From an uncultured Olsenella sp. (GTDB lineage: Bacteria; Actinomycetota; Coriobacteriia; Coriobacteriales; Atopobiaceae), in assembly GCA_949291295.1 (NCBI GenBank), contig CASEVE010000003.1, positions 1 to 64,000 of the forward strand: 64,000 nt of DNA, read 5' to 3'. A program made the position numbers and the translations under genes. Shown in pieces: positions 1 through 64,000 of this stretch (positions within the stretch are counted from its first letter, which is position 1; every line of letters starts with the position of its first letter). A model generated the notes under the pieces. The model worked only from the letters and a program-made list of their open reading frames with translations. It made no database searches and was not told the origin of the DNA.

Positions 1-1
1 G

Positions 2-400
2 TCGCGCGGCGTGGAGCTCGCGCTGCTCCCCGGCGCGCCCTGCCCGGTGGTGGCCGAGCGCGCGCAGCTCGAGCTGGCCGTCTCCAACGCCGTCTCCAAC
101 GCCGCCCGCCACGCCACGCCCGGCACCCGCGCGGCCGTCTCGCTCGGGGGCGGGCGCCTGCGCGTGGAGAACCGCTGCGAGCCGCTCCCCCCCGAGGCCG
201 TGGGCCGGCTCACCGAGCCCTTCTTCCGCGCGGACGCCTCGCGCTCGCGCGACGGCGGGGGCTCCGGCCTGGGGCTCCACCTCGCCGCCCGGGCGCTCGA
301 GCGCCTGGGGGCGCCGCTCTCGGTCTCCTGCGAGGGCGGGGCCTTCGTCTTCGAGGCCGACCTCTCCGGGCTCGCCGCCCCCGCGCGAACGGAAGGCTAA
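2..400 (+). CDS. Sensor histidine kinase, C-terminal ATPase domain (partial)
   Basis: The frame is open from the window edge, so the N-terminus lies upstream. The visible 130 residues are the HATPase_c catalytic domain: an N-box (NAVSNAARHA, asparagines contacting ATP-Mg), an F-box-like EPFFRAD, and a G2 box GSGLGLHLA. The domain ends in a short tail. It would autophosphorylate a histidine in the missing part and signal to a response regulator, probably also encoded upstream. The FtsX-type ABC transporter that follows 90 bp later on the same strand suggests a Bce/Vra-like arrangement in which the kinase controls this transporter (inference). Family assignment is secure; the stimulus is unknown. 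Confidence 0.9.
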   Translation, partial: SRGVELALLPGAPCPVVAERAQLELAVSNAVSNAARHATPGTRAAVSLGGGRLRVENRCEPLPPEAVGRLTEPFFRADASRSRDGGGSGLGLHLAARALERLGAPLSVSCEGGAFVFEADLSGLAAPARTEG

Positions 401-490
401 CCGAACGAGGACCGCGCGCGAACGGGCGCGCGCCACCATCGGGGTCGCACGGGCGGCCCCGGCCGCCGAACCCGACGGAAAGGTGGCACC

Positions 491-1960
491 ATGCCGTTTC
501 CCAGACGCGCGCTCCTCTACCTCGCGCGCAAGAGGGGCAAGACGTCCGCGCTCCTCGCACTGCTCTTCGTCGTCGCCGTCCTCGCCCTCACGAGTTGGTC
601 GATCAGGGGCGCCGCCCAGACGGCGCAGCTGAACGTCCGCCAGGCGCTCGGCGGCACGTTCACCGTCGAGCCCGACTCCTCAAACGCCGCCAACTGGGGC
701 TCCACGAGCGTGGGCACAGGCTCGCAGGTCACGTTCCAGGGCGACCCGCTCACGGCCGACTTCGTGCGCGAGGTCGTGGAGGGGGTCGACGGCGTGCGCG
801 GAGGCTCCGGCAGCGTGTCCAACGTCCTCATCCCCGAGACGACGGACGGGTCCGCGGCCCTCGAGCTCGTGGAGGGCGCCGACGGGGACTCCTCGCTCGC
901 CGCGGCCTACGCGGGCGACGACTTCGGGCGCACGGTGCAGTTCTACGCCGTGAGCGACAGCGCCTTCGACTCCTACTTCGCCAACGGCTACCTGCGCCTC
1001 GTCGAGGGCGACCCCGTCACCGAGGGCTCCGGCGACGGCGTGCTCGTGAGCCGGGACTTCGCCGAGAAGAACGGCCTTGCCGTCGGCGACGGGTTCAGCG
1101 TGCGCCGGGCGACCGTCCACGCTCAGATGGCCGGCATCGACGTGGAGGACACCCGCACGCGGGTGCGCGTCGCCGGCGTCTTCGAGCCTACGGCCAAGTC
1201 CCAGGCCGACCTCGCCAGCTGGTCGATGGACAACGCCATCTTCGGCACCATCTCGACGCTCGACCACGCCCGCGAGGGCACCGCCGAGCAGGGATACGAC
1301 CGCGTGACCTTCCAGGTGGACGACCCCGCCGAGCTCGGGCGCATCACCGGGGAGGTCGAGGGGCTCGACGCCCTTGCGGGCAAGGGCTACCTCGTCTCGG
1401 CCGACACCTCCGACGTCGACGCGGTGAGCGCGCCGCTCGAGAACATGGACCGCCTCGTGACCGCGCTCGCGGCGGCGTCGGTGGCCGTGGGGGCCGTGGT
1501 CCTCTACCTCGTGCTCTCCGGTCGCGTGCGCGACCGCCTGCACGAGAGCGGCGTGCTGCTCTCGCTCGGCCTCACGCGCGCCTCGGTGGTGGGGCAGTAC
1601 CTCTGCGAGGTCCTGCTCGTGGCCGCCGTCGCCTTCGCCCTCGCCGTGCCGGCGAGCTCGATTGCGGCGCGCACGATGGGGGACGCCCTCCTGGGCTCGG
1701 CCTCGGAGAGCGTCCAGACGGGCGGCGGAGACGGCGGCGTCAGCACCGCCGACGGCGTGTCCACCGTCTCGGGCGACCCCTTCGCGCCGACCTTCGAGGT
1801 CGACGGCGCCTCGTTCACCGACATCGAGGTCGAGGTGGGGCCGACGTCCGTCGCGGCGCTCTTCGGCGTGGGGCTCGCCGTCTCGGCCGCCGCGGTGCTG
1901 CTCGCGAGCCTGCCGCTCAGGCGCATGGGGCCCCGCGAGATCCTGTCGACGCTCAGCTAG
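491..1960 (+). CDS. FtsX-family ABC transporter permease
   Basis: The 489-residue membrane protein has the MacB/FtsX layout: one N-terminal membrane helix (about residues 15-35), a large extracytoplasmic domain (about 40-315), then three helices near 320-343, 370-392 and 453-476. The C-terminus ends in a cytoplasmic RRMGPREILSTLS motif typical of LolC/MacB-type permeases. A ribosome site GGAAAGG precedes the ATG by 7 bases. The ATPase gene starts 11 bases downstream, so the two form one transporter. Families of this type export peptides or lipoproteins, or resist antimicrobial peptides, rather than import nutrients. The substrate cannot be told from sequence. Confidence 0.9.
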   Translation: MPFPRRALLYLARKRGKTSALLALLFVVAVLALTSWSIRGAAQTAQLNVRQALGGTFTVEPDSSNAANWGSTSVGTGSQVTFQGDPLTADFVREVVEGVDGVRGGSGSVSNVLIPETTDGSAALELVEGADGDSSLAAAYAGDDFGRTVQFYAVSDSAFDSYFANGYLRLVEGDPVTEGSGDGVLVSRDFAEKNGLAVGDGFSVRRATVHAQMAGIDVEDTRTRVRVAGVFEPTAKSQADLASWSMDNAIFGTISTLDHAREGTAEQGYDRVTFQVDDPAELGRITGEVEGLDALAGKGYLVSADTSDVDAVSAPLENMDRLVTALAAASVAVGAVVLYLVLSGRVRDRLHESGVLLSLGLTRASVVGQYLCEVLLVAAVAFALAVPASSIAARTMGDALLGSASESVQTGGGDGGVSTADGVSTVSGDPFAPTFEVDGASFTDIEVEVGPTSVAALFGVGLAVSAAAVLLASLPLRRMGPREILSTLS

Positions 1961-1971
1961 AAAGGAAGACC

Positions 1972-2643
<672 letters not shown>

Positions 2644-2675
2644 CGGCGGGGCGAGAGGCTTCCCGCGGGGAGCCC

Positions 2676-2716
2676 CCCGCCCGGAGGGGCGCCCGCGCGG
2701 CGCCTCCCCGGGCGGG
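2676..2716. terminator. GC-rich hairpin after the ABC operon
   Basis: An 18-bp imperfect stem (arms 2676-2693 and 2699-2716, loop CGCGC) lies 33 bases after the ATPase stop codon. No T-run follows it, so termination is plausible but not certain. Confidence 0.45.
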
Positions 2717-2765
2717 CCGCCCAAAAGACAGTCCCCACGGGCGGCCCGCCGCGTATGCCTCAATG

Positions 2766-2780
2766 TTGACCAATGTTCAA
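2766..2780. promoter_or_regulatory. Operator copy 1 (TTGANCANTGNTCAA)
   Basis: The 15-mer TTGACCAATGTTCAA is an almost perfect palindrome and lies 37 bases before the TetR-family start codon. An equivalent palindrome, TTGAACAATGCTCAA, lies before the next gene at 3447-3461. Two matching sites at the promoters of a TetR gene and its neighbour are the usual layout for an autoregulated TetR operator. Assignment to this regulator is inference. Confidence 0.75.
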
Positions 2781-2816
2781 TCGAGGTGTACCATCCGTCA
2801 CGAGGAGGTGGCCGCC

Positions 2817-3401
2817 GTGTCCAGAACCGTGATGGACCCCGGGGAGCGCAGGCGCGAGCTGCTGGCGTGCGCCATGAGGCTATTCGCCGAGGAGGGCTAC
2901 GACAACGTGTCCGTGCGCGCCGTGGCGCGCGCCGCCGGCGTGGCGCCGGGGCTCGCCTACCACTACTTCGACTCCAAGGAGAGGATGTTCGCCGAGGCCA
3001 TCGGGGACTACGCCCGCCGCTGCGCCGAGGGGATAAACGCCGTCCTGGACGAGGAGGGCCCCTCGCTGGACGAGAGGCTCGACCGCGCCGTCTCCCTCGC
3101 GTCGGGCCACGCGTCCTTCCCACACGAGGCGTACTTCCACGCCGAGGGCCACGGTGCCCTCCACGACCGGCTCTCGCTCGCCATGTGCGAGGCGGTGCGG
3201 CCGCACCTGCGCGCCGCGCTCGAGGCCGACGCTGCCTCGCGCGGCGCGGTGGCGCCCGACGCCGACGAGCTCGCCGCGATCATGACCTACGGCGCGGTCG
3301 GCCTCGCCTCGGGCCCGGGCATGCCGGACGGGGCCGCCGCCGCCCGCCGCTACCTCCGGGCCCTGCTCGCCGAGTTCCGCTCGGGGGGTGCCGCCGACTA
3401 G
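2817..3401 (+). CDS. TetR-family transcriptional regulator
   Basis: The 194-residue protein opens with a TetR DNA-binding domain. Residues 12-58 contain RRELLACAMRLFAEEGYDNV, then a helix-turn-helix ending in LAYHYFDSKERMF, the hallmark recognition-helix region. The rest is an alpha-helical ligand-binding domain of unknown specificity. The GTG at 2817 is chosen because AGGAGG ends 8 bases upstream; the upstream continuation of the frame overlaps the ABC gene and is not real. A palindrome before it and another before the methyltransferase suggest it represses both. The methyltransferase is the likely effector gene. Confidence 0.9.
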   Translation: MSRTVMDPGERRRELLACAMRLFAEEGYDNVSVRAVARAAGVAPGLAYHYFDSKERMFAEAIGDYARRCAEGINAVLDEEGPSLDERLDRAVSLASGHASFPHEAYFHAEGHGALHDRLSLAMCEAVRPHLRAALEADAASRGAVAPDADELAAIMTYGAVGLASGPGMPDGAAAARRYLRALLAEFRSGGAAD

Positions 3402-3409
3402 GGATCCCG

Positions 3410-3434
3410 CCCCGGCCTCGGCCGGGGTTCTTTT
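3410..3434 (+). terminator. Rho-independent terminator of the tetR-type gene
   Basis: A perfect 8-bp stem CCCCGGCC/GGCCGGGG with a 2-base loop is followed by TTCTTTT, 8 bases after the stop codon. It separates transcription of the regulator from the methyltransferase, which has its own operator copy. Confidence 0.8.
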
Positions 3435-3446
3435 CGGCCGATTGTA

Positions 3447-3461
3447 TTGAACAATGCTCAA
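3447..3461. promoter_or_regulatory. Operator copy 2 (TTGANCANTGNTCAA)
   Basis: TTGAACAATGCTCAA matches the palindrome at 2766-2780 in every conserved position. It lies directly before the ribosome site of the methyltransferase, where a bound repressor would block transcription. Confidence 0.75.
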
Positions 3462-3476
3462 CAGAAAGGACGCAGG

Positions 3477-4130
3477 ATGAACATCAGGATGGACGAGAAG
3501 AACGCCGAGCTGCTGCGCTCGCGCTCCCGCGCGGCCTTCGACGCGCAGGCGCCGACCTACGACACCGGGACGGGGGGAGAGCACGCGAGGCGCCTCTACC
3601 CGCACGTGCTCGCGGAGGTGAGGCGCGCCGTGGCGGGCGACCCCGCCCCGCGCCTGCTCGACCTGGGCTGCGGCACGGGCGCTCTCGCCGAGCTGGTGCT
3701 CGAGGGTATCCCGGGCGCGCGCCTCAGCTGCGTGGACCTTTCGCCGAGGATGGCCGAGGCGGCCCGCGCGCGCCTGGGAGAGCGGGCCGAGGTCCTCCTC
3801 CGCGACGCCGAGCGGCTGCCCTTCCGCGACGGCTCGTTCGACGCCGCCTGGTGCAACGACTCCTTCCACCACTACCCGGACCCCGAGCGCGCGGCATTCC
3901 AGGCGTGGCGCGTGCTCGTGCCCGGCGGGACGCTCGTCGTCGGCGACGCGTGGCAGCCGGCGCCGGCCCGCGCGATCATGAACGCGTGGATGCCTCACTC
4001 GAAGGAGGGCGACGTCCGCATCTACTCCGAGGCCGAGATGCGCCGCATCCTCGGCACTTGGTTCAGCGACGTGTCCTGGCGCCGCGTGAGCCAGACCGCC
4101 TGCGTCGCCGTCGCACGCAAGGGTGCCTGA
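3477..4130 (+). CDS. SAM-dependent methyltransferase (class I)
   Basis: The 217-residue protein has motif I LLDLGCGTG near residue 58, an acidic residue ending motif II (CVDLSPRM), and the post-I/motif IV region AEVLLRDAERLPF, then SFDAAWCNDSFHHYPDP. This is the UbiE/Coq5-like Methyltransf_11 fold that moves a methyl group from S-adenosylmethionine to a small molecule. The ATG at 3477 follows AAGGA by 6 bases; an earlier TTG overlaps the operator and is unlikely. Control by the adjacent TetR protein suggests induction by a compound that may be its substrate or a toxin. The substrate is unknown. Confidence 0.88.
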   Translation: MNIRMDEKNAELLRSRSRAAFDAQAPTYDTGTGGEHARRLYPHVLAEVRRAVAGDPAPRLLDLGCGTGALAELVLEGIPGARLSCVDLSPRMAEAARARLGERAEVLLRDAERLPFRDGSFDAAWCNDSFHHYPDPERAAFQAWRVLVPGGTLVVGDAWQPAPARAIMNAWMPHSKEGDVRIYSEAEMRRILGTWFSDVSWRRVSQTACVAVARKGA

Positions 4131-4202
4131 TCACCCTGTCGGCGTGCGTGAGGCATGGAATACCGAAAGAGCGTCGTTGAGTCATAAACCGCTCCATGGC
4201 GG

Positions 4203-4256
4203 CTATCTCACAAATAAGGCGACCATGAACGCGAGCATCGCGGCGAACATGAGTGC
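4203..4256 (-). pseudogene. Decayed C-terminal tail of a membrane protein
   Basis: On the minus strand an open tail reads ALMFAAMLAFMVALFVR then stop. It shares 17 identical bases (CATCGCGGCGAACATGA) and a similar peptide with the end of the intact membrane gene at 4926-5561. It looks like the stub of a related gene, but the match is short. Apart from this, the metal-binding stub below and the operator, the 4131-4462 interval holds no gene I can support. Confidence 0.35.
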
Positions 4257-4316
4257 CCGATCGATCACGCCGCGCTGGCCGAGGCCGTGGAGTCTGCCGG
4301 CTACCGCGTGGTGTGA
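4257..4316 (+). pseudogene. Stub of a heavy-metal-associated (HMA) domain
   Basis: This frame reads PIDHAALAEAVESAGYRVV then stop. It is the typical C-terminal end of an HMA/CopZ-like domain, where a final helix is followed by the GY-V-V strand. The CxxC metal-binding half is absent. It is probably the last trace of a copper chaperone or metal ATPase gene. Confidence 0.5.
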
Positions 4317-4391
4317 TTCAAGAAGGGCCGCCCCTTATATCGCTCATGGCAATCGCGCAAGCGCAAAAGCTTTGCTTAGACAAGCATATAT

Positions 4392-4414
4392 TTCTGTTAT
4401 AGTCTATTACAGAA
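4392..4414. promoter_or_regulatory. Palindromic operator/promoter of the HipB-like gene
   Basis: A 23-bp palindrome with arms TTCTGT.ATAG and CTAT.ACAGAA has only two non-pairing positions besides the centre. It contains a -10-like TATAGT at 4398-4403, and another TTCTGTTA half-site follows at 4423-4430. HipB-type antitoxins bind such sites to repress their own operon. The assignment is inferred from position. Confidence 0.65.
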
Positions 4415-4462
4415 GCAATCTTTTCTGTTAGGAGCGCTACGGCGGGAAGAACCCCCATACCG

Positions 4463-4735
4463 GTGTCGCGTGCGATGCGCACCATTGCGGCCAATCTCAA
4501 CCTGGCACGTCGCCAGCAGCGCATCACGCTTGTGCTGCTCGCCGAGCGTGCGAACCTCTCCGTCCCCACGGTTCGTCGCCTTTTGAACGAGGGTGCGGGC
4601 ACGCTCGAGAACTTCCTGCGCGTCGTTCGCATTCTGGGTTTGCTGCAGGGCGTCGAGGACGCAACCGACCCGCTGAACACGCCTATCGGTCGCGCGCGGG
4701 CGGAGCAGGACGTGCCCAAGCGCGTGAGGAGGTGA
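4463..4735 (+). CDS. HipB-like XRE-family antitoxin/repressor
   Basis: The 90-residue protein carries an XRE helix-turn-helix (about residues 8-60: ITLVLLAERANLSVPTVRRL, followed by a helix around LENFLRVVRILG). The tail TPIGRARAEQDVPKRVRR is characteristic of HipB-type regulators encoded ahead of hipA. The GTG start has no strong ribosome site; an ATG 12 bases later is an alternative. The partner toxin gene, which begins 4 bases downstream, is broken. This protein therefore survives as an orphan that may still bind the 23-bp palindrome upstream. Confidence 0.75.
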   Translation: MSRAMRTIAANLNLARRQQRITLVLLAERANLSVPTVRRLLNEGAGTLENFLRVVRILGLLQGVEDATDPLNTPIGRARAEQDVPKRVRR

Positions 4736-4739
4736 GGGT

Positions 4740-4915
4740 ATGCAGCTCGACGTTACCGTTCAGATCGAGGGCGAGGACGTCCTGGCGGGAAGGCTGTATC
4801 AAAACGTCCGTCACGGCGATGAGACGGCGACCTTCTCTTATCCGAGGCGTCCATCGACTACATGGCAGACCGCTTCGAGGCCGGTGTTCGCAAACTGAGG
4901 GCACTCTCTCGGTAG
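4740..4915 (+). pseudogene. Broken hipA-type toxin kinase gene (internal deletion)
   Basis: A normal HipA N-terminus starts at 4740 (MQLDVTVQIEGEDVLAGRLY, then a run through ETATFSY). After about 33 codons homology stops, and that frame ends at 4898. In another frame, 4841-4915 reads SEASIDYMADRFEAGVRKLR and ends ALSR-stop, which looks like the C-terminal helix of the same family. About 350 central residues, including the kinase core, are missing. This points to a deletion that joined the two ends and killed the toxin while leaving the antitoxin intact. Confidence 0.7.
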
Positions 4916-4925
4916 TCGCACCACC

Positions 4926-5561
4926 TCACGGAAGTCTGAGGGCAAGAACCATCGCGGCGAACATGATCGTGAAGACGAGGTTGCTCCACCCGCCGAAGAG
5001 GACGCAGCGCGCCGGCTGCGGCACGCGCATCCACACAAGACCGAGAAACGACGTGACCAGCGGCGTGAGGACCACAAGCCAGGCGGGGAAGACGGTCTGT
5101 CCGAGCACGACGGCCGCGGCGAGCACAACGAAGCCCAGGTACATGGGCACGGTGGCAAACCGCATGACAAACATGATGTTGCCCGCGACCTCGTCGTAGA
5201 GCTCTTCTCGCCCCGCCTTGGCGATGACGGAGAGGTAGACGTACTGAGCGTGGTAGGCGCCGCCGCAGATGAGGGCAAGGGCGAGCAGCGCCGCGGCCAG
5301 CCAGACGAGCCAGGAGAGGTCGCCGCGCGCGACGAGCGCAAGCCCCGCGAACCCGAGCACGTACAGGAACGCGGCGACGGGCCCCAGCGCGCCCCCGATA
5401 CGCACGCGGCCTGCCGGCACGTCTCGCATGATGCGCATGTACGGCCGGAGGGTGCCGTCCATGTCGTAGGCGCCGGGCGTGAAGTAGAGTAGCATGTCCC
5501 CGGCAAACATGAGGATAGAGCCCAGGAGCCCCAGGGCGAGAAGAACGAGCGTCGCTGGCAT
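4926..5561 (-). CDS. Integral membrane protein, DUF6796-like
   Basis: The 211-residue protein has about six or seven predicted membrane helices. A conserved-looking first segment, FAGDMLLYFTPGAYDMDG, has charged residues between helices. The pattern resembles DUF6796-type proteins of unknown function, and I give the family name tentatively. The ATG at 5561 is preferred over one at 5573 because GGGAGG lies 5 bases before it. The gene stands alone on the minus strand, behind a hairpin that separates it from the flavodoxin gene. The similar stub at 4203-4256 suggests an older paralogue nearby. Confidence 0.7.
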   Translation of the reverse strand: MPATLVLLALGLLGSILMFAGDMLLYFTPGAYDMDGTLRPYMRIMRDVPAGRVRIGGALGPVAAFLYVLGFAGLALVARGDLSWLVWLAAALLALALICGGAYHAQYVYLSVIAKAGREELYDEVAGNIMFVMRFATVPMYLGFVVLAAAVVLGQTVFPAWLVVLTPLVTSFLGLVWMRVPQPARCVLFGGWSNLVFTIMFAAMVLALRLP

Positions 5562-5593
5562 GGCGCCTCCCATCCATCGCGGGCGTCAGATGG

Positions 5594-5618
5594 CCCCGGG
5601 GCCTGCCCGGCCCCGGGG
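5594..5618 (-). terminator. Hairpin downstream of the flavodoxin gene
   Basis: A perfect 10-bp stem (CCCCGGGGCC/GGCCCCGGGG) with a 5-base loop lies just after the flavodoxin stop codon on the minus strand. No T-run is present, so function as a terminator is only likely. Confidence 0.5.
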
Positions 5619-5632
5619 CTTCAGGGCAAGCC

Positions 5633-6061
5633 TTACGCCTCGACGAGGCTCCTTGCGGCAGCCTCGAGTGCGGCTACGGCGTCGTCGTCGGGGGCCTCGT
5701 TGGCGATGACGGTGCAGACCACGTTCACGCCTGCCCCCTCGGCGTCCGCCTGCCAGGTTTCCATCCACTCGCCGGTGCCCCAGCCGTAGCTGCCGAACAG
5801 CGCCACGGGCTTGTCGCCCAGCGCGCCCACGCACGCCTCCCAGACCGGCTCGAACTCGTCAGACTCAAGTTCCTCGGCGCCCATGGCGGGGCAGCCAAAG
5901 GCAAGCGCGTCATAGCCGGACACATCCTCTGCCGAGAAGTCCGCGACGGGCACGACGCGGGCCTCGGCCCCTGCTGCGGCGACGCCCGCTTCGAGCGCAT
6001 GGGCCATCTCCTCGGTGTTGCCCGTCCCCGTCCAGTACACGATTGCGATGCTCTTGCTCAT
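5633..6061 (-). CDS. Flavodoxin
   Basis: The 142-residue protein has the short-chain flavodoxin fold. The FMN phosphate loop is WTGTGNTEEMA (residues 9-19), and the two isoalloxazine-contact loops are near AFGCPAMGAEELE and FGSYGWGTGEWME. It carries single electrons and commonly replaces ferredoxin when iron is scarce. The ATG at 6061 follows GGAGGGAG; the frame open further upstream is not needed. It lies 38 bases after the DUF3793 gene on the same strand, and the two probably share one transcript driven from about 6780-6800, where a putative metal-regulator element sits. Confidence 0.93.
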   Translation of the reverse strand: MSKSIAIVYWTGTGNTEEMAHALEAGVAAAGAEARVVPVADFSAEDVSGYDALAFGCPAMGAEELESDEFEPVWEACVGALGDKPVALFGSYGWGTGEWMETWQADAEGAGVNVVCTVIANEAPDDDAVAALEAAARSLVEA

Positions 6062-6099
6062 GGAAGTCTCCCTCCGTCGTGCGGACTCAGCCGCCCCTG

Positions 6100-6768
6100 T
6101 CATGCCATTGCCATCCGAAGAAGCCCTCGCAGGGGCGTTCCCTCGGAGTAGAGCCTCTTGATCCTGAGTTCCTCGCGCTCGAGCTCCTTGAAGCGCCGCA
6201 GCGCCTCGTCCACGTCTCCGTAGACCTTCCAGCGTCCGCACGCTCGAGCCCCCTGGCCCCCGTCCGACATGAAGCCGTCGACGTCCTCGATGGGATAGCC
6301 GAGGACAAAGCCGATCTCATGGGGAAAGGAGGCTCTGTTGCCGTAGTAGGCGCGCAGGCGACGCCTGAGCTCTCCCATGAGCGCTCCGCTGCGAGAGGGA
6401 AGGTGGTTCTTGGCGAGAAACGCGTGCGCCCCCGCGTCGGAGAGAAGACGCCGGATGCGGCGCGGGCGCCAGACGAGCAGCATCGCTCGCCCTTCTCGCC
6501 ACCCCAGCAGGGAGACGCGCACGCCGAAGCGTAGGAGGTGCAACGCGTAGGTTCCTATGAGGGTCTTTACGCGGAGGCGGCACATGGACGTCGGACGCGC
6601 GGCATCGTCGGGCGGCATCCGGAAGCCAAAGACTGCGGCCGGCTTGCGTCCTGCGAGCACGATGCCCGCCTGACAGACGAGGCAGCGCACGAACCTCGCC
6701 TCAAGACGCTCCTGAGGCGAGGCGTCGCTGGCGTCAACGGCAAGACAGATGTCCATCCCCTTACCCAT
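6100..6768 (-). CDS. DUF3793 family protein
   Basis: This 222-residue protein matches DUF3793, best seen in the C-terminal half: FPHEIGFVLGYPIEDVDGFM, then WKVYGDVDEALRRFKELERE. Members are often found next to flavodoxin genes in anaerobes, as here, but their biochemical role is unknown. There are no membrane segments. An N-terminal cysteine (C32 region, RCLVCQAG) and a basic middle stand out. The ATG has GGAGG just upstream. The tight spacing to flavodoxin and the shared upstream element suggest expression under iron limitation (inference). Confidence 0.85.
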   Translation of the reverse strand: MGKGMDICLAVDASDASPQERLEARFVRCLVCQAGIVLAGRKPAAVFGFRMPPDDAARPTSMCRLRVKTLIGTYALHLLRFGVRVSLLGWREGRAMLLVWRPRRIRRLLSDAGAHAFLAKNHLPSRSGALMGELRRRLRAYYGNRASFPHEIGFVLGYPIEDVDGFMSDGGQGARACGRWKVYGDVDEALRRFKELEREELRIKRLYSEGTPLRGLLRMAMA

Positions 6769-6780
6769 TCGCCTCCAATA

Positions 6781-6796
6781 GTTAGCTACATCTAAC
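6781..6796. promoter_or_regulatory. GTTAGCTAC element upstream of the DUF3793-flavodoxin operon
   Basis: GTTAGCTACATCTAAC is a partly palindromic site 12 bases before the DUF3793 start codon. The same GTTAGCTAC core recurs at 10499-10518 between the ABC pair and the AraC gene. Its TTAG...CTAAC spacing loosely resembles DtxR/IdeR iron boxes. The shared site is visible; the regulator is inferred. Confidence 0.5.
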
Positions 6797-6839
6797 TCTA
6801 CTGAGCATAGAGTAAACCATAGCTAACACATTGTCCAAC

Positions 6840-6866
6840 GTGACAAAGGGACTGTCCCTTTGTCAC
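6840..6866. repeat. Dispersed GGGACTGTCCC palindrome
   Basis: GTGACAAAGGGA, loop CTG, then a perfect 12-bp complementary arm. The right arm overlaps the stop codon of the ABC gene at 6863, so it can act as that gene's terminator. It belongs to the dispersed palindrome family described under findings. Confidence 0.85.
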
Positions 6867-8596
6867 AGCGTCCAATCGGCGCTTTGGGTCTGCAGGCGGA
6901 CCATGCGGGCGAAAAGGCCGCCCGCGGCGAGCAGCTCTTCCGGAGAGCCCTGCTCCGCCACGCGGCCGTCCTCGAGCACCACGATCTTGTCCGCGCTCAT
7001 GACGGTGCGCATGCGGTGGGCGATCACGATGACGGTCTTGCCGGCGAGCAGGCGCGAGAGCGCCTCCTGGACCTGCGTTTCATTCTCCACGTCGAGCGAC
7101 GCGGTAGCCTCGTCCAGGAGCACGACCGGCGCGTCCTTGAGCAGGGCGCGGGCGATGGAGATGCGCTGGCGCTCGCCGCCGGAGAGTCGCGCGCCGTTCT
7201 CGCCGATCATCGTGTCGTAGCCCTCAGGCAGGCGGCTCACGAACTCGTCGCAGTTGGCCGCACGCGCCGCGGCGAGCACCTCCTCGTCGGAGGCACCGCG
7301 CCGGCCCAGGCGGATGTTGCCCATCACCGTGTCGTCAAAGAGCAGCACGTCCTGGAAGACCACGGAGAAGTCGCCGAGAAGGACCTCGGGGTCCACGGTC
7401 GCCACGTCCACGCCGCCCACGGTGACGCGCCCTGCGTCGGCGTCCCACAGGCGCGCCGCCAGGCGGGCGCACGTGGACTTGCCGGAACCGGACGGCCCCA
7501 CGAGCGCTGTGACCTCGCCCTCGCGTGCCGTGAACGTCACGCCGTCGAGGACCTTCTCGCCGCCGTCGTAGGAGAAGGACACGTCCTCGAAGGCAACGTC
7601 GTGCCCGGCAGGCTCGTACGCCTCGCCACCCTGCGCGAGCGGCTCCTCGTAGAAGCCCTTCATGCGCGCCGCGGCGGTCTTGGCCGAGAAGAGCTCGGCA
7701 ATGAGCATGAGGCACTGGTCGAAGGGAGCGTAGATGCGGCTCACCACCACGAGGAAGGCGAAGAGCGTCATGAACGTGCAGGAGCCCTCCAGGATGAGCG
7801 CCGCACCCACGAGCACCGTGGTGGCAAGGCCCAGGCGCAGCACGATCTGGGCGCCGTTGACGGCGATGCCGCAGGCGATTTCCGAGCGGGCGGCCTGCCG
7901 CTCCGCGGCGTCCACATCGGCATGGATGTGCTCGAGGTAGCGCTCCTCCTGGTTGGTGGCGCGCACCTCGCGCACGCACTCGAGCGCCTCCTGGATGTCC
8001 TCCGAGGTGGCAAGGCCGCGCATGCGCGTGGCCTCCATCATGGGCTGGAGAGCGCGGCGCGCGCCGAAGAGGATGGCGAGTCCCACCGGGCAGCTCCAGA
8101 GCGACGCGAGCGCGAGTCGCCAGTCAAAGGAGAACAGGCAGACGGCCGCCACGGCGAGCGTGATGTAGGCGCCGTAGAGCTCGGGCAGCACGTGGCTGTA
8201 GGCGTGCTCGGTGGTCTTGACGTCGGTCATGAGGGTCTCGGTGAGGTCGGCCAGGTCGCGGCGGCCGAAGAAGCCCAGGGGCAGCTTGCGCAGGCGCTCG
8301 GCGAGGCTGATGCGCTGTCTGCCGCTCTCCTTGTAGATGACGCCGTACTGGTAGTAGTAGGCCCAGTACTCCGCCACGAAGAGTGCGACGGCAAAGGCGA
8401 CGAGGCCGGCTGCGTACGGGAGGAGGTCCGGCAGCGGCGCGCCCTCGGTGAGGTGCGCCACGAGCTCGCCCATGAGCAGGTAGAGGGCGCCCACGCCGCC
8501 AAAGACCACGAGGTTTGCCGCCGCCGTCCACACGGCGCCGAGCTTGACGTTTCGCATGCCCTCGTCGGTGAGGGCGTACTTCTCCTGGATGCTCAT
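6863..8596 (-). CDS. ABC transporter, fused permease/ATPase (subunit 2)
   Basis: The 577-residue half-transporter has six membrane helices in residues 1-310 and an ATPase domain after about 340. The ATPase has Walker A GPSGSGKST, signature LSGGERQR, Walker B VVLLDEATA and a switch-region histidine in VIAHRMRTV, all intact. It follows its partner directly: the partner's stop TAG is adjacent to this ATG, with the ribosome site GGAGGTGGAG inside the partner. Pairs of this type next to an AraC regulator resemble YbtPQ-like siderophore-metal transporters, though drug or peptide export cannot be excluded. Both motor sites look functional. Confidence 0.92.
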   Translation of the reverse strand: MSIQEKYALTDEGMRNVKLGAVWTAAANLVVFGGVGALYLLMGELVAHLTEGAPLPDLLPYAAGLVAFAVALFVAEYWAYYYQYGVIYKESGRQRISLAERLRKLPLGFFGRRDLADLTETLMTDVKTTEHAYSHVLPELYGAYITLAVAAVCLFSFDWRLALASLWSCPVGLAILFGARRALQPMMEATRMRGLATSEDIQEALECVREVRATNQEERYLEHIHADVDAAERQAARSEIACGIAVNGAQIVLRLGLATTVLVGAALILEGSCTFMTLFAFLVVVSRIYAPFDQCLMLIAELFSAKTAAARMKGFYEEPLAQGGEAYEPAGHDVAFEDVSFSYDGGEKVLDGVTFTAREGEVTALVGPSGSGKSTCARLAARLWDADAGRVTVGGVDVATVDPEVLLGDFSVVFQDVLLFDDTVMGNIRLGRRGASDEEVLAAARAANCDEFVSRLPEGYDTMIGENGARLSGGERQRISIARALLKDAPVVLLDEATASLDVENETQVQEALSRLLAGKTVIVIAHRMRTVMSADKIVVLEDGRVAEQGSPEELLAAGGLFARMVRLQTQSADWTL

Positions 8597-10432
8597 CTAC
8601 TCCACCTCCTGGGCGCTTGTGATGCGCCAGCTCACGGACTTCTCGTAGTCGGCCCACATGCGGGCGTAGAGGCCGCCCGCTGCCAGCAGCTCGTCGTGCG
8701 TGCCCTGCTCCGCCACGCGCCCGGCGTCGAGCACCACGATCTTGTCGGCAGCTCGCACCGTGGAGAGGCGGTGCGCGATCATGAGGACGGTGCGCGGAGA
8801 GCCGTCGCGCCCGCGGGCGAGACGCTTGAAGGCCGCCTGGATCTTGACCTCGTTCTCGGGGTCGGCAAAGGCTGTCGCCTCGTCGAGCACCACCACCGGA
8901 GCATCCTTCAGAATCGCGCGGGCGATCATGAGGCGCTGCACCTCGCCGCCGGAGAGATGGGTGCCGCCCGTCCCCACGAGCGTGTCGGCGCCCTGGGGCA
9001 GCTTCTCCAGGATGTCCGCGCACTGGGCGGCCTCAAGTGCGGCGAGCGCCTCCTCGCGGGTGGCCTCGGGGCGCGCGGCGCGCACGTTCTCCAGGATCGT
9101 CTGGCGGAAGGGCCGGTTGGCCTGGAAGACAAAGGCCACGCGGTCCATGAGGTCGTGCGGGTCCATCTCGCGCACGTCCACGCCGCCGAGCGTCACGCGT
9201 CCGGCGTCCACGTCCCAGAAGCGCGGCACAAGGCTCGCCGCTGTGGTCTTGCCGCCGCCGGAGGGGCCCACGAGCGCCACCGTCGCGCCGGCCGGCACCT
9301 CAAAGCTCACGTGGTCGAGCGCCGGGGCGTCCGCGCCCTCGTAGGTAAAGCTCACGTCCTCGAAGCGGATGGCGTTGCCCGCGGGCGTGCGAGGTGCGGC
9401 GGGGGCGGAGATCACGGGCGCGGCCAGCACCTCCTCGACGCGCGAGACCGCGTCCGCAGCAGACTGGAACGCCTCGGACATGAACATCACGCGGGTCATG
9501 GCGGTGGGGATCACGGCCGAGAAGATCGCGTAGAACGCGAAGTTGGCCAGGAAGCGCGTGAAGTCTCCCTCGCCGGGCGCAACGAGGATCGCCGCCGGCA
9601 CGAGGAAGATCGCGACGCCGTTGATGATGGTGAGCGAGAGCGACTGCGGCGTCTGGCACCACTTGACGGCGTAGTCCTGCGCGAGCCGCGTGAACTCCTC
9701 GATGGCGTCATGGAACGCGCGGAAGCTGTAGACCGTCTGCTGGAAGACCTTGACCACGGGGATGCCGCGCACGTACTCGGTGCCGGTCTTGTTCATCTTG
9801 ACGAGCGACTCCATGTAGCGCGTCATGAAGTCCATGCCTCGCCCGCCCATCATGTAGAACATGCAGCCGAGCGAGATGATCACCGCGACAAGGCACGCGA
9901 GGCCGAGTCGCCAGTCAAAGACGAAGAACAGCACGAGCATGCCCAAGATCATGGCAATGCTGCCCGCGGTGTCAGGGAGCTTATGTGCGAGAAGCCCCTC
10001 GGTCTCGGCGGCGCATCCGTCCACGACGCGGCGCAGCGCCCCGCTCGCATGCGTGTCGAAGTAGCCGAGGCTCGCGTGCATGAGGTGGTCCGTGGTGCGC
10101 TTGCGCATGTTGGACGCACAACGAAAGGCCGCGAGGTGCGTGCACATGAGGCCGGCGAAGTAGATGAGGATGCTCGCGGCCGCAAGGCCGAACGCCCACC
10201 AGCCGTATGCGGCGATGCCAGTGGCCGCGCCCCAGTCGGGGGCCACGGCGATGAGGTCGCGCGCCACGAGCCAGATGCAGACGTACGGGCCAAAGCTCAC
10301 GAGCATCGAGACGGCCGAGAGCGCGCAGCCCAGGTACGTGAGCGCCTTGCGCGGGCCGGCAAAGGCGAGCAGACGGCTCACGGCGCCCTTGCCGCGGGCG
10401 CCGCTCGCCTTGGTTGCTTGAGAGTCAGACAT
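8597..10432 (-). CDS. ABC transporter, fused permease/ATPase (subunit 1)
   Basis: The 611-residue half-transporter has a six-helix membrane domain (about 20-330) and an ATPase domain with Walker A GPSGGGKTT, signature LSGGEVQR and Walker B VVVLDEATA. After Walker B the D-loop reads FADPENE rather than the common SALD/SLDVENE seen in its partner, so the two sites are not equivalent. It is transcribed first, divergently from the AraC-type gene, with the GTTAGCTAC element between them. It almost certainly forms a heterodimer with the product of 6863-8596. An iron-siderophore role is inference from the regulator and shared element. Confidence 0.92.
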   Translation of the reverse strand: MSDSQATKASGARGKGAVSRLLAFAGPRKALTYLGCALSAVSMLVSFGPYVCIWLVARDLIAVAPDWGAATGIAAYGWWAFGLAAASILIYFAGLMCTHLAAFRCASNMRKRTTDHLMHASLGYFDTHASGALRRVVDGCAAETEGLLAHKLPDTAGSIAMILGMLVLFFVFDWRLGLACLVAVIISLGCMFYMMGGRGMDFMTRYMESLVKMNKTGTEYVRGIPVVKVFQQTVYSFRAFHDAIEEFTRLAQDYAVKWCQTPQSLSLTIINGVAIFLVPAAILVAPGEGDFTRFLANFAFYAIFSAVIPTAMTRVMFMSEAFQSAADAVSRVEEVLAAPVISAPAAPRTPAGNAIRFEDVSFTYEGADAPALDHVSFEVPAGATVALVGPSGGGKTTAASLVPRFWDVDAGRVTLGGVDVREMDPHDLMDRVAFVFQANRPFRQTILENVRAARPEATREEALAALEAAQCADILEKLPQGADTLVGTGGTHLSGGEVQRLMIARAILKDAPVVVLDEATAFADPENEVKIQAAFKRLARGRDGSPRTVLMIAHRLSTVRAADKIVVLDAGRVAEQGTHDELLAAGGLYARMWADYEKSVSWRITSAQEVE

Positions 10433-10498
10433 CGAAGCCTCCTTGCCCTCGTGTCTTGATTGGCATTCCGTCGCACCGTATCATGGGAGCCGTTACTT

Positions 10499-10518
10499 GT
10501 TAGCTACGGTTAACTAAC
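10499..10518. promoter_or_regulatory. Palindromic operator between ABC pair and AraC gene
   Basis: GTTAGCTACGGTTAACTAAC is a 20-bp interrupted palindrome (GTTAG.TA....TA.CTAAC) in the divergent promoter region. Its left half is identical to the element before the DUF3793-flavodoxin operon. It could be bound by the AraC protein or by an iron regulator of the DtxR type. Confidence 0.6.
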
Positions 10519-10557
10519 CTTGGACGATTCCTCAAGAGAGAGGCACGAACCCTCAAG

Positions 10558-11553
10558 ATGACGGGCATGGGAGACATTCCCCGCGAGCTCGTTGCGCTCT
10601 TCGAGCCGCAGGTCGAGCAGCTTGGCGTGCGTCTCGAGCGCCGGGGCGGTATCTGGGTGGGCGAGGCGCGCGGCTCCGTGGCGACAGGCTCGATGTGGCT
10701 CTGCGCGCCGGCGCCGTACTGCCTCGTGCTCTGTCACGACGTCACTCCGCTTGAGGACATGCCGCTCTTCGAGGGGTCGCTCGGGCCGTACGCCTGCGCC
10801 TGCACGATGGGGGATGATGCGGTTTCGTGCTCGCGGGACTGCGGACTTCCGATCAGGTTCGTCGGCGCCGGGGGCGGCACGTGCCGTCCGCATGACGAAG
10901 TGGCCACGTTCGTTGAGCGCGGCCCCCGCTCGCTTTCAAGTCGCCTGCTCGCCGGCCACGTCTACCGCTCCCGCTCCATCATCTTGCTGCCCGACTTCTT
11001 CGACGACCTGGATCGTAGCTATCCGGGGGAGTTCGGTGGGCTCTTCTCGGCGTTTGACGGTGCCTGGGGCCCCGAGGCCAAGGGGGCGATTCGCCATGCG
11101 CTCGGCAACATACCCGCGAGTCCGCCACTCGGTCCCGGTGGGTCGCTCGGGCTTCTCTCGACCGTCACCTCCCTCATGGCGTCTCTGGCGGCGGACGGGA
11201 GGGGCGTCGACCAAGATGAGGGCGCGCTGGTGAGCCATGCGAGGAGGCTCCTGTCGGCTGCCGTCGAGGAGGGTGGCGTGCCGCCTTCCGTCGACGAACT
11301 CGCTCGCAGGCTCTACGTGAGCCGGTCGCGGCTCTGTGACGCGTTCAGGCACGAGACGGGACAGAGCGTGGCTGCATATGCGCGACGGCTGAGGATGGAG
11401 CGTGCGTGCCGTCTCCTCGGAGACGGGGATCGCACCGTCTCCGAGGTCGCCGTCCTTCTCGGCTACCCAAGCCCCTCGGCCTTCTGCCACGCCTTCTCCG
11501 ACTTCACGGGCATGTCCCCACGTGCGTGGAGAGGGCGTGTAGCAGCTCGTTGA
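10558..11553 (+). CDS. AraC-family transcriptional regulator
   Basis: The 331-residue protein has a C-terminal AraC/XylS DNA-binding domain (about 235-328): one helix-turn-helix around LARRLYVSRSRLCDAFRHET, a second around VSEVAVLLGYPSPSAFCHAF, and the family signature up to GMSPRAWR. The N-terminal 220 residues are a sensor domain of the PchR-like size, with a cysteine-rich stretch near YACACTMGDDAVSCSRDC. PchR/YbtA relatives sense metal-siderophores and control adjacent transporters. The divergent ABC pair is the expected target. The start is taken at 10558; an ATG at 10567 is possible. Confidence 0.88.
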   Translation: MTGMGDIPRELVALFEPQVEQLGVRLERRGGIWVGEARGSVATGSMWLCAPAPYCLVLCHDVTPLEDMPLFEGSLGPYACACTMGDDAVSCSRDCGLPIRFVGAGGGTCRPHDEVATFVERGPRSLSSRLLAGHVYRSRSIILLPDFFDDLDRSYPGEFGGLFSAFDGAWGPEAKGAIRHALGNIPASPPLGPGGSLGLLSTVTSLMASLAADGRGVDQDEGALVSHARRLLSAAVEEGGVPPSVDELARRLYVSRSRLCDAFRHETGQSVAAYARRLRMERACRLLGDGDRTVSEVAVLLGYPSPSAFCHAFSDFTGMSPRAWRGRVAAR

Positions 11554-11597
11554 GCGCTATATACCTATCCGGTCAGAAGATTCCTGTGTTGTTTGGT

Positions 11598-11619
11598 TAT
11601 GACCAACATGTTGGTTATA
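11598..11619. promoter_or_regulatory. Operator of the Phd/PIN toxin-antitoxin operon
   Basis: A 22-bp palindrome with the perfect core ACCAACATGTTGGT and TAT/ATA ends overlaps a -10-like TATACT (11616-11621). This fits autorepression by the antitoxin encoded 28 bases downstream. Confidence 0.75.
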
Positions 11620-11646
11620 CTTGTCGCAACGAAGGAGGCGAGCCCT

Positions 11647-11931
11647 ATGACAACGTTGACCATCGATCTTGAGCTTGCCGCGCGCATGGGCATCGCGGAG
11701 GCAAAGGCCCATCTCAGTAACCTCGTGGAGCGTGCCGAGAAGAACGGTGAGGCTGCGATTCTCGAGCGCTATGGGCGGCCGGCGGCGCTTGTTGTGCCCC
11801 TGCCGCGTGCGACAGGGGCACAACACCGTGCGCGAGGCACTCTGGCCGAATATGCTGATGAGTCCGCTCTTTGCCTCGAAGAGGGCGCCTTTGCCCGGGC
11901 GATGGAGGCGAAGCATGGAAGCCCTGCTTGA
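11647..11931 (+). CDS. Phd/YefM-family antitoxin
   Basis: The 94-residue protein has a Phd/YefM fold: IGIAEAKAHLSNLVERA-like N-terminal dimerisation/DNA-binding segment (residues 11-30), then AAILERYGRPAALVVPLP. The C-terminal tail is the expected toxin-neutralising part. The ATG at 11647 has GGAGG 7 bases upstream; an earlier ATG would overlap the operator. The PIN toxin gene starts 17 bases before this gene ends, so the two are translated together. The protein is expected to repress its own operon at the palindrome upstream. Confidence 0.85.
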   Translation: MTTLTIDLELAARMGIAEAKAHLSNLVERAEKNGEAAILERYGRPAALVVPLPRATGAQHRARGTLAEYADESALCLEEGAFARAMEAKHGSPA

Positions 11932-12283
11932 TGCCAACGCCGTGCTGCGCTACCTATTGGAGGACAGCCAGGAGCAGGCCGAGGCGGTTGCCGAGGCTAT
12001 TGCGCGGGGTGCTGAGGTTACCGTCGAGGTTCTCGCGGAGTGCGTCTATGTGCTCGCGGGCGTCTACCACGTACCGAGGTCGCGCATCGCGGAGAGCCTC
12101 GGAATCCTGCTTGACGAGGTCACATGTCGGCGCAGGAACGTTGCGGCGGCTGCACTTGGGCTCTACAGTGGCAGCTCGTTCGACTTCGTTGACTGCGTAC
12201 TTGCCGCGGAGCGTCAGGAGCTCGGCCGCGACGTCATGACGTTTGATAGAAAGCTCATTAGCCTTCTCGGCAAAGTCGAGTGA
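11915..12283 (+). CDS. PIN-domain toxin (VapC-like ribonuclease)
   Basis: The 122-residue protein begins with the PIN motif LLDANAVLRYLLED (first catalytic aspartate D6). A conserved glutamate lies near residue 40 (TVEVLAECVYVL), then FDFVDCVLAAE with acidic residues near 91-94, and the family end MTFDRKL. The quartet is complete, so the metal-dependent RNase should be active. GGAGG lies inside the antitoxin gene 7 bases before the ATG. The stop codon is the first part of a 35-bp palindrome that terminates transcription from both sides. Confidence 0.88.
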   Translation: MEALLDANAVLRYLLEDSQEQAEAVAEAIARGAEVTVEVLAECVYVLAGVYHVPRSRIAESLGILLDEVTCRRRNVAAAALGLYSGSSFDFVDCVLAAERQELGRDVMTFDRKLISLLGKVE

Positions 12284-12314
12284 TTCAAAAGGGGACAGAC
12301 CCCTTTTGAATCAC
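12280..12314. repeat. Dispersed palindrome acting as bidirectional terminator
   Basis: A perfect 15-bp stem GTGATTCAAAAGGGG, loop ACAGA, lies between two convergent genes. The PIN toxin stop codon is inside the left arm, and the XRE gene stop begins immediately after the right arm. The AAAAGGGG/CCCCTTTT sides give T-runs on both strands. Confidence 0.88.
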
Positions 12315-12944
12315 TTACCCGAGCAGCGCCTCCGTGAGCCACGCGATCCCGTAGCCGATGAAGAATCCCACCGCCATCCCAAAGAGCGCCCAGCCGACGA
12401 TGCGCACGACCTTCATCCAGCGGGGGATGAGGCGCTCGCGCCGACCGCGCTCGGTGTCGCGGTCCACCGGCTCGCCGTTCCAGAATGCCAGGACCTCCTG
12501 GTAGGTGACGAGGTCATGCTCCTTCTTGATGCGATCGGCCCATCGCGCCGCAAACAGGGCGATGCCCCAGAGTACGATCACAAGCGCCAGGGTGGGCAGC
12601 GTCTGCAGGATCGAGAGGTCCCACACGGTCATCTGACATACCCACCAGACCAGGGCCAGCACCATCAGCGCGATGAATCCCAGCATGACGCCGCCTAGGC
12701 GCCTGAGCAGCTGCACGTCCTTCTCGATTGTCTCCTTCATGGTGTCCACGTCTCCTCTCACGAGCTCGTCGATGGTCGTGCCAAAGACCTGCGAGAGGAG
12801 CAGCAGGCTCTGGACGTCGGGGTAGGTCTTGTCGTTCTCCCAGCTTGAGATCGTCTGGCGACTCACGTAGATGCGCCCCGCCAGCTCGTCCTGCGAGATG
12901 CCGAGCTCCGCGCGCTTCGCCTTGATGTGACTTCCCAGCTCCAT
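12315..12944 (-). CDS. XRE-family regulator with membrane C-terminus
   Basis: The 209-residue protein begins with an XRE helix-turn-helix (residues 1-55: ELGISQDELAGRIYVSRQTI, then WENDKTYPDVQSLL). Three to four hydrophobic segments follow (about 95-118, 125-150, 180-205). This anchored-repressor design is common in Firmicutes and Coriobacteriia, and its targets are usually its own gene or neighbours. The ATG at 12944 follows AAGGGAG; residues further upstream are not needed. It converges with the PIN toxin gene, with no obvious partner gene. Confidence 0.82.
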   Translation of the reverse strand: MELGSHIKAKRAELGISQDELAGRIYVSRQTISSWENDKTYPDVQSLLLLSQVFGTTIDELVRGDVDTMKETIEKDVQLLRRLGGVMLGFIALMVLALVWWVCQMTVWDLSILQTLPTLALVIVLWGIALFAARWADRIKKEHDLVTYQEVLAFWNGEPVDRDTERGRRERLIPRWMKVVRIVGWALFGMAVGFFIGYGIAWLTEALLG

Positions 12945-13179
12945 GCCGTCTCCCTTCCGTGTCTTGGCTCGACCCGTGTCGAGAAGAAGGTGCCACCGTG
13001 GGGGAGAGCGTACCATCAAAGGTGGCCGACACCGGGTCCCGAGCGGCCACCTGCGGCTGTCAAATGTTCCTTACATGGCCCGTGAGCTGGCGATAAACAC
13101 GAGGGGCTTGAGGCTTCCTCGCTGTCCTGCGTGCGGTATGGCGCTCTTCCCGCTACAATAGCTGCGCTCAAGCCACAAA

Positions 13180-13210
13180 ATGATACGAAGGGACTGTCCC
13201 TTCGTATCAT
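13180..13210. repeat. Dispersed palindrome in the prfC leader
   Basis: ATGATACGAAGGGA, loop CTG, perfect 14-bp complementary arm. It ends 18 bases before the prfC start codon and lies 20 bases after a -10-like TACAAT (13154-13159). If that is the promoter, the hairpin is in the leader RNA. The family member at 14844-14874 closes the other side of prfC. Confidence 0.9.
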
Positions 13211-13228
13211 CCGCAATGGAGGAAACGC

Positions 13229-14842
13229 ATGCCAAGCCTTGAGGCGGAGATCTCTTCTCGCCGCACCTTTGCCATCATCTCGCACCCTGACGCGGGCAAG
13301 ACCACGCTCACGGAGAAGCTCTTGCTCTACACCGGCACCATCCAGAGTGCGGGCTCGGTCAAGGGCAAGGCCAGCGCCAAGCACGCGGTCTCCGACTGGA
13401 TGGACATCGAGAAGGCACGCGGCATCTCCGTCACGTCGTCGGTCCTGCAGTTCACCTACGAGGGCCACTGCGTGAACATCCTCGATACCCCCGGCCACCA
13501 GGACTTCTCCGAGGACACCTACCGCACGCTCATGGCCGCGGACTCCGCCGTCATGGTGATCGACGGTGCCAAGGGTGTGGAGGCCCAGACCGTCAAGCTC
13601 TTCAAGGTCTGCGCGCTGCGCGGCATCCCCATCTTCACCTTTGTGAACAAGCTCGACCACGAGACGCGCGACCCCTTTGACCTCATGGAGGAGATCGAGA
13701 ATGTCCTGGGCATCGGGACGTACCCCATGAACTGGCCCATTGGCAACGGGCGCACGTTCCGCGGTGTCTTTGACCGCGCGAGCCGCCACGTCCTCGCCTT
13801 CGAGGGCGACGGCCGCGCCAACGCCACCAAGCGCGTGGCCGAGGTGGAGGCAGAGCTTGGTGACGTCGCCCTCGATGAGCTGATCGGCGAGGAGAACCAC
13901 CGCACGCTCATGGACGACATCGAGCTCCTCGATGGTGCGGACCACGAGTTCGACCTCGAGGCCGTGCGCACGGGCAAGCTCACGCCGGTCTTCTTTGGCT
14001 CGGCGCTCACCAACTTCGGCGTGGAGCCGTTCCTGCGTGACTTCCTGCGTCTTTCGCCAGCGCCCGGCCCGCACACGGACTCTCTCACGGGCGACCCCGT
14101 GGAGGCAACGGACCCGGACTTCTCGGGCTTTGTCTTCAAGATCCAGGCCAACATGGACAAGAACCACCGCGACCGCATCGCCTTCCTGCGCATCTGCTCG
14201 GGCAAGTTCGTGCGCGGCATGGATGCCTTCCACGTGCAGGGCGACCGCAAGATCAAGCTGGCCACGGGCACGGCGATGATGGCGGACGACCGCGCCACGG
14301 TGGACGAGGCATGCGCCGGCGACATCGTGGGCCTCTTCGACCCCGGGATCTTCTCGATCGGTGACACGCTCTGCAAGGTGGGCCGTCGCGTGCAGTTTGC
14401 GGGCATCCCCACCTTCGCGCCGGAGCACTTCGCGCGCATCGAGCAGGTGGACACCCTCAAGCGCAAGCAGTTTGTGAAGGGCATGGAAGAGCTCGCCCAG
14501 GAGGGCGCCATCCAGATCTTCCGCGAGTACGGCGCCGGCATGGAGCGAGTCATCGTGGGCGTGGTGGGCACGCTGCAGTTTGAGGTGCTCGAGCAGCGCC
14601 TCAAGAGCGAGTACCACGTGGAGGTGTACCGCTCGCCGCTGCCGTACAACCTCATTCGCTGGATTGACGAGAAGGACGGCGAGGTCGACATGCGAAGCCT
14701 CAACCTCACGCGCGAGACCCTGCGCGTGGAGGACATGCGCGGCGGCAAGCTGCTGCTCTTCACGAGCCCGTGGAACCTCAACTGGGCCGAGGAGCACAAC
14801 GAGGGCCTGCACCTCTCCGAGTTCGGCAACGTCACGTTCTAG
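13229..14842 (+). CDS. prfC: Peptide chain release factor 3
   Basis: The 537-residue GTPase recycles RF1/RF2 from the ribosome after peptide release. G1 is SHPDAGKTT (residues 18-26). The switch region carries EKARGISVTSSV, which marks RF3 rather than EF-G. G3 is DTPGHQDF near 84, and G4 is NKLD near 138. A C-terminal domain contains LKRKQFVKGMEELAQEGAIQ. Full family length, with GGAGG before the ATG. Its position between two copies of the same 31-bp palindrome is odd (see findings). The upstream copy sits between a possible promoter and the ribosome site and may affect expression. Confidence 0.97.
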   Translation: MPSLEAEISSRRTFAIISHPDAGKTTLTEKLLLYTGTIQSAGSVKGKASAKHAVSDWMDIEKARGISVTSSVLQFTYEGHCVNILDTPGHQDFSEDTYRTLMAADSAVMVIDGAKGVEAQTVKLFKVCALRGIPIFTFVNKLDHETRDPFDLMEEIENVLGIGTYPMNWPIGNGRTFRGVFDRASRHVLAFEGDGRANATKRVAEVEAELGDVALDELIGEENHRTLMDDIELLDGADHEFDLEAVRTGKLTPVFFGSALTNFGVEPFLRDFLRLSPAPGPHTDSLTGDPVEATDPDFSGFVFKIQANMDKNHRDRIAFLRICSGKFVRGMDAFHVQGDRKIKLATGTAMMADDRATVDEACAGDIVGLFDPGIFSIGDTLCKVGRRVQFAGIPTFAPEHFARIEQVDTLKRKQFVKGMEELAQEGAIQIFREYGAGMERVIVGVVGTLQFEVLEQRLKSEYHVEVYRSPLPYNLIRWIDEKDGEVDMRSLNLTRETLRVEDMRGGKLLLFTSPWNLNWAEEHNEGLHLSEFGNVTF

Positions 14843-14843
14843 G

Positions 14844-14874
14844 ATGATACGAAGGGACAGTCCCTTCGCATCAT
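14844..14874. repeat. Dispersed palindrome after prfC
   Basis: Same 31-bp element as 13180-13210 with loop CAG and one mispaired position (the right arm has CGCATC). It starts 1 base after the prfC stop and overlaps the stop codon of the convergent membrane gene at 14871, so it can terminate both. Confidence 0.9.
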
Positions 14875-15254
14875 TTTGCGGTGGCGCAGCCGACGGCGAG
14901 GCCAATCGCGGCGGGGATGAGGCCGTACATGAAGACGGCTAGGTCGGCCGGCGCGATGTTGGTGAAGCCGAGGGCGTTTGAGAAGCTGAACGTCGCTACC
15001 GTGTGAAGTACGTAGAGGACGGCGATCACAATCAGCGCGGCAAGGCGCCACCACCCGAGGTCGGCCACGCGGCCAATGAGAAACGCCGAGACGATTCCGG
15101 CAATCGGCAGGGCAATGTAGAGCGCCAGAATCACGTAGCCCATGATGCCGCCCCCGAGGCCTCCCGTCGCGAGGGACCCCCAGTACAGGGCAAGGCAGGC
15201 GAGCCAGACCGCGCCGTAGATGATGGCGGGCTTGATGAGGCGTCTCTTCTCCAT
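14871..15254 (-). CDS. Small four-helix membrane protein, unknown
   Basis: The 127-residue protein has four hydrophobic helices (about 10-28, 35-60, 68-90, 100-122) and no other motif. AGGAGG lies 6 bases before the ATG. I do not recognise a family. It converges with prfC, from which it is separated by the palindrome that overlaps its stop codon. Promoter and partner are not evident. Confidence 0.7.
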   Translation of the reverse strand: MEKRRLIKPAIIYGAVWLACLALYWGSLATGGLGGGIMGYVILALYIALPIAGIVSAFLIGRVADLGWWRLAALIVIAVLYVLHTVATFSFSNALGFTNIAPADLAVFMYGLIPAAIGLAVGCATAK

Positions 15255-15396
15255 GGGGCACCTCCTTGTTCGTGCTGATGCAATTAGTCTACCCAGGAGA
15301 AAAGCAGTCGCCTCATGACAGCCGACAAAGTTCCCGACAAACCGTCGAGCGCGACGGGACGCCGCCGCTTACAATTGCGCGGAAGGGGGTGAGGGG

Positions 15397-15555
15397 ATGT
15401 CGAGTTCGTATTTGGAACGTGCGCTCGACTATATCGAGTGCCATCTTGCAGAGGCTCCCGCGACCGAGGAGGTCGCTAGGGCGATCGGCGCCACCGCGGA
15501 GCAGCTTCGCGCGGCTGGGTTCGCACATGCGCTCGCCCCTGCACATTGCGATTGA
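15397..15555 (+). pseudogene. N-terminal stub of an AraC-type regulator
   Basis: The frame encodes SSSYLERALDYIECHLAEAP, followed by ATEEVARAIG, the start of the first helix-turn-helix of an AraC-family protein. It then loses homology and stops after 52 residues. Most of the DNA-binding domain is gone. The GyrI-like domain gene starting 20 bases later, in another frame, is probably the C-terminal half of the same ancestral gene. Apart from this stub and a TACAAT box near 15371, the 15255-15574 interval is empty. Confidence 0.65.
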
Positions 15556-15574
15556 TGTAAAGGGAGGTCATCTC

Positions 15575-16066
15575 ATGGAGTATCGCATCGTCGAGAAGGA
15601 CACTTTTCGCCTCGCTGGCGTCATGGCGCGCGTGCCGATGCAGTTCGAGGGCGAGAACCCCGCGATTGCAGAGCTCGCACGCGGCATCACGGAGGCGCAA
15701 CGCGCCGAGCTGCACCGCCTGATGGACACGGAGCCGCGCCGCGTGGTGAACGCCTCCTGGGACTCCGACACCAACTTCCAGGAGGAGGCGGGCGAGCTCA
15801 CGCACCTCATCGGCGTGCCGACCACGGCGCACGTAGCGGGGGAGGGGCTCGAGCTCGTGGAGGTACCGGCGTCTACCTGGGCGGTCTTCTCCTCGGACGG
15901 CCCTCATCCGGATGCCATGCAGCAGACGACCGCCCGCATCTATGCCGAATGGCTCGCCGAGGCGCCCTGGGAGCTCAACGGCTTTCGCATGTTCTCGTTC
16001 AGCGACGTACGCGATGACGGCACGGCCTACAGCGAGATGTGGGTGCCCGTGCGCCGCAAGGCGTGA
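15575..16066 (+). CDS. GyrI-like small-molecule-binding domain protein
   Basis: The 163-residue protein is a GyrI-like/AraC effector-binding domain: MEYRIVEKDTFRLAGVMARV at the start, ELVEVPASTWAVFSSDGP in the middle, and WELNGFRMFSFSDVRDDG at the end. Such domains bind drugs or other small molecules. Most full-length relatives carry an AraC DNA-binding domain in front, and here only its stub remains at 15397-15555. A good ribosome site (GGGAGG, 8 bases before ATG) means the domain may still be made alone and could sequester a ligand. It may be a surviving module or a decaying remnant. Confidence 0.75.
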   Translation: MEYRIVEKDTFRLAGVMARVPMQFEGENPAIAELARGITEAQRAELHRLMDTEPRRVVNASWDSDTNFQEEAGELTHLIGVPTTAHVAGEGLELVEVPASTWAVFSSDGPHPDAMQQTTARIYAEWLAEAPWELNGFRMFSFSDVRDDGTAYSEMWVPVRRKA

Positions 16067-16076
16067 GCGAGGGCAC

Positions 16077-16396
16077 CTAGGAGTCGTCAGGCCCCAGTGC
16101 ATCGCGTAGGGCAGACACGAGCTTGCCGGTTAGCTAGAGAAGCTGACCCCGCTCGGTCTCGTCGAGAGTGTGGAACGCTCATCTTCTTCACGCTGCGCGC
16201 GCGGGCGGAGAAGAACGTCGAGCGCCTCGACGCTGCCATGCGGGAGCGCGTTCCGGGATCCGCGTGCGGAGGTCGTGGGACCATCGGTCATTGTATCGCC
16301 ACGCATGTGGGGGAGGGCGCAATCGGGGTCATGAGCTATCCGGCCTCCCTTCACGGCACGATGTTCAGGAGCGAGGAGATGTTCTTGTCGCTGTAG
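16077..16396 (-). pseudogene. Decayed duplicate of MarR-type fragment
   Basis: Bases 16081-16172 and 16338-16396 are clearly related to 18319-18410 and 18502-18560. The latter encode the C-terminal half of a MarR-like regulator on the minus strand. Here the frame is interrupted and the middle has been replaced, so it is dead. The 16067-16660 interval otherwise holds only the hairpin at 16575-16615. Confidence 0.6.
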
Positions 16397-16574
16397 GGCC
16401 TCGTAGCGTCTTGGTCCTTTCCGAGATGTTCGGGGTCTTCCGCTGTGCCACTGGCTCTCAATTAACCTTCAGGGCTGTCCAGCTAGGGAGTGCTGCGGTT
16501 AGCGGGAGAAAAACTATCCCGAATTCAGGTCACTATTCAATACATCTGTCCCGATATCAGGATAGATAGAAAAA

Positions 16575-16615
16575 AGGGTGATGACAAAGGCGACAGGGTA
16601 GATCGTCATCACCCT
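16575..16615. terminator. 11-bp hairpin with 19-base loop
   Basis: Perfect arms AGGGTGATGAC and GTCATCACCCT flank a 19-base loop. An A-run precedes the left arm, so on the minus strand this is a stem followed by a T-run. That fits a terminator for the decayed ATPase gene transcribed leftwards. Confidence 0.6.
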
Positions 16616-16666
16616 TGCCACCCTAGGTCCATCCCAAAGGCCCTGAGAGGAATAGCCCGTCCCCAC

Positions 16667-17260
16667 TTAGTCGAGCAGCCAGTCTATGGCGCCCAACACC
16701 TTGATTCCGTCGCTGGTGGTACCGAGGCCGTATCGGTCGAGGGTAATCACGCATTTGGGAAACGCGTCGGTGATGGCGCGGAGCGGACTCAGCTCGCGCT
16801 CGCGCGTGGCGGGGTCGACCATCGTCTCGCAAACCTGGACGTAGACGGTCTCGTCGGCCCTTCTCGCCAAAAAACGACCTCGCCCGCTCTGAGTGTCCCC
16901 AGCTCAACGGAATAGCCACGTCGAACGAGTTCGTTGTGGATGACGTTTTCCAGCTGGATGCCGGTATTGTCCGCCGAGAAGCGCGTCACGAGGTTCCTAA
17001 GGCCCTGATCAACGGGATAGAACTTCCTCAGGGGCGAGAGCAGCTCCTTGCCCTGAAGTCCCGTCTGAGGCGCCTCCGAGATGACAAAAGCTTTCTCGCG
17101 CGCGTCGATGTAGTTGTCGACAGTCTCTGAACTGGTCTTTCTCCGTGCGCTTGCAAGGGCGCCGACAACCTTGTTGATTGAGAAGAGGTTGCCCGCAGTT
17201 GAGAAAAGATAGGTAATGAGGCGCCGGAGAAGGACGACGTCTCGCGTTTCAGTTATACGT
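16667..17260 (-). pseudogene. Decayed DUF4143/AAA_14 ATPase, C-terminal part
   Basis: Minus-strand pieces in two frames make up the C-terminal half of an AAA_14/DUF4143 ATPase. One runs through SADNTGIQLENVIHNELVRR and GYSVELGTLRAGEV (16789-16989 and upstream). The next begins ARRADETVYVQVCETM and ends VLGAIDWLLD (16667-16870). A frameshift in a T-run near 16872 separates them, and the Walker motifs at the N-terminus are missing. These proteins are scattered, fast-evolving ATPases often lost and gained in gut anaerobes. A shorter fragment of a relative is at 18582-18634. Confidence 0.75.
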
Positions 17261-17343
17261 TAATGAAACTGGATGTCCTGTCGCTCATCGATGAGTTTCC
17301 GGACGCGAGGACGAGAAGCTCCGTCAGCGTGCGTGACGCCTCT

Positions 17344-17835
17344 CTACTCCGTCTCGGGACCCATGAGGCGTTGCTTGTAGACGAACCTCACGACCAGCAG
17401 CGCCGTGCACAGGAAGAGTAGCGTGCCCACCGCAGAGAGCATGGCCTCGCGTCCAACGAGGGCGGTTATGACCACGATGACGGCGGAGAGCGGCGGAATG
17501 AGGTGGACGAAGGTTCGGGCGACCTCGCGCGCTAGGTACGCCTCGAGCTCATCGTTCTCTGTAGCAAGAAGGGCGCGCAGCGCGGCGTCATCTGCGAGGG
17601 CGCTCCGGAGCTTGCGAATCTGCTTTACGGTGAAGCCCGCGGCAAAAGCGAGAAGCCCGATTAGGAAGCCCGCGACAAAGCTCGTGACGAAGTCGCTTCC
17701 CCCGGCGGGTAAGATGTTGGCTACGGCCATGACGACGATAATAACCATCGCGCCTAGGATGATGCCGAGCGAGATACGCTCGCGACGCAGGCGGAGATGG
17801 ATGTCAGCGCGCAGGGACTCGACAGTCTTCTTCAT
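17344..17835 (-). CDS. Membrane protein paired with XRE regulator
   Basis: The 163-residue protein has two hydrophobic helix pairs (about 22-70 and 112-155) separated by a charged segment with alanines and acidic residues (LRSALADDAALRALLATEND). No known domain is recognised. The ATG at 17835 is preferred because GAGGAG lies 11 bases upstream. A GTG at 17844 would overlap the XRE stop codon and is a possible alternative. XRE regulator followed by a small membrane protein is a recurring two-gene unit in Gram-positive bacteria, of unknown purpose. Confidence 0.75.
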   Translation of the reverse strand: MKKTVESLRADIHLRLRRERISLGIILGAMVIIVVMAVANILPAGGSDFVTSFVAGFLIGLLAFAAGFTVKQIRKLRSALADDAALRALLATENDELEAYLAREVARTFVHLIPPLSAVIVVITALVGREAMLSAVGTLLFLCTALLVVRFVYKQRLMGPETE

Positions 17836-17840
17836 GGCGA

Positions 17841-18050
17841 TCACAGCTCCTCGTCTATCTCGGAAAAGTCAAAGACGTCTTCGATTGCAAGGCCAAAGTA
17901 GCGGGCGATCTTGTAGGCGAGAGGCAGGGAGGCGGTGTACTTCTCGACCTCGATGGAGGTGATGGTCTGCCGCGTGGTGCCCACTGCCTCGGCGAGCTCT
18001 GCCTGACTCATCTTGCGCTCGCGGCGCAACTCGCGGATGCGCGTTCGCAC
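17841..18050 (-). CDS. Small XRE-family repressor
   Basis: The 69-residue protein is almost entirely an XRE helix-turn-helix (MSQAELAEAVGTTRQTITSI, then a helix with SLPLAYKIARYFGLAIEDVF), like the YgzD/HTH_3 single-domain repressors. The GTG at 18050 has AAGGAAGG before it; longer upstream frames run into the operator and are unlikely. Three direct repeats of a TGCTTTGCA core, spaced 23 bases apart, lie 39-93 bases upstream and are the probable operator. It is translationally coupled to the membrane protein gene downstream. Confidence 0.85.
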   Translation of the reverse strand: MRTRIRELRRERKMSQAELAEAVGTTRQTITSIEVEKYTASLPLAYKIARYFGLAIEDVFDFSEIDEEL

Positions 18051-18088
18051 GGCATCACCTTCCTTGCCTCGAACAGTCTTGCTAAGCA

Positions 18089-18143
18089 TGCTTTGCAAAA
18101 TAAGCATAGCATGCTTTGCATACAATGACAAGTACGCTTTGCA
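18089..18143. promoter_or_regulatory. Three phased operator repeats (23-bp period)
   Basis: The 9-mer TGCTTTGCA occurs at 18089, 18112 and (as CGCTTTGCA) 18135, exactly 23 bases apart, with extended AGCATGCTTTGCA context in the first two. About two helical turns separate the sites, so bound repressors would line up on one face. They precede the small XRE gene on the minus strand. Confidence 0.75.
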
Positions 18144-18316
18144 AGCAGCGTGTAAAGACCGGAGCGTGTTCCGAGCTGTCGGAGTCTTTCGCTGCGCGGG
18201 CTTTCTACGCATAACCTCGAGGTTTCCGCCATGGTCCGTCCCGCCCTCTGCACGGGCGTGACGTCGCACCGCTGTATCTAGATCTGTCGGGGTGTTGTTG
18301 AGCTGAGCAAGGATGC

Positions 18317-18560
18317 CTAGAAGTCGTCAGGCCCCAGCGCATCGCGTAGGGCAGACACGAGCTTGCCGGTCAGCGAGAGAAGCTGGCCCTGCTCGGTCTC
18401 GTTAAGGGCGTGGAACGCGCGGCGCTCCCCTCGCATGAGCGGCTCGATAACGTCGTCGATAAGTGCCTGTCCCTGTCGCGTTATGACGATTACCTTGTCA
18501 TGCCGGCCTCCCTTCACAGCACGATGCTCAGGAGAGAGAGGAGATGTTCTTGTCGCTGTA
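18317..18560 (-). pseudogene. C-terminal fragment of a MarR-family regulator
   Basis: The minus strand encodes KVIVITRQGQALIDDVIEPL, then helices ending ALRDALGPDDF. This is the wing and dimerisation helices of a MarR protein. The N-terminal dimerisation and recognition helices are absent, and the fragment runs into unrelated sequence near 18560. A more decayed copy lies at 16077-16396. The 18144-18316 stretch holds nothing I recognise. Confidence 0.65.
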
Positions 18561-18581
18561 GTGAGAAAAAACTGTCCCCTT

Positions 18582-18634
18582 TTACTCGAGCAGCCGGTCG
18601 ATTGCGCCCAGCATCTTGATGCCATAGCCGATTC
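18582..18634 (-). pseudogene. C-terminal stub of a DUF4143-type ATPase
   Basis: The minus strand reads IGYGIKMLGAIDRLLE then stop. This is the same C-terminal motif as GIKVLGAIDWLLD in the decayed ATPase at 16667. Only about 17 codons survive. Half of a dispersed palindrome (ACTGTCCCCTTTT) abuts its stop codon at 18571-18583, as if that gene once ended at such an element. Confidence 0.6.
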
Positions 18635-18701
18635 TCGAGCGGGCGGTCGCGAAGCGAGAGCGGGCTAGGTATGCCGCCAAAGCGGAGATAGGTAAGAACT
18701 G

Positions 18702-18757
18702 TTTCGAGTGTGCTCGAAATTCACTCATTTGAGATGTTAAGTCTCAGGTATACCTGA
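18702..18757. other. Cluster of three short palindromes
   Basis: TTTCGAGTGTGCTCGAAA (18702-18719), TGAGATGTTAAGTCTCA (18730-18746) and TCAGGTATACCTGA (18744-18757) lie within 56 bases upstream of the truncated ATPase gene. They look like operators left in front of a gene whose beginning has been lost. No gene is visible from 18640 to 18892. Confidence 0.5.
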
Positions 18758-18892
18758 AATATCGGAAAGCAAGGCGTGAGGAAGGCGGCTCGTCGCTCTG
18801 AGATTGCAGAGACAACTTCGCCTCATCGAGAAGAACTATCTTCAAAAACTTCATCTCAATGGTGAGAAGTTGGTATACTTTCGCCAGATTTA

Positions 18893-20026
18893 GTGCCACG
18901 GAAGGAGGTCGACCCCGCTCCGCCCACACTGCTTGACGATGTGGTAGAGGAGTACTGGCGTCAGGTTCCCGAGGCTCGTTCCGAGGGGGCGTACCTCTTT
19001 CTGGATGAGGTTCAGGAGGCCGAGAACTGGCAGGGATTCTGCCAGAGAATCGCGGAGCATGAACGCATTACGCTGGTGATAACCGGCTCCTCCTCAAAGC
19101 TGTCTGCAGACGAGATCGCTTCGACGTTCCGTGGACGATCCATGGAGCACCGGATGTCCCCACTGTCGTTTCGCGAGTACTGTATGTTCCATGGCATTGA
19201 GGCGCCCCAGCCTGAGGAGCTCCGAGCGTCAGGCGACGTTTCTCCGCAGAAGAGGACGGAGCTCGAGGCGGCGTTCGATCGATATCTCATCGAGGGTGGG
19301 TTCCCTGGAGTTCAAAAACTCTCCCATGGCCAGCGCATCTTGATGCTCCAGTCCTACATGCGAGACGTCGTAGCTCGAGACGTTGTGGAGCGTTATCGCC
19401 GCATCGATATCGACCTTGCGAACCAGGTGGCGCTCTTCGGACTGAGGAATACGGGCTGCGAGCTCTCGGTCAACAACTTGGTGACGAGTCTGCGTTCTGT
19501 TGGGTACCGCACCTCGTGGGGCACGATTAACGAGGTCGTTCGGTTGTTCTGCCAGGCACACCTTCTCGAGCTACTGCCCGAATACGCCGTATCGCTGTCA
19601 CCTGACAGTACGGCAACGAACAAGGTGTACGCCGTCGATTCGGGAATGGCCTATGCGGTTTCTCGGGCAAACCAGCAAGACGTCGGAAAGCGTCTGGAGA
19701 CGGCGGTCCACGGGGAGCTCCTGAGGCGCCTCGCCCTAAGCAGAGTGGATACCGTTACGTCGTACACAGAACCGCGAACGAAGAAAAAGGTCGACTTTCT
19801 GATTGGCGATGCCCTTGGATCAGATCCCTATGCGCTCCTACAGGTTACGGTTGACATGACTGCGGACAAGACGAGGCAAAGGGAGCTCGACTCGCTCAAA
19901 CAAGCTATGAGCGTCACAGGGATTCATGAGGGAACGATCATCACACTACGCGAGTCAGGGCACGTGGAGGACTCGCTCGGCGCGATCGAGATCGTGCCGG
20001 CGTGGAAGTGGGTGCTCCTTTCATAG
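18893..20026 (+). CDS. DUF4143/AAA_14 ATPase lacking its P-loop (probably pseudogene)
   Basis: The 377-residue frame starts close to the Walker B strand (AYLFLDEVQEAENW, about residues 33-46) and continues through the sensor region VITGSSSKLSADEI and the SFREY motif typical of AAA_14. It ends with a full DUF4143 C-terminal nuclease-like domain (VDSGMAYAVSRAN, then TEPRTKKKVDFLI). The Walker A GPRRVGKT segment that should lie about 60 residues earlier is missing. No matching sequence is visible upstream, so ATP hydrolysis is unlikely. The GTG start has poor support. It is best read as an N-terminally truncated copy with an otherwise intact frame. Confidence 0.75.
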   Translation: MPRKEVDPAPPTLLDDVVEEYWRQVPEARSEGAYLFLDEVQEAENWQGFCQRIAEHERITLVITGSSSKLSADEIASTFRGRSMEHRMSPLSFREYCMFHGIEAPQPEELRASGDVSPQKRTELEAAFDRYLIEGGFPGVQKLSHGQRILMLQSYMRDVVARDVVERYRRIDIDLANQVALFGLRNTGCELSVNNLVTSLRSVGYRTSWGTINEVVRLFCQAHLLELLPEYAVSLSPDSTATNKVYAVDSGMAYAVSRANQQDVGKRLETAVHGELLRRLALSRVDTVTSYTEPRTKKKVDFLIGDALGSDPYALLQVTVDMTADKTRQRELDSLKQAMSVTGIHEGTIITLRESGHVEDSLGAIEIVPAWKWVLLS

Positions 20027-20211
20027 ATCGGCGCCGAGTGATGCGTTGCCGGCCAACAAACCCCTCTACCTGCGGCGCGCAACCGGTGGGCGCCCTCTGG
20101 TTGCCGCAAAATCGGACAAATTGCTTACCGTCGGTTGGTAGAATTGCGCCGTGCGCGCCCGCAGACTAGAGGTGCCGGCAGACAGCGTACACCCCCGACG
20201 AAGGGCAGACC

Positions 20212-21243
20212 ATGAGCTTTCGCGACAACCTTCAGCACCTGCGCGCAGAGCGCAACATGACCCAGGAGCAGCTGGCCATGCTGCTCGGCGTCTCCCGCCA
20301 GAGCGTCACAAAATGGGAGGCCGAGAAGAGCCAGCCGGAGATGGACAAGCTCCTCAAGATGTGCGAGATCTTCGACTGCACGCTCGACGAGCTCGTGACG
20401 GGTGACCTCACCGGCCGCGCCGCGCCTGCGACGGCCGCCCCCATCCCCGCCGGCCCGCCCACCGACGTCTGTGGCTACGAGGAGCACCAGCGCATGATGG
20501 CGCTCAAGGTGCCCACCGGAGTGAGCCTCATCCTCCTGGGCATCGCGCTCGGCCTGCTCTTCGAGGGCTCGGTCGAGCTGGCGTCCTGGAACGGGCGCGA
20601 CGGCCTCTTCGTGATCATCGTGCTCGTGGGCATCCTTGCGGGCCTCGCGTTTCTCGTGCCCGCGGGCATGGAGCACACGGCGTTCCAGAAGGCGCACCCC
20701 TACGTGGAGGACTTCTACACCGATGAGGACCGCGCCGCAGCGCGCAAGCGGTTCTCGGCGGCGCTCATCGCTGGCCTCGCGCTCATCTTCGCGGGCATCG
20801 GCTGCCTGCTCATGCTCGAGAAGACCGCGGAGAACTGGGCGCTCTTCCTTCTCATGCTGTTCATCGCCCTGGGCGTGTGGTGGATCGTGCGCGGTGGCAT
20901 GCTGCTCGGTCGCGTCAACGTCGAGGAGTACAACAAGTCCGTTGCCGAGGACCTCGAGGTGGAGGACATCGTGTCCGCAGAGCTCGACGAGGCCCGGCGC
21001 GAGGCCCTTCTCGCCCAGAAGAGGCACGGCAAGAAGCTCGGGGCGGTGTGCGGCGTCATCATGATCGTGGCCACGATTGTGGGCATGGCGCTTCTCTTTG
21101 CGCCGGTGTTCTCGGCGCCAAACATGGACTCTTGGACCCCGGAGGGCACCTCGGCCATGTGGTTCTGGGTGGCCTGGCCGGTGGGTGGCCTCGTCTGCGG
21201 CATCGTGACGCTGCTCTGGGAGGCGTTCAGCCGCGAGGAGTAG
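20212..21243 (+). CDS. XRE-family regulator with long membrane domain
   Basis: The 343-residue protein has an N-terminal XRE helix-turn-helix (residues 5-60: MTQEQLAMLLGVSRQSVTKW, then the TLDELVTGDL end). A proline/alanine linker (about 68-85) leads to about six membrane helices between residues 98 and 335, broken by a charged loop around DFYTDEDRAAARKRF. Such membrane-tethered repressors are widespread in Gram-positive anaerobes, and their ligands are unknown. Start ATG at 20212, after a modest purine-rich GGGCAGACC. It is monocistronic. Confidence 0.85.
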   Translation: MSFRDNLQHLRAERNMTQEQLAMLLGVSRQSVTKWEAEKSQPEMDKLLKMCEIFDCTLDELVTGDLTGRAAPATAAPIPAGPPTDVCGYEEHQRMMALKVPTGVSLILLGIALGLLFEGSVELASWNGRDGLFVIIVLVGILAGLAFLVPAGMEHTAFQKAHPYVEDFYTDEDRAAARKRFSAALIAGLALIFAGIGCLLMLEKTAENWALFLLMLFIALGVWWIVRGGMLLGRVNVEEYNKSVAEDLEVEDIVSAELDEARREALLAQKRHGKKLGAVCGVIMIVATIVGMALLFAPVFSAPNMDSWTPEGTSAMWFWVAWPVGGLVCGIVTLLWEAFSREE

Positions 21244-21276
21244 CGCTCCACTCTTTGTCCTGCGCCTCTGCTATTA

Positions 21277-21292
21277 TGTAGACACGTCTACA
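21277..21292. promoter_or_regulatory. Operator of the RHH/PIN toxin-antitoxin operon
   Basis: TGTAGACACGTCTACA is a 16-bp palindrome broken only at its two central bases. It overlaps a -10-like TATTAT/TATGTA and ends 12 bases before the antitoxin start, so the ribbon-helix-helix antitoxin probably binds here. Confidence 0.7.
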
Positions 21293-21304
21293 AAGGAGGC
21301 TCGC

Positions 21305-21586
21305 ATGGCAACAGCGGTGGTGTCGGGACGGGTGGACGAGAAGGTCCGCCAGCGCGCGGACGCCTACATCCGCGCAGCGGGGTCCACGCCGGCCGAGGTC
21401 ATCAAGGTGGTCTGGGAGAACATCGCACGCACGGGCGAGGTGCCGGAGGAGGTGCCGGCAGAGGAGCCCCGCGGTACCTGGGAACGCTTCATGGAGTTCC
21501 GAGAGAGCCTTCCCAAGGCCGAGCCGTGGCTGGTGAACCTCACCGAGGAGCAGATGCGCGACATGATTGCGAGCCGCTATGCGTGA
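21305..21586 (+). CDS. RelB/DinJ-type ribbon-helix-helix antitoxin
   Basis: The 93-residue protein starts TAVVSGRVDEKVRQRADAYI, then AAGSTPAEVIKVVWENIART. This is the ribbon-helix-helix of RelB/DinJ antitoxins, whose strand binds DNA and whose later part wraps the toxin. AAAGGAGG precedes the ATG. The PIN-domain gene begins within its last codons. RHH antitoxins are more often seen with RelE/YafQ than with PIN toxins, but mixed pairs exist. Confidence 0.82.
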   Translation: MATAVVSGRVDEKVRQRADAYIRAAGSTPAEVIKVVWENIARTGEVPEEVPAEEPRGTWERFMEFRESLPKAEPWLVNLTEEQMRDMIASRYA

Positions 21587-22007
21587 CTTCAACAGCAGGA
21601 GGCTGCTCTTCGATACCGGCGTTCTTCTCGACGCGGTCTGCAAGGAGCGACCGCAGTCTGCGGAGGCATGCGAGGTCCTTCGCCGTTGCAACGGCGGGGG
21701 AGACCTGGGGCTTGTTGCCGTAGGGTCTCTCAAGGATGCGTATTACGTGCTGTGGCGACAGTACGACGAGGTACAGGCGAGGAGATCGATCGAGTGGCTG
21801 CGCGATCTGCTCGTTATTGCGCCGATGGGTGCGGAGGAGTGCGAGCTCTCGCTCGGCTGCGGCGAGCCGGACTTTGAGGACGGCCTCATCCGTGCCTGTG
21901 CCGAGCTCAACGACGTGGACGTCATCCTCACGCGCGACGTGGACGCGTTCAAGCGCTCCAAGGTCCGCGCCATGACCTGCGCGGAGTACCTCGAGCTCTT
22001 TGGGTAG
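21579..22007 (+). CDS. PIN-domain toxin
   Basis: The 142-residue protein has LLFDTGVLLDAVCKE with the first catalytic aspartate near residue 11. A middle segment follows (VGSLKDAYYVLWR), then PDFEDGLIRACAELNDVDVI and LTRDVDAFKRS, giving the remaining acidic residues. It is a likely Mg-dependent RNase. The ATG at 21579 overlaps the end of the antitoxin gene, which is typical coupling; the slightly earlier frame start has no ribosome site. Confidence 0.82.
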   Translation: MRDFNSRRLLFDTGVLLDAVCKERPQSAEACEVLRRCNGGGDLGLVAVGSLKDAYYVLWRQYDEVQARRSIEWLRDLLVIAPMGAEECELSLGCGEPDFEDGLIRACAELNDVDVILTRDVDAFKRSKVRAMTCAEYLELFG

Positions 22008-22088
22008 GCAGTCACTCGCCTAATTCAATCCCCATAACCTTATTTAGACAATATCTATTGAGTTGTGCTATCAATGGGGGTGTACTTA

Positions 22089-22280
22089 ATGAAGTATCGC
22101 GTTCTTAGAAGACGAATCTCCGAGTTGGCGAAGTCAAAGGGGCTTTTGGTGATCTGGGAAGAGGGCTCGAGCCACACAAAGGTGTGTGTTAGGGACAGGC
22201 AGACGACAATTCCCCGTCATTCTGAGGTGAATGAGATTACTTCTCGCGCGATACTCCGCTACCTGTTTGGAGGCGAGTGA
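22089..22280 (+). CDS. HicA-like toxin
   Basis: The 63-residue protein has the double-stranded RNA-binding-like HicA layout: KYRVLRRRISELAKSKGLLV, then WEEGSSHTKVCV with the catalytic-type histidine, and IPRHSEVNEITSRAILRYL at the end. HicA toxins cleave mRNA. The ATG at 22089 was chosen over 22074 because TGGGGG lies 10 bases before it. The HicB-type gene follows after 1 base. It is below the length of many annotation cut-offs but well supported by its partner. Confidence 0.82.
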   Translation: MKYRVLRRRISELAKSKGLLVIWEEGSSHTKVCVRDRQTTIPRHSEVNEITSRAILRYLFGGE

Positions 22281-22281
22281 C

Positions 22282-22656
22282 ATGGCGAAGGACGTGACGG
22301 CGCACGTGACGCGGAGCGAGGGCTGGTGGGCGATTTCCGTTGAGGAGATTCCGGGCTTGTTCACTCAGGCGCGTAGGCTCGATCAGGTTGTGAACATGGT
22401 TCGTGATGCAGCGTCACTGCTTGGTGTTGAGGTGGGGGCCGTTGAAGTTTTGCCGGTACTCGACTCTGATTCTCAAAGAATGCTCGAGGAGCTTGAGGCA
22501 GCGCGCAGGGAGGCTGAGGAGAAGCAGCGCATCTCCTCTGGTCTTACCAGAGAGGTGATTCGCCGCTTCCGCGAGGAGGGCCTCACCTTGCGAGACATTG
22601 CCTCTCTCGTGGGTCTCTCTCAACAGCGTGTGGCCGTGCTGAGCAAGGACGCTTGA
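22282..22656 (+). CDS. HicB-like antitoxin with helix-turn-helix
   Basis: The 124-residue protein has the partial RNase-H-like HicB fold (WWAISVEEIPGLFTQARRLD, then VVNMVRDAASLLGVE). After an acidic/basic coiled linker (about 70-88) it has a C-terminal DNA-binding helix-turn-helix (GLTLRDIASLVGLSQQRVAV). The first domain neutralises HicA and the second represses the operon. GGAGG lies 8 bases before the ATG, inside the HicA gene end. Confidence 0.85.
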   Translation: MAKDVTAHVTRSEGWWAISVEEIPGLFTQARRLDQVVNMVRDAASLLGVEVGAVEVLPVLDSDSQRMLEELEAARREAEEKQRISSGLTREVIRRFREEGLTLRDIASLVGLSQQRVAVLSKDA

Positions 22657-22775
22657 TTTAAAACTACGAGTGGGCTCTTCCAACGAACACGACGTTTTTG
22701 TGCTTATCGCGTTGGGGACGCAGCCGGGTTGTTGCTGCTACGATGTGCGTACAGCTTCGAGAAGAGGAGGGACAC

Positions 22776-23924
22776 ATGCGCTATCGGGAGCTGGGCCGCA
22801 CCGGCCTGCGCGTCAGCGAGATCGGCTTTGGCGGCGAGTGGATGGACGGCACGCCCGAGGAGACACGCGCTGTCGTAGATGCGGCAGACGCCGCCGGCGT
22901 GAACATCCTTGACTGTTGGATGCCCGACCCAACGCGCCGCTCCAACCTCGGTGATGCACTTCTCGGCCGCCGCGAGCGCTGGGTCATCCAGGGCCACCTT
23001 GGCTCCACGTGGCAGGGCGAGCAGTACGTGCGCACGCGCGACCTCGCGCAGGTGCGCCCGGCCTTTGAGGATCTTCTCGCCCGCTTCCATACCGACTACG
23101 TGGACCTCGGTATGATTCACTACGTGGACAGGCCTGCCGAGTTCCTCGAGCTCATGGATGACAGCCCGTTCATCGGCTACGTCCGCGAGCTGCGCGCCGC
23201 CGGCACCGTCCGTCACGTGGGTCTCTCGACCCACAACCCCGAGGTCGCACGCATGGCCGTGGAGAACCCTGAGATCGAGATGATTCTCTTCTCCGTGAAC
23301 CCTGCCTTTGACATGATGCCCGCCACGGACGACCTCGACGCCTACTTTGACGAGCGCGGCGAGCAGGCCGCCACGGACGGCATGCGTCCTGAGCGCGCCG
23401 AGCTCTATGCGCTCGCAGAGGAGACGGGCACCGGCATCACCGTCATGAAGGGCTACATGGGCGGGCGCCTCTTCGACGCTTCGCAGTCGCCCTTCGGCGT
23501 GGCGCTCACGCCCACCCAATGTCTGCACTACGCGCTCACGCGCCCGGCCGTGGCGAGCGTGATGGTGGGCTTTGGCACGCCCGCTCACGTGGCAGAGGCC
23601 GTTGCGTACGAGAGCGCGACGGATGCCGAGAAGGACTACGCCTCCGTGCTCGCCGGCGCCCCGCGCCATGCCTACGTGGGACAGTGCACCTACTGTGGCC
23701 ACTGCGCGCCGTGTCCCAAGGGCATCGACATCGCCGCGGTCAACAAGTTCTTTGACCTCGCGACCAGCTATGACGAGGTTCCGGACTCCCTGCGCGAGCA
23801 CTACCGAGCGCTTGGCGCCACGGCGGCGGAGTGCATCGCATGCCGCGCGTGCGAGGGCCGCTGTCCCTTCGGCGTGCACATCGCCGAGCGCATGGCGGCC
23901 GCGGCGGAACTCTTTGGCTGCTAG
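22776..23924 (+). CDS. Aldo/keto reductase with ferredoxin-type Fe-S domain
   Basis: The 382-residue protein has a TIM-barrel aldo/keto reductase domain (RYRELGRTGLRVSEIGFGGE, DYVDLGMIHYVD, HVGLSTHNP). A C-terminal region carries two cysteine clusters, CTYCGHCAPCPKG near 303 and CIACRACEGRCPFG near 352, expected to bind 4Fe-4S centres. This architecture is typical of strict anaerobes. The substrate is unknown. The usual catalytic Tyr appears replaced or displaced (DCWMPDPTRR at the expected site), which is common in this subfamily. AGAGGAGGG precedes the ATG. Its stop codon overlaps that of the convergent DUF2252 gene (shared CTAG). Confidence 0.88.
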   Translation: MRYRELGRTGLRVSEIGFGGEWMDGTPEETRAVVDAADAAGVNILDCWMPDPTRRSNLGDALLGRRERWVIQGHLGSTWQGEQYVRTRDLAQVRPAFEDLLARFHTDYVDLGMIHYVDRPAEFLELMDDSPFIGYVRELRAAGTVRHVGLSTHNPEVARMAVENPEIEMILFSVNPAFDMMPATDDLDAYFDERGEQAATDGMRPERAELYALAEETGTGITVMKGYMGGRLFDASQSPFGVALTPTQCLHYALTRPAVASVMVGFGTPAHVAEAVAYESATDAEKDYASVLAGAPRHAYVGQCTYCGHCAPCPKGIDIAAVNKFFDLATSYDEVPDSLREHYRALGATAAECIACRACEGRCPFGVHIAERMAAAAELFGC

Positions 23925-25357
23925 GCGTTTGCGCGCTGCCCGACTCGCTCGATAAACGCCTGGTAGTCGGCCTCGTTCTGGTCGGCGTAGACACGGGCGA
24001 ACTCCCACATGGCGTCCTCGAAGGCATGACCGTCGTCGAGGTAGGCCGCGATGGCCACCTCGTCACCGGTGCGGGCGTGCGCGTGCGCGAGCGACCACGC
24101 GCAGAGGCGCGCAATGTTCTCGAGGCTCTCCGGGCCCACCGCTGCGAGGTCGATCGAGCCCTTGCCGTTCCAGAGCTGGCGCACGTAGTAGTCGCGCGTG
24201 CCGCCGCCTGCCGTGGGCACGCTCGTCCAGCCCAGCAAAAAGTCGCTCGTGGACTGCACGAGGCGCTGGCCCTCCACCACGCGCTCGCCGTGGCTCGCAA
24301 AGCCGCTCGGCCGCCAGTAGCGCTCCACGACGGACTCCTCGGCCTCCTTGACCTGAAGAACCAGCGGGTCGTCCTCGTCACGGCCCGTGAGCAGCGCGAT
24401 CCAGGCGCGGCGTCCCACCGAGCCCACGCCCACGACCTTGCGCGCGGCGTCCTGCAGCCGGTAGTGGCCGAGAAGGACGCGGCGGTCGCGGGGGATGCTC
24501 CCAAAGTAGGCGTCCAGAAGTCCGCGCAGCGCGTGGCTCAGCCGGGACGCGTCGTAGCCCTGCTCGGCGGAGAGCGCCGAGAGCGGTACCAGCTCGGGCG
24601 GGCGGGTGTCAAAGCGCAGGCGTCCCCCGTCGCGCACGGTGAGGCGGTCGGCCGCGCGTGCGCTGTCCTTCTCGCGCGCCTTCTCCACGGCCTTGCGGAT
24701 GGTCCGCCCGGTCTTTCCGTCGAGCTCAAACTCGTCGAGCATGCGCTCGACGTCGAGATGGGCATGCCAGACGTCGAGCTCGCCCTTCTCCGCAAAGTGG
24801 GCCATCGCGCGACGATACTGCTTGGCGCAGGCGCGCACGGCGTCCTTGCGGTCCTGCTTGGAGAAGCCCCGGTCGCGCCCGCAGATCTCGATGCTCGAGA
24901 CGAGGCGCATGACGTCCCACTCCCAGGGCCCGGGCGCGGTCTCGTCGAAGTCGTTGACGTCAAAGACGAGGTGGCGCGTGTGGCTCATGAAGATGCCGAA
25001 GTTGCCGACGTGCGCGTCGCCGATGCACTGGACCTCGATGCCGGTGACGGGCATGGTGGCAAGGTCCGCGGCCATGATGACGGCGCTGCCGCGGTAGAAC
25101 GTGAACGGCGAGACGCCCATGCGCTCGTAGCGCAGCGGCACGAGGCTCGGGTCGCGCGTGACGGACTGCTGCTCGATGAGGTCGATCGCAGGCTCGCTGG
25201 ACGCGCGCGGCTCCCAGGCGCCGAGCGTCTCGATCGGGCAGGCCTCGCGAGCTGCGAGCCCGGCGGCCCGACGCTCCTCGACGGTGGGCGCGGGACGGTA
25301 GAGCACCGCCTGCGAGCTTGGAGCTGCGTTCTTCTTGATCTCTTCGAGCTCGTCCAT
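23921..25357 (-). CDS. DUF2252 family protein
   Basis: The 478-residue soluble protein matches DUF2252, a protein-kinase-like fold of unknown substrate. Key segments are FYRGSAVIMAADLA, CIGDAHVGNFGIF (catalytic-loop-like) and FDVNDFDETAPGPWEWDVMR (DFD/metal-like motif), and later CAWSLAHAHARTGD. Length is normal and all motifs are present. The ATG at 25357 has GAAAGGA before it. It lies convergent to the aldo/keto reductase gene and divergent from the ABC-2 operon, so it stands alone. Confidence 0.88.
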   Translation of the reverse strand: MDELEEIKKNAAPSSQAVLYRPAPTVEERRAAGLAAREACPIETLGAWEPRASSEPAIDLIEQQSVTRDPSLVPLRYERMGVSPFTFYRGSAVIMAADLATMPVTGIEVQCIGDAHVGNFGIFMSHTRHLVFDVNDFDETAPGPWEWDVMRLVSSIEICGRDRGFSKQDRKDAVRACAKQYRRAMAHFAEKGELDVWHAHLDVERMLDEFELDGKTGRTIRKAVEKAREKDSARAADRLTVRDGGRLRFDTRPPELVPLSALSAEQGYDASRLSHALRGLLDAYFGSIPRDRRVLLGHYRLQDAARKVVGVGSVGRRAWIALLTGRDEDDPLVLQVKEAEESVVERYWRPSGFASHGERVVEGQRLVQSTSDFLLGWTSVPTAGGGTRDYYVRQLWNGKGSIDLAAVGPESLENIARLCAWSLAHAHARTGDEVAIAAYLDDGHAFEDAMWEFARVYADQNEADYQAFIERVGQRANA

Positions 25358-25492
25358 GCGGGTCCTTTCGTGAGACGTGGCTCCAGATTATCGCACGGAG
25401 GCCCCTTTGCGCGCGGGGCCTCACTCGTGACAAAACTCACTTCCGCGTGCGCGGGCAGCCTGTGACAATGGCGTCAAGAGAAAGGGGCCGCC

Positions 25493-26455
25493 ATGTCACA
25501 CACGCAGACCGCACCATCGCAAGACGTCGTCCGCGTCACGGGTCTCGTCAAGCGCTATCGCGAGCTCGTCGCGCTCGATCACCTGGACCTCTCCGTGCGC
25601 AAGGGGGAGATCTTTGGCCTCCTGGGCCCCAACGGCTCGGGCAAGACCACGGCCATCAACTGCATCCTCCAGTTGCTCTCCTACGATCGCGGCACCATCG
25701 AGCTCTTCGGCGAGCCGATGGCGCCGAATCGCTACGACCTCAAGACGCGAGTGGGCGTGGTCCCGCAGCAGGTGGCCGTCTTCGACGAGCTCACCGTGCG
25801 CGAGAACGTGGACGCCTTCTGCGCGCTCTACGTGCGCGACCGCCGTCGGCGCCGCCAGCTCGTGGACGAGGCGATTGACTTTGTGGGCCTCGGTGACTAT
25901 GCGCGCTTCCGCCCGGGCAAGCTCTCCGGCGGTCTGGCGCGACGGCTCAACATCGCCTGCGGCATCGCTCACCGCCCGGAGCTCATCTTCTTCGACGAGC
26001 CCACCGTCGCCGTTGACCCGCAGAGCCGCGCCAACATCCTGGACGGCATCTGCCGCCTGCGCGACGAGGGGGCCACGGTGGTCTACACGAGCCACTACAT
26101 GGAGGAGGTCGAGCAGATCTGCGGTCGCATCATGATCTGCGACCGCGGGCGGGCGGTGGCGCAGGGCACCGCCGACGAGCTCAAGCGCATGATCAGCCTC
26201 GGCGAGAAGATCACGGCCGAGGTGGGCGAGCTGCCTGAGGGCACGCTCGAGCGCCTGTGCGGCCTCTCGCACGTGCTCTCGGCCGATCACGCGGACGGCA
26301 TGCTGCACCTGACCTGCGAGGCGAGCGCGCACAACCTCACCGATGCGCTCTCCGTCCTCACCGCCGCCGGCGTGCGCCTGGGACGCGTGTGGTCCGAGCC
26401 GCCCACGCTCAACGACGTCTTCCTCGAGCTCTGCGGCCGCGAGCTGCGCGACTAG
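25493..26455 (+). CDS. ABC-2 type transporter, ATP-binding protein
   Basis: The 320-residue ATPase has Walker A GPNGSGKTT near residue 45, the signature LSGGLARR near 142, Walker B LIFFDEPTVAVDP near 163 and a switch histidine in YTSHYMEEVEQI. A C-terminal 90-residue extension is typical of the drug/antibiotic exporter group (CcmA/DrrA-like). It starts an operon with two membrane subunits. GAAAGGGG precedes the ATG. Export of a drug, peptide or lipid is likely; the exact substrate is unknown. Confidence 0.92.
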   Translation: MSHTQTAPSQDVVRVTGLVKRYRELVALDHLDLSVRKGEIFGLLGPNGSGKTTAINCILQLLSYDRGTIELFGEPMAPNRYDLKTRVGVVPQQVAVFDELTVRENVDAFCALYVRDRRRRRQLVDEAIDFVGLGDYARFRPGKLSGGLARRLNIACGIAHRPELIFFDEPTVAVDPQSRANILDGICRLRDEGATVVYTSHYMEEVEQICGRIMICDRGRAVAQGTADELKRMISLGEKITAEVGELPEGTLERLCGLSHVLSADHADGMLHLTCEASAHNLTDALSVLTAAGVRLGRVWSEPPTLNDVFLELCGRELRD

Positions 26456-26464
26456 GGGGCGGCT

Positions 26465-27667
26465 ATGGGAACCTCGTTTCTGGTGAGCGTCAAGAGCCTC
26501 GTGCGCACGCCCTCGGTGATCGTATGGGTGCTGGCGTTTCCCCTCATCATGTCGGCCATCTTCCTCTTCATGTTCTCCGGCATGCGTACGGACGGCGCGG
26601 TGGACCCGGTTCCGGTGGCGCTCGTGGCTCCGGTGGACGAGAAGGACGATGCGTCTGCAGGCTCTTTCACCCAGGTCGTGAAGGCCCTCGCGGAGCCGGG
26701 GGAGGACCAGTTGCTCGACCTGCGGCGTGTGGGGACCGCCGACGAGGCGGAGGTCCTTCTCGCCAGTGGGGAGATTGACGGCTACTTTGAGATTGCCTCT
26801 GACGGCGCGCCCGCGCTCACGGTGGGCTCGGCCTACACGCTCGCGAGCGCGGACGGCGCGTCGGCGGTCAATCGCACGATCCTGGAGACCGTCGCCAGCT
26901 CCTACGTGCAGTCGCGCGCCCTGCTGGAGGAGGTGGCGCGGCGCGATCCGGCGGCGCTCGCGGACCCCGCCGCCGTGACGGATGCCCTCGGCATCCAGGT
27001 GGCGGTCGAGCGGGTGCAGATCACGCACGCCCGGCCCGAGGAGATCGTGCGCTACTACTACGCCCTGCTCGGCATGTCCACGCTCATGGCCTCCCAGGCG
27101 GGCATGCTCGCCGTGGCGTATGCGCAGCCCGGCGTCTCGGCGCTCGGGGCGCGCCGGGCGGTCTCGGGCACCTCGCGCCTGCGGCAGCTCGCCGGCTGCG
27201 CGCTCGGTGCGTGGGCGGTCTCGACCGTGGCGCTGACGCTGGCCTTTGCGTTCCTGCGCCTTGTGGCGGGCGTGGACTTTGGCGGCCGAGAAGGACTTGC
27301 CCTCGTGGCCGTTGCCGTCTGCGCGCTGCTCGCCACGGCGCTCGGTGCGTGCGTGGGGGCGCTGCCCCTCTCGGCCGGCATCTCCGCGCGTTCGGGTATC
27401 CTCACGGCGCTGACCTGTGTGCTCTCGCTCTTTGCCGGTCTCTACGGAACTGCGGCGATGGAGCTCGCGGACAACCTCGCCCACACGCTGCCGTGGACGA
27501 GCTGGGTGAACCCGACCAAGCTCGTGTGCGACACGTTCTACGCGCTCTACTACTACACCTCGCTCGCGCCGTTCGCCGCGCGCCTCGCCGCCTGCGTGGC
27601 GGGTGCGCTCGCCCTTCTCGCCGTGGCCGGCGCCATCTTTAGGAGGCAGAGCTATGAGCACCTTTAG
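26465..27667 (+). CDS. ABC-2 type permease (subunit A)
   Basis: The 400-residue protein has one N-terminal helix (about 15-38), a large external domain (40-190) and five C-terminal helices (about 200-395), as in the ABC-2 YhgE/DrrB-related family. In the last part the sequence LPWTSWVNPTKLVCDTFYAL is typical of the final re-entrant region. It starts 9 bases after the ATPase gene with GGGGGC as ribosome site and overlaps the next permease by 14 bases. With that protein it probably forms a heterodimeric channel. Confidence 0.88.
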   Translation: MGTSFLVSVKSLVRTPSVIVWVLAFPLIMSAIFLFMFSGMRTDGAVDPVPVALVAPVDEKDDASAGSFTQVVKALAEPGEDQLLDLRRVGTADEAEVLLASGEIDGYFEIASDGAPALTVGSAYTLASADGASAVNRTILETVASSYVQSRALLEEVARRDPAALADPAAVTDALGIQVAVERVQITHARPEEIVRYYYALLGMSTLMASQAGMLAVAYAQPGVSALGARRAVSGTSRLRQLAGCALGAWAVSTVALTLAFAFLRLVAGVDFGGREGLALVAVAVCALLATALGACVGALPLSAGISARSGILTALTCVLSLFAGLYGTAAMELADNLAHTLPWTSWVNPTKLVCDTFYALYYYTSLAPFAARLAACVAGALALLAVAGAIFRRQSYEHL

Positions 27668-28859
27668 GACCGCCCTGCGCGTGGTTGCCGGACACCCCAT
27701 CTACCTCGCGCTCTACGTGGTGTTTCTCTCCCTCATGGGCGTGTTCGTGGTGGGGGACATGGGCGTTGCGATTTCGGGCGAGAAGGGCGGCTATGCCGCC
27801 TACGAGGCGCGCGTCGCGGTGGTGGACCGCGACGGCACGGCGCTCTCGGACGCGCTCGCGGCGTGGGTGAGTGACGCCTTCGAGCTCGTGGACGTTGCGG
27901 ACGAGCCGCTCGCGCTGCAGGACGGCGTGGCGACGGGCCAGGTGGACTGCCTGGTGGTGCTGCCGGAGGGCTTTGAGCGGGAGCTGCTCGAGGCGGCGCG
28001 CGCGGGGGACGAGGTGCCGGCGCTCGAGGTCGCCTACGGCCAGGACGTGCAGGCGGGTGCGCTCGCGGCGCAGGCGGCGTCGCGCTGGGTCTCGCTCGCG
28101 GCGGGCGCTGCGGCGCTCGAGCCGGCGGCGTCGGCGACCGAGGTCGCGCACCTCGCGCAGGCCAGCGTGGCCGAGCGGGCCGAGGTGGACGTGCGGGAGT
28201 CAGAGGGCGCGCTCGGCGGTGCCGACCGGCTCGCCACGTACCTGAACTTCTCGACGTACTCCGTCATGAGCTCCATCGTGGTGGTGGCTGGGGTCTCGCT
28301 TGCGGCGTTCCAGCGCCCGGAGCTGCGGCGTCGTACGGCGGCGGGTCCCGTCTCGCCCGCATGTCTCTCCGCAGGGCAGGTCGCGGCGTGCCTCGTGCTC
28401 GTGGTGGCCGTGTGGGCGTGGACCTGCGCCGTGGCCCTCGCGTCGTGTGGGGGAGCGCTCGCGGGGACGGACCCGGCGCTCGTGGCCTGCGCGCTCGGGA
28501 GCGTGCTGCCCTTTGCCCTGGTGCCGCTCGCGCTGGCGTTTTTGCTCGCGCAGCTCGGCCTCAGCGAGGACGCGGTCAACGCCTGCGGCAACATCGGCGC
28601 CATGATGCTCTCGTTTCTCGGCGGGGCGTGGGTGCCGCTCTCCATGCTGCCCGACGTCGTTCAGATGGCGGCGCGCCTCTCGCCCTCGTACTGGGTGAGC
28701 CAGGCGGTCGCGACGGTGCTGCATGCCGAGGCGCTCACGCCTGAGCTGGCCGCCGAGCTGGGGACCAACCTGGGGATCGTTCTGCTCTTCGCGGTGACGC
28801 TCTTTGCCGTGGGGCTCGCGCTCGGCCGCGCGCGCCGTCGCGTCGCCGGCGCGGCGTGA
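27654..28859 (+). CDS. ABC-2 type permease (subunit B)
   Basis: The 401-residue protein has the same design as its neighbour: an N-terminal helix (18-40), an external domain (45-200), and helices from 215 to 395 including LSFLGGAWVPLSMLPDVVQM and ARLSPSYWVSQAV, conserved ABC-2 features. The ATG at 27654 has AGGAGG 6 bases upstream; frames opening earlier are not needed. It is the last gene of the transporter. The two-component system that follows 48 bases later may regulate it. Confidence 0.88.
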   Translation: MSTFRTALRVVAGHPIYLALYVVFLSLMGVFVVGDMGVAISGEKGGYAAYEARVAVVDRDGTALSDALAAWVSDAFELVDVADEPLALQDGVATGQVDCLVVLPEGFERELLEAARAGDEVPALEVAYGQDVQAGALAAQAASRWVSLAAGAAALEPAASATEVAHLAQASVAERAEVDVRESEGALGGADRLATYLNFSTYSVMSSIVVVAGVSLAAFQRPELRRRTAAGPVSPACLSAGQVAACLVLVVAVWAWTCAVALASCGGALAGTDPALVACALGSVLPFALVPLALAFLLAQLGLSEDAVNACGNIGAMMLSFLGGAWVPLSMLPDVVQMAARLSPSYWVSQAVATVLHAEALTPELAAELGTNLGIVLLFAVTLFAVGLALGRARRRVAGAA

Positions 28860-28895
28860 GCGACGCCCGTGTGTGTTGTTGTCCGGCCGCGCTGT

Positions 28896-28901
28896 TAGAA
28901 T
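28896..28901 (+). promoter_or_regulatory. -10 box TAGAAT, possible leaderless start
   Basis: TAGAAT lies only 6 bases before the ATG of the histidine kinase gene, and no ribosome binding site is visible. A transcription start about 7 bases after the box would coincide with the ATG, giving a leaderless message, which is common in actinobacteria. No clear -35 box was found. Confidence 0.5.
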
Positions 28902-28907
28902 CGCTCC

Positions 28908-30038
28908 ATGGAGAGACTGGCCGACAAGCTCGTGGTGCTCCTCGCCTGCCTGCCCGCGCTCGTCGCGGCGGCGGGCGGGACGGCTGGTGCCGGCCTGGTG
29001 GTCGCACTGCTGGCGGCGGTTGCCCTGGCGGCCCTCTGCGAGCTCGCCCGAGGCCGGGTGGCCCTCGTGCCGCCGCTTGCCGTCTGTGCCCTCGCGTGCG
29101 CCCTGCCCGAGGCCGCAGCGCTTCTCGGCGTGGCTGCCTACGACCTGTGCCGCGTGAGCGCCGGGGAGCGGGGATGCGTGCGCGCCGCGCCCTCCGCTGT
29201 GCTCGTGCCGCTTGCCTGGGGCGCAGCGCGCGGCGTGCCTGACGGACGTGCGGTTCTTCTCGCCGCGGTCGGGATCGTTGTGGGCGGCTGGCTCGGCCTG
29301 CGCGTTGGGGCGTCCGAGCTGCGGCGCCGCGACGCCCTCCGCACCCGGGACGACCTCGCTGCCGCCCGCCTCGCCCTTGCCGAGAAGAACCGCGAGCTCC
29401 TGGACGCCCAGGACTACGAGGTGCGCCTGGCCACGCTCGCGGAGCGGGCCCGCATTGCGCGTGACATCCACGACAACGTGGGCCATCTGCTCACGCGTGC
29501 CGTGGTGCAGGCCGAGGCGTACCGCGTGGTGCACAGCGGCGAGCCTGCCGAGAAGGACCTCGCCGCCGTGGCGCTCACCCTGCGCGAGGCGCTCGACGAG
29601 GTGCGCGCGAGCGTGCACGACCTGCGCGACGATGCCTGCGACCTCTCGGTGCAGGTGCGCGCGGTCGTGGAACGTGCCTGTGCGGGGACGGCAGTCGTGC
29701 CCGCGGTACGCGTGGAGGCGGGAGAGGCGCCGGCCGCCGTGGCGAGCTGCCTCACAGCGGTCGCGCGCGAGGCCGTCTCCAACGTGCTGCGCCACGCGGA
29801 CGCACGCCACGTGAGCGTGGAGCTGGTGGAGCATCCGGGGCTCTGGCGCCTTACGGTGACTGATGATGGGACGACGCCGGCCGGCGCGCCCGGCGACGGC
29901 TCCGGCATGGGGCTCGCCTCGATGGAGGAGCGCGTGCGGGCGCTCGGCGGGGCGTTTCGCGCCGGTCCCGGCGCACGCGGCGGCTGGAGCGTCTTCGCGA
30001 GCGTGCCGCGCTCTGGTGGAGAGAGGGGGAGCGCATGA
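28908..30038 (+). CDS. NarL-type sensor histidine kinase
   Basis: The 376-residue kinase has four or five N-terminal helices (about 5-150) that form the sensor. A short coiled segment precedes the HisKA_3 box ERARIARDIHDNVGHLLTRA with the phospho-accepting histidine near 188. The HATPase domain (about 275-370) has AREAVSNVLRHADARHV and SGMGLASMEERV. It phosphorylates the response regulator encoded with a 4-base ATGA overlap. Membrane-bound sensing beside an ABC-2 exporter suggests control of export, as in LiaRS/DesKR-like systems (inference). Confidence 0.92.
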   Translation: MERLADKLVVLLACLPALVAAAGGTAGAGLVVALLAAVALAALCELARGRVALVPPLAVCALACALPEAAALLGVAAYDLCRVSAGERGCVRAAPSAVLVPLAWGAARGVPDGRAVLLAAVGIVVGGWLGLRVGASELRRRDALRTRDDLAAARLALAEKNRELLDAQDYEVRLATLAERARIARDIHDNVGHLLTRAVVQAEAYRVVHSGEPAEKDLAAVALTLREALDEVRASVHDLRDDACDLSVQVRAVVERACAGTAVVPAVRVEAGEAPAAVASCLTAVAREAVSNVLRHADARHVSVELVEHPGLWRLTVTDDGTTPAGAPGDGSGMGLASMEERVRALGGAFRAGPGARGGWSVFASVPRSGGERGSA

Positions 30039-30673
30039 GGGTGGTCATCGCAGACGATGACGCCGTTGTGGTGGATTCGCTCCGGATTGTGCTGGACGCG
30101 CAACCGGACGTCAAGGTCGTGGGCTGCGGGACTGACGGGGCCGACGCCGTACGCCTGGCGGCTGACGTCGCACCTGACATCGTTCTTCTCGACATCCAGA
30201 TGCCCGGCATGGACGGCCTGAGCGCTGCCGAGAGAATCCTCGCCGCGCCGGTGCCGCCGCGCGTGGTCTTTCTCACTACCTTCTCCGACGACGAGTACAT
30301 CGTGCGAGCCCTGGCGCTGGGGGCTGCAGGCTACCTCATCAAGCAGGACGTGGCGGGCGTCGCGCCGGCGCTGCGCGCGGTCATGGCGGGGCGCAGCGTG
30401 CTGGAGGGCGAGGTGCTCGAGCGTGCGGTCGCCCTCGGCGCGGGTGAGCCGGTCGCCGAGAAGCCCGACCTCGCGACGCTCTTTCCGCAGCTCACGGATC
30501 GCGAGCGCGAGGTCGTGGCGCTCATCGCGGAGGGTCTCGACAACCGCGAGGTCGCGGCTGCCGCCTACATGGGCGAGGGCACCGTACGCAACCACATCAG
30601 CTCGATCCTGGCAAAGCTGGGTCTGCGCAACCGTACCCAGATCGCCGTAGCCTACTGGAGGGCGCTCAGATGA
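30035..30673 (+). CDS. LuxR/NarL-family response regulator
   Basis: The 212-residue protein has a receiver domain with the acidic pair IADDDA near 6-8, the phosphorylated aspartate in VLLDIQMPGMDG (near 55) and lysine near 105 (YLIKQD). Its C-terminal helix-turn-helix is of the LuxR type (LTDREREVVALIAEGLDNRE, then GTVRNHISSILAKLG). All key residues are present. It overlaps both neighbours by 4 bases. Likely targets are this transporter cluster. Confidence 0.94.
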   Translation: MRVVIADDDAVVVDSLRIVLDAQPDVKVVGCGTDGADAVRLAADVAPDIVLLDIQMPGMDGLSAAERILAAPVPPRVVFLTTFSDDEYIVRALALGAAGYLIKQDVAGVAPALRAVMAGRSVLEGEVLERAVALGAGEPVAEKPDLATLFPQLTDREREVVALIAEGLDNREVAAAAYMGEGTVRNHISSILAKLGLRNRTQIAVAYWRALR

Positions 30674-31929
30674 CAGACGGCAAGGACTCCTGGAAGCTCA
30701 AGCTCGCGTGCGTGTGGAGCGGCGAGCTGGTCTCGGTGCTTACGAGCTCCATTTTGCAGATGGGCTTTGTCTGGCACATCACGCTCACGACGAACTCGGC
30801 GAGCATGCTCTCTCTGGCGTCGCTCGAGGGCTTCCTGCCGCTGGCGCTCTTCGGTACCTTCGCGGGGACTATCGTGGACCGCTTGCCGCTCAGGGTCACG
30901 CTCATCGGCGCCGACCTCTTCATCGCGGCGGTGAGCGCCGTCGTTGCGATGGTGTCGCTCACGGGATCGCTCCCCGTGTGGGTGGTCATGGTCGCGCTCT
31001 TCGTGCGGGCCATTGGCGGCGCCTTCCACACGCCGGCCTTCCAAGCGCTCACGCCGCTCGTCGCTCCGGCCGTGCACCTCACGCGCCTCGCGGGTGTAAC
31101 GCAGGCCGTCCAGTCCGGAGGCTACATTCTCGGGACGGCCGCCGCGGCGGTGATCTACCCGCTCTGGGGGCTCACGGCGATGATCGCGCTCGACGTGGCG
31201 GGTGCGCTCTTTGCCACGGTTTCGGTGCTGGCGGCGCGGCTCGACGTGGGCGGCGCCGTCCAGGGCGCGACAGCGGGCGAGAGGAACTTGGGTCTCGTAG
31301 CCCAGGCGCGCGCCCTCGCCGCCGAGACCGCCGACGGTTACCGTGTCCTTCACGGCTATCGCGGCCTCTTCGCTCTGCTCTGGTGCGGCTTTGTCTTCAC
31401 GTTGGTCTTCTCGCCCATCTCGGCGCTCTTTCCGCTTATGACGCTCGACCACTTCGGCGGCACCACAGGCGACGCCGCAACGGCGGAGATCGTGTTCTCG
31501 GTGGGCATGATCGCGGGCTCCGCGCTGCTCGCCGCGTGGGGCGGCTTCAGGAACCGCGCACTCACCGTCGTCGCCGCGACGGCGCTCTACGGCGTGGCCA
31601 CGCTCGTGGCGGGTCTGCTTGGGGCGGGCGGCTTCGTGGCGTTTCTCGCCATGAGCTTCCTCATGGGTTTGAGCTCGCCGTTCTACTCCGGACCGCAGAC
31701 CGCCCTCATGCAGGAGAAGGTCCCGCCCGAGTACCTGGGGCGCGTCTTCGGTCTCTACGGCGCCATCGTGTCCTGGGCGATGCCGCTGGGGCTGGCGTTC
31801 TCGTCGCTCTTTGCGGATGCGGTGGGCGCGCCCGCGTGGTTTGTGGGTGCCGGTGCCGCGATGGTCCTTCTCGCGTGCGTGACCTGGGCAATCCCCGCCA
31901 TCCGCCGCATCGAGGCTGCCCGGGCATGA
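30670..31929 (+). CDS. Major facilitator superfamily transporter
   Basis: The 419-residue protein has twelve predicted helices and the EntS/MFS_3-type pattern. The N-terminus is WKLKLACVWSGELVSVLTSS, the loop after helix 2 carries LFGTFAGTIVDRLPLRVTL (motif A variant), and a late EYLGRVFGLYGAIVSWAMPL is conserved in this group. It is probably a proton-driven exporter. Its ATG overlaps the response regulator stop codon, so it is co-translated with the signalling pair. This ties it to the same stress or drug response. Confidence 0.88.
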   Translation: MTDGKDSWKLKLACVWSGELVSVLTSSILQMGFVWHITLTTNSASMLSLASLEGFLPLALFGTFAGTIVDRLPLRVTLIGADLFIAAVSAVVAMVSLTGSLPVWVVMVALFVRAIGGAFHTPAFQALTPLVAPAVHLTRLAGVTQAVQSGGYILGTAAAAVIYPLWGLTAMIALDVAGALFATVSVLAARLDVGGAVQGATAGERNLGLVAQARALAAETADGYRVLHGYRGLFALLWCGFVFTLVFSPISALFPLMTLDHFGGTTGDAATAEIVFSVGMIAGSALLAAWGGFRNRALTVVAATALYGVATLVAGLLGAGGFVAFLAMSFLMGLSSPFYSGPQTALMQEKVPPEYLGRVFGLYGAIVSWAMPLGLAFSSLFADAVGAPAWFVGAGAAMVLLACVTWAIPAIRRIEAARA

Positions 31930-31990
31930 AGGATGCCTCCTTCATAGGCGCTGAAGAGACGACTTTTGTGGCTCTGACGGTCGGAGAGAT

Positions 31991-32116
31991 TTTATCTGGG
32001 TACTTTTTTCGATAGTGCAAGAGTATTCGACGAATTGCATTTCTTATAATTACTGGTAGATAGCTTGTATGAGAGCGATCGTATTTCAGGCATCGGCAAA
32101 ATAGTACCCAGATAAA
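31991..32116. mobile_element. MITE-like element with 14-bp terminal inverted repeats
   Basis: Perfect ends TTTATCTGGGTACT and AGTACCCAGATAAA enclose 98 AT-rich bases with no gene. Similarity between the ends continues inward (TTTTTTCGAT versus the complement of ATCGGCAAAA). No convincing target duplication is seen. It lies directly after the MFS gene. Confidence 0.65.
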
Positions 32117-32183
32117 TGCGCGCGGTCATATGGCCTTGCTTGCTCATGCCCCTGATCCTGCGGCGCCGACGTCGACTGCGGCG

Positions 32184-32266
32184 TCGTTTCCCGGCAGGCC
32201 GAGAAGTGCGCGTGAGATCTCGAGCAGGCGCGCCCTGAGCAGGGGATGGTTGACGTACGCGTCAAG
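32184..32266 (-). pseudogene. Duplicated fragment of the DUF1810 gene
   Basis: These 83 bases match 33150-33232 inside the intact DUF1810 gene, with only two differences by eye, and in the same orientation. The peptide still reads AYVNHPLLRARLLEISRALL. It is flanked by the MITE-like element on the left and a dispersed palindrome on the right. Bases 32117-32183 hold nothing recognised. Confidence 0.85.
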
Positions 32267-32271
32267 AGAAA

Positions 32272-32300
32272 TGATACGAAGGGACTGTCCCTTCGTATCA
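32272..32300. repeat. Dispersed GGGACTGTCCC palindrome
   Basis: TGATACGAAGGGA, loop CTG, perfect 13-bp complementary arm, 13 bases after the end of the DUF2442 gene (minus strand). It can serve as that gene's terminator. Confidence 0.9.
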
Positions 32301-32313
32301 CGTGTGGGAGAGG

Positions 32314-32610
32314 CTAGGCAACCGCCTCGAGCGGATCGTCGACGACGGGGCTCTCTCGATACATCTTCACAGGGTCGAGGTCGATGCACGTCGTCTCGTC
32401 TCGGTTGCCTTCGAGGTCCCAGGCAACCGCATCATTGAGCACTGTTAGCCTGCTGCGGAAGACATCCTCATCGGCGAGGGGAGCAAACACGCCACCGCGC
32501 GCAATAAGCGGCCCAATGTCGGCAAGACGAACCGTCCCGTCGGAAAAATAGGCGTAGACGGTGAAGTCGTTGCCGGGAACAGCCTGTACGACCGTGGGAA
32601 CGTACTCCAT
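32314..32610 (-). CDS. DUF2442 domain protein
   Basis: The 98-residue protein fits DUF2442 (NE0471-like fold): VVQAVPGNDFTVYAYFSDGT, then VRLADIGPLIARGGVFAPLA and DAVAWDLEGN near the end. Members commonly pair with DUF4160 genes, as here, where the DUF4160 gene lies 10 bases upstream on the same strand. The pair has been proposed as a toxin-antitoxin-like module, but function is unproven. ATG at 32610 with AGGAGG upstream. Confidence 0.85.
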   Translation of the reverse strand: MEYVPTVVQAVPGNDFTVYAYFSDGTVRLADIGPLIARGGVFAPLADEDVFRSRLTVLNDAVAWDLEGNRDETTCIDLDPVKMYRESPVVDDPLEAVA

Positions 32611-32620
32611 GGCATACCTC

Positions 32621-32881
32621 CTACGCAAGTGGAACGATTTGGTTGAGCTTCTGGTCCGTGGCGGCGAGCTCCCAGTTTTGCATGAGCTCATCCTTGTGGA
32701 GCTCTGTCCAGGCAAGTACGAACTTTAGCTGCCTGCCTGGAAGAGACCCGCTCATGACGCATCCGCGGCGAATGTCGATAAGCGCATCATATCCAGCGTA
32801 GCTCGCATGAAAGTGAGGGGGGTTGTGGTCATCGTAGTACATCGTAATCTTGATTCCCAAGAAGATTGAGATGACGGGCAC
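32621..32881 (-). CDS. DUF4160 domain protein
   Basis: The 86-residue protein matches DUF4160: PVISIFLGIKITMYYDDHNP, then PHFHASYAGYDALIDI with conserved histidines, and a C-terminal helix WELAATDQKLNQIVPL. It starts with GTG at 32881 after GGGAGG and precedes the DUF2442 gene in one small operon. Biochemistry unknown. Confidence 0.85.
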   Translation of the reverse strand: MPVISIFLGIKITMYYDDHNPPHFHASYAGYDALIDIRRGCVMSGSLPGRQLKFVLAWTELHKDELMQNWELAATDQKLNQIVPLA

Positions 32882-32983
32882 GTGAGACCTCCCTTCAGAG
32901 GGGTTGCGCGAATAACTTTATTCTACCCATCGCCTGTAGATCGTAGATGCGATGCCGGCTTTTATGAGCACCGGCGCCCTCGG

Positions 32984-33418
32984 TTATCCCCAGCCCTCGC
33001 TCACGATCCCCAGCGTGAGCTCGTCGCGGCTGCCGCCGTAGTACTTGTCCAGCACCTTGCCGAAGACGGGGTCTGCACCCGTGAGCTCAAAGAGCGTCAT
33101 CGACGAGCGGACCTTGAGCGCGTCGATGTTCCCCAGCACGGCGACGGGGTCGTTTCCCGGCAGGCTGAGAAGTGCGCGTGAGATCTCGAGCAGACGCGCC
33201 CTGAGCAGGGGATGGTTGACGTACGCGTCAAGCTCCGCACAGCTGGCGATGCCGTAGCGCTCCGCCATGGGGCTGCGCCCGAGCCCGCGCGCCTGCGGAA
33301 AGACAAACCAAATCCAGTGGCTCCGCTTGCGCCCCGCGCGAATCTCGGCGAGCGCCTGCTCGTAGGCGCCGCCGTCCTGCGCTCGGACAAAGCGCTCGAT
33401 GTCAAAGCCAGTGGTCAT
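32984..33418 (-). CDS. DUF1810 family protein
   Basis: The 144-residue protein is a typical DUF1810/YbiA-like small protein: FDIERFVRAQDGGAYEQALA, then SHWIWFVFPQARGLGRSPMA and the C-terminal FGKVLDKYYGGSRDELTL. Relatives of the YbiA/NADAR-like fold have been linked to ADP-ribose chemistry, but DUF1810 itself is uncharacterised. ATG at 33418 after GAGAGGAG. Part of the gene was copied to 32184-32266. Confidence 0.88.
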   Translation of the reverse strand: MTTGFDIERFVRAQDGGAYEQALAEIRAGRKRSHWIWFVFPQARGLGRSPMAERYGIASCAELDAYVNHPLLRARLLEISRALLSLPGNDPVAVLGNIDALKVRSSMTLFELTGADPVFGKVLDKYYGGSRDELTLGIVSEGWG

Positions 33419-33479
33419 GTGATGCTCCTCTCGTTTGTCAGATAATAGCCCCGTCAAGCTAAGAAGAACGGGGGACCGC

Positions 33480-34100
33480 ATGTCGTACTGCGACTGGGAC
33501 ACCACCGACGAGCTCTGCCTGCGCTACCACGACGAGGAGTGGGTCGTGCCGCTGTACGACGACCGCGGGCAGTTCGAGTTCCTCTCGCTCGAGGTCATGC
33601 AGTGCGGGCTCAACTGGACCATGATGCTGCACAAGCGCGAGGTGTTCCGCGCGTGCTTCGCGGGCTTTGACTATGACGCCGTGGCGGCGTTTGGCCCCGA
33701 GGACGTCGAGCGCATCCTGGAGGCGCCGGGGATGATCCGCTCCCGCCGCAAGGTTGAGGCCATCATCGGCAACGCGCGCTGCTTCCAGCGCGTGCGCGAG
33801 GAGTTTGGCAGTTTTGACGCCTACCTCTGGGGTTTCTCGGACGGCAAGACGATCCTCTACAACAAGCACGCTGACGGGTGGATCCCCGTGAGCAACGGCC
33901 TCTCGGCGCGTATTGCGGCTGACCTGCGCCGACGCGGCTTCAAGTATCTGGCCCCCACGACGGTCTACTCGCACCTCCAAGCCTGCGGCATCATCAACGA
34001 TCACGGTCGCGACTGCCCGCGCTACGCGGCGATAAATGCCCTGGGTCCCACGGTCGATAAGCGCCGCTACCTCGAGAAGGACGTGCGGCACTACGCGTGA
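33480..34100 (+). CDS. tag: DNA-3-methyladenine glycosylase I
   Basis: The 206-residue base-excision enzyme removes 3-methyladenine from DNA. Tag motifs are present: YCDWDTTDELCLRYHDEEW with the zinc-ligand cysteine near residue 3, LSLEVMQCGLNWTMMLHKRE (substrate pocket), the helix-hairpin-helix region, and histidine/cysteine zinc ligands late in TVYSHLQACGIINDH. The ATG at 33480 after GGGGGA was chosen; a longer frame begins at 33435. The stop codon overlaps a degenerate dispersed palindrome. Confidence 0.92.
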   Translation: MSYCDWDTTDELCLRYHDEEWVVPLYDDRGQFEFLSLEVMQCGLNWTMMLHKREVFRACFAGFDYDAVAAFGPEDVERILEAPGMIRSRRKVEAIIGNARCFQRVREEFGSFDAYLWGFSDGKTILYNKHADGWIPVSNGLSARIAADLRRRGFKYLAPTTVYSHLQACGIINDHGRDCPRYAAINALGPTVDKRRYLEKDVRHYA

Positions 34101-34131
34101 ATCAAATGGGGGGGAGACCCCTTTTGGATTA
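34098..34131. repeat. Degenerate dispersed palindrome between convergent genes
   Basis: The sequence corresponds to the element at 12280-12314 (TGATTCAAAAGGGG...CCCCTTTTGAATCA) but with several mismatches. It overlaps the stop codons of tag and of the convergent gene at 34129, the same placement as at 12280. Confidence 0.75.
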
Positions 34132-35283
34132 CTTGTTTTCCACTCCTAGGACTGACTCAACAAGCTCGGGCGGCAGCACGGCATCGTGCAGCTCGGGCGA
34201 CCATGTCCCGTATATGCAGCGGACATGCTCGAGCTGGGTCTTCCTGGGCTCGACTTCGAGCTCCTTGCGCGCCTGGGCGTCCAGTGCCTCGCACTCCTGC
34301 AGGCAGCGTTTGAGGTCGATCTCCCCGCGGGAGAAGCGGCTCAGCGGCTCAAGCTTTCGCTCAAAGCCACCGAGCTCCCCGTCGTACGGCTCCAGCGAGA
34401 GAAGGTCGTGAAAGCCGCCGCGGAACCACACGACGCCGTCCACCTCGTCAACCCAGTGCCCGCGGACCAGCATGTCCGTGTAGTCGCCGCGCTCCTTCCG
34501 GAGCCGGAGAATCCTTGCGTCGTCATCCCGCGCCGGGTCGAGCGTCGCATCGTGATTGAGGACAAAGTGGCTCTCGTCACCGTAGATGCGGGAATGGTGC
34601 ACAAGAATGTCGCCCCGCTTGAACGGAAGCGGGAAGTTGAACCACATATCCTCAAAGCCCGGACAGAGTATGTCCTTCTCCTCTTGGGTCAGACGGGGCG
34701 ATCGATCGTCGACAAAGGAAATGGGCTCCAGGTCCGGCGAGACCAGCACGCTCACGTCGCTGTCGTAGTCCTCTTCGTCGGAGTCGTCGGCAAAGTATCG
34801 CTTGGTGAGGATGAACCGGTCGTCCTTGAGCCCCCAGTCCTCCTCGTCGATGCAGTCGCGCAGCTTGCGGATTGCCCTCTCGAACGACGGGCGCACGTAC
34901 GCGTCGTACCTATAGCGGACCTTGCGCTTCTGGACGATCCAGCAACAGGCCTCTCCGGGTTCCGATGAGCGGAGGTCGTCCAGAAGCTGCTCCTCGATTC
35001 GCATGTACGCCTCAAGGAACGCGTGGAGGCTCCCGCCCGCGAGATACAGCATGTGCTTGGGAAAGATGGCGTCCGGCGTGGTCTCGATGAGACTGCGCCA
35101 TGCGGCGTGCTTCTCGGCAATCGTGCGTTTGTGACTGTTCCAGATGATGAAGGACGCCTCGATGGGAGGCGGGTTCCAGCCAATCTTCTCCCAGTGAGCG
35201 CGAACGGCAGGGGAGTCGATAAAGTCGAGGACGTCGAGAGGTTGCCCGCTCTCTGTAAAGTCTGCCGGGTTTAACGAGTCCAT
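34129..35283 (-). CDS. Unrecognised protein, paralogue A of a three-member family
   Basis: The 384-residue acidic protein has no signal peptide or membrane helix and matches nothing I know. It shares a layout with the products of 41617-42717 and 42714-43721. The N-terminus has IDSPAVRAHWEK, then EASFIIWNSHKRTIAEKHAAW and TTPD. The middle has PLPFKRGDILV. The end has SRFSRGEIDL. A very acidic run (ADDSDEEDYDSD) sits mid-protein. The start ATG at 35283 follows GGAGCAAAC. It converges on tag. The conserved PFxxGDI and RGEIDL motifs may mark an OB-like or SH3-like core, which is speculation. Confidence 0.75.
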   Translation of the reverse strand: MDSLNPADFTESGQPLDVLDFIDSPAVRAHWEKIGWNPPPIEASFIIWNSHKRTIAEKHAAWRSLIETTPDAIFPKHMLYLAGGSLHAFLEAYMRIEEQLLDDLRSSEPGEACCWIVQKRKVRYRYDAYVRPSFERAIRKLRDCIDEEDWGLKDDRFILTKRYFADDSDEEDYDSDVSVLVSPDLEPISFVDDRSPRLTQEEKDILCPGFEDMWFNFPLPFKRGDILVHHSRIYGDESHFVLNHDATLDPARDDDARILRLRKERGDYTDMLVRGHWVDEVDGVVWFRGGFHDLLSLEPYDGELGGFERKLEPLSRFSRGEIDLKRCLQECEALDAQARKELEVEPRKTQLEHVRCIYGTWSPELHDAVLPPELVESVLGVENK

Positions 35284-35411
35284 GTTTGCTCCTTTGTACA
35301 GGACGCCCTACCTATGGTTCAGGGTATGGGCTTGCATGAGTCGTTTCTGTCCCATAGCCCTCAGTAGCGTCTTATCTGAAGCACTTGATTCACTGGCGAG
35401 AAGGACGGGCG

Positions 35412-35510
35412 ATGTGCGACGCAGATGCTGAGAAGGACTTCGATTACATCGAGGCAGCGGAAGAGTTCATGGACGAGTATGCGGACGTCTTTGAGGAGCT
35501 GGCCGGATGA
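35412..35510 (+). CDS. Short Doc-partner antitoxin (32 residues)
   Basis: The frame encodes 32 residues, MCDADAEKDFDYIEAAEEFM then DEYADVFEELAG. It ends in an ATGA overlap with the Doc toxin gene, and GAGAAGGA precedes the ATG. The acidic helix resembles the toxin-binding tail of Phd-type antitoxins, without the DNA-binding part. It may be a natural mini-antitoxin or the truncated end of a longer one; the frame is open further upstream to a TTG at 35385. The 35284-35411 stretch holds nothing else. Confidence 0.6.
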   Translation: MCDADAEKDFDYIEAAEEFMDEYADVFEELAG

Positions 35511-35893
35511 CGGGGCCGCTCTCCAGAGAGGTTGCCTTAGCTCTGCACGGGCGCGCTATCGAGCGGTTTGGTGGTTCGCGGGGTGTGAGGGACGCGGGTC
35601 TGCTTGACGCGGCGCTTGCGCAACCCTGGCAAACCTTCGGCGGCGTCGAGCTTTATCCGACCCCAGAGGAGAAGATCGCACGCCTGTGCTTCGAGGTTGT
35701 GACCCAGCATCCGTTCGTTGACGGTAACAAGCGTGCTGGTGCGCTTCTTCTCGGCGTGCTTCTCCGCGGGGAGGGGTATGCGTTCAGGCCCGCTGCGAGC
35801 GACCTTCTCCACGCCATCGTGGGCGTTGCCGCTGGGTCAAAGGGTTATCAGGAGCTCCTCGGTTTTGTACGGCAAGAGACGGGTGAAAGGTGA
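35507..35893 (+). CDS. Doc-family (Fic fold) toxin
   Basis: The 128-residue protein has the Fic/Doc core motif HPFVDGNKRAG near residues 68-78 and the Doc-type N-terminus with GGSRGVRDAGLLDAALAQP. Doc proteins phosphorylate elongation factor EF-Tu and stop translation. All motif residues (H, D/N, N, K, R) are present. It overlaps its short upstream partner by 4 bases. The phosphoribosyltransferase-like gene begins 4 bases after its stop, so that gene is probably co-transcribed. Confidence 0.88.
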   Translation: MTGPLSREVALALHGRAIERFGGSRGVRDAGLLDAALAQPWQTFGGVELYPTPEEKIARLCFEVVTQHPFVDGNKRAGALLLGVLLRGEGYAFRPAASDLLHAIVGVAAGSKGYQELLGFVRQETGER

Positions 35894-35897
35894 GCTC

Positions 35898-36719
35898 ATG
35901 GCTGCTCAGGGGAACAACTATCGCATCGCCGCTCGCGTGACGGTGGAAAATGGCGTCAAACAGTACCACTGGGACATCGAGAGTCTCATGAGCGTCGCCG
36001 ACCTTTGCGCGCCGACGCTGGTGCGGGACGAGTTCAAGGGAAGAGCCTACTGGTTTGGCTATGAGTTCAGGCCGGACTCTCATCCCCTCGACCGTCGGGC
36101 GTTTCTCGAGGACATCAAGGGGCTGGGGCAGAACGTCATTCCGGAGGGCTATCTCAGGAAGTTCATCAACGCGCCGCTTGCGCTGCTGAACGAGCAGGTA
36201 AACCTGGTAACGATCGACTTCTTTGTGTACCCCGTCTCGGGGCGGAGCCCGCTCGTCAACAAGATGATTGAGCAGGTCGACGAGTGGACTTCACATGAGA
36301 TCGAGGGCGTCTCGCTGGAGCTTGTGAAGCGACCTCCCTCGGAGATTGGCTTTGACTGGGAGAAGTTCGACCGGCGTTATGCGCCCACGAACAATCATGG
36401 CTATGACAACCGGTACCACCAGATGAGGACCTACGTTGAGAACGAGCTTCTCCCGTCAATCCGCGCGGGGGAGTACTTCTCGCTGTCAAAGGTGGTCAAG
36501 ATGAGGTACCGCCCCTACATCATGAACTTCCTTGAGTTCAATAAAGAGCAGGTCAAACAGTATGAGAAGCTGCACGACGCGCATGGGGCCCGCGTGTTGG
36601 TGGTCGACGACGTCAACACGTCCGGATTGACGCTGAACGAGATTCTTCGCATGCTCGGCAAGCTCAACCCGAGCCTGGAGGTGTACGTGTTCACGCTGGT
36701 TGGGAGGCCGGAGTCGTGA
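35898..36719 (+). CDS. Phosphoribosyltransferase-like protein
   Basis: The 273-residue protein ends in a type I PRTase signature, VLVVDDVNTSGLTLNEI (about 232-248), the PRPP-binding loop. The first 200 residues are not like any biosynthetic PRTase I recognise: FVYPVSGRSPLVNKMIEQVD, then FDRRYAPTNNHGYDNRYHQM. It follows the Doc gene at 4 bases and precedes a macro-domain gene, so the neighbourhood suggests nucleotide or NAD/ADP-ribose chemistry in a stress or defence setting (inference). A decayed copy of its last ~30 codons lies beyond the macro gene at 37407-37499. The start ATG follows AAAGGTGAG. Confidence 0.8.
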   Translation: MAAQGNNYRIAARVTVENGVKQYHWDIESLMSVADLCAPTLVRDEFKGRAYWFGYEFRPDSHPLDRRAFLEDIKGLGQNVIPEGYLRKFINAPLALLNEQVNLVTIDFFVYPVSGRSPLVNKMIEQVDEWTSHEIEGVSLELVKRPPSEIGFDWEKFDRRYAPTNNHGYDNRYHQMRTYVENELLPSIRAGEYFSLSKVVKMRYRPYIMNFLEFNKEQVKQYEKLHDAHGARVLVVDDVNTSGLTLNEILRMLGKLNPSLEVYVFTLVGRPES

Positions 36720-36784
36720 GTGGGCAACGTCGGCTGTGACGGCGTTCTATTCATCGACAAAACCGCGAACATAGGAGTATGACA

Positions 36785-37369
36785 ATGAATCTACCCAAGA
36801 TTTATCTTCTCAGCATCAGCCTAAACATGGTGGATGCGTGGAACGATGCTTTCGAAGGCGAGCCGAACGTCATCATCGCCCACGATGACTTAGCGAGGTT
36901 CATGGACAAACATCCTGCGGTTGACTGCATCGTGTCACCGGCGAGCTCTTACGGGCTTATGGATGGGGGCTACGATTACGCGATAACAAAATACTTCGGT
37001 AAGGAGCTCATGCGTGCCGTGCAGAGCAGGATACTTGATGCGTGGTTTGGAGAACAACCTGTTGGTACGAGCATCTCCGTCAAGCATAAAGGGATTACGC
37101 TTATCCATACCCCAACGATGCGCGTTCCCTCAACGATTGTCGACCCTATGGTCGTCTACCATAGCATGCGCTCGACTATGATTGAGGCACTGCGCGATAA
37201 TGTGAGGATCATGGTTGTTCCCGCGTTTGGTGCAGGTTGCGGAATGCTGCCATTTGATGTTGTGGCCACGCTTATAGCTGCAGCGTATCGGCAGGTAGCG
37301 GATCCGCCTACAGGCATTAACTGGGAATACGCCACCTCGCGATTGCTTCCCGATGGAGAACGCAATTGA
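36785..37369 (+). CDS. Macro-domain protein
   Basis: The 194-residue protein looks like a single macro domain. An N-terminal strand (KIYLLSISLNMVDAWNDAF) leads to DCIVSPASSYGLMDGGYDYA, the equivalent of the NAAN/GGVD ADP-ribose loop, and IMVVPAFGAGCGMLPFDVVA is the phosphate-binding GxGxG-type loop. Macro domains bind or hydrolyse ADP-ribose or related nucleotides. AGGAG lies 8 bases before the ATG at 36785. It sits between the phosphoribosyltransferase-like gene and a broken duplicate of that gene's end. Hydrolase activity is plausible but not shown by sequence alone. Confidence 0.8.
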   Translation: MNLPKIYLLSISLNMVDAWNDAFEGEPNVIIAHDDLARFMDKHPAVDCIVSPASSYGLMDGGYDYAITKYFGKELMRAVQSRILDAWFGEQPVGTSISVKHKGITLIHTPTMRVPSTIVDPMVVYHSMRSTMIEALRDNVRIMVVPAFGAGCGMLPFDVVATLIAAAYRQVADPPTGINWEYATSRLLPDGERN

Positions 37370-37406
37370 ACGCTACCGTATCAGAACATTTCTTGATTCG
37401 ATAATG

Positions 37407-37499
37407 AAACTGAGCGAGGCCTTCTGTATGCTTGGCGAACTCAACCCGAGCCTCGAGGCGTACGTCTTCACGCTGGTTGGCAGCCCAGAGGTGGGGTAG
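37407..37499 (+). pseudogene. Duplicated 3' end of a phosphoribosyltransferase-like gene
   Basis: The frame KLSEAFCMLGELNPSLEAYV, continuing through FTLVGSPEVG to a stop, parallels the C-terminus of the intact gene (LTLNEILRMLGKLNPSLEVY). Base identity is high from 37428. It shows that a second, diverged copy once stood downstream of, or around, the macro gene. A half palindrome element follows at 37494-37510. Confidence 0.8.
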
Positions 37500-37534
37500 A
37501 CCCCTTTAGTCAACGGGGTCTGAGCATAATCTAT

Positions 37535-37576
37535 GTTACCCTACAATAGTAGAGATATTGAAAATTGTAGGGTAAC
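37535..37576. promoter_or_regulatory. Inverted-repeat operator of the 37.6 kb operon
   Basis: Perfect 13-bp arms GTTACCCTACAAT and ATTGTAGGGTAAC are 16 bases apart and end 12 bases before the first gene. A -10-like TACAAT lies in the left arm. The arrangement fits autoregulation of a toxin-antitoxin operon. Confidence 0.75.
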
Positions 37577-37588
37577 AAAGGGGTGCCT

Positions 37589-38065
37589 ATGTCTGTTCTG
37601 GAAGATGTTCTCAGAGAGGAATATGCCCGCTCCTTGCGACTTAGCCACCTTATGGAGAGGGAACTTGCCTCGCTTCCAAAGGGTAGTGTTCGCGTTCGGG
37701 TGATTCGCGGACGGGAATACTACTACCTCAATCACCGCGAGGGTGACAGAGTGATCTCTGACTACATCTCCGCCTCCAAGGTTGAAGCTGTCCGCGCCAT
37801 GGTCGCCCGTCGCAAAGAGCTAAAAGCGGCGCTAAAGGAGCAGGAGCGCTCTCGCAAGCAGATTGAGCGTGCGCTTGGAGGGAGGCTGGATGTCAACGTG
37901 CTGAAGGAGGGTGGTGCTCGTGATAGCGCTGCTTTTTTCGGCCGTTTTCGGTTGAGTGAGATCGAGGCGCGAGCGTCAAATCTCGAGGCGCGCTATGAGG
38001 CAGAGCATGGAATAGGCGAGAAGTTCCAGAGCGTCGAAGACCTCATGGCGGATATCAATGATTAA
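37589..38065 (+). CDS. Unrecognised protein, putative antitoxin/partner gene
   Basis: The 158-residue charged protein begins EDVLREEYARSLRLSHLMER, then ELASLPKGSVRVRVIRGREY YYLNHR in two strands, a helix-rich coiled part (about 70-100) and an acidic C-terminus. I recall similar proteins preceding nucleotidyltransferase or toxin genes but cannot name the family. It overlaps the YafQ-like gene by 8 bases, has the inverted repeat upstream, and is intact while the toxin gene is frameshifted. This fits the antitoxin role by position only. Confidence 0.6.
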   Translation: MSVLEDVLREEYARSLRLSHLMERELASLPKGSVRVRVIRGREYYYLNHREGDRVISDYISASKVEAVRAMVARRKELKAALKEQERSRKQIERALGGRLDVNVLKEGGARDSAAFFGRFRLSEIEARASNLEARYEAEHGIGEKFQSVEDLMADIND

Positions 38066-38338
38066 GTCAATTCTCCGTACCCCGCGCTTCAAGCGCGACT
38101 ACAAGGCGCCGGTCAAGGGGCACTACAACATGGGTCTCTTCGAGGCGGTGGTAAGGATGCTTGTCGCTCAAGATGCAGATGTGCTGAAAACCCGCTGCTG
38201 CAATCATGCGCTCAAGGGCGAGTGGAGTGGGTGCCGCGAGCTGCACATCTCAGGCGACTGGCTCTGATTCACCGCATCAACAAAGACGAACTTCAGCTCG
38301 TACTCACTCGTACGGGTTCGCACGACGAGTTGTTCTGG
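38058..38338 (+). pseudogene. YafQ/RelE-type toxin, frameshifted
   Basis: The first frame (38058-38267) gives a YafQ-like start (SILRTPRFKRDYKAPVKGHY) and the conserved NHALKGEWSGCRELHISGDW, then stops. The remaining part is in the next frame: LALIHRINKDELQLVLTRTG, then SHDELF. One missing base near 38265 explains both. The histidine before DELF, part of the YafQ active site, is lost from the truncated 69-residue product. It is probably an inactivated mRNA interferase, or a sequencing error to be checked. Confidence 0.75.
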
Positions 38339-38365
38339 GTTGCTCCTCTGGGTTTATCTGTCCCG

Positions 38366-39781
38366 CTAGGAACCTACCTGTTCGTTATCCTCGCTCTGAT
38401 ACGCCGTGCCTCCATTCATAATGAGATCATCAACGAGTCGTGTGATGGTCAAGCAGTGGGAGAAAGGATTGGATTCCATCGGTTGAGGTTCGATGCTTTT
38501 GAGCTGCCTGAAGAGGTTGGTATATTGTTGGCAGCTTGCATACCGCAGTCGCTTGACGATAAAACGACTGAACGCTAGCTCTCGGGCGGCATGTTTATAG
38601 TAGTCCTCGAATTTACCTTTCTCCTTTTTGCTTAGGTTGCAATAATACTGCTCGTAGGTAGAGGAGTCTTCCCCTGTCATGGCGTTTGCTTCTGGATGGG
38701 CTGATTCGGAAAACCCTTTGAAAGTGGTCGCGAGCTTGGGAGTCCTGCTTGCAGAGATGGAATCATAGATGAAGAAGGCCTTCGGATAGTAGAAGTGGAG
38801 GAGCTTGCTTGAGAAGGAGACGTTCACGCTCGGAGCCCCTTCGACGAGGAGTTTTGCACCTTTTGAGAACGCCGCCCATTGTTTAAGCTCACACTTTTTA
38901 AGATCTTCCTTGGAGGGGCTGACCCGTGTTTGAAGCCGACGTATCGTGAGGATGGTGACTGTCGCGTCCCTGAGCACGCGCGCTGCGTTAAGCGCCTTGG
39001 CGAAGTGGACGACACAGGCTGTCAAGTCGCGAATATAGTTGGCGTCTGCTTTGGAATTCGTGTCATTTTTGAGTCGTTGCTCGAAGATTATCTTGTCCGC
39101 GTCGATGGAAAGGGATTTGAGCTTTGTAAGGAACCCGTCCTTGTCGCAGAAGAGTTCCTTATGAAAGAAGCGCAGCTGTCCCTGTGCTCCCGCTACGACC
39201 TCCTTCAGGCTCTCGATGTCATCGGCGAAACTTTTAGGATGGAGACTTACATCGCTAAGTTTCACTCCTTCGTCTTCTGCCTTTGAGTTGAGGTTTTTAA
39301 TTAGCTTGGCCGCGTTCTCTTTCTCCCTTATGAGACTGTCTATCTCGCTGCCAAGCTCCTTGGACTCTCCTCGGAAATACGCCATTGAGTCTATAATGCA
39401 CTCCGGAAAGCACTCCGGCCGAAACAGGATTCGAGCGATGTCTTGGAAAAAGCTCTCGTAGCCTTCTGTTCCAAGGAAGCTCTCCCTTGGCTTGCCGGGA
39501 TGATGGTCCTTATAACCCCTTTGCTTATCTTCGCGCAAAGTGTACGAGTATCGTTCGGGAGACGCTGCATAGGCGCGCCCAATGAGCCACATCTGATTCG
39601 CAAAGATTGACTCTGCGGACGTCAGATACTTTGGATCCTTGAGGTCCTTTTTCTGTCGCTCAATTACCTCTATGTTTGGGAAGGGATTCTTCTTACAGAA
39701 AAGGTACAGAAGGTCATTTCCATTCCAAGAGTTATTCCGTTTCAGATATTCATCTATTTCGTTGAGCACGTTCTTTCCCAT
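38366..39781 (-). CDS. Unrecognised 471-residue protein, likely acquired
   Basis: I do not recognise the family. The protein is lysine-, serine- and asparagine-rich and its DNA is clearly poorer in GC than all neighbours, which points to transfer. There are no membrane helices. Residues about 145-215 look coiled-coil (LGSEIDSLIREKENAAKLIK). A later segment KLLHFYYPKAFFIYDSISA resembles a motif seen in several uncharacterised proteins of variable islands. A WYL regulator follows upstream on the same strand. A defence or stress role is possible but only by context. The ATG at 39781 follows GGAAAGG; a GTG 18 bases earlier is an alternative. Confidence 0.7.
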   Translation of the reverse strand: MGKNVLNEIDEYLKRNNSWNGNDLLYLFCKKNPFPNIEVIERQKKDLKDPKYLTSAESIFANQMWLIGRAYAASPERYSYTLREDKQRGYKDHHPGKPRESFLGTEGYESFFQDIARILFRPECFPECIIDSMAYFRGESKELGSEIDSLIREKENAAKLIKNLNSKAEDEGVKLSDVSLHPKSFADDIESLKEVVAGAQGQLRFFHKELFCDKDGFLTKLKSLSIDADKIIFEQRLKNDTNSKADANYIRDLTACVVHFAKALNAARVLRDATVTILTIRRLQTRVSPSKEDLKKCELKQWAAFSKGAKLLVEGAPSVNVSFSSKLLHFYYPKAFFIYDSISASRTPKLATTFKGFSESAHPEANAMTGEDSSTYEQYYCNLSKKEKGKFEDYYKHAARELAFSRFIVKRLRYASCQQYTNLFRQLKSIEPQPMESNPFSHCLTITRLVDDLIMNGGTAYQSEDNEQVGS

Positions 39782-39832
39782 TGCGCTGACCTTTCCCACT
39801 TGGATTGATTGTTTTCGAGCGGGCAGCCATTC

Positions 39833-40888
39833 CTATTCGTACGCCTCCGCAGCCGCATGCAGCTGCCGGCCAATCTCGTCCGCCAGGTGCTGCGGAGACA
39901 GCACCACCACGTCCGGGGCGTTGCTGCGGCCAAAGCGGATCATGGCGCTCTCGTTCACGTAGGCCTCAACATCCACGTGGTCGTCCGCCTCGTTGAAGAA
40001 GCGCACGCCGTCGCCGAAGATGTCGACGATGTCGCCGGCCATGCGCCGCACGATCCTAAACGTCACGCGCACGGTGCCGCCGGCGTACATGTGGATGTGC
40101 TCGCGCATGTACTTGCCGAGGTCGAGGTTCTTGTCGCCAGCCTTGCCGAGGGAGCTGAACGGCTTGCCACGCTCGTCAAGGATCTCCAGGTCCATGATGC
40201 GGTCGATTCGGTAGTTGGTGATGTCGTCGTACTTGTCGTAGTTGCAGATGAGGTAGTACTTCCCCTCGTTGACGGCCATCTGGTAGGGCGTGCACACGTA
40301 GACGCGCTCGGTTCCGTCGGGGCGGCAGCGTGGGTGCGCCTTCTTGTCAGTGCCGATGGAGAGGTATTTGAAGGAGACCTTCCGCTTGCGGCTGATGGAC
40401 TCGTCGAGTAGCTCGATGGTGTAGAAGAGCTGCTTGTTGTCCGTGCGGTCCTTGGGCATTGCGTTCACGTGCGTCATGTGTGACTTGAAGTACACGCTCG
40501 AGAGGTCCTCGAGCTTGCCGATTAGGGCCTTGCGCTGCGAGGGCGAGATGTGGCGTGAGAACAAAAGGCCGTCGATGAGCAGGCGCAGCTCGGCGTCCGT
40601 GAAGTCGCGCTCGAGATAGTAGTCAGTGACGATGTTTGCCGAGCGTTCCTCGCCGGTCTTGGGGTCGCGCGTTGTGCGCGGAACCTCGCGGTAGCCAATC
40701 GCGTAGCCCTCGTCGATAAGGTCGGCGATGTTGCGGGCAACGGCCTTTCGGTCCGCTTTCATGCCGAACTTGCTCTCCAGGAGGTCGATGATGTCCTTCT
40801 GACTAAGCCGGTGCCCGGTGTCCGAGTACTTCCGCAAGATCTCGAGGATGTCCATGATGAGCATCTTCTTTGGCTGCTTTGGGTTCAT
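39833..40888 (-). CDS. WYL-domain transcriptional regulator
   Basis: The 351-residue protein has an N-terminal winged helix (MDILEILRKYSDTGHRLSQK, then a recognition region with DRKAVARNIADLIDEG). A WYL domain (about 165-255) has FKYLSIGTDKKAH and VCTPYQMAVNEGKYYLICNY, then the YRIDRI motif and a C-terminal WCX extension. WYL proteins bind oligonucleotides or other ligands and often sit in phage-defence regions. The ATG at 40888 (MNPKQPKK) lacks a strong ribosome site; a slightly longer N-terminus is possible. Confidence 0.88.
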   Translation of the reverse strand: MNPKQPKKMLIMDILEILRKYSDTGHRLSQKDIIDLLESKFGMKADRKAVARNIADLIDEGYAIGYREVPRTTRDPKTGEERSANIVTDYYLERDFTDAELRLLIDGLLFSRHISPSQRKALIGKLEDLSSVYFKSHMTHVNAMPKDRTDNKQLFYTIELLDESISRKRKVSFKYLSIGTDKKAHPRCRPDGTERVYVCTPYQMAVNEGKYYLICNYDKYDDITNYRIDRIMDLEILDERGKPFSSLGKAGDKNLDLGKYMREHIHMYAGGTVRVTFRIVRRMAGDIVDIFGDGVRFFNEADDHVDVEAYVNESAMIRFGRSNAPDVVVLSPQHLADEIGRQLHAAAEAYE

Positions 40889-40971
40889 GGCGTCCCCGCT
40901 CTCCGAGAGGCCTGCTTTCCACAAGTATAGGAAGTGGCCATTGGGGGAGGGAACGCCATCCCTGAGTGGCC

Positions 40972-41496
40972 TCAGTCGAGGCTCCAGTCGGCGGGAAGCA
41001 GTGGCATGAGCATGTCGTCAGGGTCGTAGAGGTCAATCGTGACCTCGTTGTTGTCCTGGTCGAGCACAACGATCTTCTTGTCGGAGATCTCGCCGTCAAC
41101 CGGAACCCAGTTCGTGACGGCCTGCATGCAGATTGCCTCCGTGAGGAGCTGCGCGGCGCGGATGTACTCGGCGACCCTTCCGGAGAACTCGTCGAGCGGG
41201 GCGTCGGCAAACTCCCTCATCACGGCTACGAGATGGGCGCTCCTCTTGGGGAGGCTCTCCTCTTGTGCGTGCTCGATGAGCTCATCGATGGCAAAGAGGG
41301 CCATGTCCTCAAAGAGCGAGGAGTCAAAGCCGCCGTGGCGCAGGGAGTCGACCATCAAACGCCAGTAGTTCCACCAGCCATGTCTGTTCGCCTCTTCTTC
41401 GTAGCGGCCGGGCATCAGGACGAGGACACTGAGGGTGATGTCGTGGTCCTCGTTGTCTGCCGTGGGCTGGTCCGGTGCCTGCTTCTCATTGCACAT
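40972..41496 (-). CDS. Hypothetical acidic protein
   Basis: The 174-residue protein is acidic and soluble. It has a central helical part (DSSLFEDMALFAIDELIEHA) and a C-terminal strand-rich part (KIVVLDQDNNEVTIDLYDPD). No family is recognised. GAGAAGGAC precedes the ATG. It lies between the WYL regulator and the second member of the unknown paralogous family and could belong to either group. Confidence 0.65.
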   Translation of the reverse strand: MCNEKQAPDQPTADNEDHDITLSVLVLMPGRYEEEANRHGWWNYWRLMVDSLRHGGFDSSLFEDMALFAIDELIEHAQEESLPKRSAHLVAVMREFADAPLDEFSGRVAEYIRAAQLLTEAICMQAVTNWVPVDGEISDKKIVVLDQDNNEVTIDLYDPDDMLMPLLPADWSLD

Positions 41497-41616
41497 GTCC
41501 TTCTCGCCTTCTTTCGATGTTTGCGTTTAGTCCGCAGGATAGAGAGCTGTATGCGTCAATTTAGACCCATGTTGGGCGATAGGCTGGGCGCAAGCAGAGT
41601 AGGAGGAAGGGACACC

Positions 41617-42717
41617 ATGGACATCTATTCGTTTTTCAACTCGCGTGACGTCGCCGACTATCTGCGTGGCGAGAAGCACGAGTTCACCGCTGCCGAGGCG
41701 GCGTACGTCGTCTATCGCTCAGAGACGGCGACTCTCGACGAGAAGCTCTCCGCCTGGCAGGAGATCGTGGACACCATGCCCGACTGCCCGGTATGTCGCT
41801 CTGCGCTGGACCCCCATTTCAGAAGGGACTATAAGAGCGAGCATCAGTTTCTAAGGGAATACATCTTCATCAAGAAGCTCATGCTGAGGAAGTTCATGGA
41901 CGATGAGGGTGGCGTCTATATGCTGCATGAGCTCCGGTTTACCCCAGAGACGGCCATTCGCTACGGCAGGGACGAGCACTCGCTTTGGACCGAGGGGGTG
42001 TCTGATCCTTACTCGAGCTTTGACAAGTGCGTTGACAGCCTGCGCCATGATGACGAGGGTGCACCGGAGTACGATCGCTATCGCATCGCGAAGTGCGAGA
42101 TTGACGGAGGATGCACGGCGGGATGCGTCACTCTTGACGAGCAGTTCCGCGTGCTTGGCGTCACGTGCTCCCATCGTGACGCCTCCGATTACGAGTACGT
42201 AGACGCACATCTATGCTGTGCATTTCTCGAGCTTCCCATTCCGTTCAAGAGCGGGGACATCGTCATCGACCGCACGGCGCGCGACCCGCGGCCGTTTGTG
42301 TTCGACTGCCTGAAGTTCTGGGACTCTGCCGCGCTTGCCGAGCATGGCCACGTGCTCAGCGCGGAACAAGCCGAGAAGGCCGACAAGCACGTTGCCAACT
42401 GGCGCGCGAAAGGGTCCAAGGACGATTCCTGCATGCCGGCGATGGGCTGGTCGCTGGCGCCTGGCTCCATGACCGGCTTGAGTGATCCGTGCTTTCTGGC
42501 ATACGATCCCTTTGGAGCCTGCCATAACTATCTTGACCTTGAGTATTATCGCGAGCCGCTCAAGGGCGAGCTGCGCCTGCTTGAGGTTGCCTCCCGGTGG
42601 GCGCGTGGCGAGATAGACCTCGTCTTTGCGGTTAATAATGCCGCCTTGATCTCTGCGGAGACTAGAGCGGCAAAGCTTCGCTCGGAGATGGAGCGGGAGT
42701 ACCGGGAGGGTATCTAG
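41617..42717 (+). CDS. Unrecognised protein, paralogue B of a three-member family
   Basis: The 366-residue protein shares motif order with the product of 34129-35283: FFNSRDVADYL, EAAYVVYRSETATLDEKLSAW and TMPD at the N-terminus, LPIPFKSGDIVID in the middle, and EVASRWARGEIDLVF at the end. It also has paired cysteines (CPVCRSAL; GGCTAGC) not shared with paralogue A. AGGAGGAAG precedes the ATG. Its stop codon shares CTAG with the convergent third paralogue, so the two genes form a tail-to-tail pair. Function unknown. Confidence 0.75.
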   Translation: MDIYSFFNSRDVADYLRGEKHEFTAAEAAYVVYRSETATLDEKLSAWQEIVDTMPDCPVCRSALDPHFRRDYKSEHQFLREYIFIKKLMLRKFMDDEGGVYMLHELRFTPETAIRYGRDEHSLWTEGVSDPYSSFDKCVDSLRHDDEGAPEYDRYRIAKCEIDGGCTAGCVTLDEQFRVLGVTCSHRDASDYEYVDAHLCCAFLELPIPFKSGDIVIDRTARDPRPFVFDCLKFWDSAALAEHGHVLSAEQAEKADKHVANWRAKGSKDDSCMPAMGWSLAPGSMTGLSDPCFLAYDPFGACHNYLDLEYYREPLKGELRLLEVASRWARGEIDLVFAVNNAALISAETRAAKLRSEMEREYREGI

Positions 42718-43721
42718 CGAGAGCTGAGTACTCCGCGCAGCGCCTCTTCTCCGATACAGCCATTATCGTGCAGCAAGACGTCATGGAGAGCGTCCCAAAG
42801 CTCGCCGCCCTTCTCGGCGCTTCCGTTGAGAAGGGCCGCAGTCTCGAGAAGCGCGGAATCGGCATTGGCTTCGTTGGCCGGATCATCGAGCCTTCTGATG
42901 TTGTAGAGCGGAGAGTAGCGGTGGAGCGCTGCCTCGCCTCTGGCCAGGTGCTTGAGGGCGCACAGGTCGAAGTGCCCCTTGGCGTTGCGGTAGAGAACTT
43001 GGGGCCAGCAGCAATCCGTGACGTCCTCGCGCTCCGGCTCCACGATTACCGCGACGTACTCCTCGGTAAAGGGCCTGCAGCGGAAGGCAACGACGTCGCC
43101 TGCTGCGTACGGGGTGCGAAGGTTGAGGTCCGAGAACGGTTCGCGCTCGCGCCGCCAGTAGTGGTAGGCGGCGTCAAAGTAGTTCTTCTCGAAGTAGCAG
43201 ACCTCGCTGTCTATGAGGTAGAACGTATAAGGGTTGGTGAAGGTGCGCCTGCTGTTGTTGCCGCGCTCTTGGCGCCACTTCTCGAGGACGAACCAGTGGG
43301 GGATGCTGGGGTTGAGGTCGTCTGGCTGGTTGTAGTATGCGGCAATCCAGGCGAGGGCGTCATCGATCGACGCGAACACACCCGAGAAGTCCTCGTCCCA
43401 CTCGTCGTCGGGGGTGAGCTCGCAGCAGTCGAGCAGACAGAGGAATTCGTCGTCGCTGATCGTGGTTGCCTCTTCGAAGGCGCGGTGGTGCTCTGCTAGT
43501 TGATGGACGGCCGAGCGAACGCCTTCCGGCTCGCTCGGGCTGCAGGGGGTGAGCGCCTCAAAGGCTTCGATTTTGGTGCTTAACGGGACGGGGGCGTCGC
43601 GGACAAGTTCGACGAGAACGTGCGGCGACGGGGGATTGTCCGCAAGGAAGCGAGTCATGTCTTCCGATGGCATGCAAGCGTCGAGAACCTTCCTGAGTGT
43701 GGCGCTGTCAACGGTCTTCAT
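42714..43721 (-). CDS. Unrecognised protein, paralogue C of a three-member family
   Basis: The 335-residue acidic protein is more diverged. It keeps LSTKIEAFEAL in the N-terminal part, TFYLIDSEVCYFEKNYF in the middle, then RTPYAAGDVVAFR (the GD motif) and LKHLARGEAALHRY near the end. These correspond in order to the motifs of paralogues A and B. AGGGG lies 6 bases before the ATG at 43721. It is tail-to-tail with paralogue B. The role is unknown; multiple divergent copies in one region recall immunity or effector families, but nothing proves this. Confidence 0.7.
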   Translation of the reverse strand: MKTVDSATLRKVLDACMPSEDMTRFLADNPPSPHVLVELVRDAPVPLSTKIEAFEALTPCSPSEPEGVRSAVHQLAEHHRAFEEATTISDDEFLCLLDCCELTPDDEWDEDFSGVFASIDDALAWIAAYYNQPDDLNPSIPHWFVLEKWRQERGNNSRRTFTNPYTFYLIDSEVCYFEKNYFDAAYHYWRREREPFSDLNLRTPYAAGDVVAFRCRPFTEEYVAVIVEPEREDVTDCCWPQVLYRNAKGHFDLCALKHLARGEAALHRYSPLYNIRRLDDPANEANADSALLETAALLNGSAEKGGELWDALHDVLLHDNGCIGEEALRGVLSSR

Positions 43722-44035
43722 GGCTACCCCTGTCTGTTCATGCTGGATATGGCTGTTATACAAACTTGGATGGGTTAGTTATGCCGCACCAAATCAAATT
43801 GGATTCGAGCGAACAAACGTTTCCAAATGTGCTATACTCTCACCAAGGTACGAGGGCGACAAGAGCGGCACGGAGGCCCCCAATGGTACGTGTCGGCGGG
43901 TGATCAGGGGTAACGGGGACTGGTCACACTTGTTTGTCTCGGGTGGGTTGGTACGCCCATCTTCCGGCACCCGCAAAGTCCGGAGCTCACAGTTTGTGCA
44001 GGTTTATTTGCCGTGAGTGAGACGGGGGTTCAGCT
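43722..44035 (+). promoter_or_regulatory. Intergenic region with promoter-like TATACT
   Basis: No gene is visible. A -10-like TATACT lies at 43833-43838 and the stretch to 44035 could be a long leader for the DUF1016 gene. The region around 43800 is AT-richer than its surroundings. No hairpin of the dispersed family is present. Confidence 0.4.
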
Positions 44036-45085
44036 ATGGCCGAGAAGTCCATAAAGCAGTTTGACGAGAAGAGCGACGAGCAGGTTTACGTGTCCGTTCG
44101 TGAGACGTTGGAGTCCGCGCGCGGAAAGGTAGAGCGCGCCGTCAATAGTGCCATGGTCGAGGCGTACTGGGAGATTGGGCGCCAGATCGTGGAGGCGACG
44201 GGGGAGCGCGCGGAGTACGGGAAGCACCTCCTTCAGTACTTGTCCGAGAGGTTGACGGCTGAGTATGGAAAGGGATTTACGGAGAGGAACTTGCGCCAGA
44301 TGCGTTCTTTCTATCTGGCGTTTCCAATTCGGCACACATTGTGTGCCGAATTGAGCTGGTCAATTTATCGGCGTCTAACGCGTATACCTGACCAGGAGCA
44401 GCGTGAGTTTTACATGCATGCAGCGGCCGAGGAACATTGGACGGTCCGCCAGCTCGACCACCAGATTGCAACGTTCTACCGCGAGTGCCTCCTCTCCTCG
44501 CAGGGCGAGAAGCGCGAGCTCATTCGTTCCGAGATTCAGCGCTCCGAGCCTGTGACGGCTGCGGATGACTTCATCAAGGACCCGTACGTCCTGGACTTCC
44601 TGGACCTCGGCGGTCGCACCGACTTTGACGAGCATCAGCTTGAGCAGGCGCTCATGACGCGGCTGCAGGAGTTCATGCTGGAGCTGGGGCGCGGCTTCGC
44701 CTTTGTTGGACGTCAGTACCGGCTCGATGGCGAGCAGGCGAGCTACTATGTTGACCTCGTCTTCTACAACATCAAGCTCAAGTGCTACGTGCTCATCGAG
44801 CTCAAGACGCGTCCGCTTAACGCCAAGGACGTGGGGCAGATGGACTTCTACGTCCGGCTGTTCAATGAGAAGTACGCGGGTACTGACGACAACTCGACCA
44901 TCGGTCTCATCCTTTGCTCGAGCTCAGACCGAACGGTGGCGAAATACTCTGCTCTCGCCGACGGCAAGGGGCTCTTCGCGTCGAGCTATGTCACCTGCCT
45001 TCCCACCGAGGAGGAGCTGACCGATGCCCTCGAGCCCACGCGCCGCGCAATCGCGGAGGCCCGGGCGGAGCGAGAGGAAGAATAA
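44036..45085 (+). CDS. DUF1016/YhcG-type PD-(D/E)XK nuclease-like protein
   Basis: The 349-residue protein has the YhcG N-terminal helical domain (VNSAMVEAYWEIGRQIVEAT, then GFTERNLRQMRSFYLAF). Its C-terminal PD-(D/E)XK nuclease fold has YYVDLVFYNIKLKCYVLIEL then KT, giving the D-(x)n-ExK triad near residues 240-259. Members are found in restriction loci and mobile islands, and a nuclease role is expected. The sequence AEEHWTVRQLDHQI is also family-typical. The ribosome site before the ATG is weak (GGGGGTTC). It is a lone gene. Confidence 0.9.
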   Translation: MAEKSIKQFDEKSDEQVYVSVRETLESARGKVERAVNSAMVEAYWEIGRQIVEATGERAEYGKHLLQYLSERLTAEYGKGFTERNLRQMRSFYLAFPIRHTLCAELSWSIYRRLTRIPDQEQREFYMHAAAEEHWTVRQLDHQIATFYRECLLSSQGEKRELIRSEIQRSEPVTAADDFIKDPYVLDFLDLGGRTDFDEHQLEQALMTRLQEFMLELGRGFAFVGRQYRLDGEQASYYVDLVFYNIKLKCYVLIELKTRPLNAKDVGQMDFYVRLFNEKYAGTDDNSTIGLILCSSSDRTVAKYSALADGKGLFASSYVTCLPTEEELTDALEPTRRAIAEARAEREEE

Positions 45086-45145
45086 TCGCCGAGCGCCCGT
45101 CTCTTCGTTTGGAGACGGGTGCTAATTGGAAAAAGCAAAACGGTG

Positions 45146-46108
45146 CTAAATCGCCCGCTCCATGGGGACGGCGACATAGTGTGGCGTGCTAACGGGCGCC
45201 CCTGCGGGCTCAAAGCCGAGACTGGTCCAGAAGTGCCGTGCCGGCTCGTTGCCCTGGATGTAGGCTAGGCGTACGCGTGAGAAGCCTTCGACCTGCAGTC
45301 GGCGGAGCTCTGCCCGCGCGACTTGGGTGCCGATTCCGTGCCCATGCCGCGCACCGTCGACCATGAGAAGGCCCACGTAGGCGGCTCGCTCATCGGGGTA
45401 GCCGCGGATGACGTCCATGACGGCAACGAGCCCCTCCTCAAAGAAGCCGAGAAACTCCTTCTGGTCGGCATCGCATCCGGGCGGCAGCTCGCGGAGTGCC
45501 TGGGCCAGGTTCTCAAGCGTTGGCCGCTCCCCGTAGAGCTCGTAGTACGCAGGGTTGCTCTCGCAGAGGTCGAGAAGCGCGGGAAGGTCCTCGTCGGTGA
45601 GCCTGCGCCGGGCAAAGGGGGAGAGGTCGACCACGCGAACGGTGCAGCCGTGTTCGCGCAGCAGCCCGATTAGGTCCTTCATGGCGAGAAGAACAGTGGC
45701 GGTGTTGTCGCACGGGTGGACGGTCACGCGCCCGGCATCGACGAGCTCCTGGTCGATCACGACCTCCACGCGCCGCTCGGCATCATTCAGCGCGCCGAGC
45801 GGTGTGACGGAGCCCGGCACGAGGCCGAGCATCGAGCACAGGTCCTTCTCGCTGGCAAACGAGAGACGGCGCGAGCCCAGATGCCCCTGGATCTCCTGTA
45901 GCGAGACGTCCTTCTCGTCCGGAAGGCAGACGAGATAGTACGCGCGGTGCTTGTCATCCCGCAAAAAGAGGTTCTTGGCGCCAAGCTCCTGGTGAGGGAT
46001 GCCCGCGGCATGCGCCTGCTCCACGGTGAAGACCGCCTCGTGCTCGTAGAGCTCGTAGGTAATCCCCGCCTGGTCAAGCAACGTAATCGTCTCGACTTTC
46101 CCGAACAT
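45146..46108 (-). CDS. YbaK/ProX deacylase domain fused to GNAT acetyltransferase
   Basis: The 320-residue protein joins two enzymes. Residues 1-165 are a YbaK/ProX editing domain (YEHEAVFTVEQAHAAGIPHQ, GAKNLFLRDDKHR, GSVTPLGALND), which hydrolyses mischarged aminoacyl-tRNA such as alanyl-tRNA-Pro. Residues 170-320 are a GNAT domain (VGLLMVDGARHGHGIGTQVA, then FWTSLGFEPAG). The fusion is unusual and discussed in findings. GGAGCGAGG precedes the ATG at 46108, directly after a dispersed palindrome. Confidence 0.87.
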   Translation of the reverse strand: MFGKVETITLLDQAGITYELYEHEAVFTVEQAHAAGIPHQELGAKNLFLRDDKHRAYYLVCLPDEKDVSLQEIQGHLGSRRLSFASEKDLCSMLGLVPGSVTPLGALNDAERRVEVVIDQELVDAGRVTVHPCDNTATVLLAMKDLIGLLREHGCTVRVVDLSPFARRRLTDEDLPALLDLCESNPAYYELYGERPTLENLAQALRELPPGCDADQKEFLGFFEEGLVAVMDVIRGYPDERAAYVGLLMVDGARHGHGIGTQVARAELRRLQVEGFSRVRLAYIQGNEPARHFWTSLGFEPAGAPVSTPHYVAVPMERAI

Positions 46109-46120
46109 CCTCGCTCCAAA

Positions 46121-46151
46121 ATGATACGAAGGGACTGTCCCTTCGTATCAT
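46121..46151. repeat. Dispersed GGGACTGTCCC palindrome
   Basis: Same 31-bp perfect element as at 13180. It lies between the GNAT toxin stop (46153) and the ribosome site of the YbaK-GNAT gene, both on the minus strand. It could therefore end the first message or sit in the leader of the next. GCTCCAAA flanks it, as at 46988. Confidence 0.9.
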
Positions 46152-46152
46152 C

Positions 46153-46629
46153 TCAGTGTAAGGGAAGAAACAGTCGCTCGGTTTCGGGTAGCGGTTTGAA
46201 GCCGTATTGCTCGTAGAACCGGGACGTCCCTTCGCCTGCCGGGTCTACGAGCAACGCTCGCGCCCCAATCTCACGGGAGGCGCTCTGGGCTCGAAGAATG
46301 GCGTCGCGCAGCAGCGATCTGCCGAGGCCCTGCCCTTGGTAGTCCTTGTCGACTCCAAGCATGCCAAGAAGAACTGCGGGAATCTGCTCGGGCGTGTTGC
46401 GGCGAAGCCATCCGCCTTTCACGTCCGAGCGTGCGACCGAATGGGCACTGAGGGAATAGAGGCCGGCGACCTTGGCGCCCTCTAAGCACACGTATACGAC
46501 GGCCGTGCCCTGGGACATGGCCTTGTGTGCCCTACGATGAGCCCAGTCGTCGACAATCTCCACTCCACAGCAGAAGTTCGAGAGGTTGTCTTTCTCGCCG
46601 AGCTGACGCGGCGCGGAGAAGGCCGTCAT
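46153..46629 (-). CDS. GNAT-type toxin (TacT/AtaT-like acetyltransferase)
   Basis: The 158-residue acetyltransferase has the acetyl-CoA loop DKDYQGQGLGRSLLRDAI (residues about 95-112) and the C-terminal YEQYGFKPLPETERLFLPL typical of DUF1778-paired GNAT toxins. Such enzymes acetylate the amino group of charged tRNA and block translation. It overlaps the DUF1778 antitoxin gene by 4 bases (ATGA). The N-terminal LSNFCCGVEIVDDWAHRRA also fits the family. Confidence 0.9.
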   Translation of the reverse strand: MTAFSAPRQLGEKDNLSNFCCGVEIVDDWAHRRAHKAMSQGTAVVYVCLEGAKVAGLYSLSAHSVARSDVKGGWLRRNTPEQIPAVLLGMLGVDKDYQGQGLGRSLLRDAILRAQSASREIGARALLVDPAGEGTSRFYEQYGFKPLPETERLFLPLH

Positions 46630-46901
46630 TCCCAGACCGGCTTCTGATCGAGAAGAGCGGTAGCCTCGGGAGGCATGCCTGCGTCAAGGGCAGCCTTGAA
46701 CTGCTCAAACGCGCTCATGGACAGGCGTGTGACCGTTTCCTCCTGAATGTCTCGCCGTGCGGCGGCGAGCAGGTTCTGTAGCGCCCACTGCGTGAGGCTC
46801 ATTCCCTTGATGGATGCCGCGCGCTCGATTTCCAAGCGCTGTTCGTCGCTCATGCGCATGTCAAGACGGGACGTCTTGGACGCTTTGGTGATGGTGGCCA
46901 T
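46626..46901 (-). CDS. DUF1778 antitoxin (TacA-like)
   Basis: The 91-residue ribbon-helix-helix protein has SRLDMRMSDEQRLEIERAAS followed by IKGMSLTQWALQNLLAAARR, the DUF1778 fold. A C-terminal tail (MPPEATALLDQKPVWE) inserts into the toxin. AAGGAGGAC precedes the ATG at 46901; the longer frame upstream is not real. A perfect 11-bp inverted repeat lies 34 bases upstream as operator. Confidence 0.9.
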   Translation of the reverse strand: MATITKASKTSRLDMRMSDEQRLEIERAASIKGMSLTQWALQNLLAAARRDIQEETVTRLSMSAFEQFKAALDAGMPPEATALLDQKPVWE

Positions 46902-46934
46902 TTCTGTCCTCCTTCTCTTGGTGGTAAGTATACC

Positions 46935-46963
46935 CATCTGTACGGAAAAGCACCGTACAGATG
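46935..46963. promoter_or_regulatory. Operator of the GNAT/DUF1778 operon
   Basis: Perfect arms CATCTGTACGG and CCGTACAGATG with a 7-base spacer. On the minus strand a -10-like TATACT (46927-46932) follows directly, so binding here would block the promoter. Confidence 0.8.
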
Positions 46964-46995
46964 AGAGAGAAGAGGATGGTGACTTACGCTCCAAA

Positions 46996-47026
46996 ATGAT
47001 ACGAAGGGACTGTCCCTTCGTATCAT
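46996..47026. repeat. Dispersed GGGACTGTCCC palindrome
   Basis: Perfect 31-bp copy whose right arm overlaps the stop codon of the metallo-hydrolase gene (47023). Flanked on the left by GCTCCAAA as at 46113-46120, so the two copies share about 39 identical bases. Confidence 0.9.
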
Positions 47027-47688
47027 CGCTCCAGCTTCTTGATGACGGTAATCGCGGGATCGACCTCGGCGGCAAAGGCGTCGAAGTTGTCGTAGGTGCC
47101 GACGATGCTGCCGTAGTGGGTGGGCACCACGGCGGCAGGGCGCAGCGCGTTCACAAAGGCCGCCGCCTGGTGCGGGTCACAGGTGTAGGTGCCGCCGATG
47201 GGCACGAGCGCTACGTCGCAGCGCACGACCTCGTTGTCCGGGTTCTGGTCCGTGTCACCGGAGACGTAGTAGCGCGTGGGCTCGCCGTCGAGCGTCACCA
47301 CGTAGCCGAGCCAGCCGTTCTCACGCGGGTGCATGCCCAGGCGCTCGGGCTCGACGTTGTACGCGGGCACGGCCTCCACGCAAAGCCCCGGCAGCTCGAG
47401 CTTCTCACCTGCGGCCATGAGATGCGCTTCAGCCGCGACCAGCCCTGCGACCTCGCCGACCATGCTCGCCGGTGCCACGACCACGGTCTTCTCGCCGGCC
47501 ACACGCGCGTAGTCCTCGGGCGAGAAGTGATCGTAGTGGGCATGCGTGATGAGCACGTAGTCCGCGTCGTGTGCCGCCTCGGCGTCGGTGAGCGCAAAGG
47601 GATCGAAATAGGCGACGGTGCCGTCAGCCCCCTCCAGGCGGATGGCGCTCTGTGTGAACACGCGGACGTTCTCGAGGCTAACGCTCAT
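47023..47688 (-). CDS. Metallo-beta-lactamase-fold hydrolase (UlaG-like)
   Basis: The 221-residue protein has the metal motif ITHAHYDHF (HxHxDH, residues about 47-55), the acidic ligand in YYVSGDTDQNPD, and a last histidine in VVPTHYGSIVG. Length and motifs fit the UlaG-like L-ascorbate-6-phosphate lactonase/uncharacterised MBL group. The substrate is unknown. It is divergent from the flavin-reductase-like gene, and their starts are 60 bases apart. Confidence 0.9.
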   Translation of the reverse strand: MSVSLENVRVFTQSAIRLEGADGTVAYFDPFALTDAEAAHDADYVLITHAHYDHFSPEDYARVAGEKTVVVAPASMVGEVAGLVAAEAHLMAAGEKLELPGLCVEAVPAYNVEPERLGMHPRENGWLGYVVTLDGEPTRYYVSGDTDQNPDNEVVRCDVALVPIGGTYTCDPHQAAAFVNALRPAAVVPTHYGSIVGTYDNFDAFAAEVDPAITVIKKLER

Positions 47689-47748
47689 GACGACCCCTTT
47701 CGGTGTAAGGTGGACACGACAATTCTAGTGCCCGGACGGGAGGCCATC

Positions 47749-48276
47749 ATGCGTGAAGCCATCGATGTTAACGAGTACGCCCCAACCATCCTGCGCGAGC
47801 TGCCCAAGGGCGTGCTGCTCACGACCAAGGCGGACGGCCGCACCAACACCATGACCATCGGCTGGGGCGCGCTCGGCATCGAGTGGAGCACGCCCGTCTT
47901 CATCGCTTACGTGCGCGACAGCCGCTACACCCACGGCCTTATCGAGAAGACGGGCGAGTTCACGGTGAACGTGCCCCTGCGCATGGGAGACGCGGACTAC
48001 GACAAGCGCGTCAAGGCAATTCTGGCCACCTGCGGTACCAAGAGCGGTCGTGACGTGGACAAGGTCGCTGAGCTGGGCCTCACGCTCGTGGAGGGCGAGA
48101 AGATCGACGTCCCCGCAATCAAGGAGCTGCCGCTCACGCTGGAGTGCCGCGTCATCTACAAGCGCGAGCAGAACGTGTCCCTCCTGCCGGAGGCCCTGCG
48201 CGAGAAGTACTACGCCACGGACGGCGTCCACAGCGAGTACTACGGCGAGATCGTGAGCGCCTACCTGCTCAAGTAG
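47749..48276 (+). CDS. Flavin reductase-like protein (FMN-binding)
   Basis: The 175-residue protein has the flavin reductase-like split-barrel pattern: LPKGVLLTTKADGRTNTMTI at the start, then VFIAYVRDSRYTHGLIEKTG and EFTVNVPLRMGD. It binds FMN and may act as a flavoredoxin-type electron carrier in an anaerobe. GGGAGG lies 7 bases before the ATG at 47749. The longer frame on this strand that extends back to 46747 is composition-driven and not coding. Confidence 0.88.
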   Translation: MREAIDVNEYAPTILRELPKGVLLTTKADGRTNTMTIGWGALGIEWSTPVFIAYVRDSRYTHGLIEKTGEFTVNVPLRMGDADYDKRVKAILATCGTKSGRDVDKVAELGLTLVEGEKIDVPAIKELPLTLECRVIYKREQNVSLLPEALREKYYATDGVHSEYYGEIVSAYLLK

Positions 48277-48296
48277 TCCGTCCGGGGCCGCCAGCG

Positions 48297-49307
48297 CTAC
48301 AGCGCGGCGCGGATGGCGCCCAGAATCTCCGCGCAGCGCACCGAGGCGTCGAGCGGCATGACGGGGGACTCTGCCCTGCCGTCGAGCAGCAGGCCAACAA
48401 AGTGCTCGATCTCGCCGAAGAAGTCATCGACGGGATGGGGGAGTTCTAGCTCGACGGGCTTCTCGCCAGCCCGCTCGAGCGTGGCATGCTCCGGCCGGTG
48501 CGGCTGTTCGACCACGATCTGGCCCTCGGACCCCACGAGCCTTGTATAGCGCGTGTTGTCGCGGTCCGCTGCGGCGAGCAGACGTGCGGTCTTCTCGCCA
48601 AAGCGCAGCTCGGCGTCGACGGCGCAGTCCACGCCCGCCTCCCAGCGCGCCTCCGCGCGGGTCACCTCAAACGCGCCGGAAAGATAGTCCTCGATCCAGG
48701 CGGCGCAGTAGATGCCGGTGTCCAGCAGCATGCCTCCGCCAACAGGAGCGGAGAGGTAATCGCCTCCGCGCGCGATGCGCTCGAGCATGGCGTTTTGAAG
48801 GACGGCCTCGACGCGCTCGAGCCGTCCAATCGCCCCGTCTGCGACGAGCTCACGGACCCGCTGGTATACGGGGAGAAAGCGCGTCTTCATGCCCTCCATG
48901 AGAAGGGTGCCCGTCTCGCGGGAGACCTCCGCGAGTCTGCGGGTCTCCTCAGCGCTCACGCAGAGGGGCTTCTCGCAGAGGACCGCCTTGCCCGCGCGGA
49001 GCGCCGCAATGCCCCACTCAAGGTGCATTCCGTGGGGGAGGGCAAGGTAGATGGCATCAAGATCAGGCATGGCGAGAAGGGCGGAGTGCGCCGTGCCGGC
49101 AACGCAGCCGAGGGCCTCGTCGGAGAGCGCCCCGCTCTCGGGGACGCCGTGCTCGAGGGCAAACGCCTCGGCCTTTGCGGCGGAGCGGCAGCTGATCGCG
49201 ACGAGCTCGCAGCGCGGGTCGTGGGAGAGACTGCGCGCAAAGCGGTGCGCGATGTTGCCCGCACCGAGGATTCCCCAGCGCACTATGCGTCCGCCCTTCT
49301 CGCCCAT
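48297..49307 (-). CDS. Gfo/Idh/MocA-family NAD(P)-dependent oxidoreductase
   Basis: The 336-residue protein has a Rossmann start VRWGILGAGNIAHRFARSL (residues 9-27), the conserved CEKPLCVSAEE motif near residue 95 with its lysine, and a GGGMLLDTGIYCA segment in the substrate domain. It resembles trans-1,2-dihydrobenzenediol/sugar dehydrogenase-type members. The exact substrate is unknown. It starts 4 bases after the upstream small gene, so both are likely in one message. Confidence 0.9.
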   Translation of the reverse strand: MGEKGGRIVRWGILGAGNIAHRFARSLSHDPRCELVAISCRSAAKAEAFALEHGVPESGALSDEALGCVAGTAHSALLAMPDLDAIYLALPHGMHLEWGIAALRAGKAVLCEKPLCVSAEETRRLAEVSRETGTLLMEGMKTRFLPVYQRVRELVADGAIGRLERVEAVLQNAMLERIARGGDYLSAPVGGGMLLDTGIYCAAWIEDYLSGAFEVTRAEARWEAGVDCAVDAELRFGEKTARLLAAADRDNTRYTRLVGSEGQIVVEQPHRPEHATLERAGEKPVELELPHPVDDFFGEIEHFVGLLLDGRAESPVMPLDASVRCAEILGAIRAAL

Positions 49308-49311
49308 GATG

Positions 49312-49623
49312 CTACTTCTTGCCGAAGAGACCGCCGAGACCCTCGGCGATGCCGCCAAGGGGGCTGTTCTCGAGCAGACCGCCCAGGTTGCCGGCGATGG
49401 CGCCGAGGTCAAGCTTGGAGAGATCGAGGCCACCAAGATCGAGGCTGCCGTCGGCTATGCCGCTCTTCACGCCGTCGACGATCTGGGAGAGGTCACCCTC
49501 ACCGAGCTCGAGCCCCGTGATCTCCTCGATGGTGCCCTTGGGGTCGGAGATGAGATCCTGGAGCTTCTCGGGGGCATCCGCAAGAGCGGCGGAAACCTGG
49601 GCGATGATTGCCTGAATGTCCAT
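49312..49623 (-). CDS. Hypothetical glycine/leucine-rich protein
   Basis: The 103-residue protein has an N-terminal helix part (DIQAIIAQVSAALADAPEKL, then DLISDPKGTIEEITG) and a C-terminal half of repeated Gly-Gly-Leu units (DLGGLDLSKLDLGAIAGNLG, GLLENSPLG). No family is recognised. AAAGGA precedes the ATG at 49623. It lies between the SDR gene and the oxidoreductase gene on one strand. Confidence 0.65.
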   Translation of the reverse strand: MDIQAIIAQVSAALADAPEKLQDLISDPKGTIEEITGLELGEGDLSQIVDGVKSGIADGSLDLGGLDLSKLDLGAIAGNLGGLLENSPLGGIAEGLGGLFGKK

Positions 49624-49663
49624 GTGCATCCTTTCGTCATGCGCGCGCGGCGCGTTTGCTCCT

Positions 49664-50452
49664 CTAGGGTACCTGCTTGCGAGGTCTCTTATCCCCGAGA
49701 CCCATGAGGGCATGCTCTAGGTTGAGGACAAGCGGGTGGGGAAGCAGCTTGGCGGCAACGTAGAAGGCACGCATGTCCGCAGATGGGATGCAGAGCGCCC
49801 GTCCTGCCCGCGCGGCGACAAGGGCCCGACTTGCCACGCGCCTCACGTCCTCAAAGCCGGTGAGGCCTGCCATGCGTGCGGCGACGTCGCCCGCGCCGGG
49901 GTGGTCAAGAAATCCCGTGTGCATGAACTTGGGACAGAGTGCGGTCACGTGGATGTCCACACTCCCAAGCTCAGCGTCGAGCGCACGCGAGAAGTCCAGC
50001 ACAAAGCGCTTGGCAGCCGAGTACGTGGCAAGGCCCGGCTGCGGCATGAATGCCGCTACGCTGGAGACGTTGAGGATGCGCGAGCCTGCGGTCATGTACG
50101 GCAGTGTGCGGTACGTGAGCTCCACGGGCGCGAGCATGAGGAGGCGCACCATGTTGCCGTTGTCCTCTGCGGGCATCTGGGCAAAGTCGCCAAACGTCCC
50201 AAAACCGGCGTTGTTGACGAGAAGGACCACGCGCGCGTCAGGTGTCTCGGCGAGCGCCTGTTCGATTACGTCAAACGAGGCGGGGTCTGTGAGGTCGAGC
50301 GCAAAGGGTCGAACGCGCGGAGAGGTGCGCTCGGCACGGCGCGAGACGGCCCAGATTTCATCGAGCGGGCCAAAGGCGCCCTCGGTGAGCAACCTCACGA
50401 TTTCCGAACCGAGTCCGGACGACGCGCCGGTGACGATTGCGATGCTGGTCAT
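49664..50452 (-). CDS. Short-chain dehydrogenase/reductase
   Basis: The 262-residue SDR has the cofactor motif VTGASSGLG near residues 6-14, NNAGFG near 84, and the catalytic Ser-Tyr-Lys set (NVSSVAAF; YSAAKRF). The classical family length applies. GGAGG precedes the ATG at 50452. It may reduce a ketone or aldehyde of unknown identity. The two-gene run downstream is on the same strand. Confidence 0.92.
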   Translation of the reverse strand: MTSIAIVTGASSGLGSEIVRLLTEGAFGPLDEIWAVSRRAERTSPRVRPFALDLTDPASFDVIEQALAETPDARVVLLVNNAGFGTFGDFAQMPAEDNGNMVRLLMLAPVELTYRTLPYMTAGSRILNVSSVAAFMPQPGLATYSAAKRFVLDFSRALDAELGSVDIHVTALCPKFMHTGFLDHPGAGDVAARMAGLTGFEDVRRVASRALVAARAGRALCIPSADMRAFYVAAKLLPHPLVLNLEHALMGLGDKRPRKQVP

Positions 50453-50466
50453 GGCCAACCTCCAAT

Positions 50467-50526
50467 GTGACAATGGCGCCTGTTCGTGACAATGGTGCCT
50501 GGCACTATTGTCACCACTATTGTCAC
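50467..50526. repeat. Nested GTGACAATGGTGCC palindrome
   Basis: An inner hairpin (50486-50514, GTGACAATGGTGCC facing GGCACTATTGTCAC) sits within an outer pair (GTGACAATGGCGCC and CACTATTGTCAC). It is a second palindrome family, distinct from the GGGACTGTCCC type. It lies in the SDR upstream region. Confidence 0.8.
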
Positions 50527-50669
50527 ACCAAAGTCCACCAATAGGTGATATTCGCGTTTCTCGTTTGATGGTGCGGCGGGTGCTGATACTATATCCCGGC
50601 TTTCTCGCTGATAACTGCATGCCGCTTAGGAAGCGGGTCGGGCATCTGTGACCATCTGAAAGGAACGCC

Positions 50670-51668
50670 GTGAAGAACTCCGAGATTTATCGCCGAACGC
50701 TGAAGTTCTCCGTCATGCGCCTTGTGCGCACCGTGCTCTGCCTCATCATGCTGGCCGCCCTGCCGCTGATTGCCTTCGTTGCTACGGGCATTGCCGGTTT
50801 GGACGAGACGGTTCAGCTTGCCGCGACGGGCGTTGCGTTCATCGTTGGCCTCATCGTCTTTTATCTCATTGCGCACTATGGTGGCTACCTCCTCACGGCC
50901 GGTCAGGTTGCCATGATTACTGAGGGTGTTGCCACCGGAGAGCTCCCGGAGGACACCTACGCCGCAGGTAAGCGCGCCGTGAGGAACCGCTTTGCCACGG
51001 CGAGCGTGTACTACGGCCTGTGGTCGATTACCCGCGCCATCACCAACGAGATCTCCTCGGGTATGAACGCGATTGCCCGCGGAATCGACGGCGACAACCA
51101 GAACGGCACCGCCTCCATCATCGCTGGTATTATTTCCGCCATCGTGGGCGTGGTGCTCGAGTACCTCAACTACTGCAGCCTGGGCTTGATCTTCCTCCAC
51201 AATGAGCAGTCTGCCTTCAAAAGCACCTGCGACGGTGCCGTGATTTACTTCCAGAACTGGAAGACGCTCATGAAGAACTCCGCCAAGGTGATTGCCATCA
51301 CCATTGTCTCGCTTGCCCTCATCGGTGGCGCGTTCTTTGGTGTGTCGTAACTTACGCCGGGCTCGATCGAGCCGCTGACCACGGTGCTCTCCCAGATTGA
51401 CGCCACTGCAACGTTTGAGGATGGCACTGCCGTTCCCGCGGGTACCTCGCTCATCGCTCTGTGTGCCGTGATTGCCCTTGTGCTCTGGAGCGGCATCCAC
51501 GGCGCCTTTGTGAAGCCCTACATCCTCGTCTCCGTTATGCGCCGCTACATTGAGGCTGGACAGGCGGACACGCCGCGGGTCGATGCTTACGAGAAGCTCT
51601 CGGGCATGTCCAAGGGCTTCAGGAAGGCGCTCGACCGCGCAGAGGAGGGCGCTCCCTCGGCTGCCTAG
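50670..51668 (+). pseudogene. Six-helix membrane protein interrupted by one in-frame stop
   Basis: A 226-residue frame ends with TAA at 51348-51350, and the same frame continues open from 51351 to 51668 with clearly related membrane sequence (SLIALCAVIALVLWSGIHGA, then FVKPYILVSVMRRYIEAGQA). Read through, it is a single ~332-residue membrane protein. Helices lie about at 17-40, 48-75, 150-172, 205-225 and 250-275. I do not recognise the family. GTG start after AAAGGAAC. TAA argues against selenocysteine recoding, so a nonsense mutation or read error is likely. Confidence 0.8.
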
Positions 51669-51702
51669 ATGCCCCTTACCGGCCCCGCCGCACTCGTCGT
51701 CA

Positions 51703-52632
51703 TCAGTAGCCGGTTACGGTCTTGTCGGCGTTGAACAGGCGTTTCATGAACGAGAACTCGCTTCGGGCAAACTGGTCAAGACGGTCTACCTCGGGCCGCT
51801 TTGGTCCCTCAAGCATCACGAGGCACACGGGAACCATGGGTGCCTCCGACAGATCAACTCCGTGCATGACGGCAAAGGGGACAATGCTGAGTGCCTTGAG
51901 GTTGACGCCCATGATGTAGCCATTGCGGTTTTCGAGGAAGTCGACTACCTCATCGTTGGTGGAGATGCGCTCAAGCGGCGAGGCAAGTCCCTGCTTGAGG
52001 CAGCTGACGAGGATCGTCTCGTTGAACCCGTCAACCTCCTCTGACCAGAGCACGGGATAGGGCTCGAGGTCGGCAAAGGTCAGCTGTTGCTTGCCTCGCA
52101 GCGGGTGATGTCGGCCCATGAACACCCCGGGTGCGACGGTGCCAACCTGTACGCAGGTGCAGTCGGGTGCGTCCAGCTTTCCTATCGTGAACAGCGCGTC
52201 GAGCGTGCCAGCCCTCAAGCTCGTGAGCGCGCTTTCTCCAACGGAGACACCGAGATGCGTTTCGACTCCAAGAGAATGCGTCATGAGACGCGCGATGATG
52301 CCGCAGATGAACTCATGCTTGGAGAACGGCGGGGAGACAAGCGCGAGTCTGAGATCTCTTCTCGGCAGCGCGTCTCGCCACGATGCCGCCACGCGCTCAA
52401 CGGACTCAAAACCCTCAACTGTCTTGAGCGCGGGCTCAAGAAGCGTCCTTCCGAGCGGGGTGAGGCACATTCCCCTCCCGGAACGGGCAAACAGCTTCCC
52501 TCCGACCTCCTCCTCGAGCTCATGAATAGACTTCGAGACGGCCTGTACGGAGACGCCCTCCTCGCGCGCGGCGATAGAGAAGCTATCCGAGCGTGCAGCG
52601 CGACAGAAGAATATGAGCTGTCGAATGTTCAT
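51703..52632 (-). CDS. LysR-family transcriptional regulator
   Basis: The 309-residue protein has an N-terminal winged helix-turn-helix (residues 1-60: IRQLIFFCRAARSDSFSIAA, then GVSVQAVSKSIHELEEEVG), a linker helix and a periplasmic-binding-like effector domain (about 90-295). Normal length. It faces away from the membrane-protein gene at 52835, with 202 bases of AT-richer sequence between them, the usual site for its operator. The effector is unknown. Confidence 0.92.
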   Translation of the reverse strand: MNIRQLIFFCRAARSDSFSIAAREEGVSVQAVSKSIHELEEEVGGKLFARSGRGMCLTPLGRTLLEPALKTVEGFESVERVAASWRDALPRRDLRLALVSPPFSKHEFICGIIARLMTHSLGVETHLGVSVGESALTSLRAGTLDALFTIGKLDAPDCTCVQVGTVAPGVFMGRHHPLRGKQQLTFADLEPYPVLWSEEVDGFNETILVSCLKQGLASPLERISTNDEVVDFLENRNGYIMGVNLKALSIVPFAVMHGVDLSEAPMVPVCLVMLEGPKRPEVDRLDQFARSEFSFMKRLFNADKTVTGY

Positions 52633-52834
52633 GGTCTTTCTCCGATGGAGTCAGATGATTATCTAGTCTAGCTAGGCTTCGGGGACGCTGCTTGACGATA
52701 AGAACGCGTCTGCCAATATCAACTGATTCTTGATTTATCGAGAAAAACGACGACATCTCCCTGATATAGCTCCTGATTCAGGTAGCGTTAAACTCCGTAT
52801 GACTATCTGTTGACATCTCTGCCAAGGAGCGCGC

Positions 52835-54181
52835 ATGACCCCTGATCCACAGTCTGTGCCAACGAAATCCACGATGTCGGACGACGCACCCGACCGCACC
52901 GAAACGGGGGAGAAAATCCCGCTCGTAATGCGCCTCTATGGAATTCTCTGCACGGTTCTCGGCGTGTTCACTGTGTTTGCGGTTGTCATGTTTGCCGCCA
53001 TGATGACATGGGCGCTCCAGACCGACCCGTCCATGATCATCGTGGGAACCGATCCCACCCTACCCGTGATCCTTCTTGTCATTAGCTACCTTGTCACCAT
53101 TGGCAACGCGGTGGCCCTGCTCGTCTTTGGTCATTCGCTGCGCAAGAGCCGGCGGCGCAACGCGGTGCGCTGGTCCCATGTGCTCATTGGCACCTCGATT
53201 ATCCAGATCCTGCTCAAGATTATGTTGCAGGGCATTGACACCACGCTGATCTCTGACGCGATTCAGCTTCTCATTCTGGTTGCGATCTCCGTTACGGTTG
53301 ACCCGTCGCTACGTCAGGAGCGCGAGCTCAAGCGTCGTGCTCGCGACATGGCGGACCGTGAGGCCGCCGAAGAGGGCGTGCTCGGGCGTGACCTCGAGGG
53401 CAAGGGCTTCATCGAGCTCAACTTCTTCAACCTATTCTGGGTCTTTGTGATCTGCTGCATTTTGGGACTCATCATCGAGACCGTCTACCACTTTGTGGTG
53501 GTGGTCCCTGGCGAGATTCAGGATCGCGCGGGCCTGCTCTTTGGTCCCTTCTCGCCCATCTATGGTTTTGGCGCCGTACTCATGACGGTGGCGCTCAACC
53601 GTTTCTATAAGGCCAATCCGGTCATCATCTTTGTGGTCTCCGCCGTTATCGGCGGTCTTTTCGAGGCTGCGACGGCCTGGTTTATGGAGATGGGCTTTGG
53701 CGCCGTGGCCTGGGATTACTCGGGCTCCACGATTTTTGGACTCTTCCCGGATCCCATTGCCATGATCTTTGGTGGGCGTACGAGCGCGCTTTTCATGTGC
53801 ATGTGGGGCGTGCTTGGCTTTGTGTGGATCAAGCTCTGCCTTCCGTGGATGCTCAAACTCATCAACCTCATTCCGTGGAAGATTCGTTACTCGTTCACCA
53901 CGATCTGTGCGATTCTCATGCTTGTGAACGGCGTCATGACGCTCGAGGCGCTGGACTGCTGGTTTGAGCGTCTCTCGGGTATTCCTCAGACCACGCCCGT
54001 CGAGCAGTTCTATGCCGAGCACTACGACAACGATTACATGGCGCACCGCTTTGAGTCCATGACCATCACGCCGGACGACTCCGCGCGCGTGGATGGCGCG
54101 GCGCGTGCCATGGACGTCGAGATCGACGAGTCGTATCTCGAGGGAGCCGCAGACGCCACGTTTGAGGATGGTGAGCTGTGA
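52835..54181 (+). CDS. CmpB-type putative ABC transporter permease (PF06541-like)
   Basis: The 448-residue protein has an N-terminal membrane region (helices about 30-55, 68-95, 108-150) and a C-terminal domain like ABC_trans_CmpB (FFNLFWVFVICCILGLIIET, then VYHFVVVVPGEIQDRAGLLF and PFSPIYGFGAVLM). Many anaerobes have the C-terminal part alone. The N-terminal extension is less usual. It shares a 4-base overlap (GTGA) with the lipase-like gene after it, which suggests a common process at the envelope. The role is uncertain despite the family's name. Confidence 0.82.
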   Translation: MTPDPQSVPTKSTMSDDAPDRTETGEKIPLVMRLYGILCTVLGVFTVFAVVMFAAMMTWALQTDPSMIIVGTDPTLPVILLVISYLVTIGNAVALLVFGHSLRKSRRRNAVRWSHVLIGTSIIQILLKIMLQGIDTTLISDAIQLLILVAISVTVDPSLRQERELKRRARDMADREAAEEGVLGRDLEGKGFIELNFFNLFWVFVICCILGLIIETVYHFVVVVPGEIQDRAGLLFGPFSPIYGFGAVLMTVALNRFYKANPVIIFVVSAVIGGLFEAATAWFMEMGFGAVAWDYSGSTIFGLFPDPIAMIFGGRTSALFMCMWGVLGFVWIKLCLPWMLKLINLIPWKIRYSFTTICAILMLVNGVMTLEALDCWFERLSGIPQTTPVEQFYAEHYDNDYMAHRFESMTITPDDSARVDGAARAMDVEIDESYLEGAADATFEDGEL

Positions 54182-55497
54182 CGGAGGAAGCTGCTCAGAA
54201 GCGTCCGCGGTGGGGGCGGCGCGTTCTTCTCGCCCTGCTGGCGATTGTGGTCGTGGCGGGCGTGGCGCTTGCGATTGGCGTGTGGCACCGACTCGAGCAG
54301 CGCCGCCTGGGCGAGGGCGTGGTCCAGCCGCCGAGCGAGTTTGCCGCGCTGGAGGGCTCGACCGGGCGCACTGGCGCCTTTACGGCGAACATTGACTTCA
54401 CGAGCATGGCCACGGGCGCGGAGACCATCTCTACCGAGGTGGCTTGGGATGACGAGTGGTTCTTCCAGGACCCCACCGTCTACAACCACGAGCTTGCCAC
54501 CACGTGCTCCGTGCTCTCCGCCGTGGCCAACTCGGAGTCCGCGTACTACCAGGCGGGCTCAAGCTCGCCGGCCTACATGGAGGCCGCGCTCGCGGAGCTG
54601 GGCTTTGAGGAGATCTCCACGGCGTCCTACCAGTACCGCAGTGAGATCTTTGACGAGATTGTCGACTTCATCACCGGTACGGATGATGTGGTCGCCTACT
54701 CGGTTGCCACCAAGCACGTGACGGGCGAGGACGGTGCCGAGAAGACCCTCTTTCTGGTGTCCATCCGCGGCAGCTACGGCTCCGAGTGGCTGAGCGACCT
54801 CAATATGGGCAGCGCTGCCGCCTACGACATGGACGAGATCGCGCACGAGGGCTTTGCGCAGGCCGCGCGCGAGATCGTAGACGAGCTTGTCGCGCGCATC
54901 ACCGAGGAGGCGGGCCTTGGCGGCACCGATGACATTGCGCTGCTCTTCACTGGCCACTCTCGCGGCGCCGCTACGGCCAACATCGCCGCTGCGTACGCCG
55001 ACGAGATGAGCCAGGGCCTGCGCGTGCTGGCGCCGCTTTCGAGCATCTACTGCTACACCTTTGCCACACCCGAGGTCACGACCTTTGATACGGCGCACGA
55101 CTCCCTCTACGACAATATCTTCAACATCATGAACCCCAGCGACATGGTACCGCGCCTGCCGCTTGCGTCCTGGGGCTACGAGCGCTACGGCCACGACCTC
55201 TGGCTGCCCGGCTACGGCGACGAGGGCTTTGCCGAGAAGCACGAGGCCATGTGCAAGATCTTCGAGGTTAACACGGGCGTGGAGTGCCCCTACGTGCCCG
55301 AGGACCGCGAGCATGTGGACAAGCTCGTCGAGGACCTGGGTCGCGCGATTCCCGCAGCAGATGACCTGGCAAGTGCGGGTGGAATCTTCTCTCTGGCGCA
55401 TGACCTTCTCGCCGACGTGAACCCCATGCAGGTCCTCTACGGCCACTACCCGAGCGTCTACATCGCCTGGATGCAGTCTCTCAACACGCTCGGGTAG
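54178..55497 (+). CDS. Membrane-anchored class-3 lipase-like hydrolase
   Basis: The 439-residue protein has an N-terminal signal-anchor (RRVLLALLAIVVVAGVALAI, residues about 14-34) and an alpha/beta-hydrolase domain with the nucleophile elbow GHSRGAATANI (residues about 258-268). Acidic and histidine candidates follow (PSDMVPRLP; later DREHVDKLV). It resembles fungal-lipase-like (class 3) or Mbeg1-like proteins of Gram-positive bacteria. It probably acts outside the membrane on lipids or esters. GTG start overlaps the previous gene. Confidence 0.82.
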   Translation: MTEEAAQKRPRWGRRVLLALLAIVVVAGVALAIGVWHRLEQRRLGEGVVQPPSEFAALEGSTGRTGAFTANIDFTSMATGAETISTEVAWDDEWFFQDPTVYNHELATTCSVLSAVANSESAYYQAGSSSPAYMEAALAELGFEEISTASYQYRSEIFDEIVDFITGTDDVVAYSVATKHVTGEDGAEKTLFLVSIRGSYGSEWLSDLNMGSAAAYDMDEIAHEGFAQAAREIVDELVARITEEAGLGGTDDIALLFTGHSRGAATANIAAAYADEMSQGLRVLAPLSSIYCYTFATPEVTTFDTAHDSLYDNIFNIMNPSDMVPRLPLASWGYERYGHDLWLPGYGDEGFAEKHEAMCKIFEVNTGVECPYVPEDREHVDKLVEDLGRAIPAADDLASAGGIFSLAHDLLADVNPMQVLYGHYPSVYIAWMQSLNTLG

Positions 55498-55540
55498 ACT
55501 TTCCTCAAGGTCTGGCTCCGCCACGGCAAGGGAGGCTGCG

Positions 55541-56356
55541 ATGGATGACGTCCGCAAGGAACTCACGAGGGTTCTCAAGGAAGCCTGCAGTGAGGTGGAC
55601 ATGCGCCTGGAGGCGTTTCTCGCCAATCCGGACGACGTCGAAACCATTCACAAGCTGCGTATCTCCATACGCACGCTGAGGAGCCTGCTGGCGTTTGCCT
55701 CCCCGTTTCTCAAGCGACGCCGCCATCGCATTCTCCAGGCCGATCTGCGCTCGGTGGTGATAGAGACCTCGCGTCTGCGTGAGTACGACGTGATGCTCCG
55801 TGATGTCCGGGCGCTCAGCATGCCGTACGGCGGGCTCGTCGAGAAGATCGGCGAGCTGCGCGCCCTTGAGCGCAATCGTGTGGTGGATGTCATGCGCGGC
55901 CGGCATACCCGGCGGGCACTGGCTCGCGTTCGCAGGCGCGTGGAGGTGCTTCCCTGGAAGGACTCCGTGCGTAGGCGTGGTGTGACCTGCAGCGATGTGC
56001 TTGCCGTCTTTGACGAGCTCGTGCGTGTCGTGGACGAGGGATATGCCACCGTTGACCGCAGCGACGCGGACGCCGTGCACACCCTGCGCAAGCGCTCCAA
56101 GCGCGTGCGCTACGTGGGGGAGGCCTTCGGCGAGCTCCTGGGTCCGGACGCCGCGGAGGAGGGTGCTCGCATGAAGGGTGTGCAGGACGAGCTCGGAGAC
56201 GTCTGCGACGCCCGCGTCAACGCAACGCTCGCGCGCGAGCTTCTGGACCTTGAGCTTCCAGATGATGCCAAGCACGCCCTCGAGGTCCTTCTCGGCAGGA
56301 ATCGGTCGTTTGTGGAGGGGTTTGTGGCGGGGGACCCTTCCGTTGCTAGCAAATAA
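55541..56356 (+). CDS. CHAD-domain protein
   Basis: The 271-residue protein is a CHAD domain, an alpha-helical fold rich in conserved histidines and basic residues: VETIHKLRISIRTLRSLLAF, then VHTLRKRSKRVRYVGEAFGE. CHAD proteins bind polyphosphate granules. The usual N-terminal CYTH phosphatase domain is absent, as in many stand-alone members. Its end overlaps the convergent ABC ATPase gene by 11 bases. A possible ribosome site AAGGGAGG lies before the ATG. Confidence 0.88.
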   Translation: MDDVRKELTRVLKEACSEVDMRLEAFLANPDDVETIHKLRISIRTLRSLLAFASPFLKRRRHRILQADLRSVVIETSRLREYDVMLRDVRALSMPYGGLVEKIGELRALERNRVVDVMRGRHTRRALARVRRRVEVLPWKDSVRRRGVTCSDVLAVFDELVRVVDEGYATVDRSDADAVHTLRKRSKRVRYVGEAFGELLGPDAAEEGARMKGVQDELGDVCDARVNATLARELLDLELPDDAKHALEVLLGRNRSFVEGFVAGDPSVASK

Positions 56357-57599
56357 CACGCACGGGAATCCCGGCCGCGCGGGCGGCCTCGACCAGCCCG
56401 GCGTTGCGGGCGTTCATCGTAGCGAACTCGCTCACGCAGCAGATGACCTCGCGGCAGGCGAGAAGGACCTCGCGGGCGCGCTCCACTGACTCCGCGCTCA
56501 CGGGTTCGAAGTCGCGCTCGTAGATGACGTACGTTGCGAGCTGGCGCGCAATGATGCCGTCCGCATCGTGCTCGTGCAGGACGCCCGTGGCAAACGGCGT
56601 ACCCTCGCGCGCGAGCTGCCGGAAGCACGCCGCGCCCGAGCCGCCGCCCGCGATGACAAAGACCTCTGGTGTGCCCTCGGGCCGTGCGAGCTCAACGCTG
56701 CCAAAGGTCGGCTCGTAGGCTCCCGGAGCCAGGTCGTAGAGCTCGGCGATGCGCTCGGCGGTAAAGACCTCGTCGGGCGTCCCCTGGCACAAGACACGCC
56801 CCTCACGGATGCAGATCACGTAATCAGCGGCCTTCTGAGCGAGGTCAATCTCGTGCAGTGATGCCACCACGGCAATTCCGCGCTCGCGCGCCTCGCGCCT
56901 TAGGAGCTGCAACACCTCCAGCTGGGAGCGTACGTCCAGGTACGAGGTGGGCTCGTCGAGCAGCAGCACGCGCGGCTCCTGGCAGAGTGCGCGGGCGAGA
57001 AGAACGCGCTGCCGCTGACCGTCGCTCACGTGCGCAAAGTCGCGCTCTGCGAGGCCGAGCACGCCCGTCGCGGACATTGCGGAGCTGACGGCCTCATGGT
57101 CCTTCTCGCCCAGGACGCCGAGACGCCCGGTGAACGGGTAGCGTCCAGCTTCCACGACATCTCTGCAGGTGAGAAGCTCGGTTGATGGGCGGCCCGTGAG
57201 CATGACGGACATGGTGCGTGCGCGCTCTGCCGCGGGGACGTCGCCCAGTGCCTGCCCAAAGAGCTCCACGACGCCTCCGAGCGAGCGCAGCTGCCCGGCA
57301 ACGGTGCGCAGGATCGTGGTCTTTCCGGAGCCGTTGGGTCCGATCAGTGCCACCACCTGCCCCGGCCTCACGGCAAGGCAGATGTCCCGTACGAGCGCCC
57401 GCCGTCCGTGCCCCACACTCAGCCCCCGCAGCTCCAGCAAAAAGGGGACGTGTTTTTTCTCTCTGAACTTTTGGGACAGGTTTTGGTTTGCCTGGTTATT
57501 CTCGGCAAGGGGCGTGTCGCGGCCTTCCTGCCCATTCTCGACGGGCAAACCTGTCCCATTTTTTCTGAACGAAAAAACACGTCCCCAATTGACAGTCAT
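56346..57599 (-). CDS. FecCD/BtuCD-type ABC transporter ATPase with repeat-derived insert
   Basis: The 417-residue protein has an importer ATPase domain (Walker A GPNGSGKTT near residue 87, signature HVSDGQRQR, Walker B VLLLDEPTSYLDVRSQLEV). A C-terminal extension of about 110 residues (VFVIAGGGSGAACFRQLARE...) is present. Residues about 4-52 are encoded by a dispersed repeat (57444-57586) that interrupts the region between the start codon and the ATPase fold. The ATG at 57599 is firm: its ATGA overlaps the permease stop and GGGAGG precedes it. Together with 57596-58633 and 58635-59843 it forms an importer for vitamin B12, heme or a siderophore-metal. Confidence 0.9.
   Translation of the reverse strand: MTVNWGRVFSFRKNGTGLPVENGQEGRDTPLAENNQANQNLSQKFREKKHVPFLLELRGLSVGHGRRALVRDICLAVRPGQVVALIGPNGSGKTTILRTVAGQLRSLGGVVELFGQALGDVPAAERARTMSVMLTGRPSTELLTCRDVVEAGRYPFTGRLGVLGEKDHEAVSSAMSATGVLGLAERDFAHVSDGQRQRVLLARALCQEPRVLLLDEPTSYLDVRSQLEVLQLLRREARERGIAVVASLHEIDLAQKAADYVICIREGRVLCQGTPDEVFTAERIAELYDLAPGAYEPTFGSVELARPEGTPEVFVIAGGGSGAACFRQLAREGTPFATGVLHEHDADGIIARQLATYVIYERDFEPVSAESVERAREVLLACREVICCVSEFATMNARNAGLVEAARAAGIPVRVIC
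57444..57586. repeat. 143-bp inverted-repeat element inside the ATPase gene
   Basis: Left arm GGGGACGTGTTTTTTC...GGGACAGGTTT and right arm AAACCTGTCCC...GAAAAAACACGTCCCC are imperfect inverted copies, each about 43 bases. The element is read in frame in the ATPase gene, adding roughly 47 codons after MTV. Confidence 0.85.
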
Positions 57600-58633
57600 C
57601 GGCCGGCCCTCCCGCGGAGCATGAGGGCAATCACAATGGGTGCGCCAAAGACGGCGGTGACGGCGCTCACGGAGAGCTCGACCGGCGAGAAGAGCGTGCG
57701 CGCGATGAGGTCGCACCCGCAGCAGAAGGCCGCGCCCGTGAGGAAGCACGCCGGCGTCACCAGAAGTGGCCGCGACGACCCCACGCCGCGTCGGGCCAGA
57801 TGTGGTGCCGCGATGCCCACAAACGAGACGGGACCCGCAAAGGCGGCCACGCATGCAGAGAGCAGGCTCGATACCAAAACGATGAGCATGCGCAGGCCAG
57901 CCACGTTGACGCCCACGCTCTGCGCGTACGGCTCACCGAGCTGGTAGGCGCCGAGGGGCTTGGAGAGCGCAAACACGGCCGCACCCATGGCAAGAACCGC
58001 GACGGCAACGATGCCCACATCAGACCACGTAGCACCCGAGAAGCTTCCGCGTGACCAGCTGTCCAGGTTCACGATGGCCTGGTCATCCGCAAAGGCCACG
58101 AGGAAGTTGGTGGCGGCGGAGCAGATGTAGCCCACCATCACGCCCGCCACGATGAGCATGCTCTGGGAGCGCACACGGCGCGAGATGAGCAGCACAAAGC
58201 CCATCGTGACAAGCGAGCCAAGAAACGCCGCACCTACGGATGCCGCGGGGCTCATGACCTGGCCCGCGCCGAGCACCACGATCATCACCACGGCCACCAC
58301 GAGCTTGGCTCCGGAGGAGACGCCCAGCACAAAGGGGTCGGCGATGGGGTTTGCAAAGAACGTCTGCAACAGAAAGCCGGAGAGCGAGAGCGCCCCGCCC
58401 AAAAGCACCGCCTCGATCACGCGCGGAAGGCGAATCTGCCAGATGATCTGAGCGATCGTGGAGGGGTTTTCGGGTCCGCCCAGAAGGGTGCCTGCCACCT
58501 CGGCCGGTGTGGTGCCCACGCTGCCCAGGCAGAGGTTTGCCACAAAAAGCGCGCAAAGAACGAGAAGGATCACAAGGTCGTAAACCACGACCCGTCGTGT
58601 CCTTTCGCGCTTGTCGCCTGTTGCCCGCGCCAC
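57596..58633 (-). CDS. FecCD/BtuC-type ABC permease
   Basis: The 345-residue protein has about ten helices in the FecCD/BtuC pattern. Family motifs are RLPRVIEAVLLGGALSLSGF, the ANPIADPFVLGVSSGAKLV loop, and VGIAAPHLARRGVGSSRPLL near the C-terminus (coupling region). GTG start at 58633 with GGAGG 11 bases upstream, one base after the binding-protein stop. It imports a metal-chelate or cobalamin together with the products of the adjacent genes. Confidence 0.92.
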   Translation of the reverse strand: MARATGDKRERTRRVVVYDLVILLVLCALFVANLCLGSVGTTPAEVAGTLLGGPENPSTIAQIIWQIRLPRVIEAVLLGGALSLSGFLLQTFFANPIADPFVLGVSSGAKLVVAVVMIVVLGAGQVMSPAASVGAAFLGSLVTMGFVLLISRRVRSQSMLIVAGVMVGYICSAATNFLVAFADDQAIVNLDSWSRGSFSGATWSDVGIVAVAVLAMGAAVFALSKPLGAYQLGEPYAQSVGVNVAGLRMLIVLVSSLLSACVAAFAGPVSFVGIAAPHLARRGVGSSRPLLVTPACFLTGAAFCCGCDLIARTLFSPVELSVSAVTAVFGAPIVIALMLRGRAGR

Positions 58634-58634
58634 G

Positions 58635-59843
58635 CTAGCCCAACCTCCAGAAGAAGCGGCCGTTCTCGCTTGAGTTGGTGAGCGCTGCGCGCAACTCCTC
58701 GATGATGTCGGCCATGCTCGTGATCTGCTGGTAGAGGTTGGAGTCGCAGGTCCAAACGTCGCCGTTTTGTACGGCGCGGAAGTCCGCGAGCAACCCGTTT
58801 TTCTCGACAAGTGCCTCGAGGCTGCTAACGCCCTCGTCGATCGTACCGTTGTAGATGATGACGTCGGCGTCGCGCGCACCCTCGTAGAAGCGCTCCATCT
58901 CCACGGTTACGGTGGTGGGGGAGGAATCGGTGGCGCCCTCCTCCGCAAAACTCACGTAGGTGCCGCCCGCGGCCTCGATCATCTGGCAGAAGTAGTCGCC
59001 CTTGCGGCGCGTCACGGCGGCCCCGTCCTCGTTGATGTAGAAGAACGCAACGGTCTTGCCCACAGATTCCTGCTGGGAGACGTCCTTTACGCGCGCGGAC
59101 ACGTCCTCGTAGACCTCGGACGCCTTCTCGTCGCGGTCAAAGAGGGCGCCCATGACACGAATCCACTCCAGGCGACCGAGCATGCTGTCCTCGCGGCTCG
59201 ACTGCTCCATCACTACGGTCACGCCCAGCTCCTCGAGCTTGGCGCGCACCTCGGGCACGTGGTCGACGTTGGTGTTCTCAATGGCGAGCGGGCACCCCAC
59301 GGCAGCGATAAGCTCGTAGTCAGGCTCGCGATAGATGCCGCCATAGGAGATGGATCCATCGTCAAGGCGCGCGGTGAAGTCGCTGATGGGAGAGTCCTCC
59401 GCCCTGACGGAGGAGACCCCCACCGCGTCGAGGGCACCGATGGCATCAACGAGACAAATCATTGCCGTGGAGACCAGGTAGACGCTGGAGAGCGGTTGCT
59501 GGACAACGCCGACGCCGGGGGCGAGCCCATCTGGGGCCATCTGGCTCTCGGGCACGATGAGCAGTCGGTCTCCGTTTGCCATGCAGAGAAGCCGGTGGCC
59601 GCTCTCATAGGAGTCGAGCGTGAACTGCGTGGCGTGCCCAAGCTCTACGGGCGTGGTGACGCCTAGGTCGATGCCAAGGTCGGTGTCCCTAAAGCCCTGG
59701 GCGCCCTCGTCTTTGACCGTGCTGCCGGATGAGCCTTGGCTGCCGTCCGCCTCGCCCTTTGCGCCGCAGGCTGCGAGCAGCAATGAGAGCGGGACAAGAA
59801 GGCCAATCTGTGCGGCGGTTCGACGGGAGATGGACGTGGTCAC
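58635..59843 (-). CDS. Substrate-binding lipoprotein of the FecBCD/BtuF type
   Basis: The 402-residue protein has a lipoprotein signal (IGLLVPLSLLLAACG, cysteine near residue 26). The two-lobed binding fold has a long linking helix: AVGCPLAIENTNVDHVPEVR marks lobe 1, and DADVIIYNGTIDEGVSSLEA lobe 2. TroA/FecB-like proteins capture siderophores, heme or cobalamin. GTG at 59843 after GGAGCG; the frame upstream is not part of the gene. It is the first gene of the importer operon, 61 bases after the acyltransferase gene. Confidence 0.92.
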   Translation of the reverse strand: MTTSISRRTAAQIGLLVPLSLLLAACGAKGEADGSQGSSGSTVKDEGAQGFRDTDLGIDLGVTTPVELGHATQFTLDSYESGHRLLCMANGDRLLIVPESQMAPDGLAPGVGVVQQPLSSVYLVSTAMICLVDAIGALDAVGVSSVRAEDSPISDFTARLDDGSISYGGIYREPDYELIAAVGCPLAIENTNVDHVPEVRAKLEELGVTVVMEQSSREDSMLGRLEWIRVMGALFDRDEKASEVYEDVSARVKDVSQQESVGKTVAFFYINEDGAAVTRRKGDYFCQMIEAAGGTYVSFAEEGATDSSPTTVTVEMERFYEGARDADVIIYNGTIDEGVSSLEALVEKNGLLADFRAVQNGDVWTCDSNLYQQITSMADIIEELRAALTNSSENGRFFWRLG

Positions 59844-59904
59844 GGGGCGCTCCGATTCTCTGAGACGTTGCCTCCATGATACGCCAGGGAGAGGACGGTC
59901 CCAG

Positions 59905-61935
59905 CTACTGCCCGCAGAGCGCCTGGCGCACGAGGGTCGCAAAAGCCGTCATGCCCGAGGGTGTGAGGTGGATCCCGTCATCTTCCAGGTACTCGCTGTG
60001 TCCCTCGCTCGCCCCGTGCCAGTCGATGATGCCGACGTTGGGGTTTTCCGCCGCAAGGCGCCTGAGCACGGAGTTGTTGGAGTCCTGCAGCGGCAGGGGA
60101 GCGCGGATGGTGACAAAGTACGTGGGCTTTCCGCCCGCAACGTCGATAAGCGCTTGGACCTGCGAGTCATCGCGGATGAGGCCGTTGAGCCCCAGGGCAA
60201 AAACAACGACCTCGGGGTCAAAGCCCCCTGCAACATCGGCGGCATAGACGTCCTGCCCCACGTAGAGCTGGCGGCTTATCTTGCCATCAACAAGGGCGTT
60301 GGGGAGCATCTCCCGCAGCGCGGGCGTTGCGCCTTCCGTGACGGAGTCGCCGATGATAAGGGCGCGGGCGTCGCAGGTTCCTGTTGCGGGGTCAAAGTTC
60401 CATGACGTGTAGGGGAGGTTGTCTGGGATCTTCTCCGCTATGGGCGCGGGCTTTTCCGGCTCGGGTTCCGGCTCGGGCTCCTCTTCGGATTCCGCGGCGC
60501 TCTCCGCGCTGGTGTCCGCCTCCTGCCCCGATTCAGCGGGGGCGTTGCTCGGATCGTCGGTGGACGGGACGGAGTCGCTTTGCTCCGCGTCCTGGTCCTT
60601 CTCGGCGTCCTCCTCAGGCTCCTCCGGGGCGCTCACCAGCTCTGGCCTGAGCGTCTCTGCGCGCTCCTTTGCGATGGCCTGCCAGTCAAACGGTGCCGCA
60701 ACGAGCAAGCCGGTTGCGCACGCGCCCGCTATGACAAGAACAACGGATGCCGCAACAGGAGCGGTTCTCCGTGCGTGCGGAGCCTCACGCCGCCTGCCAA
60801 GACGCGCGCTCGGAGCCTCAACCAGCTGGTAGAACACCTCGGCTACGAGCAGGACAACAAGAATCTGGAAGGCCTGCTCCCACCAGGCGGGCACGGTCGT
60901 GCGGGTTGCCGGGTTCATGAGGATGAGCAGCGGATAGTGAACCAGGTAGATCGAGAAGGAGCGTGACCCCAGGTAGCGAAGGGGGCCAAGTGAGAGCGCG
61001 CTTCCCAGGGCGCTGTCCGGACGCTGGGCGCACGCAAGAAGGACCGCGCAGATAAGGGCGCAGACCAGATACCCTCCGCGGTACATGAGGGGACTCTCGC
61101 CGTTTGCGAGCACGAATCCCGCCCCGAGAGCCCCAACGCAGACGGTGCCAATGATGGTTGCCACCGTCGACTTGAGCTTCTCGTGCCGTCCGTTTTCCTG
61201 AGTGCCGGGGAACACGAGGGCGACGAGCGCTCCCATGAGCAGCTCCGCCGCCCGGGCATCCGTTCCGTAGTAGACGCGAGCGGTGTCTCCGAGGGGGTCA
61301 AAGAGCAGCGCCATAATCGCACTGGAGGCGGCGATGAGCGCAACTGTCGGAACGGCCATGTGCTTGCGGCCATGGAAGACGCGCCCTGCGGCCATGAGCA
61401 CGAGCGGCCAGATAACATAGAACTGCATGATGACGCCGAGATACCACAGGTGCGTGAGCGGCGAGGGGAGCCCCGCTGCCGCAAAGTAAGGGACCTCTCG
61501 GAAGATGTATGACCAGTTTCCAAAGAAGAGCGCCGATGACAGGGCGTCTGCCTGGACCTTGGGCAGAAGGCTCGGGCTCACGAGATAGGTTCCGGCTGCC
61601 GTGAGCGCAATGACCACAAGTACGGCCGGAAGCAGGCGCACGATTCGTTTGACCAGGTAGCGGGCATAGTTGAAGTTGCCGTGCTCGAGCGACCTCATGA
61701 CGCTTCGCGTGGAGAGAAAGCCCGTGATCACAAAGAAGACGGTAACGCCGAGAAAGCCCCCCGGAAGAAGCGAGGGGCGCATGTGGTACAGCACAACGCC
61801 TACGATGGCAAGGGCACGCAGGCCATCGATGGCGTTGATGTGGGCAAACGTGGACAAGGCGCGCTTCTTTTCGGCGCCGGCGTTCTTGGTGGCAGAGAAG
61901 TGCTCCGCACTTGTCGTTCTCTTAGTTGGCTTCAT
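59905..61935 (-). CDS. OatA-like acyltransferase 3 with SGNH domain
   Basis: The 676-residue protein has an N-terminal acyltransferase-3 domain (INAIDGLRALAIVGVVLYHM with the catalytic histidine, then GGFLGVTVFFVITGFL) of about ten helices (residues 35-400). A charged linker is rich in Glu, Pro and Ser (about 430-515). The C-terminal SGNH esterase has ALIIGDSVTEG and DDGIHLTPSGM (catalytic Ser and Asp-His). Such proteins O-acetylate peptidoglycan and give lysozyme resistance. ATG at 61935 after AAGGGGGG. Confidence 0.93.
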   Translation of the reverse strand: MKPTKRTTSAEHFSATKNAGAEKKRALSTFAHINAIDGLRALAIVGVVLYHMRPSLLPGGFLGVTVFFVITGFLSTRSVMRSLEHGNFNYARYLVKRIVRLLPAVLVVIALTAAGTYLVSPSLLPKVQADALSSALFFGNWSYIFREVPYFAAAGLPSPLTHLWYLGVIMQFYVIWPLVLMAAGRVFHGRKHMAVPTVALIAASSAIMALLFDPLGDTARVYYGTDARAAELLMGALVALVFPGTQENGRHEKLKSTVATIIGTVCVGALGAGFVLANGESPLMYRGGYLVCALICAVLLACAQRPDSALGSALSLGPLRYLGSRSFSIYLVHYPLLILMNPATRTTVPAWWEQAFQILVVLLVAEVFYQLVEAPSARLGRRREAPHARRTAPVAASVVLVIAGACATGLLVAAPFDWQAIAKERAETLRPELVSAPEEPEEDAEKDQDAEQSDSVPSTDDPSNAPAESGQEADTSAESAAESEEEPEPEPEPEKPAPIAEKIPDNLPYTSWNFDPATGTCDARALIIGDSVTEGATPALREMLPNALVDGKISRQLYVGQDVYAADVAGGFDPEVVVFALGLNGLIRDDSQVQALIDVAGGKPTYFVTIRAPLPLQDSNNSVLRRLAAENPNVGIIDWHGASEGHSEYLEDDGIHLTPSGMTAFATLVRQALCGQ

Positions 61936-62044
61936 GGTCCCCCCTTGGTCGCCTGTCATTGTAGCGACCGCGGCGGACAAAGGTGGTTGCCCAAGCGGAC
62001 TGTCAACCGTTATTCAGAGGACAGCTTCCCTGAGTCTCACATCC

Positions 62045-62240
62045 AGGTGTCAAGTGATTGTGTCGGAGGCCGCGCACGGAAAGTAGGGGCGGCTTTCGGA
62101 CGGTTTGGGGTTCAAAAGTGTCCGAAAGCCGCCCGTTTGCCTCCCGGCGAGAAAAACGGGCCGCTTCCGGACGTTTTCGAGTCGCAGACCGTCCAAAACC
62201 AGCCCGTATTCGTCGGCGTGACAAATCAACCTGACATGTG
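62045..62240. repeat. Large paired inverted repeat with inner hairpins
   Basis: Two ~90-bp units face each other. The left holds a perfect 15-bp hairpin GGGCGGCTTTCGGAC (62087-62101) with GTCCGAAAGCCGCCC (62120-62134). The right (62135-62239) is an imperfect inverted copy. Short frames inside it are probably not genes. The rest of 61936-62044 holds only the acyltransferase promoter region. Confidence 0.8.
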
Positions 62241-63683
62241 TCACAGCTGGGGTTCGGGCTGTGTCGTGAGGTCACGGCCAACGCGGGAAAGACGGGTGAC
62301 GTCGGTCTCGGCCTGGCCCTCATGCCAGTCTGAGCGCTTGGCGTGCTCGGGGTCCGCCTCGTCCGTCCACAGACGCTCGGCTACTGGGGCCCATGCCGCC
62401 GCAGCTGCCGCGGTCTTCTCGCGCAGCTGCTCGGGCGACTCCTTCTCCACGAGGTCCGTGGAGTGCGCGCCCGTCTGTGCGACCATGCGCGGCAGGTCGT
62501 CCGGGTTCTCGAGCATGGGGCAGGGACGCAGGTGGTTGGTGTTGAACGGCTGGCTCTCGTAGTACTTCATGAAGAGCGGGGAGCGCAGCGCGTCGAGCAG
62601 GCTCACATCGTGAATGTTGGCGTTTGCGTAGTGGATGAACACGCACGGCTCCACGTCGCCTGCGGCGTTGATGTGCAGGTAGCGACGGCCGCCGGCGATG
62701 CAGCCTCCCACGTACTCACCGTCGTTTTGGAAGTCCATCGTAAAGAGGGGCTTGACGCCGCGCATCTCGCGCACGAAGCGGTACATCCGTTCGCGCTGCT
62801 CGGGCGTGGGCATGAGGTCTGCCGAGGCGGCGCGACCAACTGGCATGAAGTGGAAGTACCAGCAGAAGAGCGCGCCCTTCTCGATCATCCAGTCCATGTT
62901 CTTTTCGGTGGCAATGGCGTCGGCGTTGGCGCGCGTCCAGCATGCGGAGATGCCAAAGGGGAGCTCGTGCTTGCGCAGCAGGTCCATCGCGCGCTCGATC
63001 TTGGCGTAGGTGCCGTCGCCGCGGCGCGCGTCGGTGGTGTGCTCGTTGCCCTCGGCGCTGATGGCGGGCACAAAGTTGGCCACCCGAATCATGTCCTGGC
63101 AGAAGGTCTCGTCGATGAGGGTGGCGTTGGTGAAGCAGAGAAAGACGCAGTCGGGGTACTTCTCGCAGATGCGGATGAGGTCGTCCTTGCGCACGAGGGG
63201 CTCGCCGCCGGTGTAGATGTAGATGTGACAGCCGAGCTCGCGGCCCTGGTCGATAATCGAGCAGATGTCCTCAAGGGAGAGGTTGAGCGCGTGGCCGTAT
63301 TCGGCCGCCCAGCAGCCGGTGCAACGCAGGTTACAGGCGCTCGTGGGATCCAGAAGGATGGCCCACGGGATGTTGCACTGGTACTTCTCGCGTGCTTTTT
63401 CCTGGACGGGCCAGGCGAGGATGTTGGCGTCTACGATAAGGGCCTTGAGCAGGCGACGGCGAACCTCGGGATTAAGATGGAAGGCCTTGAGGATGAGCTG
63501 GTACCAGTTGCTGCGGCTGTCGATGGCGCCTCTGAAGGCGGCACGCTGGGTGGGGAAGACCTTTGCCGGCGTGTACTTGTCGATCGTGTCCATGATCTTG
63601 GGGATGCGCGCCTCGGGGTCCTCGTCTACGTAGTCAATGAGCTTGCAGAGGGCGGCGCGCTCAGCCGTCTGGGAGATTGACAT
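62241..63683 (-). CDS. Radical SAM enzyme with C-terminal Fe-S region
   Basis: The 480-residue protein has the radical SAM motif CNLRCTGCW (residues about 116-124) for the 4Fe-4S cluster that cleaves S-adenosylmethionine, then GGEPLVRKDDLI. A SPASM/Twitch-like C-terminal part has GGCIAGGRRYLHINAAGDVE, then PCVFIHYAN and a last cysteine near RPCPML. An N-terminal 100-residue helical extension precedes the barrel. The chemistry is unknown. GAAAGGA precedes the ATG at 63683; a start 51 bases earlier is less likely. Its stop codon adjoins the large inverted repeat. Confidence 0.9.
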   Translation of the reverse strand: MSISQTAERAALCKLIDYVDEDPEARIPKIMDTIDKYTPAKVFPTQRAAFRGAIDSRSNWYQLILKAFHLNPEVRRRLLKALIVDANILAWPVQEKAREKYQCNIPWAILLDPTSACNLRCTGCWAAEYGHALNLSLEDICSIIDQGRELGCHIYIYTGGEPLVRKDDLIRICEKYPDCVFLCFTNATLIDETFCQDMIRVANFVPAISAEGNEHTTDARRGDGTYAKIERAMDLLRKHELPFGISACWTRANADAIATEKNMDWMIEKGALFCWYFHFMPVGRAASADLMPTPEQRERMYRFVREMRGVKPLFTMDFQNDGEYVGGCIAGGRRYLHINAAGDVEPCVFIHYANANIHDVSLLDALRSPLFMKYYESQPFNTNHLRPCPMLENPDDLPRMVAQTGAHSTDLVEKESPEQLREKTAAAAAAWAPVAERLWTDEADPEHAKRSDWHEGQAETDVTRLSRVGRDLTTQPEPQL

Positions 63684-64000
63684 CTCTGTGTCCTTTCGTC
63701 TGGCACGATCTGCCTTAGTTCGGCTGCCAAACATATACCCAAATATGAGTTAAACCTCATCTGTGGAATATCGACAATGTGTCTTCCGTGAAGCGGGGGA
63801 GGGTGTGCGTTAGTCAACAGAAGTCGGGAAGATGTGGCCGAGTAGCGGTCTCCGCCTTCGTTTGTTAACAGGAAAATGAACGAAACATGAAGAAACAGTG
63901 AATTATGCGGTACTGTGCTAATTGCCTTAGTGTTACGTATTTGTTTCGAGTAGATTTCTTAATCGAGAAACGATGGCCTCGTGGTCAGCCCGGACCACGA
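63684..64000. other. Intergenic region at the window end
   Basis: The stretch after the radical SAM start is AT-richer (63730-63960) and should hold its promoter. No gene, RNA or repeat could be recognised up to the window edge. Confidence 0.4.

Follow-up and report, generated by a model that had tools for sequence, protein, structure and literature searches.

The gene and its neighbours

The window, by which we mean the whole 64,000-nucleotide stretch of Olsenella DNA analysed here, holds on its minus strand a gene for a 471-residue protein, P0001, directly behind the gene of a WYL/WCX regulator. The features of the region are as follows:

35507-35893, Fic (Fic/Doc) gene, by Pfam
36779-37369, Macro gene, by Pfam
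38060..38341, plus strand, remnant of a YafQ-like toxin gene, convergent with the P0001 gene, start approximate
38366..39781, minus strand, gene of the 471-aa protein P0001, called from its ORF and homologues, with an alternative GTG start at 39799
38339..39828, no strand assigned, exchangeable slot, delimited by breaks in homology with genomes G014 and G236
39833..40924, minus strand, WYL/WCX transcriptional regulator gene, directly upstream of the P0001 gene and on the same strand
40972..41496, minus strand, 174-aa gene with no family match, next upstream of the WYL gene and kept in genomes G003 and G014
44036-45085, YhcG/DUF1016 nuclease gene, by Pfam and by PADLOC model PDC-S02 at 1e-124

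Starting from the GTG, the ORF (38366-39799, minus strand) would encode 477 aa, and an internal ATG at 39781 gives 471 aa; a GGGAAAGG stretch about 9 nt upstream of this ATG makes it the likelier start. The sequence-only reading had placed a WYL regulator beside the gene, and Pfam agrees (WYL PF13280, E=2.2e-10; WCX, E=5e-4), with a gap between the two genes of 33 bp to the GTG or 51 bp to the ATG. The same reading's DUF1016 nuclease and toxin genes were also recovered nearby, the YhcG/DUF1016 and Fic genes by Pfam; the YafQ-like gene is one base shorter in the window than the intact copies in G003 and G236 and is therefore frameshifted. The 160-aa gene that precedes this remnant stays open. 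In the three intergenic stretches that the regulator might bind we found no inverted repeats of at least 8 bases, which is a weak negative only, and promoter-like sites at the locus do not exceed chance level.

Among other genes of the region, the Macro-domain protein adjoins a phosphoribosyltransferase-like protein (35718-36719), and no Macro gene was visible at the corresponding position of G003. Three further products, each of about 350-390 aa and with no significant Pfam match (34129-35283, 41551-42717 and 42714-43763), resemble one another by eye and turn up again in related Olsenella genomes, within the syntenic block.

That base composition and amino-acid use set the P0001 gene apart was borne out: of 48 mechanically chosen, non-overlapping window ORFs of at least 450 bases, some of which are surely spurious, none is lower in GC (0.495) or richer in K+N+I+F+Y (a fraction of 0.298). 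The GC-poor patch is wider than this one gene (GC 0.519 at 36779-37369 and 0.555 at 37583-38065), and the P0001 gene is its extreme point. Compared with its counterpart in Olsenella uli, the gene has a dN/dS of 0.43, which indicates constraint, and against the Collinsella relative described below the value is 0.19, with dS near saturation. The stretch 38366-39781 is a real, constrained gene.

A small family that matches no named one

The gene had been called an orphan, a label that no longer applies, since we found five relatives, making a small and patchy family of six members. These are G003, on a contig of O. uli An820 (75% identity); a protein of Collinsella sp. An268 (52%); one of Adlercreutzia caecimuris B7 (about 31%); G087, in a genome of the same family (27-29%); and one in a Clostridia MAG, where the gene runs past the contig end. 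Relatives occurred in 4 of 150 related genomes, 5 of 396 in the class and 3 of 276 in the phylum; within the order, matches in 6 of 395 genomes included one false one, leaving 5 (these genome sets overlap). The match dropped, L007 (E=0.008), sits inside a PstB-like gene, as judged by eye.

The earlier statement that no family could be named stands for PADLOC, PHROGs, NCBIfam, Pfam and the PDB sequences. P0001 hit no PADLOC family at E<=0.1 (nor did the two relatives tried), had no useful match in PHROGs and none in Pfam, and gave only flavodoxin in NCBIfam (E=0.09) and nothing credible among PDB sequences (best E=0.19). When all six members were compared with Pfam at E<=5, no match was common to two of them, and neither short motif segments of the family against Pfam nor profiles against the PDB gave a useful match. 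Searches of phage, plasmid and viral-contig sets found no relative of P0001, and a DNA pattern derived from the family motifs had 0 matches in IMG/VR. A literature search on DUF6308 found no paper.

The six proteins are held together by four motifs, GND.LY, A.qMW.IGR.Y.ASPER, SF[SC]SK.LHF..P...F..D and TR..D, the first two of which are loosened in G087. K326, H329 and D340 are invariant in all six members.

P0001 is built as a mosaic

Aligning the P0001 gene with that of O. uli divides the protein into five parts, all on the minus strand:

39422..39781, minus strand, residues 1-120, conserved block, 93-100% DNA identity with O. uli
39002..39421, minus strand, residues ~121-260, hypervariable central module, mostly 48-72% DNA identity, in-frame indels
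38702..39001, minus strand, residues 261-360, second conserved block, with the SF[SC]SK.LHF..P...F..D motif
38582..38701, minus strand, residues 361-400, second variable patch, 70-72% DNA identity, 27-nt in-frame indel
38369..38581, minus strand, residues 401-471, C-terminal conserved block, with TR..D in five of the six members

The first block carries GND.LY and A.qMW.IGR.YaASPER (as consensus, from which G087 departs in part), the central module is much shorter in Adlercreutzia, and the sixth member lacks TR..D because it is cut by its contig end. Measured over 20 codons at a time, DNA identity with O. uli runs at 0.93-1.00 through residue 120, falls abruptly to 0.48 and stays at 0.48-0.72 up to residue 260; it is 0.80-0.97 for residues 261-360, 0.70-0.72 for 361-400 and 0.87-0.92 afterwards. 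Synonymous divergence follows the same boundary, dS rising from 0.08 (residues 1-125) to 0.97 (residues 126-250), so the drop in identity in the centre reflects more than lost constraint, and exchange of an older allele would be its simplest reading. For residues 346-390, dN and dS are nearly the same (0.36 and 0.33), in an alignment that the indel makes uncertain. As a control, we took 96 aligned 100-bp segments over the syntenic stretches examined: seven fell below 75% identity, of which six lie in the P0001 gene (five of them contiguous) and one at 31201. On this pattern of divergence, P0001 is a mosaic whose middle third appears to have been exchanged between close relatives.

The WYL regulator is constant and the gene behind it varies

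Of 392 genomes, 19 have a WYL orthologue at E<=1e-45; at E<=1e-60, so do 3 of the 31 same-genus genomes listed, the window's own included. Our comparison of what lies behind the regulator rests on seven WYL loci with at least 53% identity. Two of these (G000 and G003) have the P0001 gene, two (G014 and G036) have an unrelated protein of 336 or 329 aa (X336/X329), two (G288 and G289) have one of 281 or 273 aa, and the seventh, G236, has no same-strand gene after the WYL gene and instead a convergent PD-(D/E)XK gene (L040:5862-7046; PD-(D/E)XK_4 in Pfam, E=2.6e-8; PDC-S26 in PADLOC, E=2.9e-11). The other 12 WYL loci, at 35-50% identity, have unrelated neighbours or contig ends, and neither P0001 nor the 336-aa protein was detected at any of 15 WYL loci inspected together.

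In nucleotide alignments, both G014 and G236 cease to match the window at 39829-39835, no more than about 4 bp from the WYL stop codon (39833-39835); homology returns at 38338 for G236 and at 38047 for G014. Taken with G236, these breaks show that the slot is almost exactly one gene, that of P0001. The WYL regulator is thus the constant part of the arrangement, and the genes behind it vary.

Pairwise comparisons among the cargo families of the slot gave nothing significant. Profiles of the alternative cargoes matched only places already known (2 of 139 genomes and 1 of 145), and searches of the alternative cargo proteins against phage and plasmid sets returned one Pseudomonas plasmid relative of X336 and otherwise none. 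Cargoes of the X336/X329 type (L023:8651-9661, L024:8155-9144 and L054:4488-5366) have a KPDVH motif. The Pseudomonas plasmid relative adjoins a uracil-DNA glycosylase gene.

In G014, G036 and G236 the gene immediately preceding that of the WYL regulator encodes the RNA ligase RtcB (L023:6130-7470, L024:5790-7004 and L040:3420-4667); RtcB is absent from G000, a genome about 91% complete, and from G003. A constant RtcB-WYL-cargo operon was considered and dropped, as RtcB occurs in these three close loci but not in the two with P0001. The portions of the literature covered appear to describe no WYL-RtcB pairing, and a literature search on the WYL domain in Coriobacteri- found no paper.

Relatives sit in unlike places

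The Adlercreutzia relative is directly followed, on the same strand, by an Abi_2/AbiD gene (Pfam E=5e-24; PADLOC E=2.6e-24), and transposase and integrase-core genes lie within about 7 kb of it. P0001 itself matches neither PF07751 (Abi_2) nor the PADLOC AbiD model. In Collinsella the relative immediately follows an ISL3 transposase and has a protein kinase in its vicinity, so that transposases are found near two of the relatives. In G087 the relative is flanked by peptidase M32 and prismane genes, and we saw no defence gene around it; the one in the Clostridia MAG follows bacterial PH-domain genes. Also in Adlercreutzia, a 957-aa protein with many helix-turn-helix repeats (L010:3030-5903) adjoins an IS481-like gene.

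The defence-type setting is real, as the YhcG gene (PDC-S02) in the window, the Abi_2/AbiD gene and the PD-(D/E)XK gene (PDC-S26) show, and the earlier interpretation is supported in part: G087 lies among metabolic genes, and only one of the four non-Olsenella relatives, that of Adlercreutzia, has a clear defence neighbour. Homologues in conserved housekeeping loci would have refuted that interpretation, and instead they occupy places unlike one another.

Beside the four non-Olsenella relatives (L009, L010, L011 and L016) we found nothing related to the WYL regulator of the window, which suggests that the pairing of WYL and P0001 is not obligate. This bears on a rather unlikely reading in which P0001 would be the toxin-like half of a module that controls growth, held in check by the WYL protein or the 174-aa protein and serving in stress or in island maintenance, not against phages. 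Toxin-type genes (Fic/Doc and YafQ) do cluster here, a compact arrangement of two or three genes and a rare family would fit, and the RtcB ligase encoded before the WYL gene in three of the close loci could perhaps repair what a cargo RNase had damaged. On the other hand, P0001 comes with no linked small antitoxin-like partner; the WYL gene, as a candidate partner, accompanies it in two Olsenella genomes and was not found in the stretches covered around the other four relatives, Collinsella, Adlercreutzia and G087 among them; and RtcB is absent from precisely the two genomes that have the WYL gene with P0001 as its cargo.

It is distinctly unlikely that P0001 is a horizontally acquired metabolic or surface gene with no defence role that stands beside the WYL gene by chance. 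Its low GC, the relative flanked by peptidase M32 and prismane genes, and another near protein-kinase genes, which also has capsule-like genes by eye, are all consistent with such an origin. Exchange of three unlike cargo families and a convergent nuclease-like gene through the same slot, the mosaic middle module and the Abi_2/AbiD gene adjoining one relative argue against it.

Comparison with DNA glycosylases and structure models

The serine-lysine and distal aspartate layout (S-K...D) that is invariant in the family presumably resembles that of HhH-GPD-like families. We therefore weighed whether P0001 could be a divergent HhH-GPD DNA glycosylase with K326 and D340 as its catalytic pair, excising modified bases from the DNA of invaders in the manner of Brig1, and consider this very unlikely. 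The profile of the replacement cargo in G014 and G036, built with its Pseudomonas plasmid relative, had as its sole PDB match the archaeal N-glycosylase/DNA lyase 3fhg_A (E=0.0019); the single X329 and Pseudomonas sequences had no PDB match, so that the link from X336 to 3fhg is itself only suggestive. In hhalign comparisons with five EndoIII/MutY-type proteins (three of an original eight, which lack LPG[VI]G and are probably misframed, were left out), the P0001 score was reached by 13 of 50 column-shuffled profiles, that of the G014/G036 cargo by 38 of 50 and that of the 273/281-aa cargo by 11 of 50; the positive control had a probability of 97.9. The P0001 result is thus noise. Furthermore, the Pfam searches gave no PF00730 match for the family, its motif region matches nothing in Pfam or the PDB, no glycine hairpin precedes the lysine, and comparison of the P0001 family with the other cargo families gave nothing significant. 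The glycosylase was rejected as the main reading because the hhalign scores lie within those of shuffles and the cargo families share no significant similarity. A literature search on HhH-GPD glycosylases in phage defense found no paper.

Glycosylases acting on phage bases have reportedly been described since Brig1. Brig1 is a single-protein defence that acts on modified phage DNA, and shows that a defence glycosylase exists, but it belongs to the UDG superfamily (PMC11078745). It offers P0001 a possible analogy only, and a glycosylase nature of P0001 is unsupported.

An AlphaFold2 model built with five sequences had a mean pLDDT of 63.6 and a pTM of 0.71, with residues 338-380 below 50, and a second, also with five sequences and with the Adlercreutzia protein placed first, was worse (pLDDT 47.3); both models are too weak to name a fold. 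Foldseek comparison of the first model with the PDB and BFVD gave nothing at E<=0.001. The best VIA-align match, a CasX chain (Z 5.5, rmsd 4.0, 97 aligned), was set aside as within chance for helical models.

Possible role in defence

The exchangeable slot and the mosaic protein are real findings, and the P0001 locus is a plausible but unproven defence candidate. The reading we lean towards, while giving it somewhat short of an even chance, is that P0001 may be the cargo, or effector, of a small conflict operon under WYL control, whose targets are most likely phages or other mobile elements. Patchy occurrence, exchange of the slot, mosaic divergence, the Abi_2/AbiD neighbour and the transposases near two relatives speak for defence. 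Against it stand the missing PADLOC match, the lack of a WYL gene near the non-Olsenella relatives, the place of G087 among metabolic genes, the absence of phage or plasmid copies and of inverted repeats, promoter-like sites at chance level, and the small number of close WYL loci (seven). Since mosaicism and exchange occur in surface and toxin genes too, they are no proof of defence.

If P0001 is indeed a defence effector, the WYL protein would keep the operon low and respond to a nucleotide or nucleic acid that signals infection or DNA damage, as may be expected from its family. The short gap and shared strand suggest that P0001 would be made from the same transcript as the WYL gene. The mosaic pattern points to the variable module (residues ~121-260, perhaps with 361-400) as the part that would decide the recognition target, and the conserved blocks with W.IGR.Y.ASPER and SF.SK.LHF..P...F..D may carry the output, possibly as a nucleic-acid enzyme. 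A more specific version, which we regard as unlikely, is that in Coriobacteriia a WYL gene anchors a swappable immune slot, its flanks and itself being kept as unrelated effectors replace one another right behind its stop codon, and that P0001 represents a new family of single-protein receptor-effectors, with a conserved two-part catalytic scaffold, a hypervariable recognition module swapped by recombination and an undescribed fold.

CapW is a WYL-type regulator of defence operons. Like the BrxR/CapW-type cases, the locus has a WYL-domain regulator immediately ahead of varied candidate defence genes; regulators described so far control BREX, CBASS, restriction and similar systems, whereas the P0001 cargo matches no known system. 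HsdS-like restriction systems exchange target-recognition domains on a conserved scaffold. P0001 likewise combines a conserved scaffold with an exchanged part, in which the middle module would be responsible for recognition, but unlike in HsdS systems its gene has no adjoining methylase or nuclease subunits. For BrxR, the published account describes repression of a defence island by this WYL regulator and places 48% of its homologues with known defence systems (PMC9122601). WYL domains have been predicted to be sensors of nucleotide-type ligands (PMC4012209).

On the defence reading, the mosaic module would allow a direct test of P0001 recognition, by swapping it between the two Olsenella alleles in a laboratory host. 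Should the defence reading prove true, effectors that scans for defence islands miss could be found by following one WYL regulator, and an unnamed effector family would be added to an understudied gut lineage.
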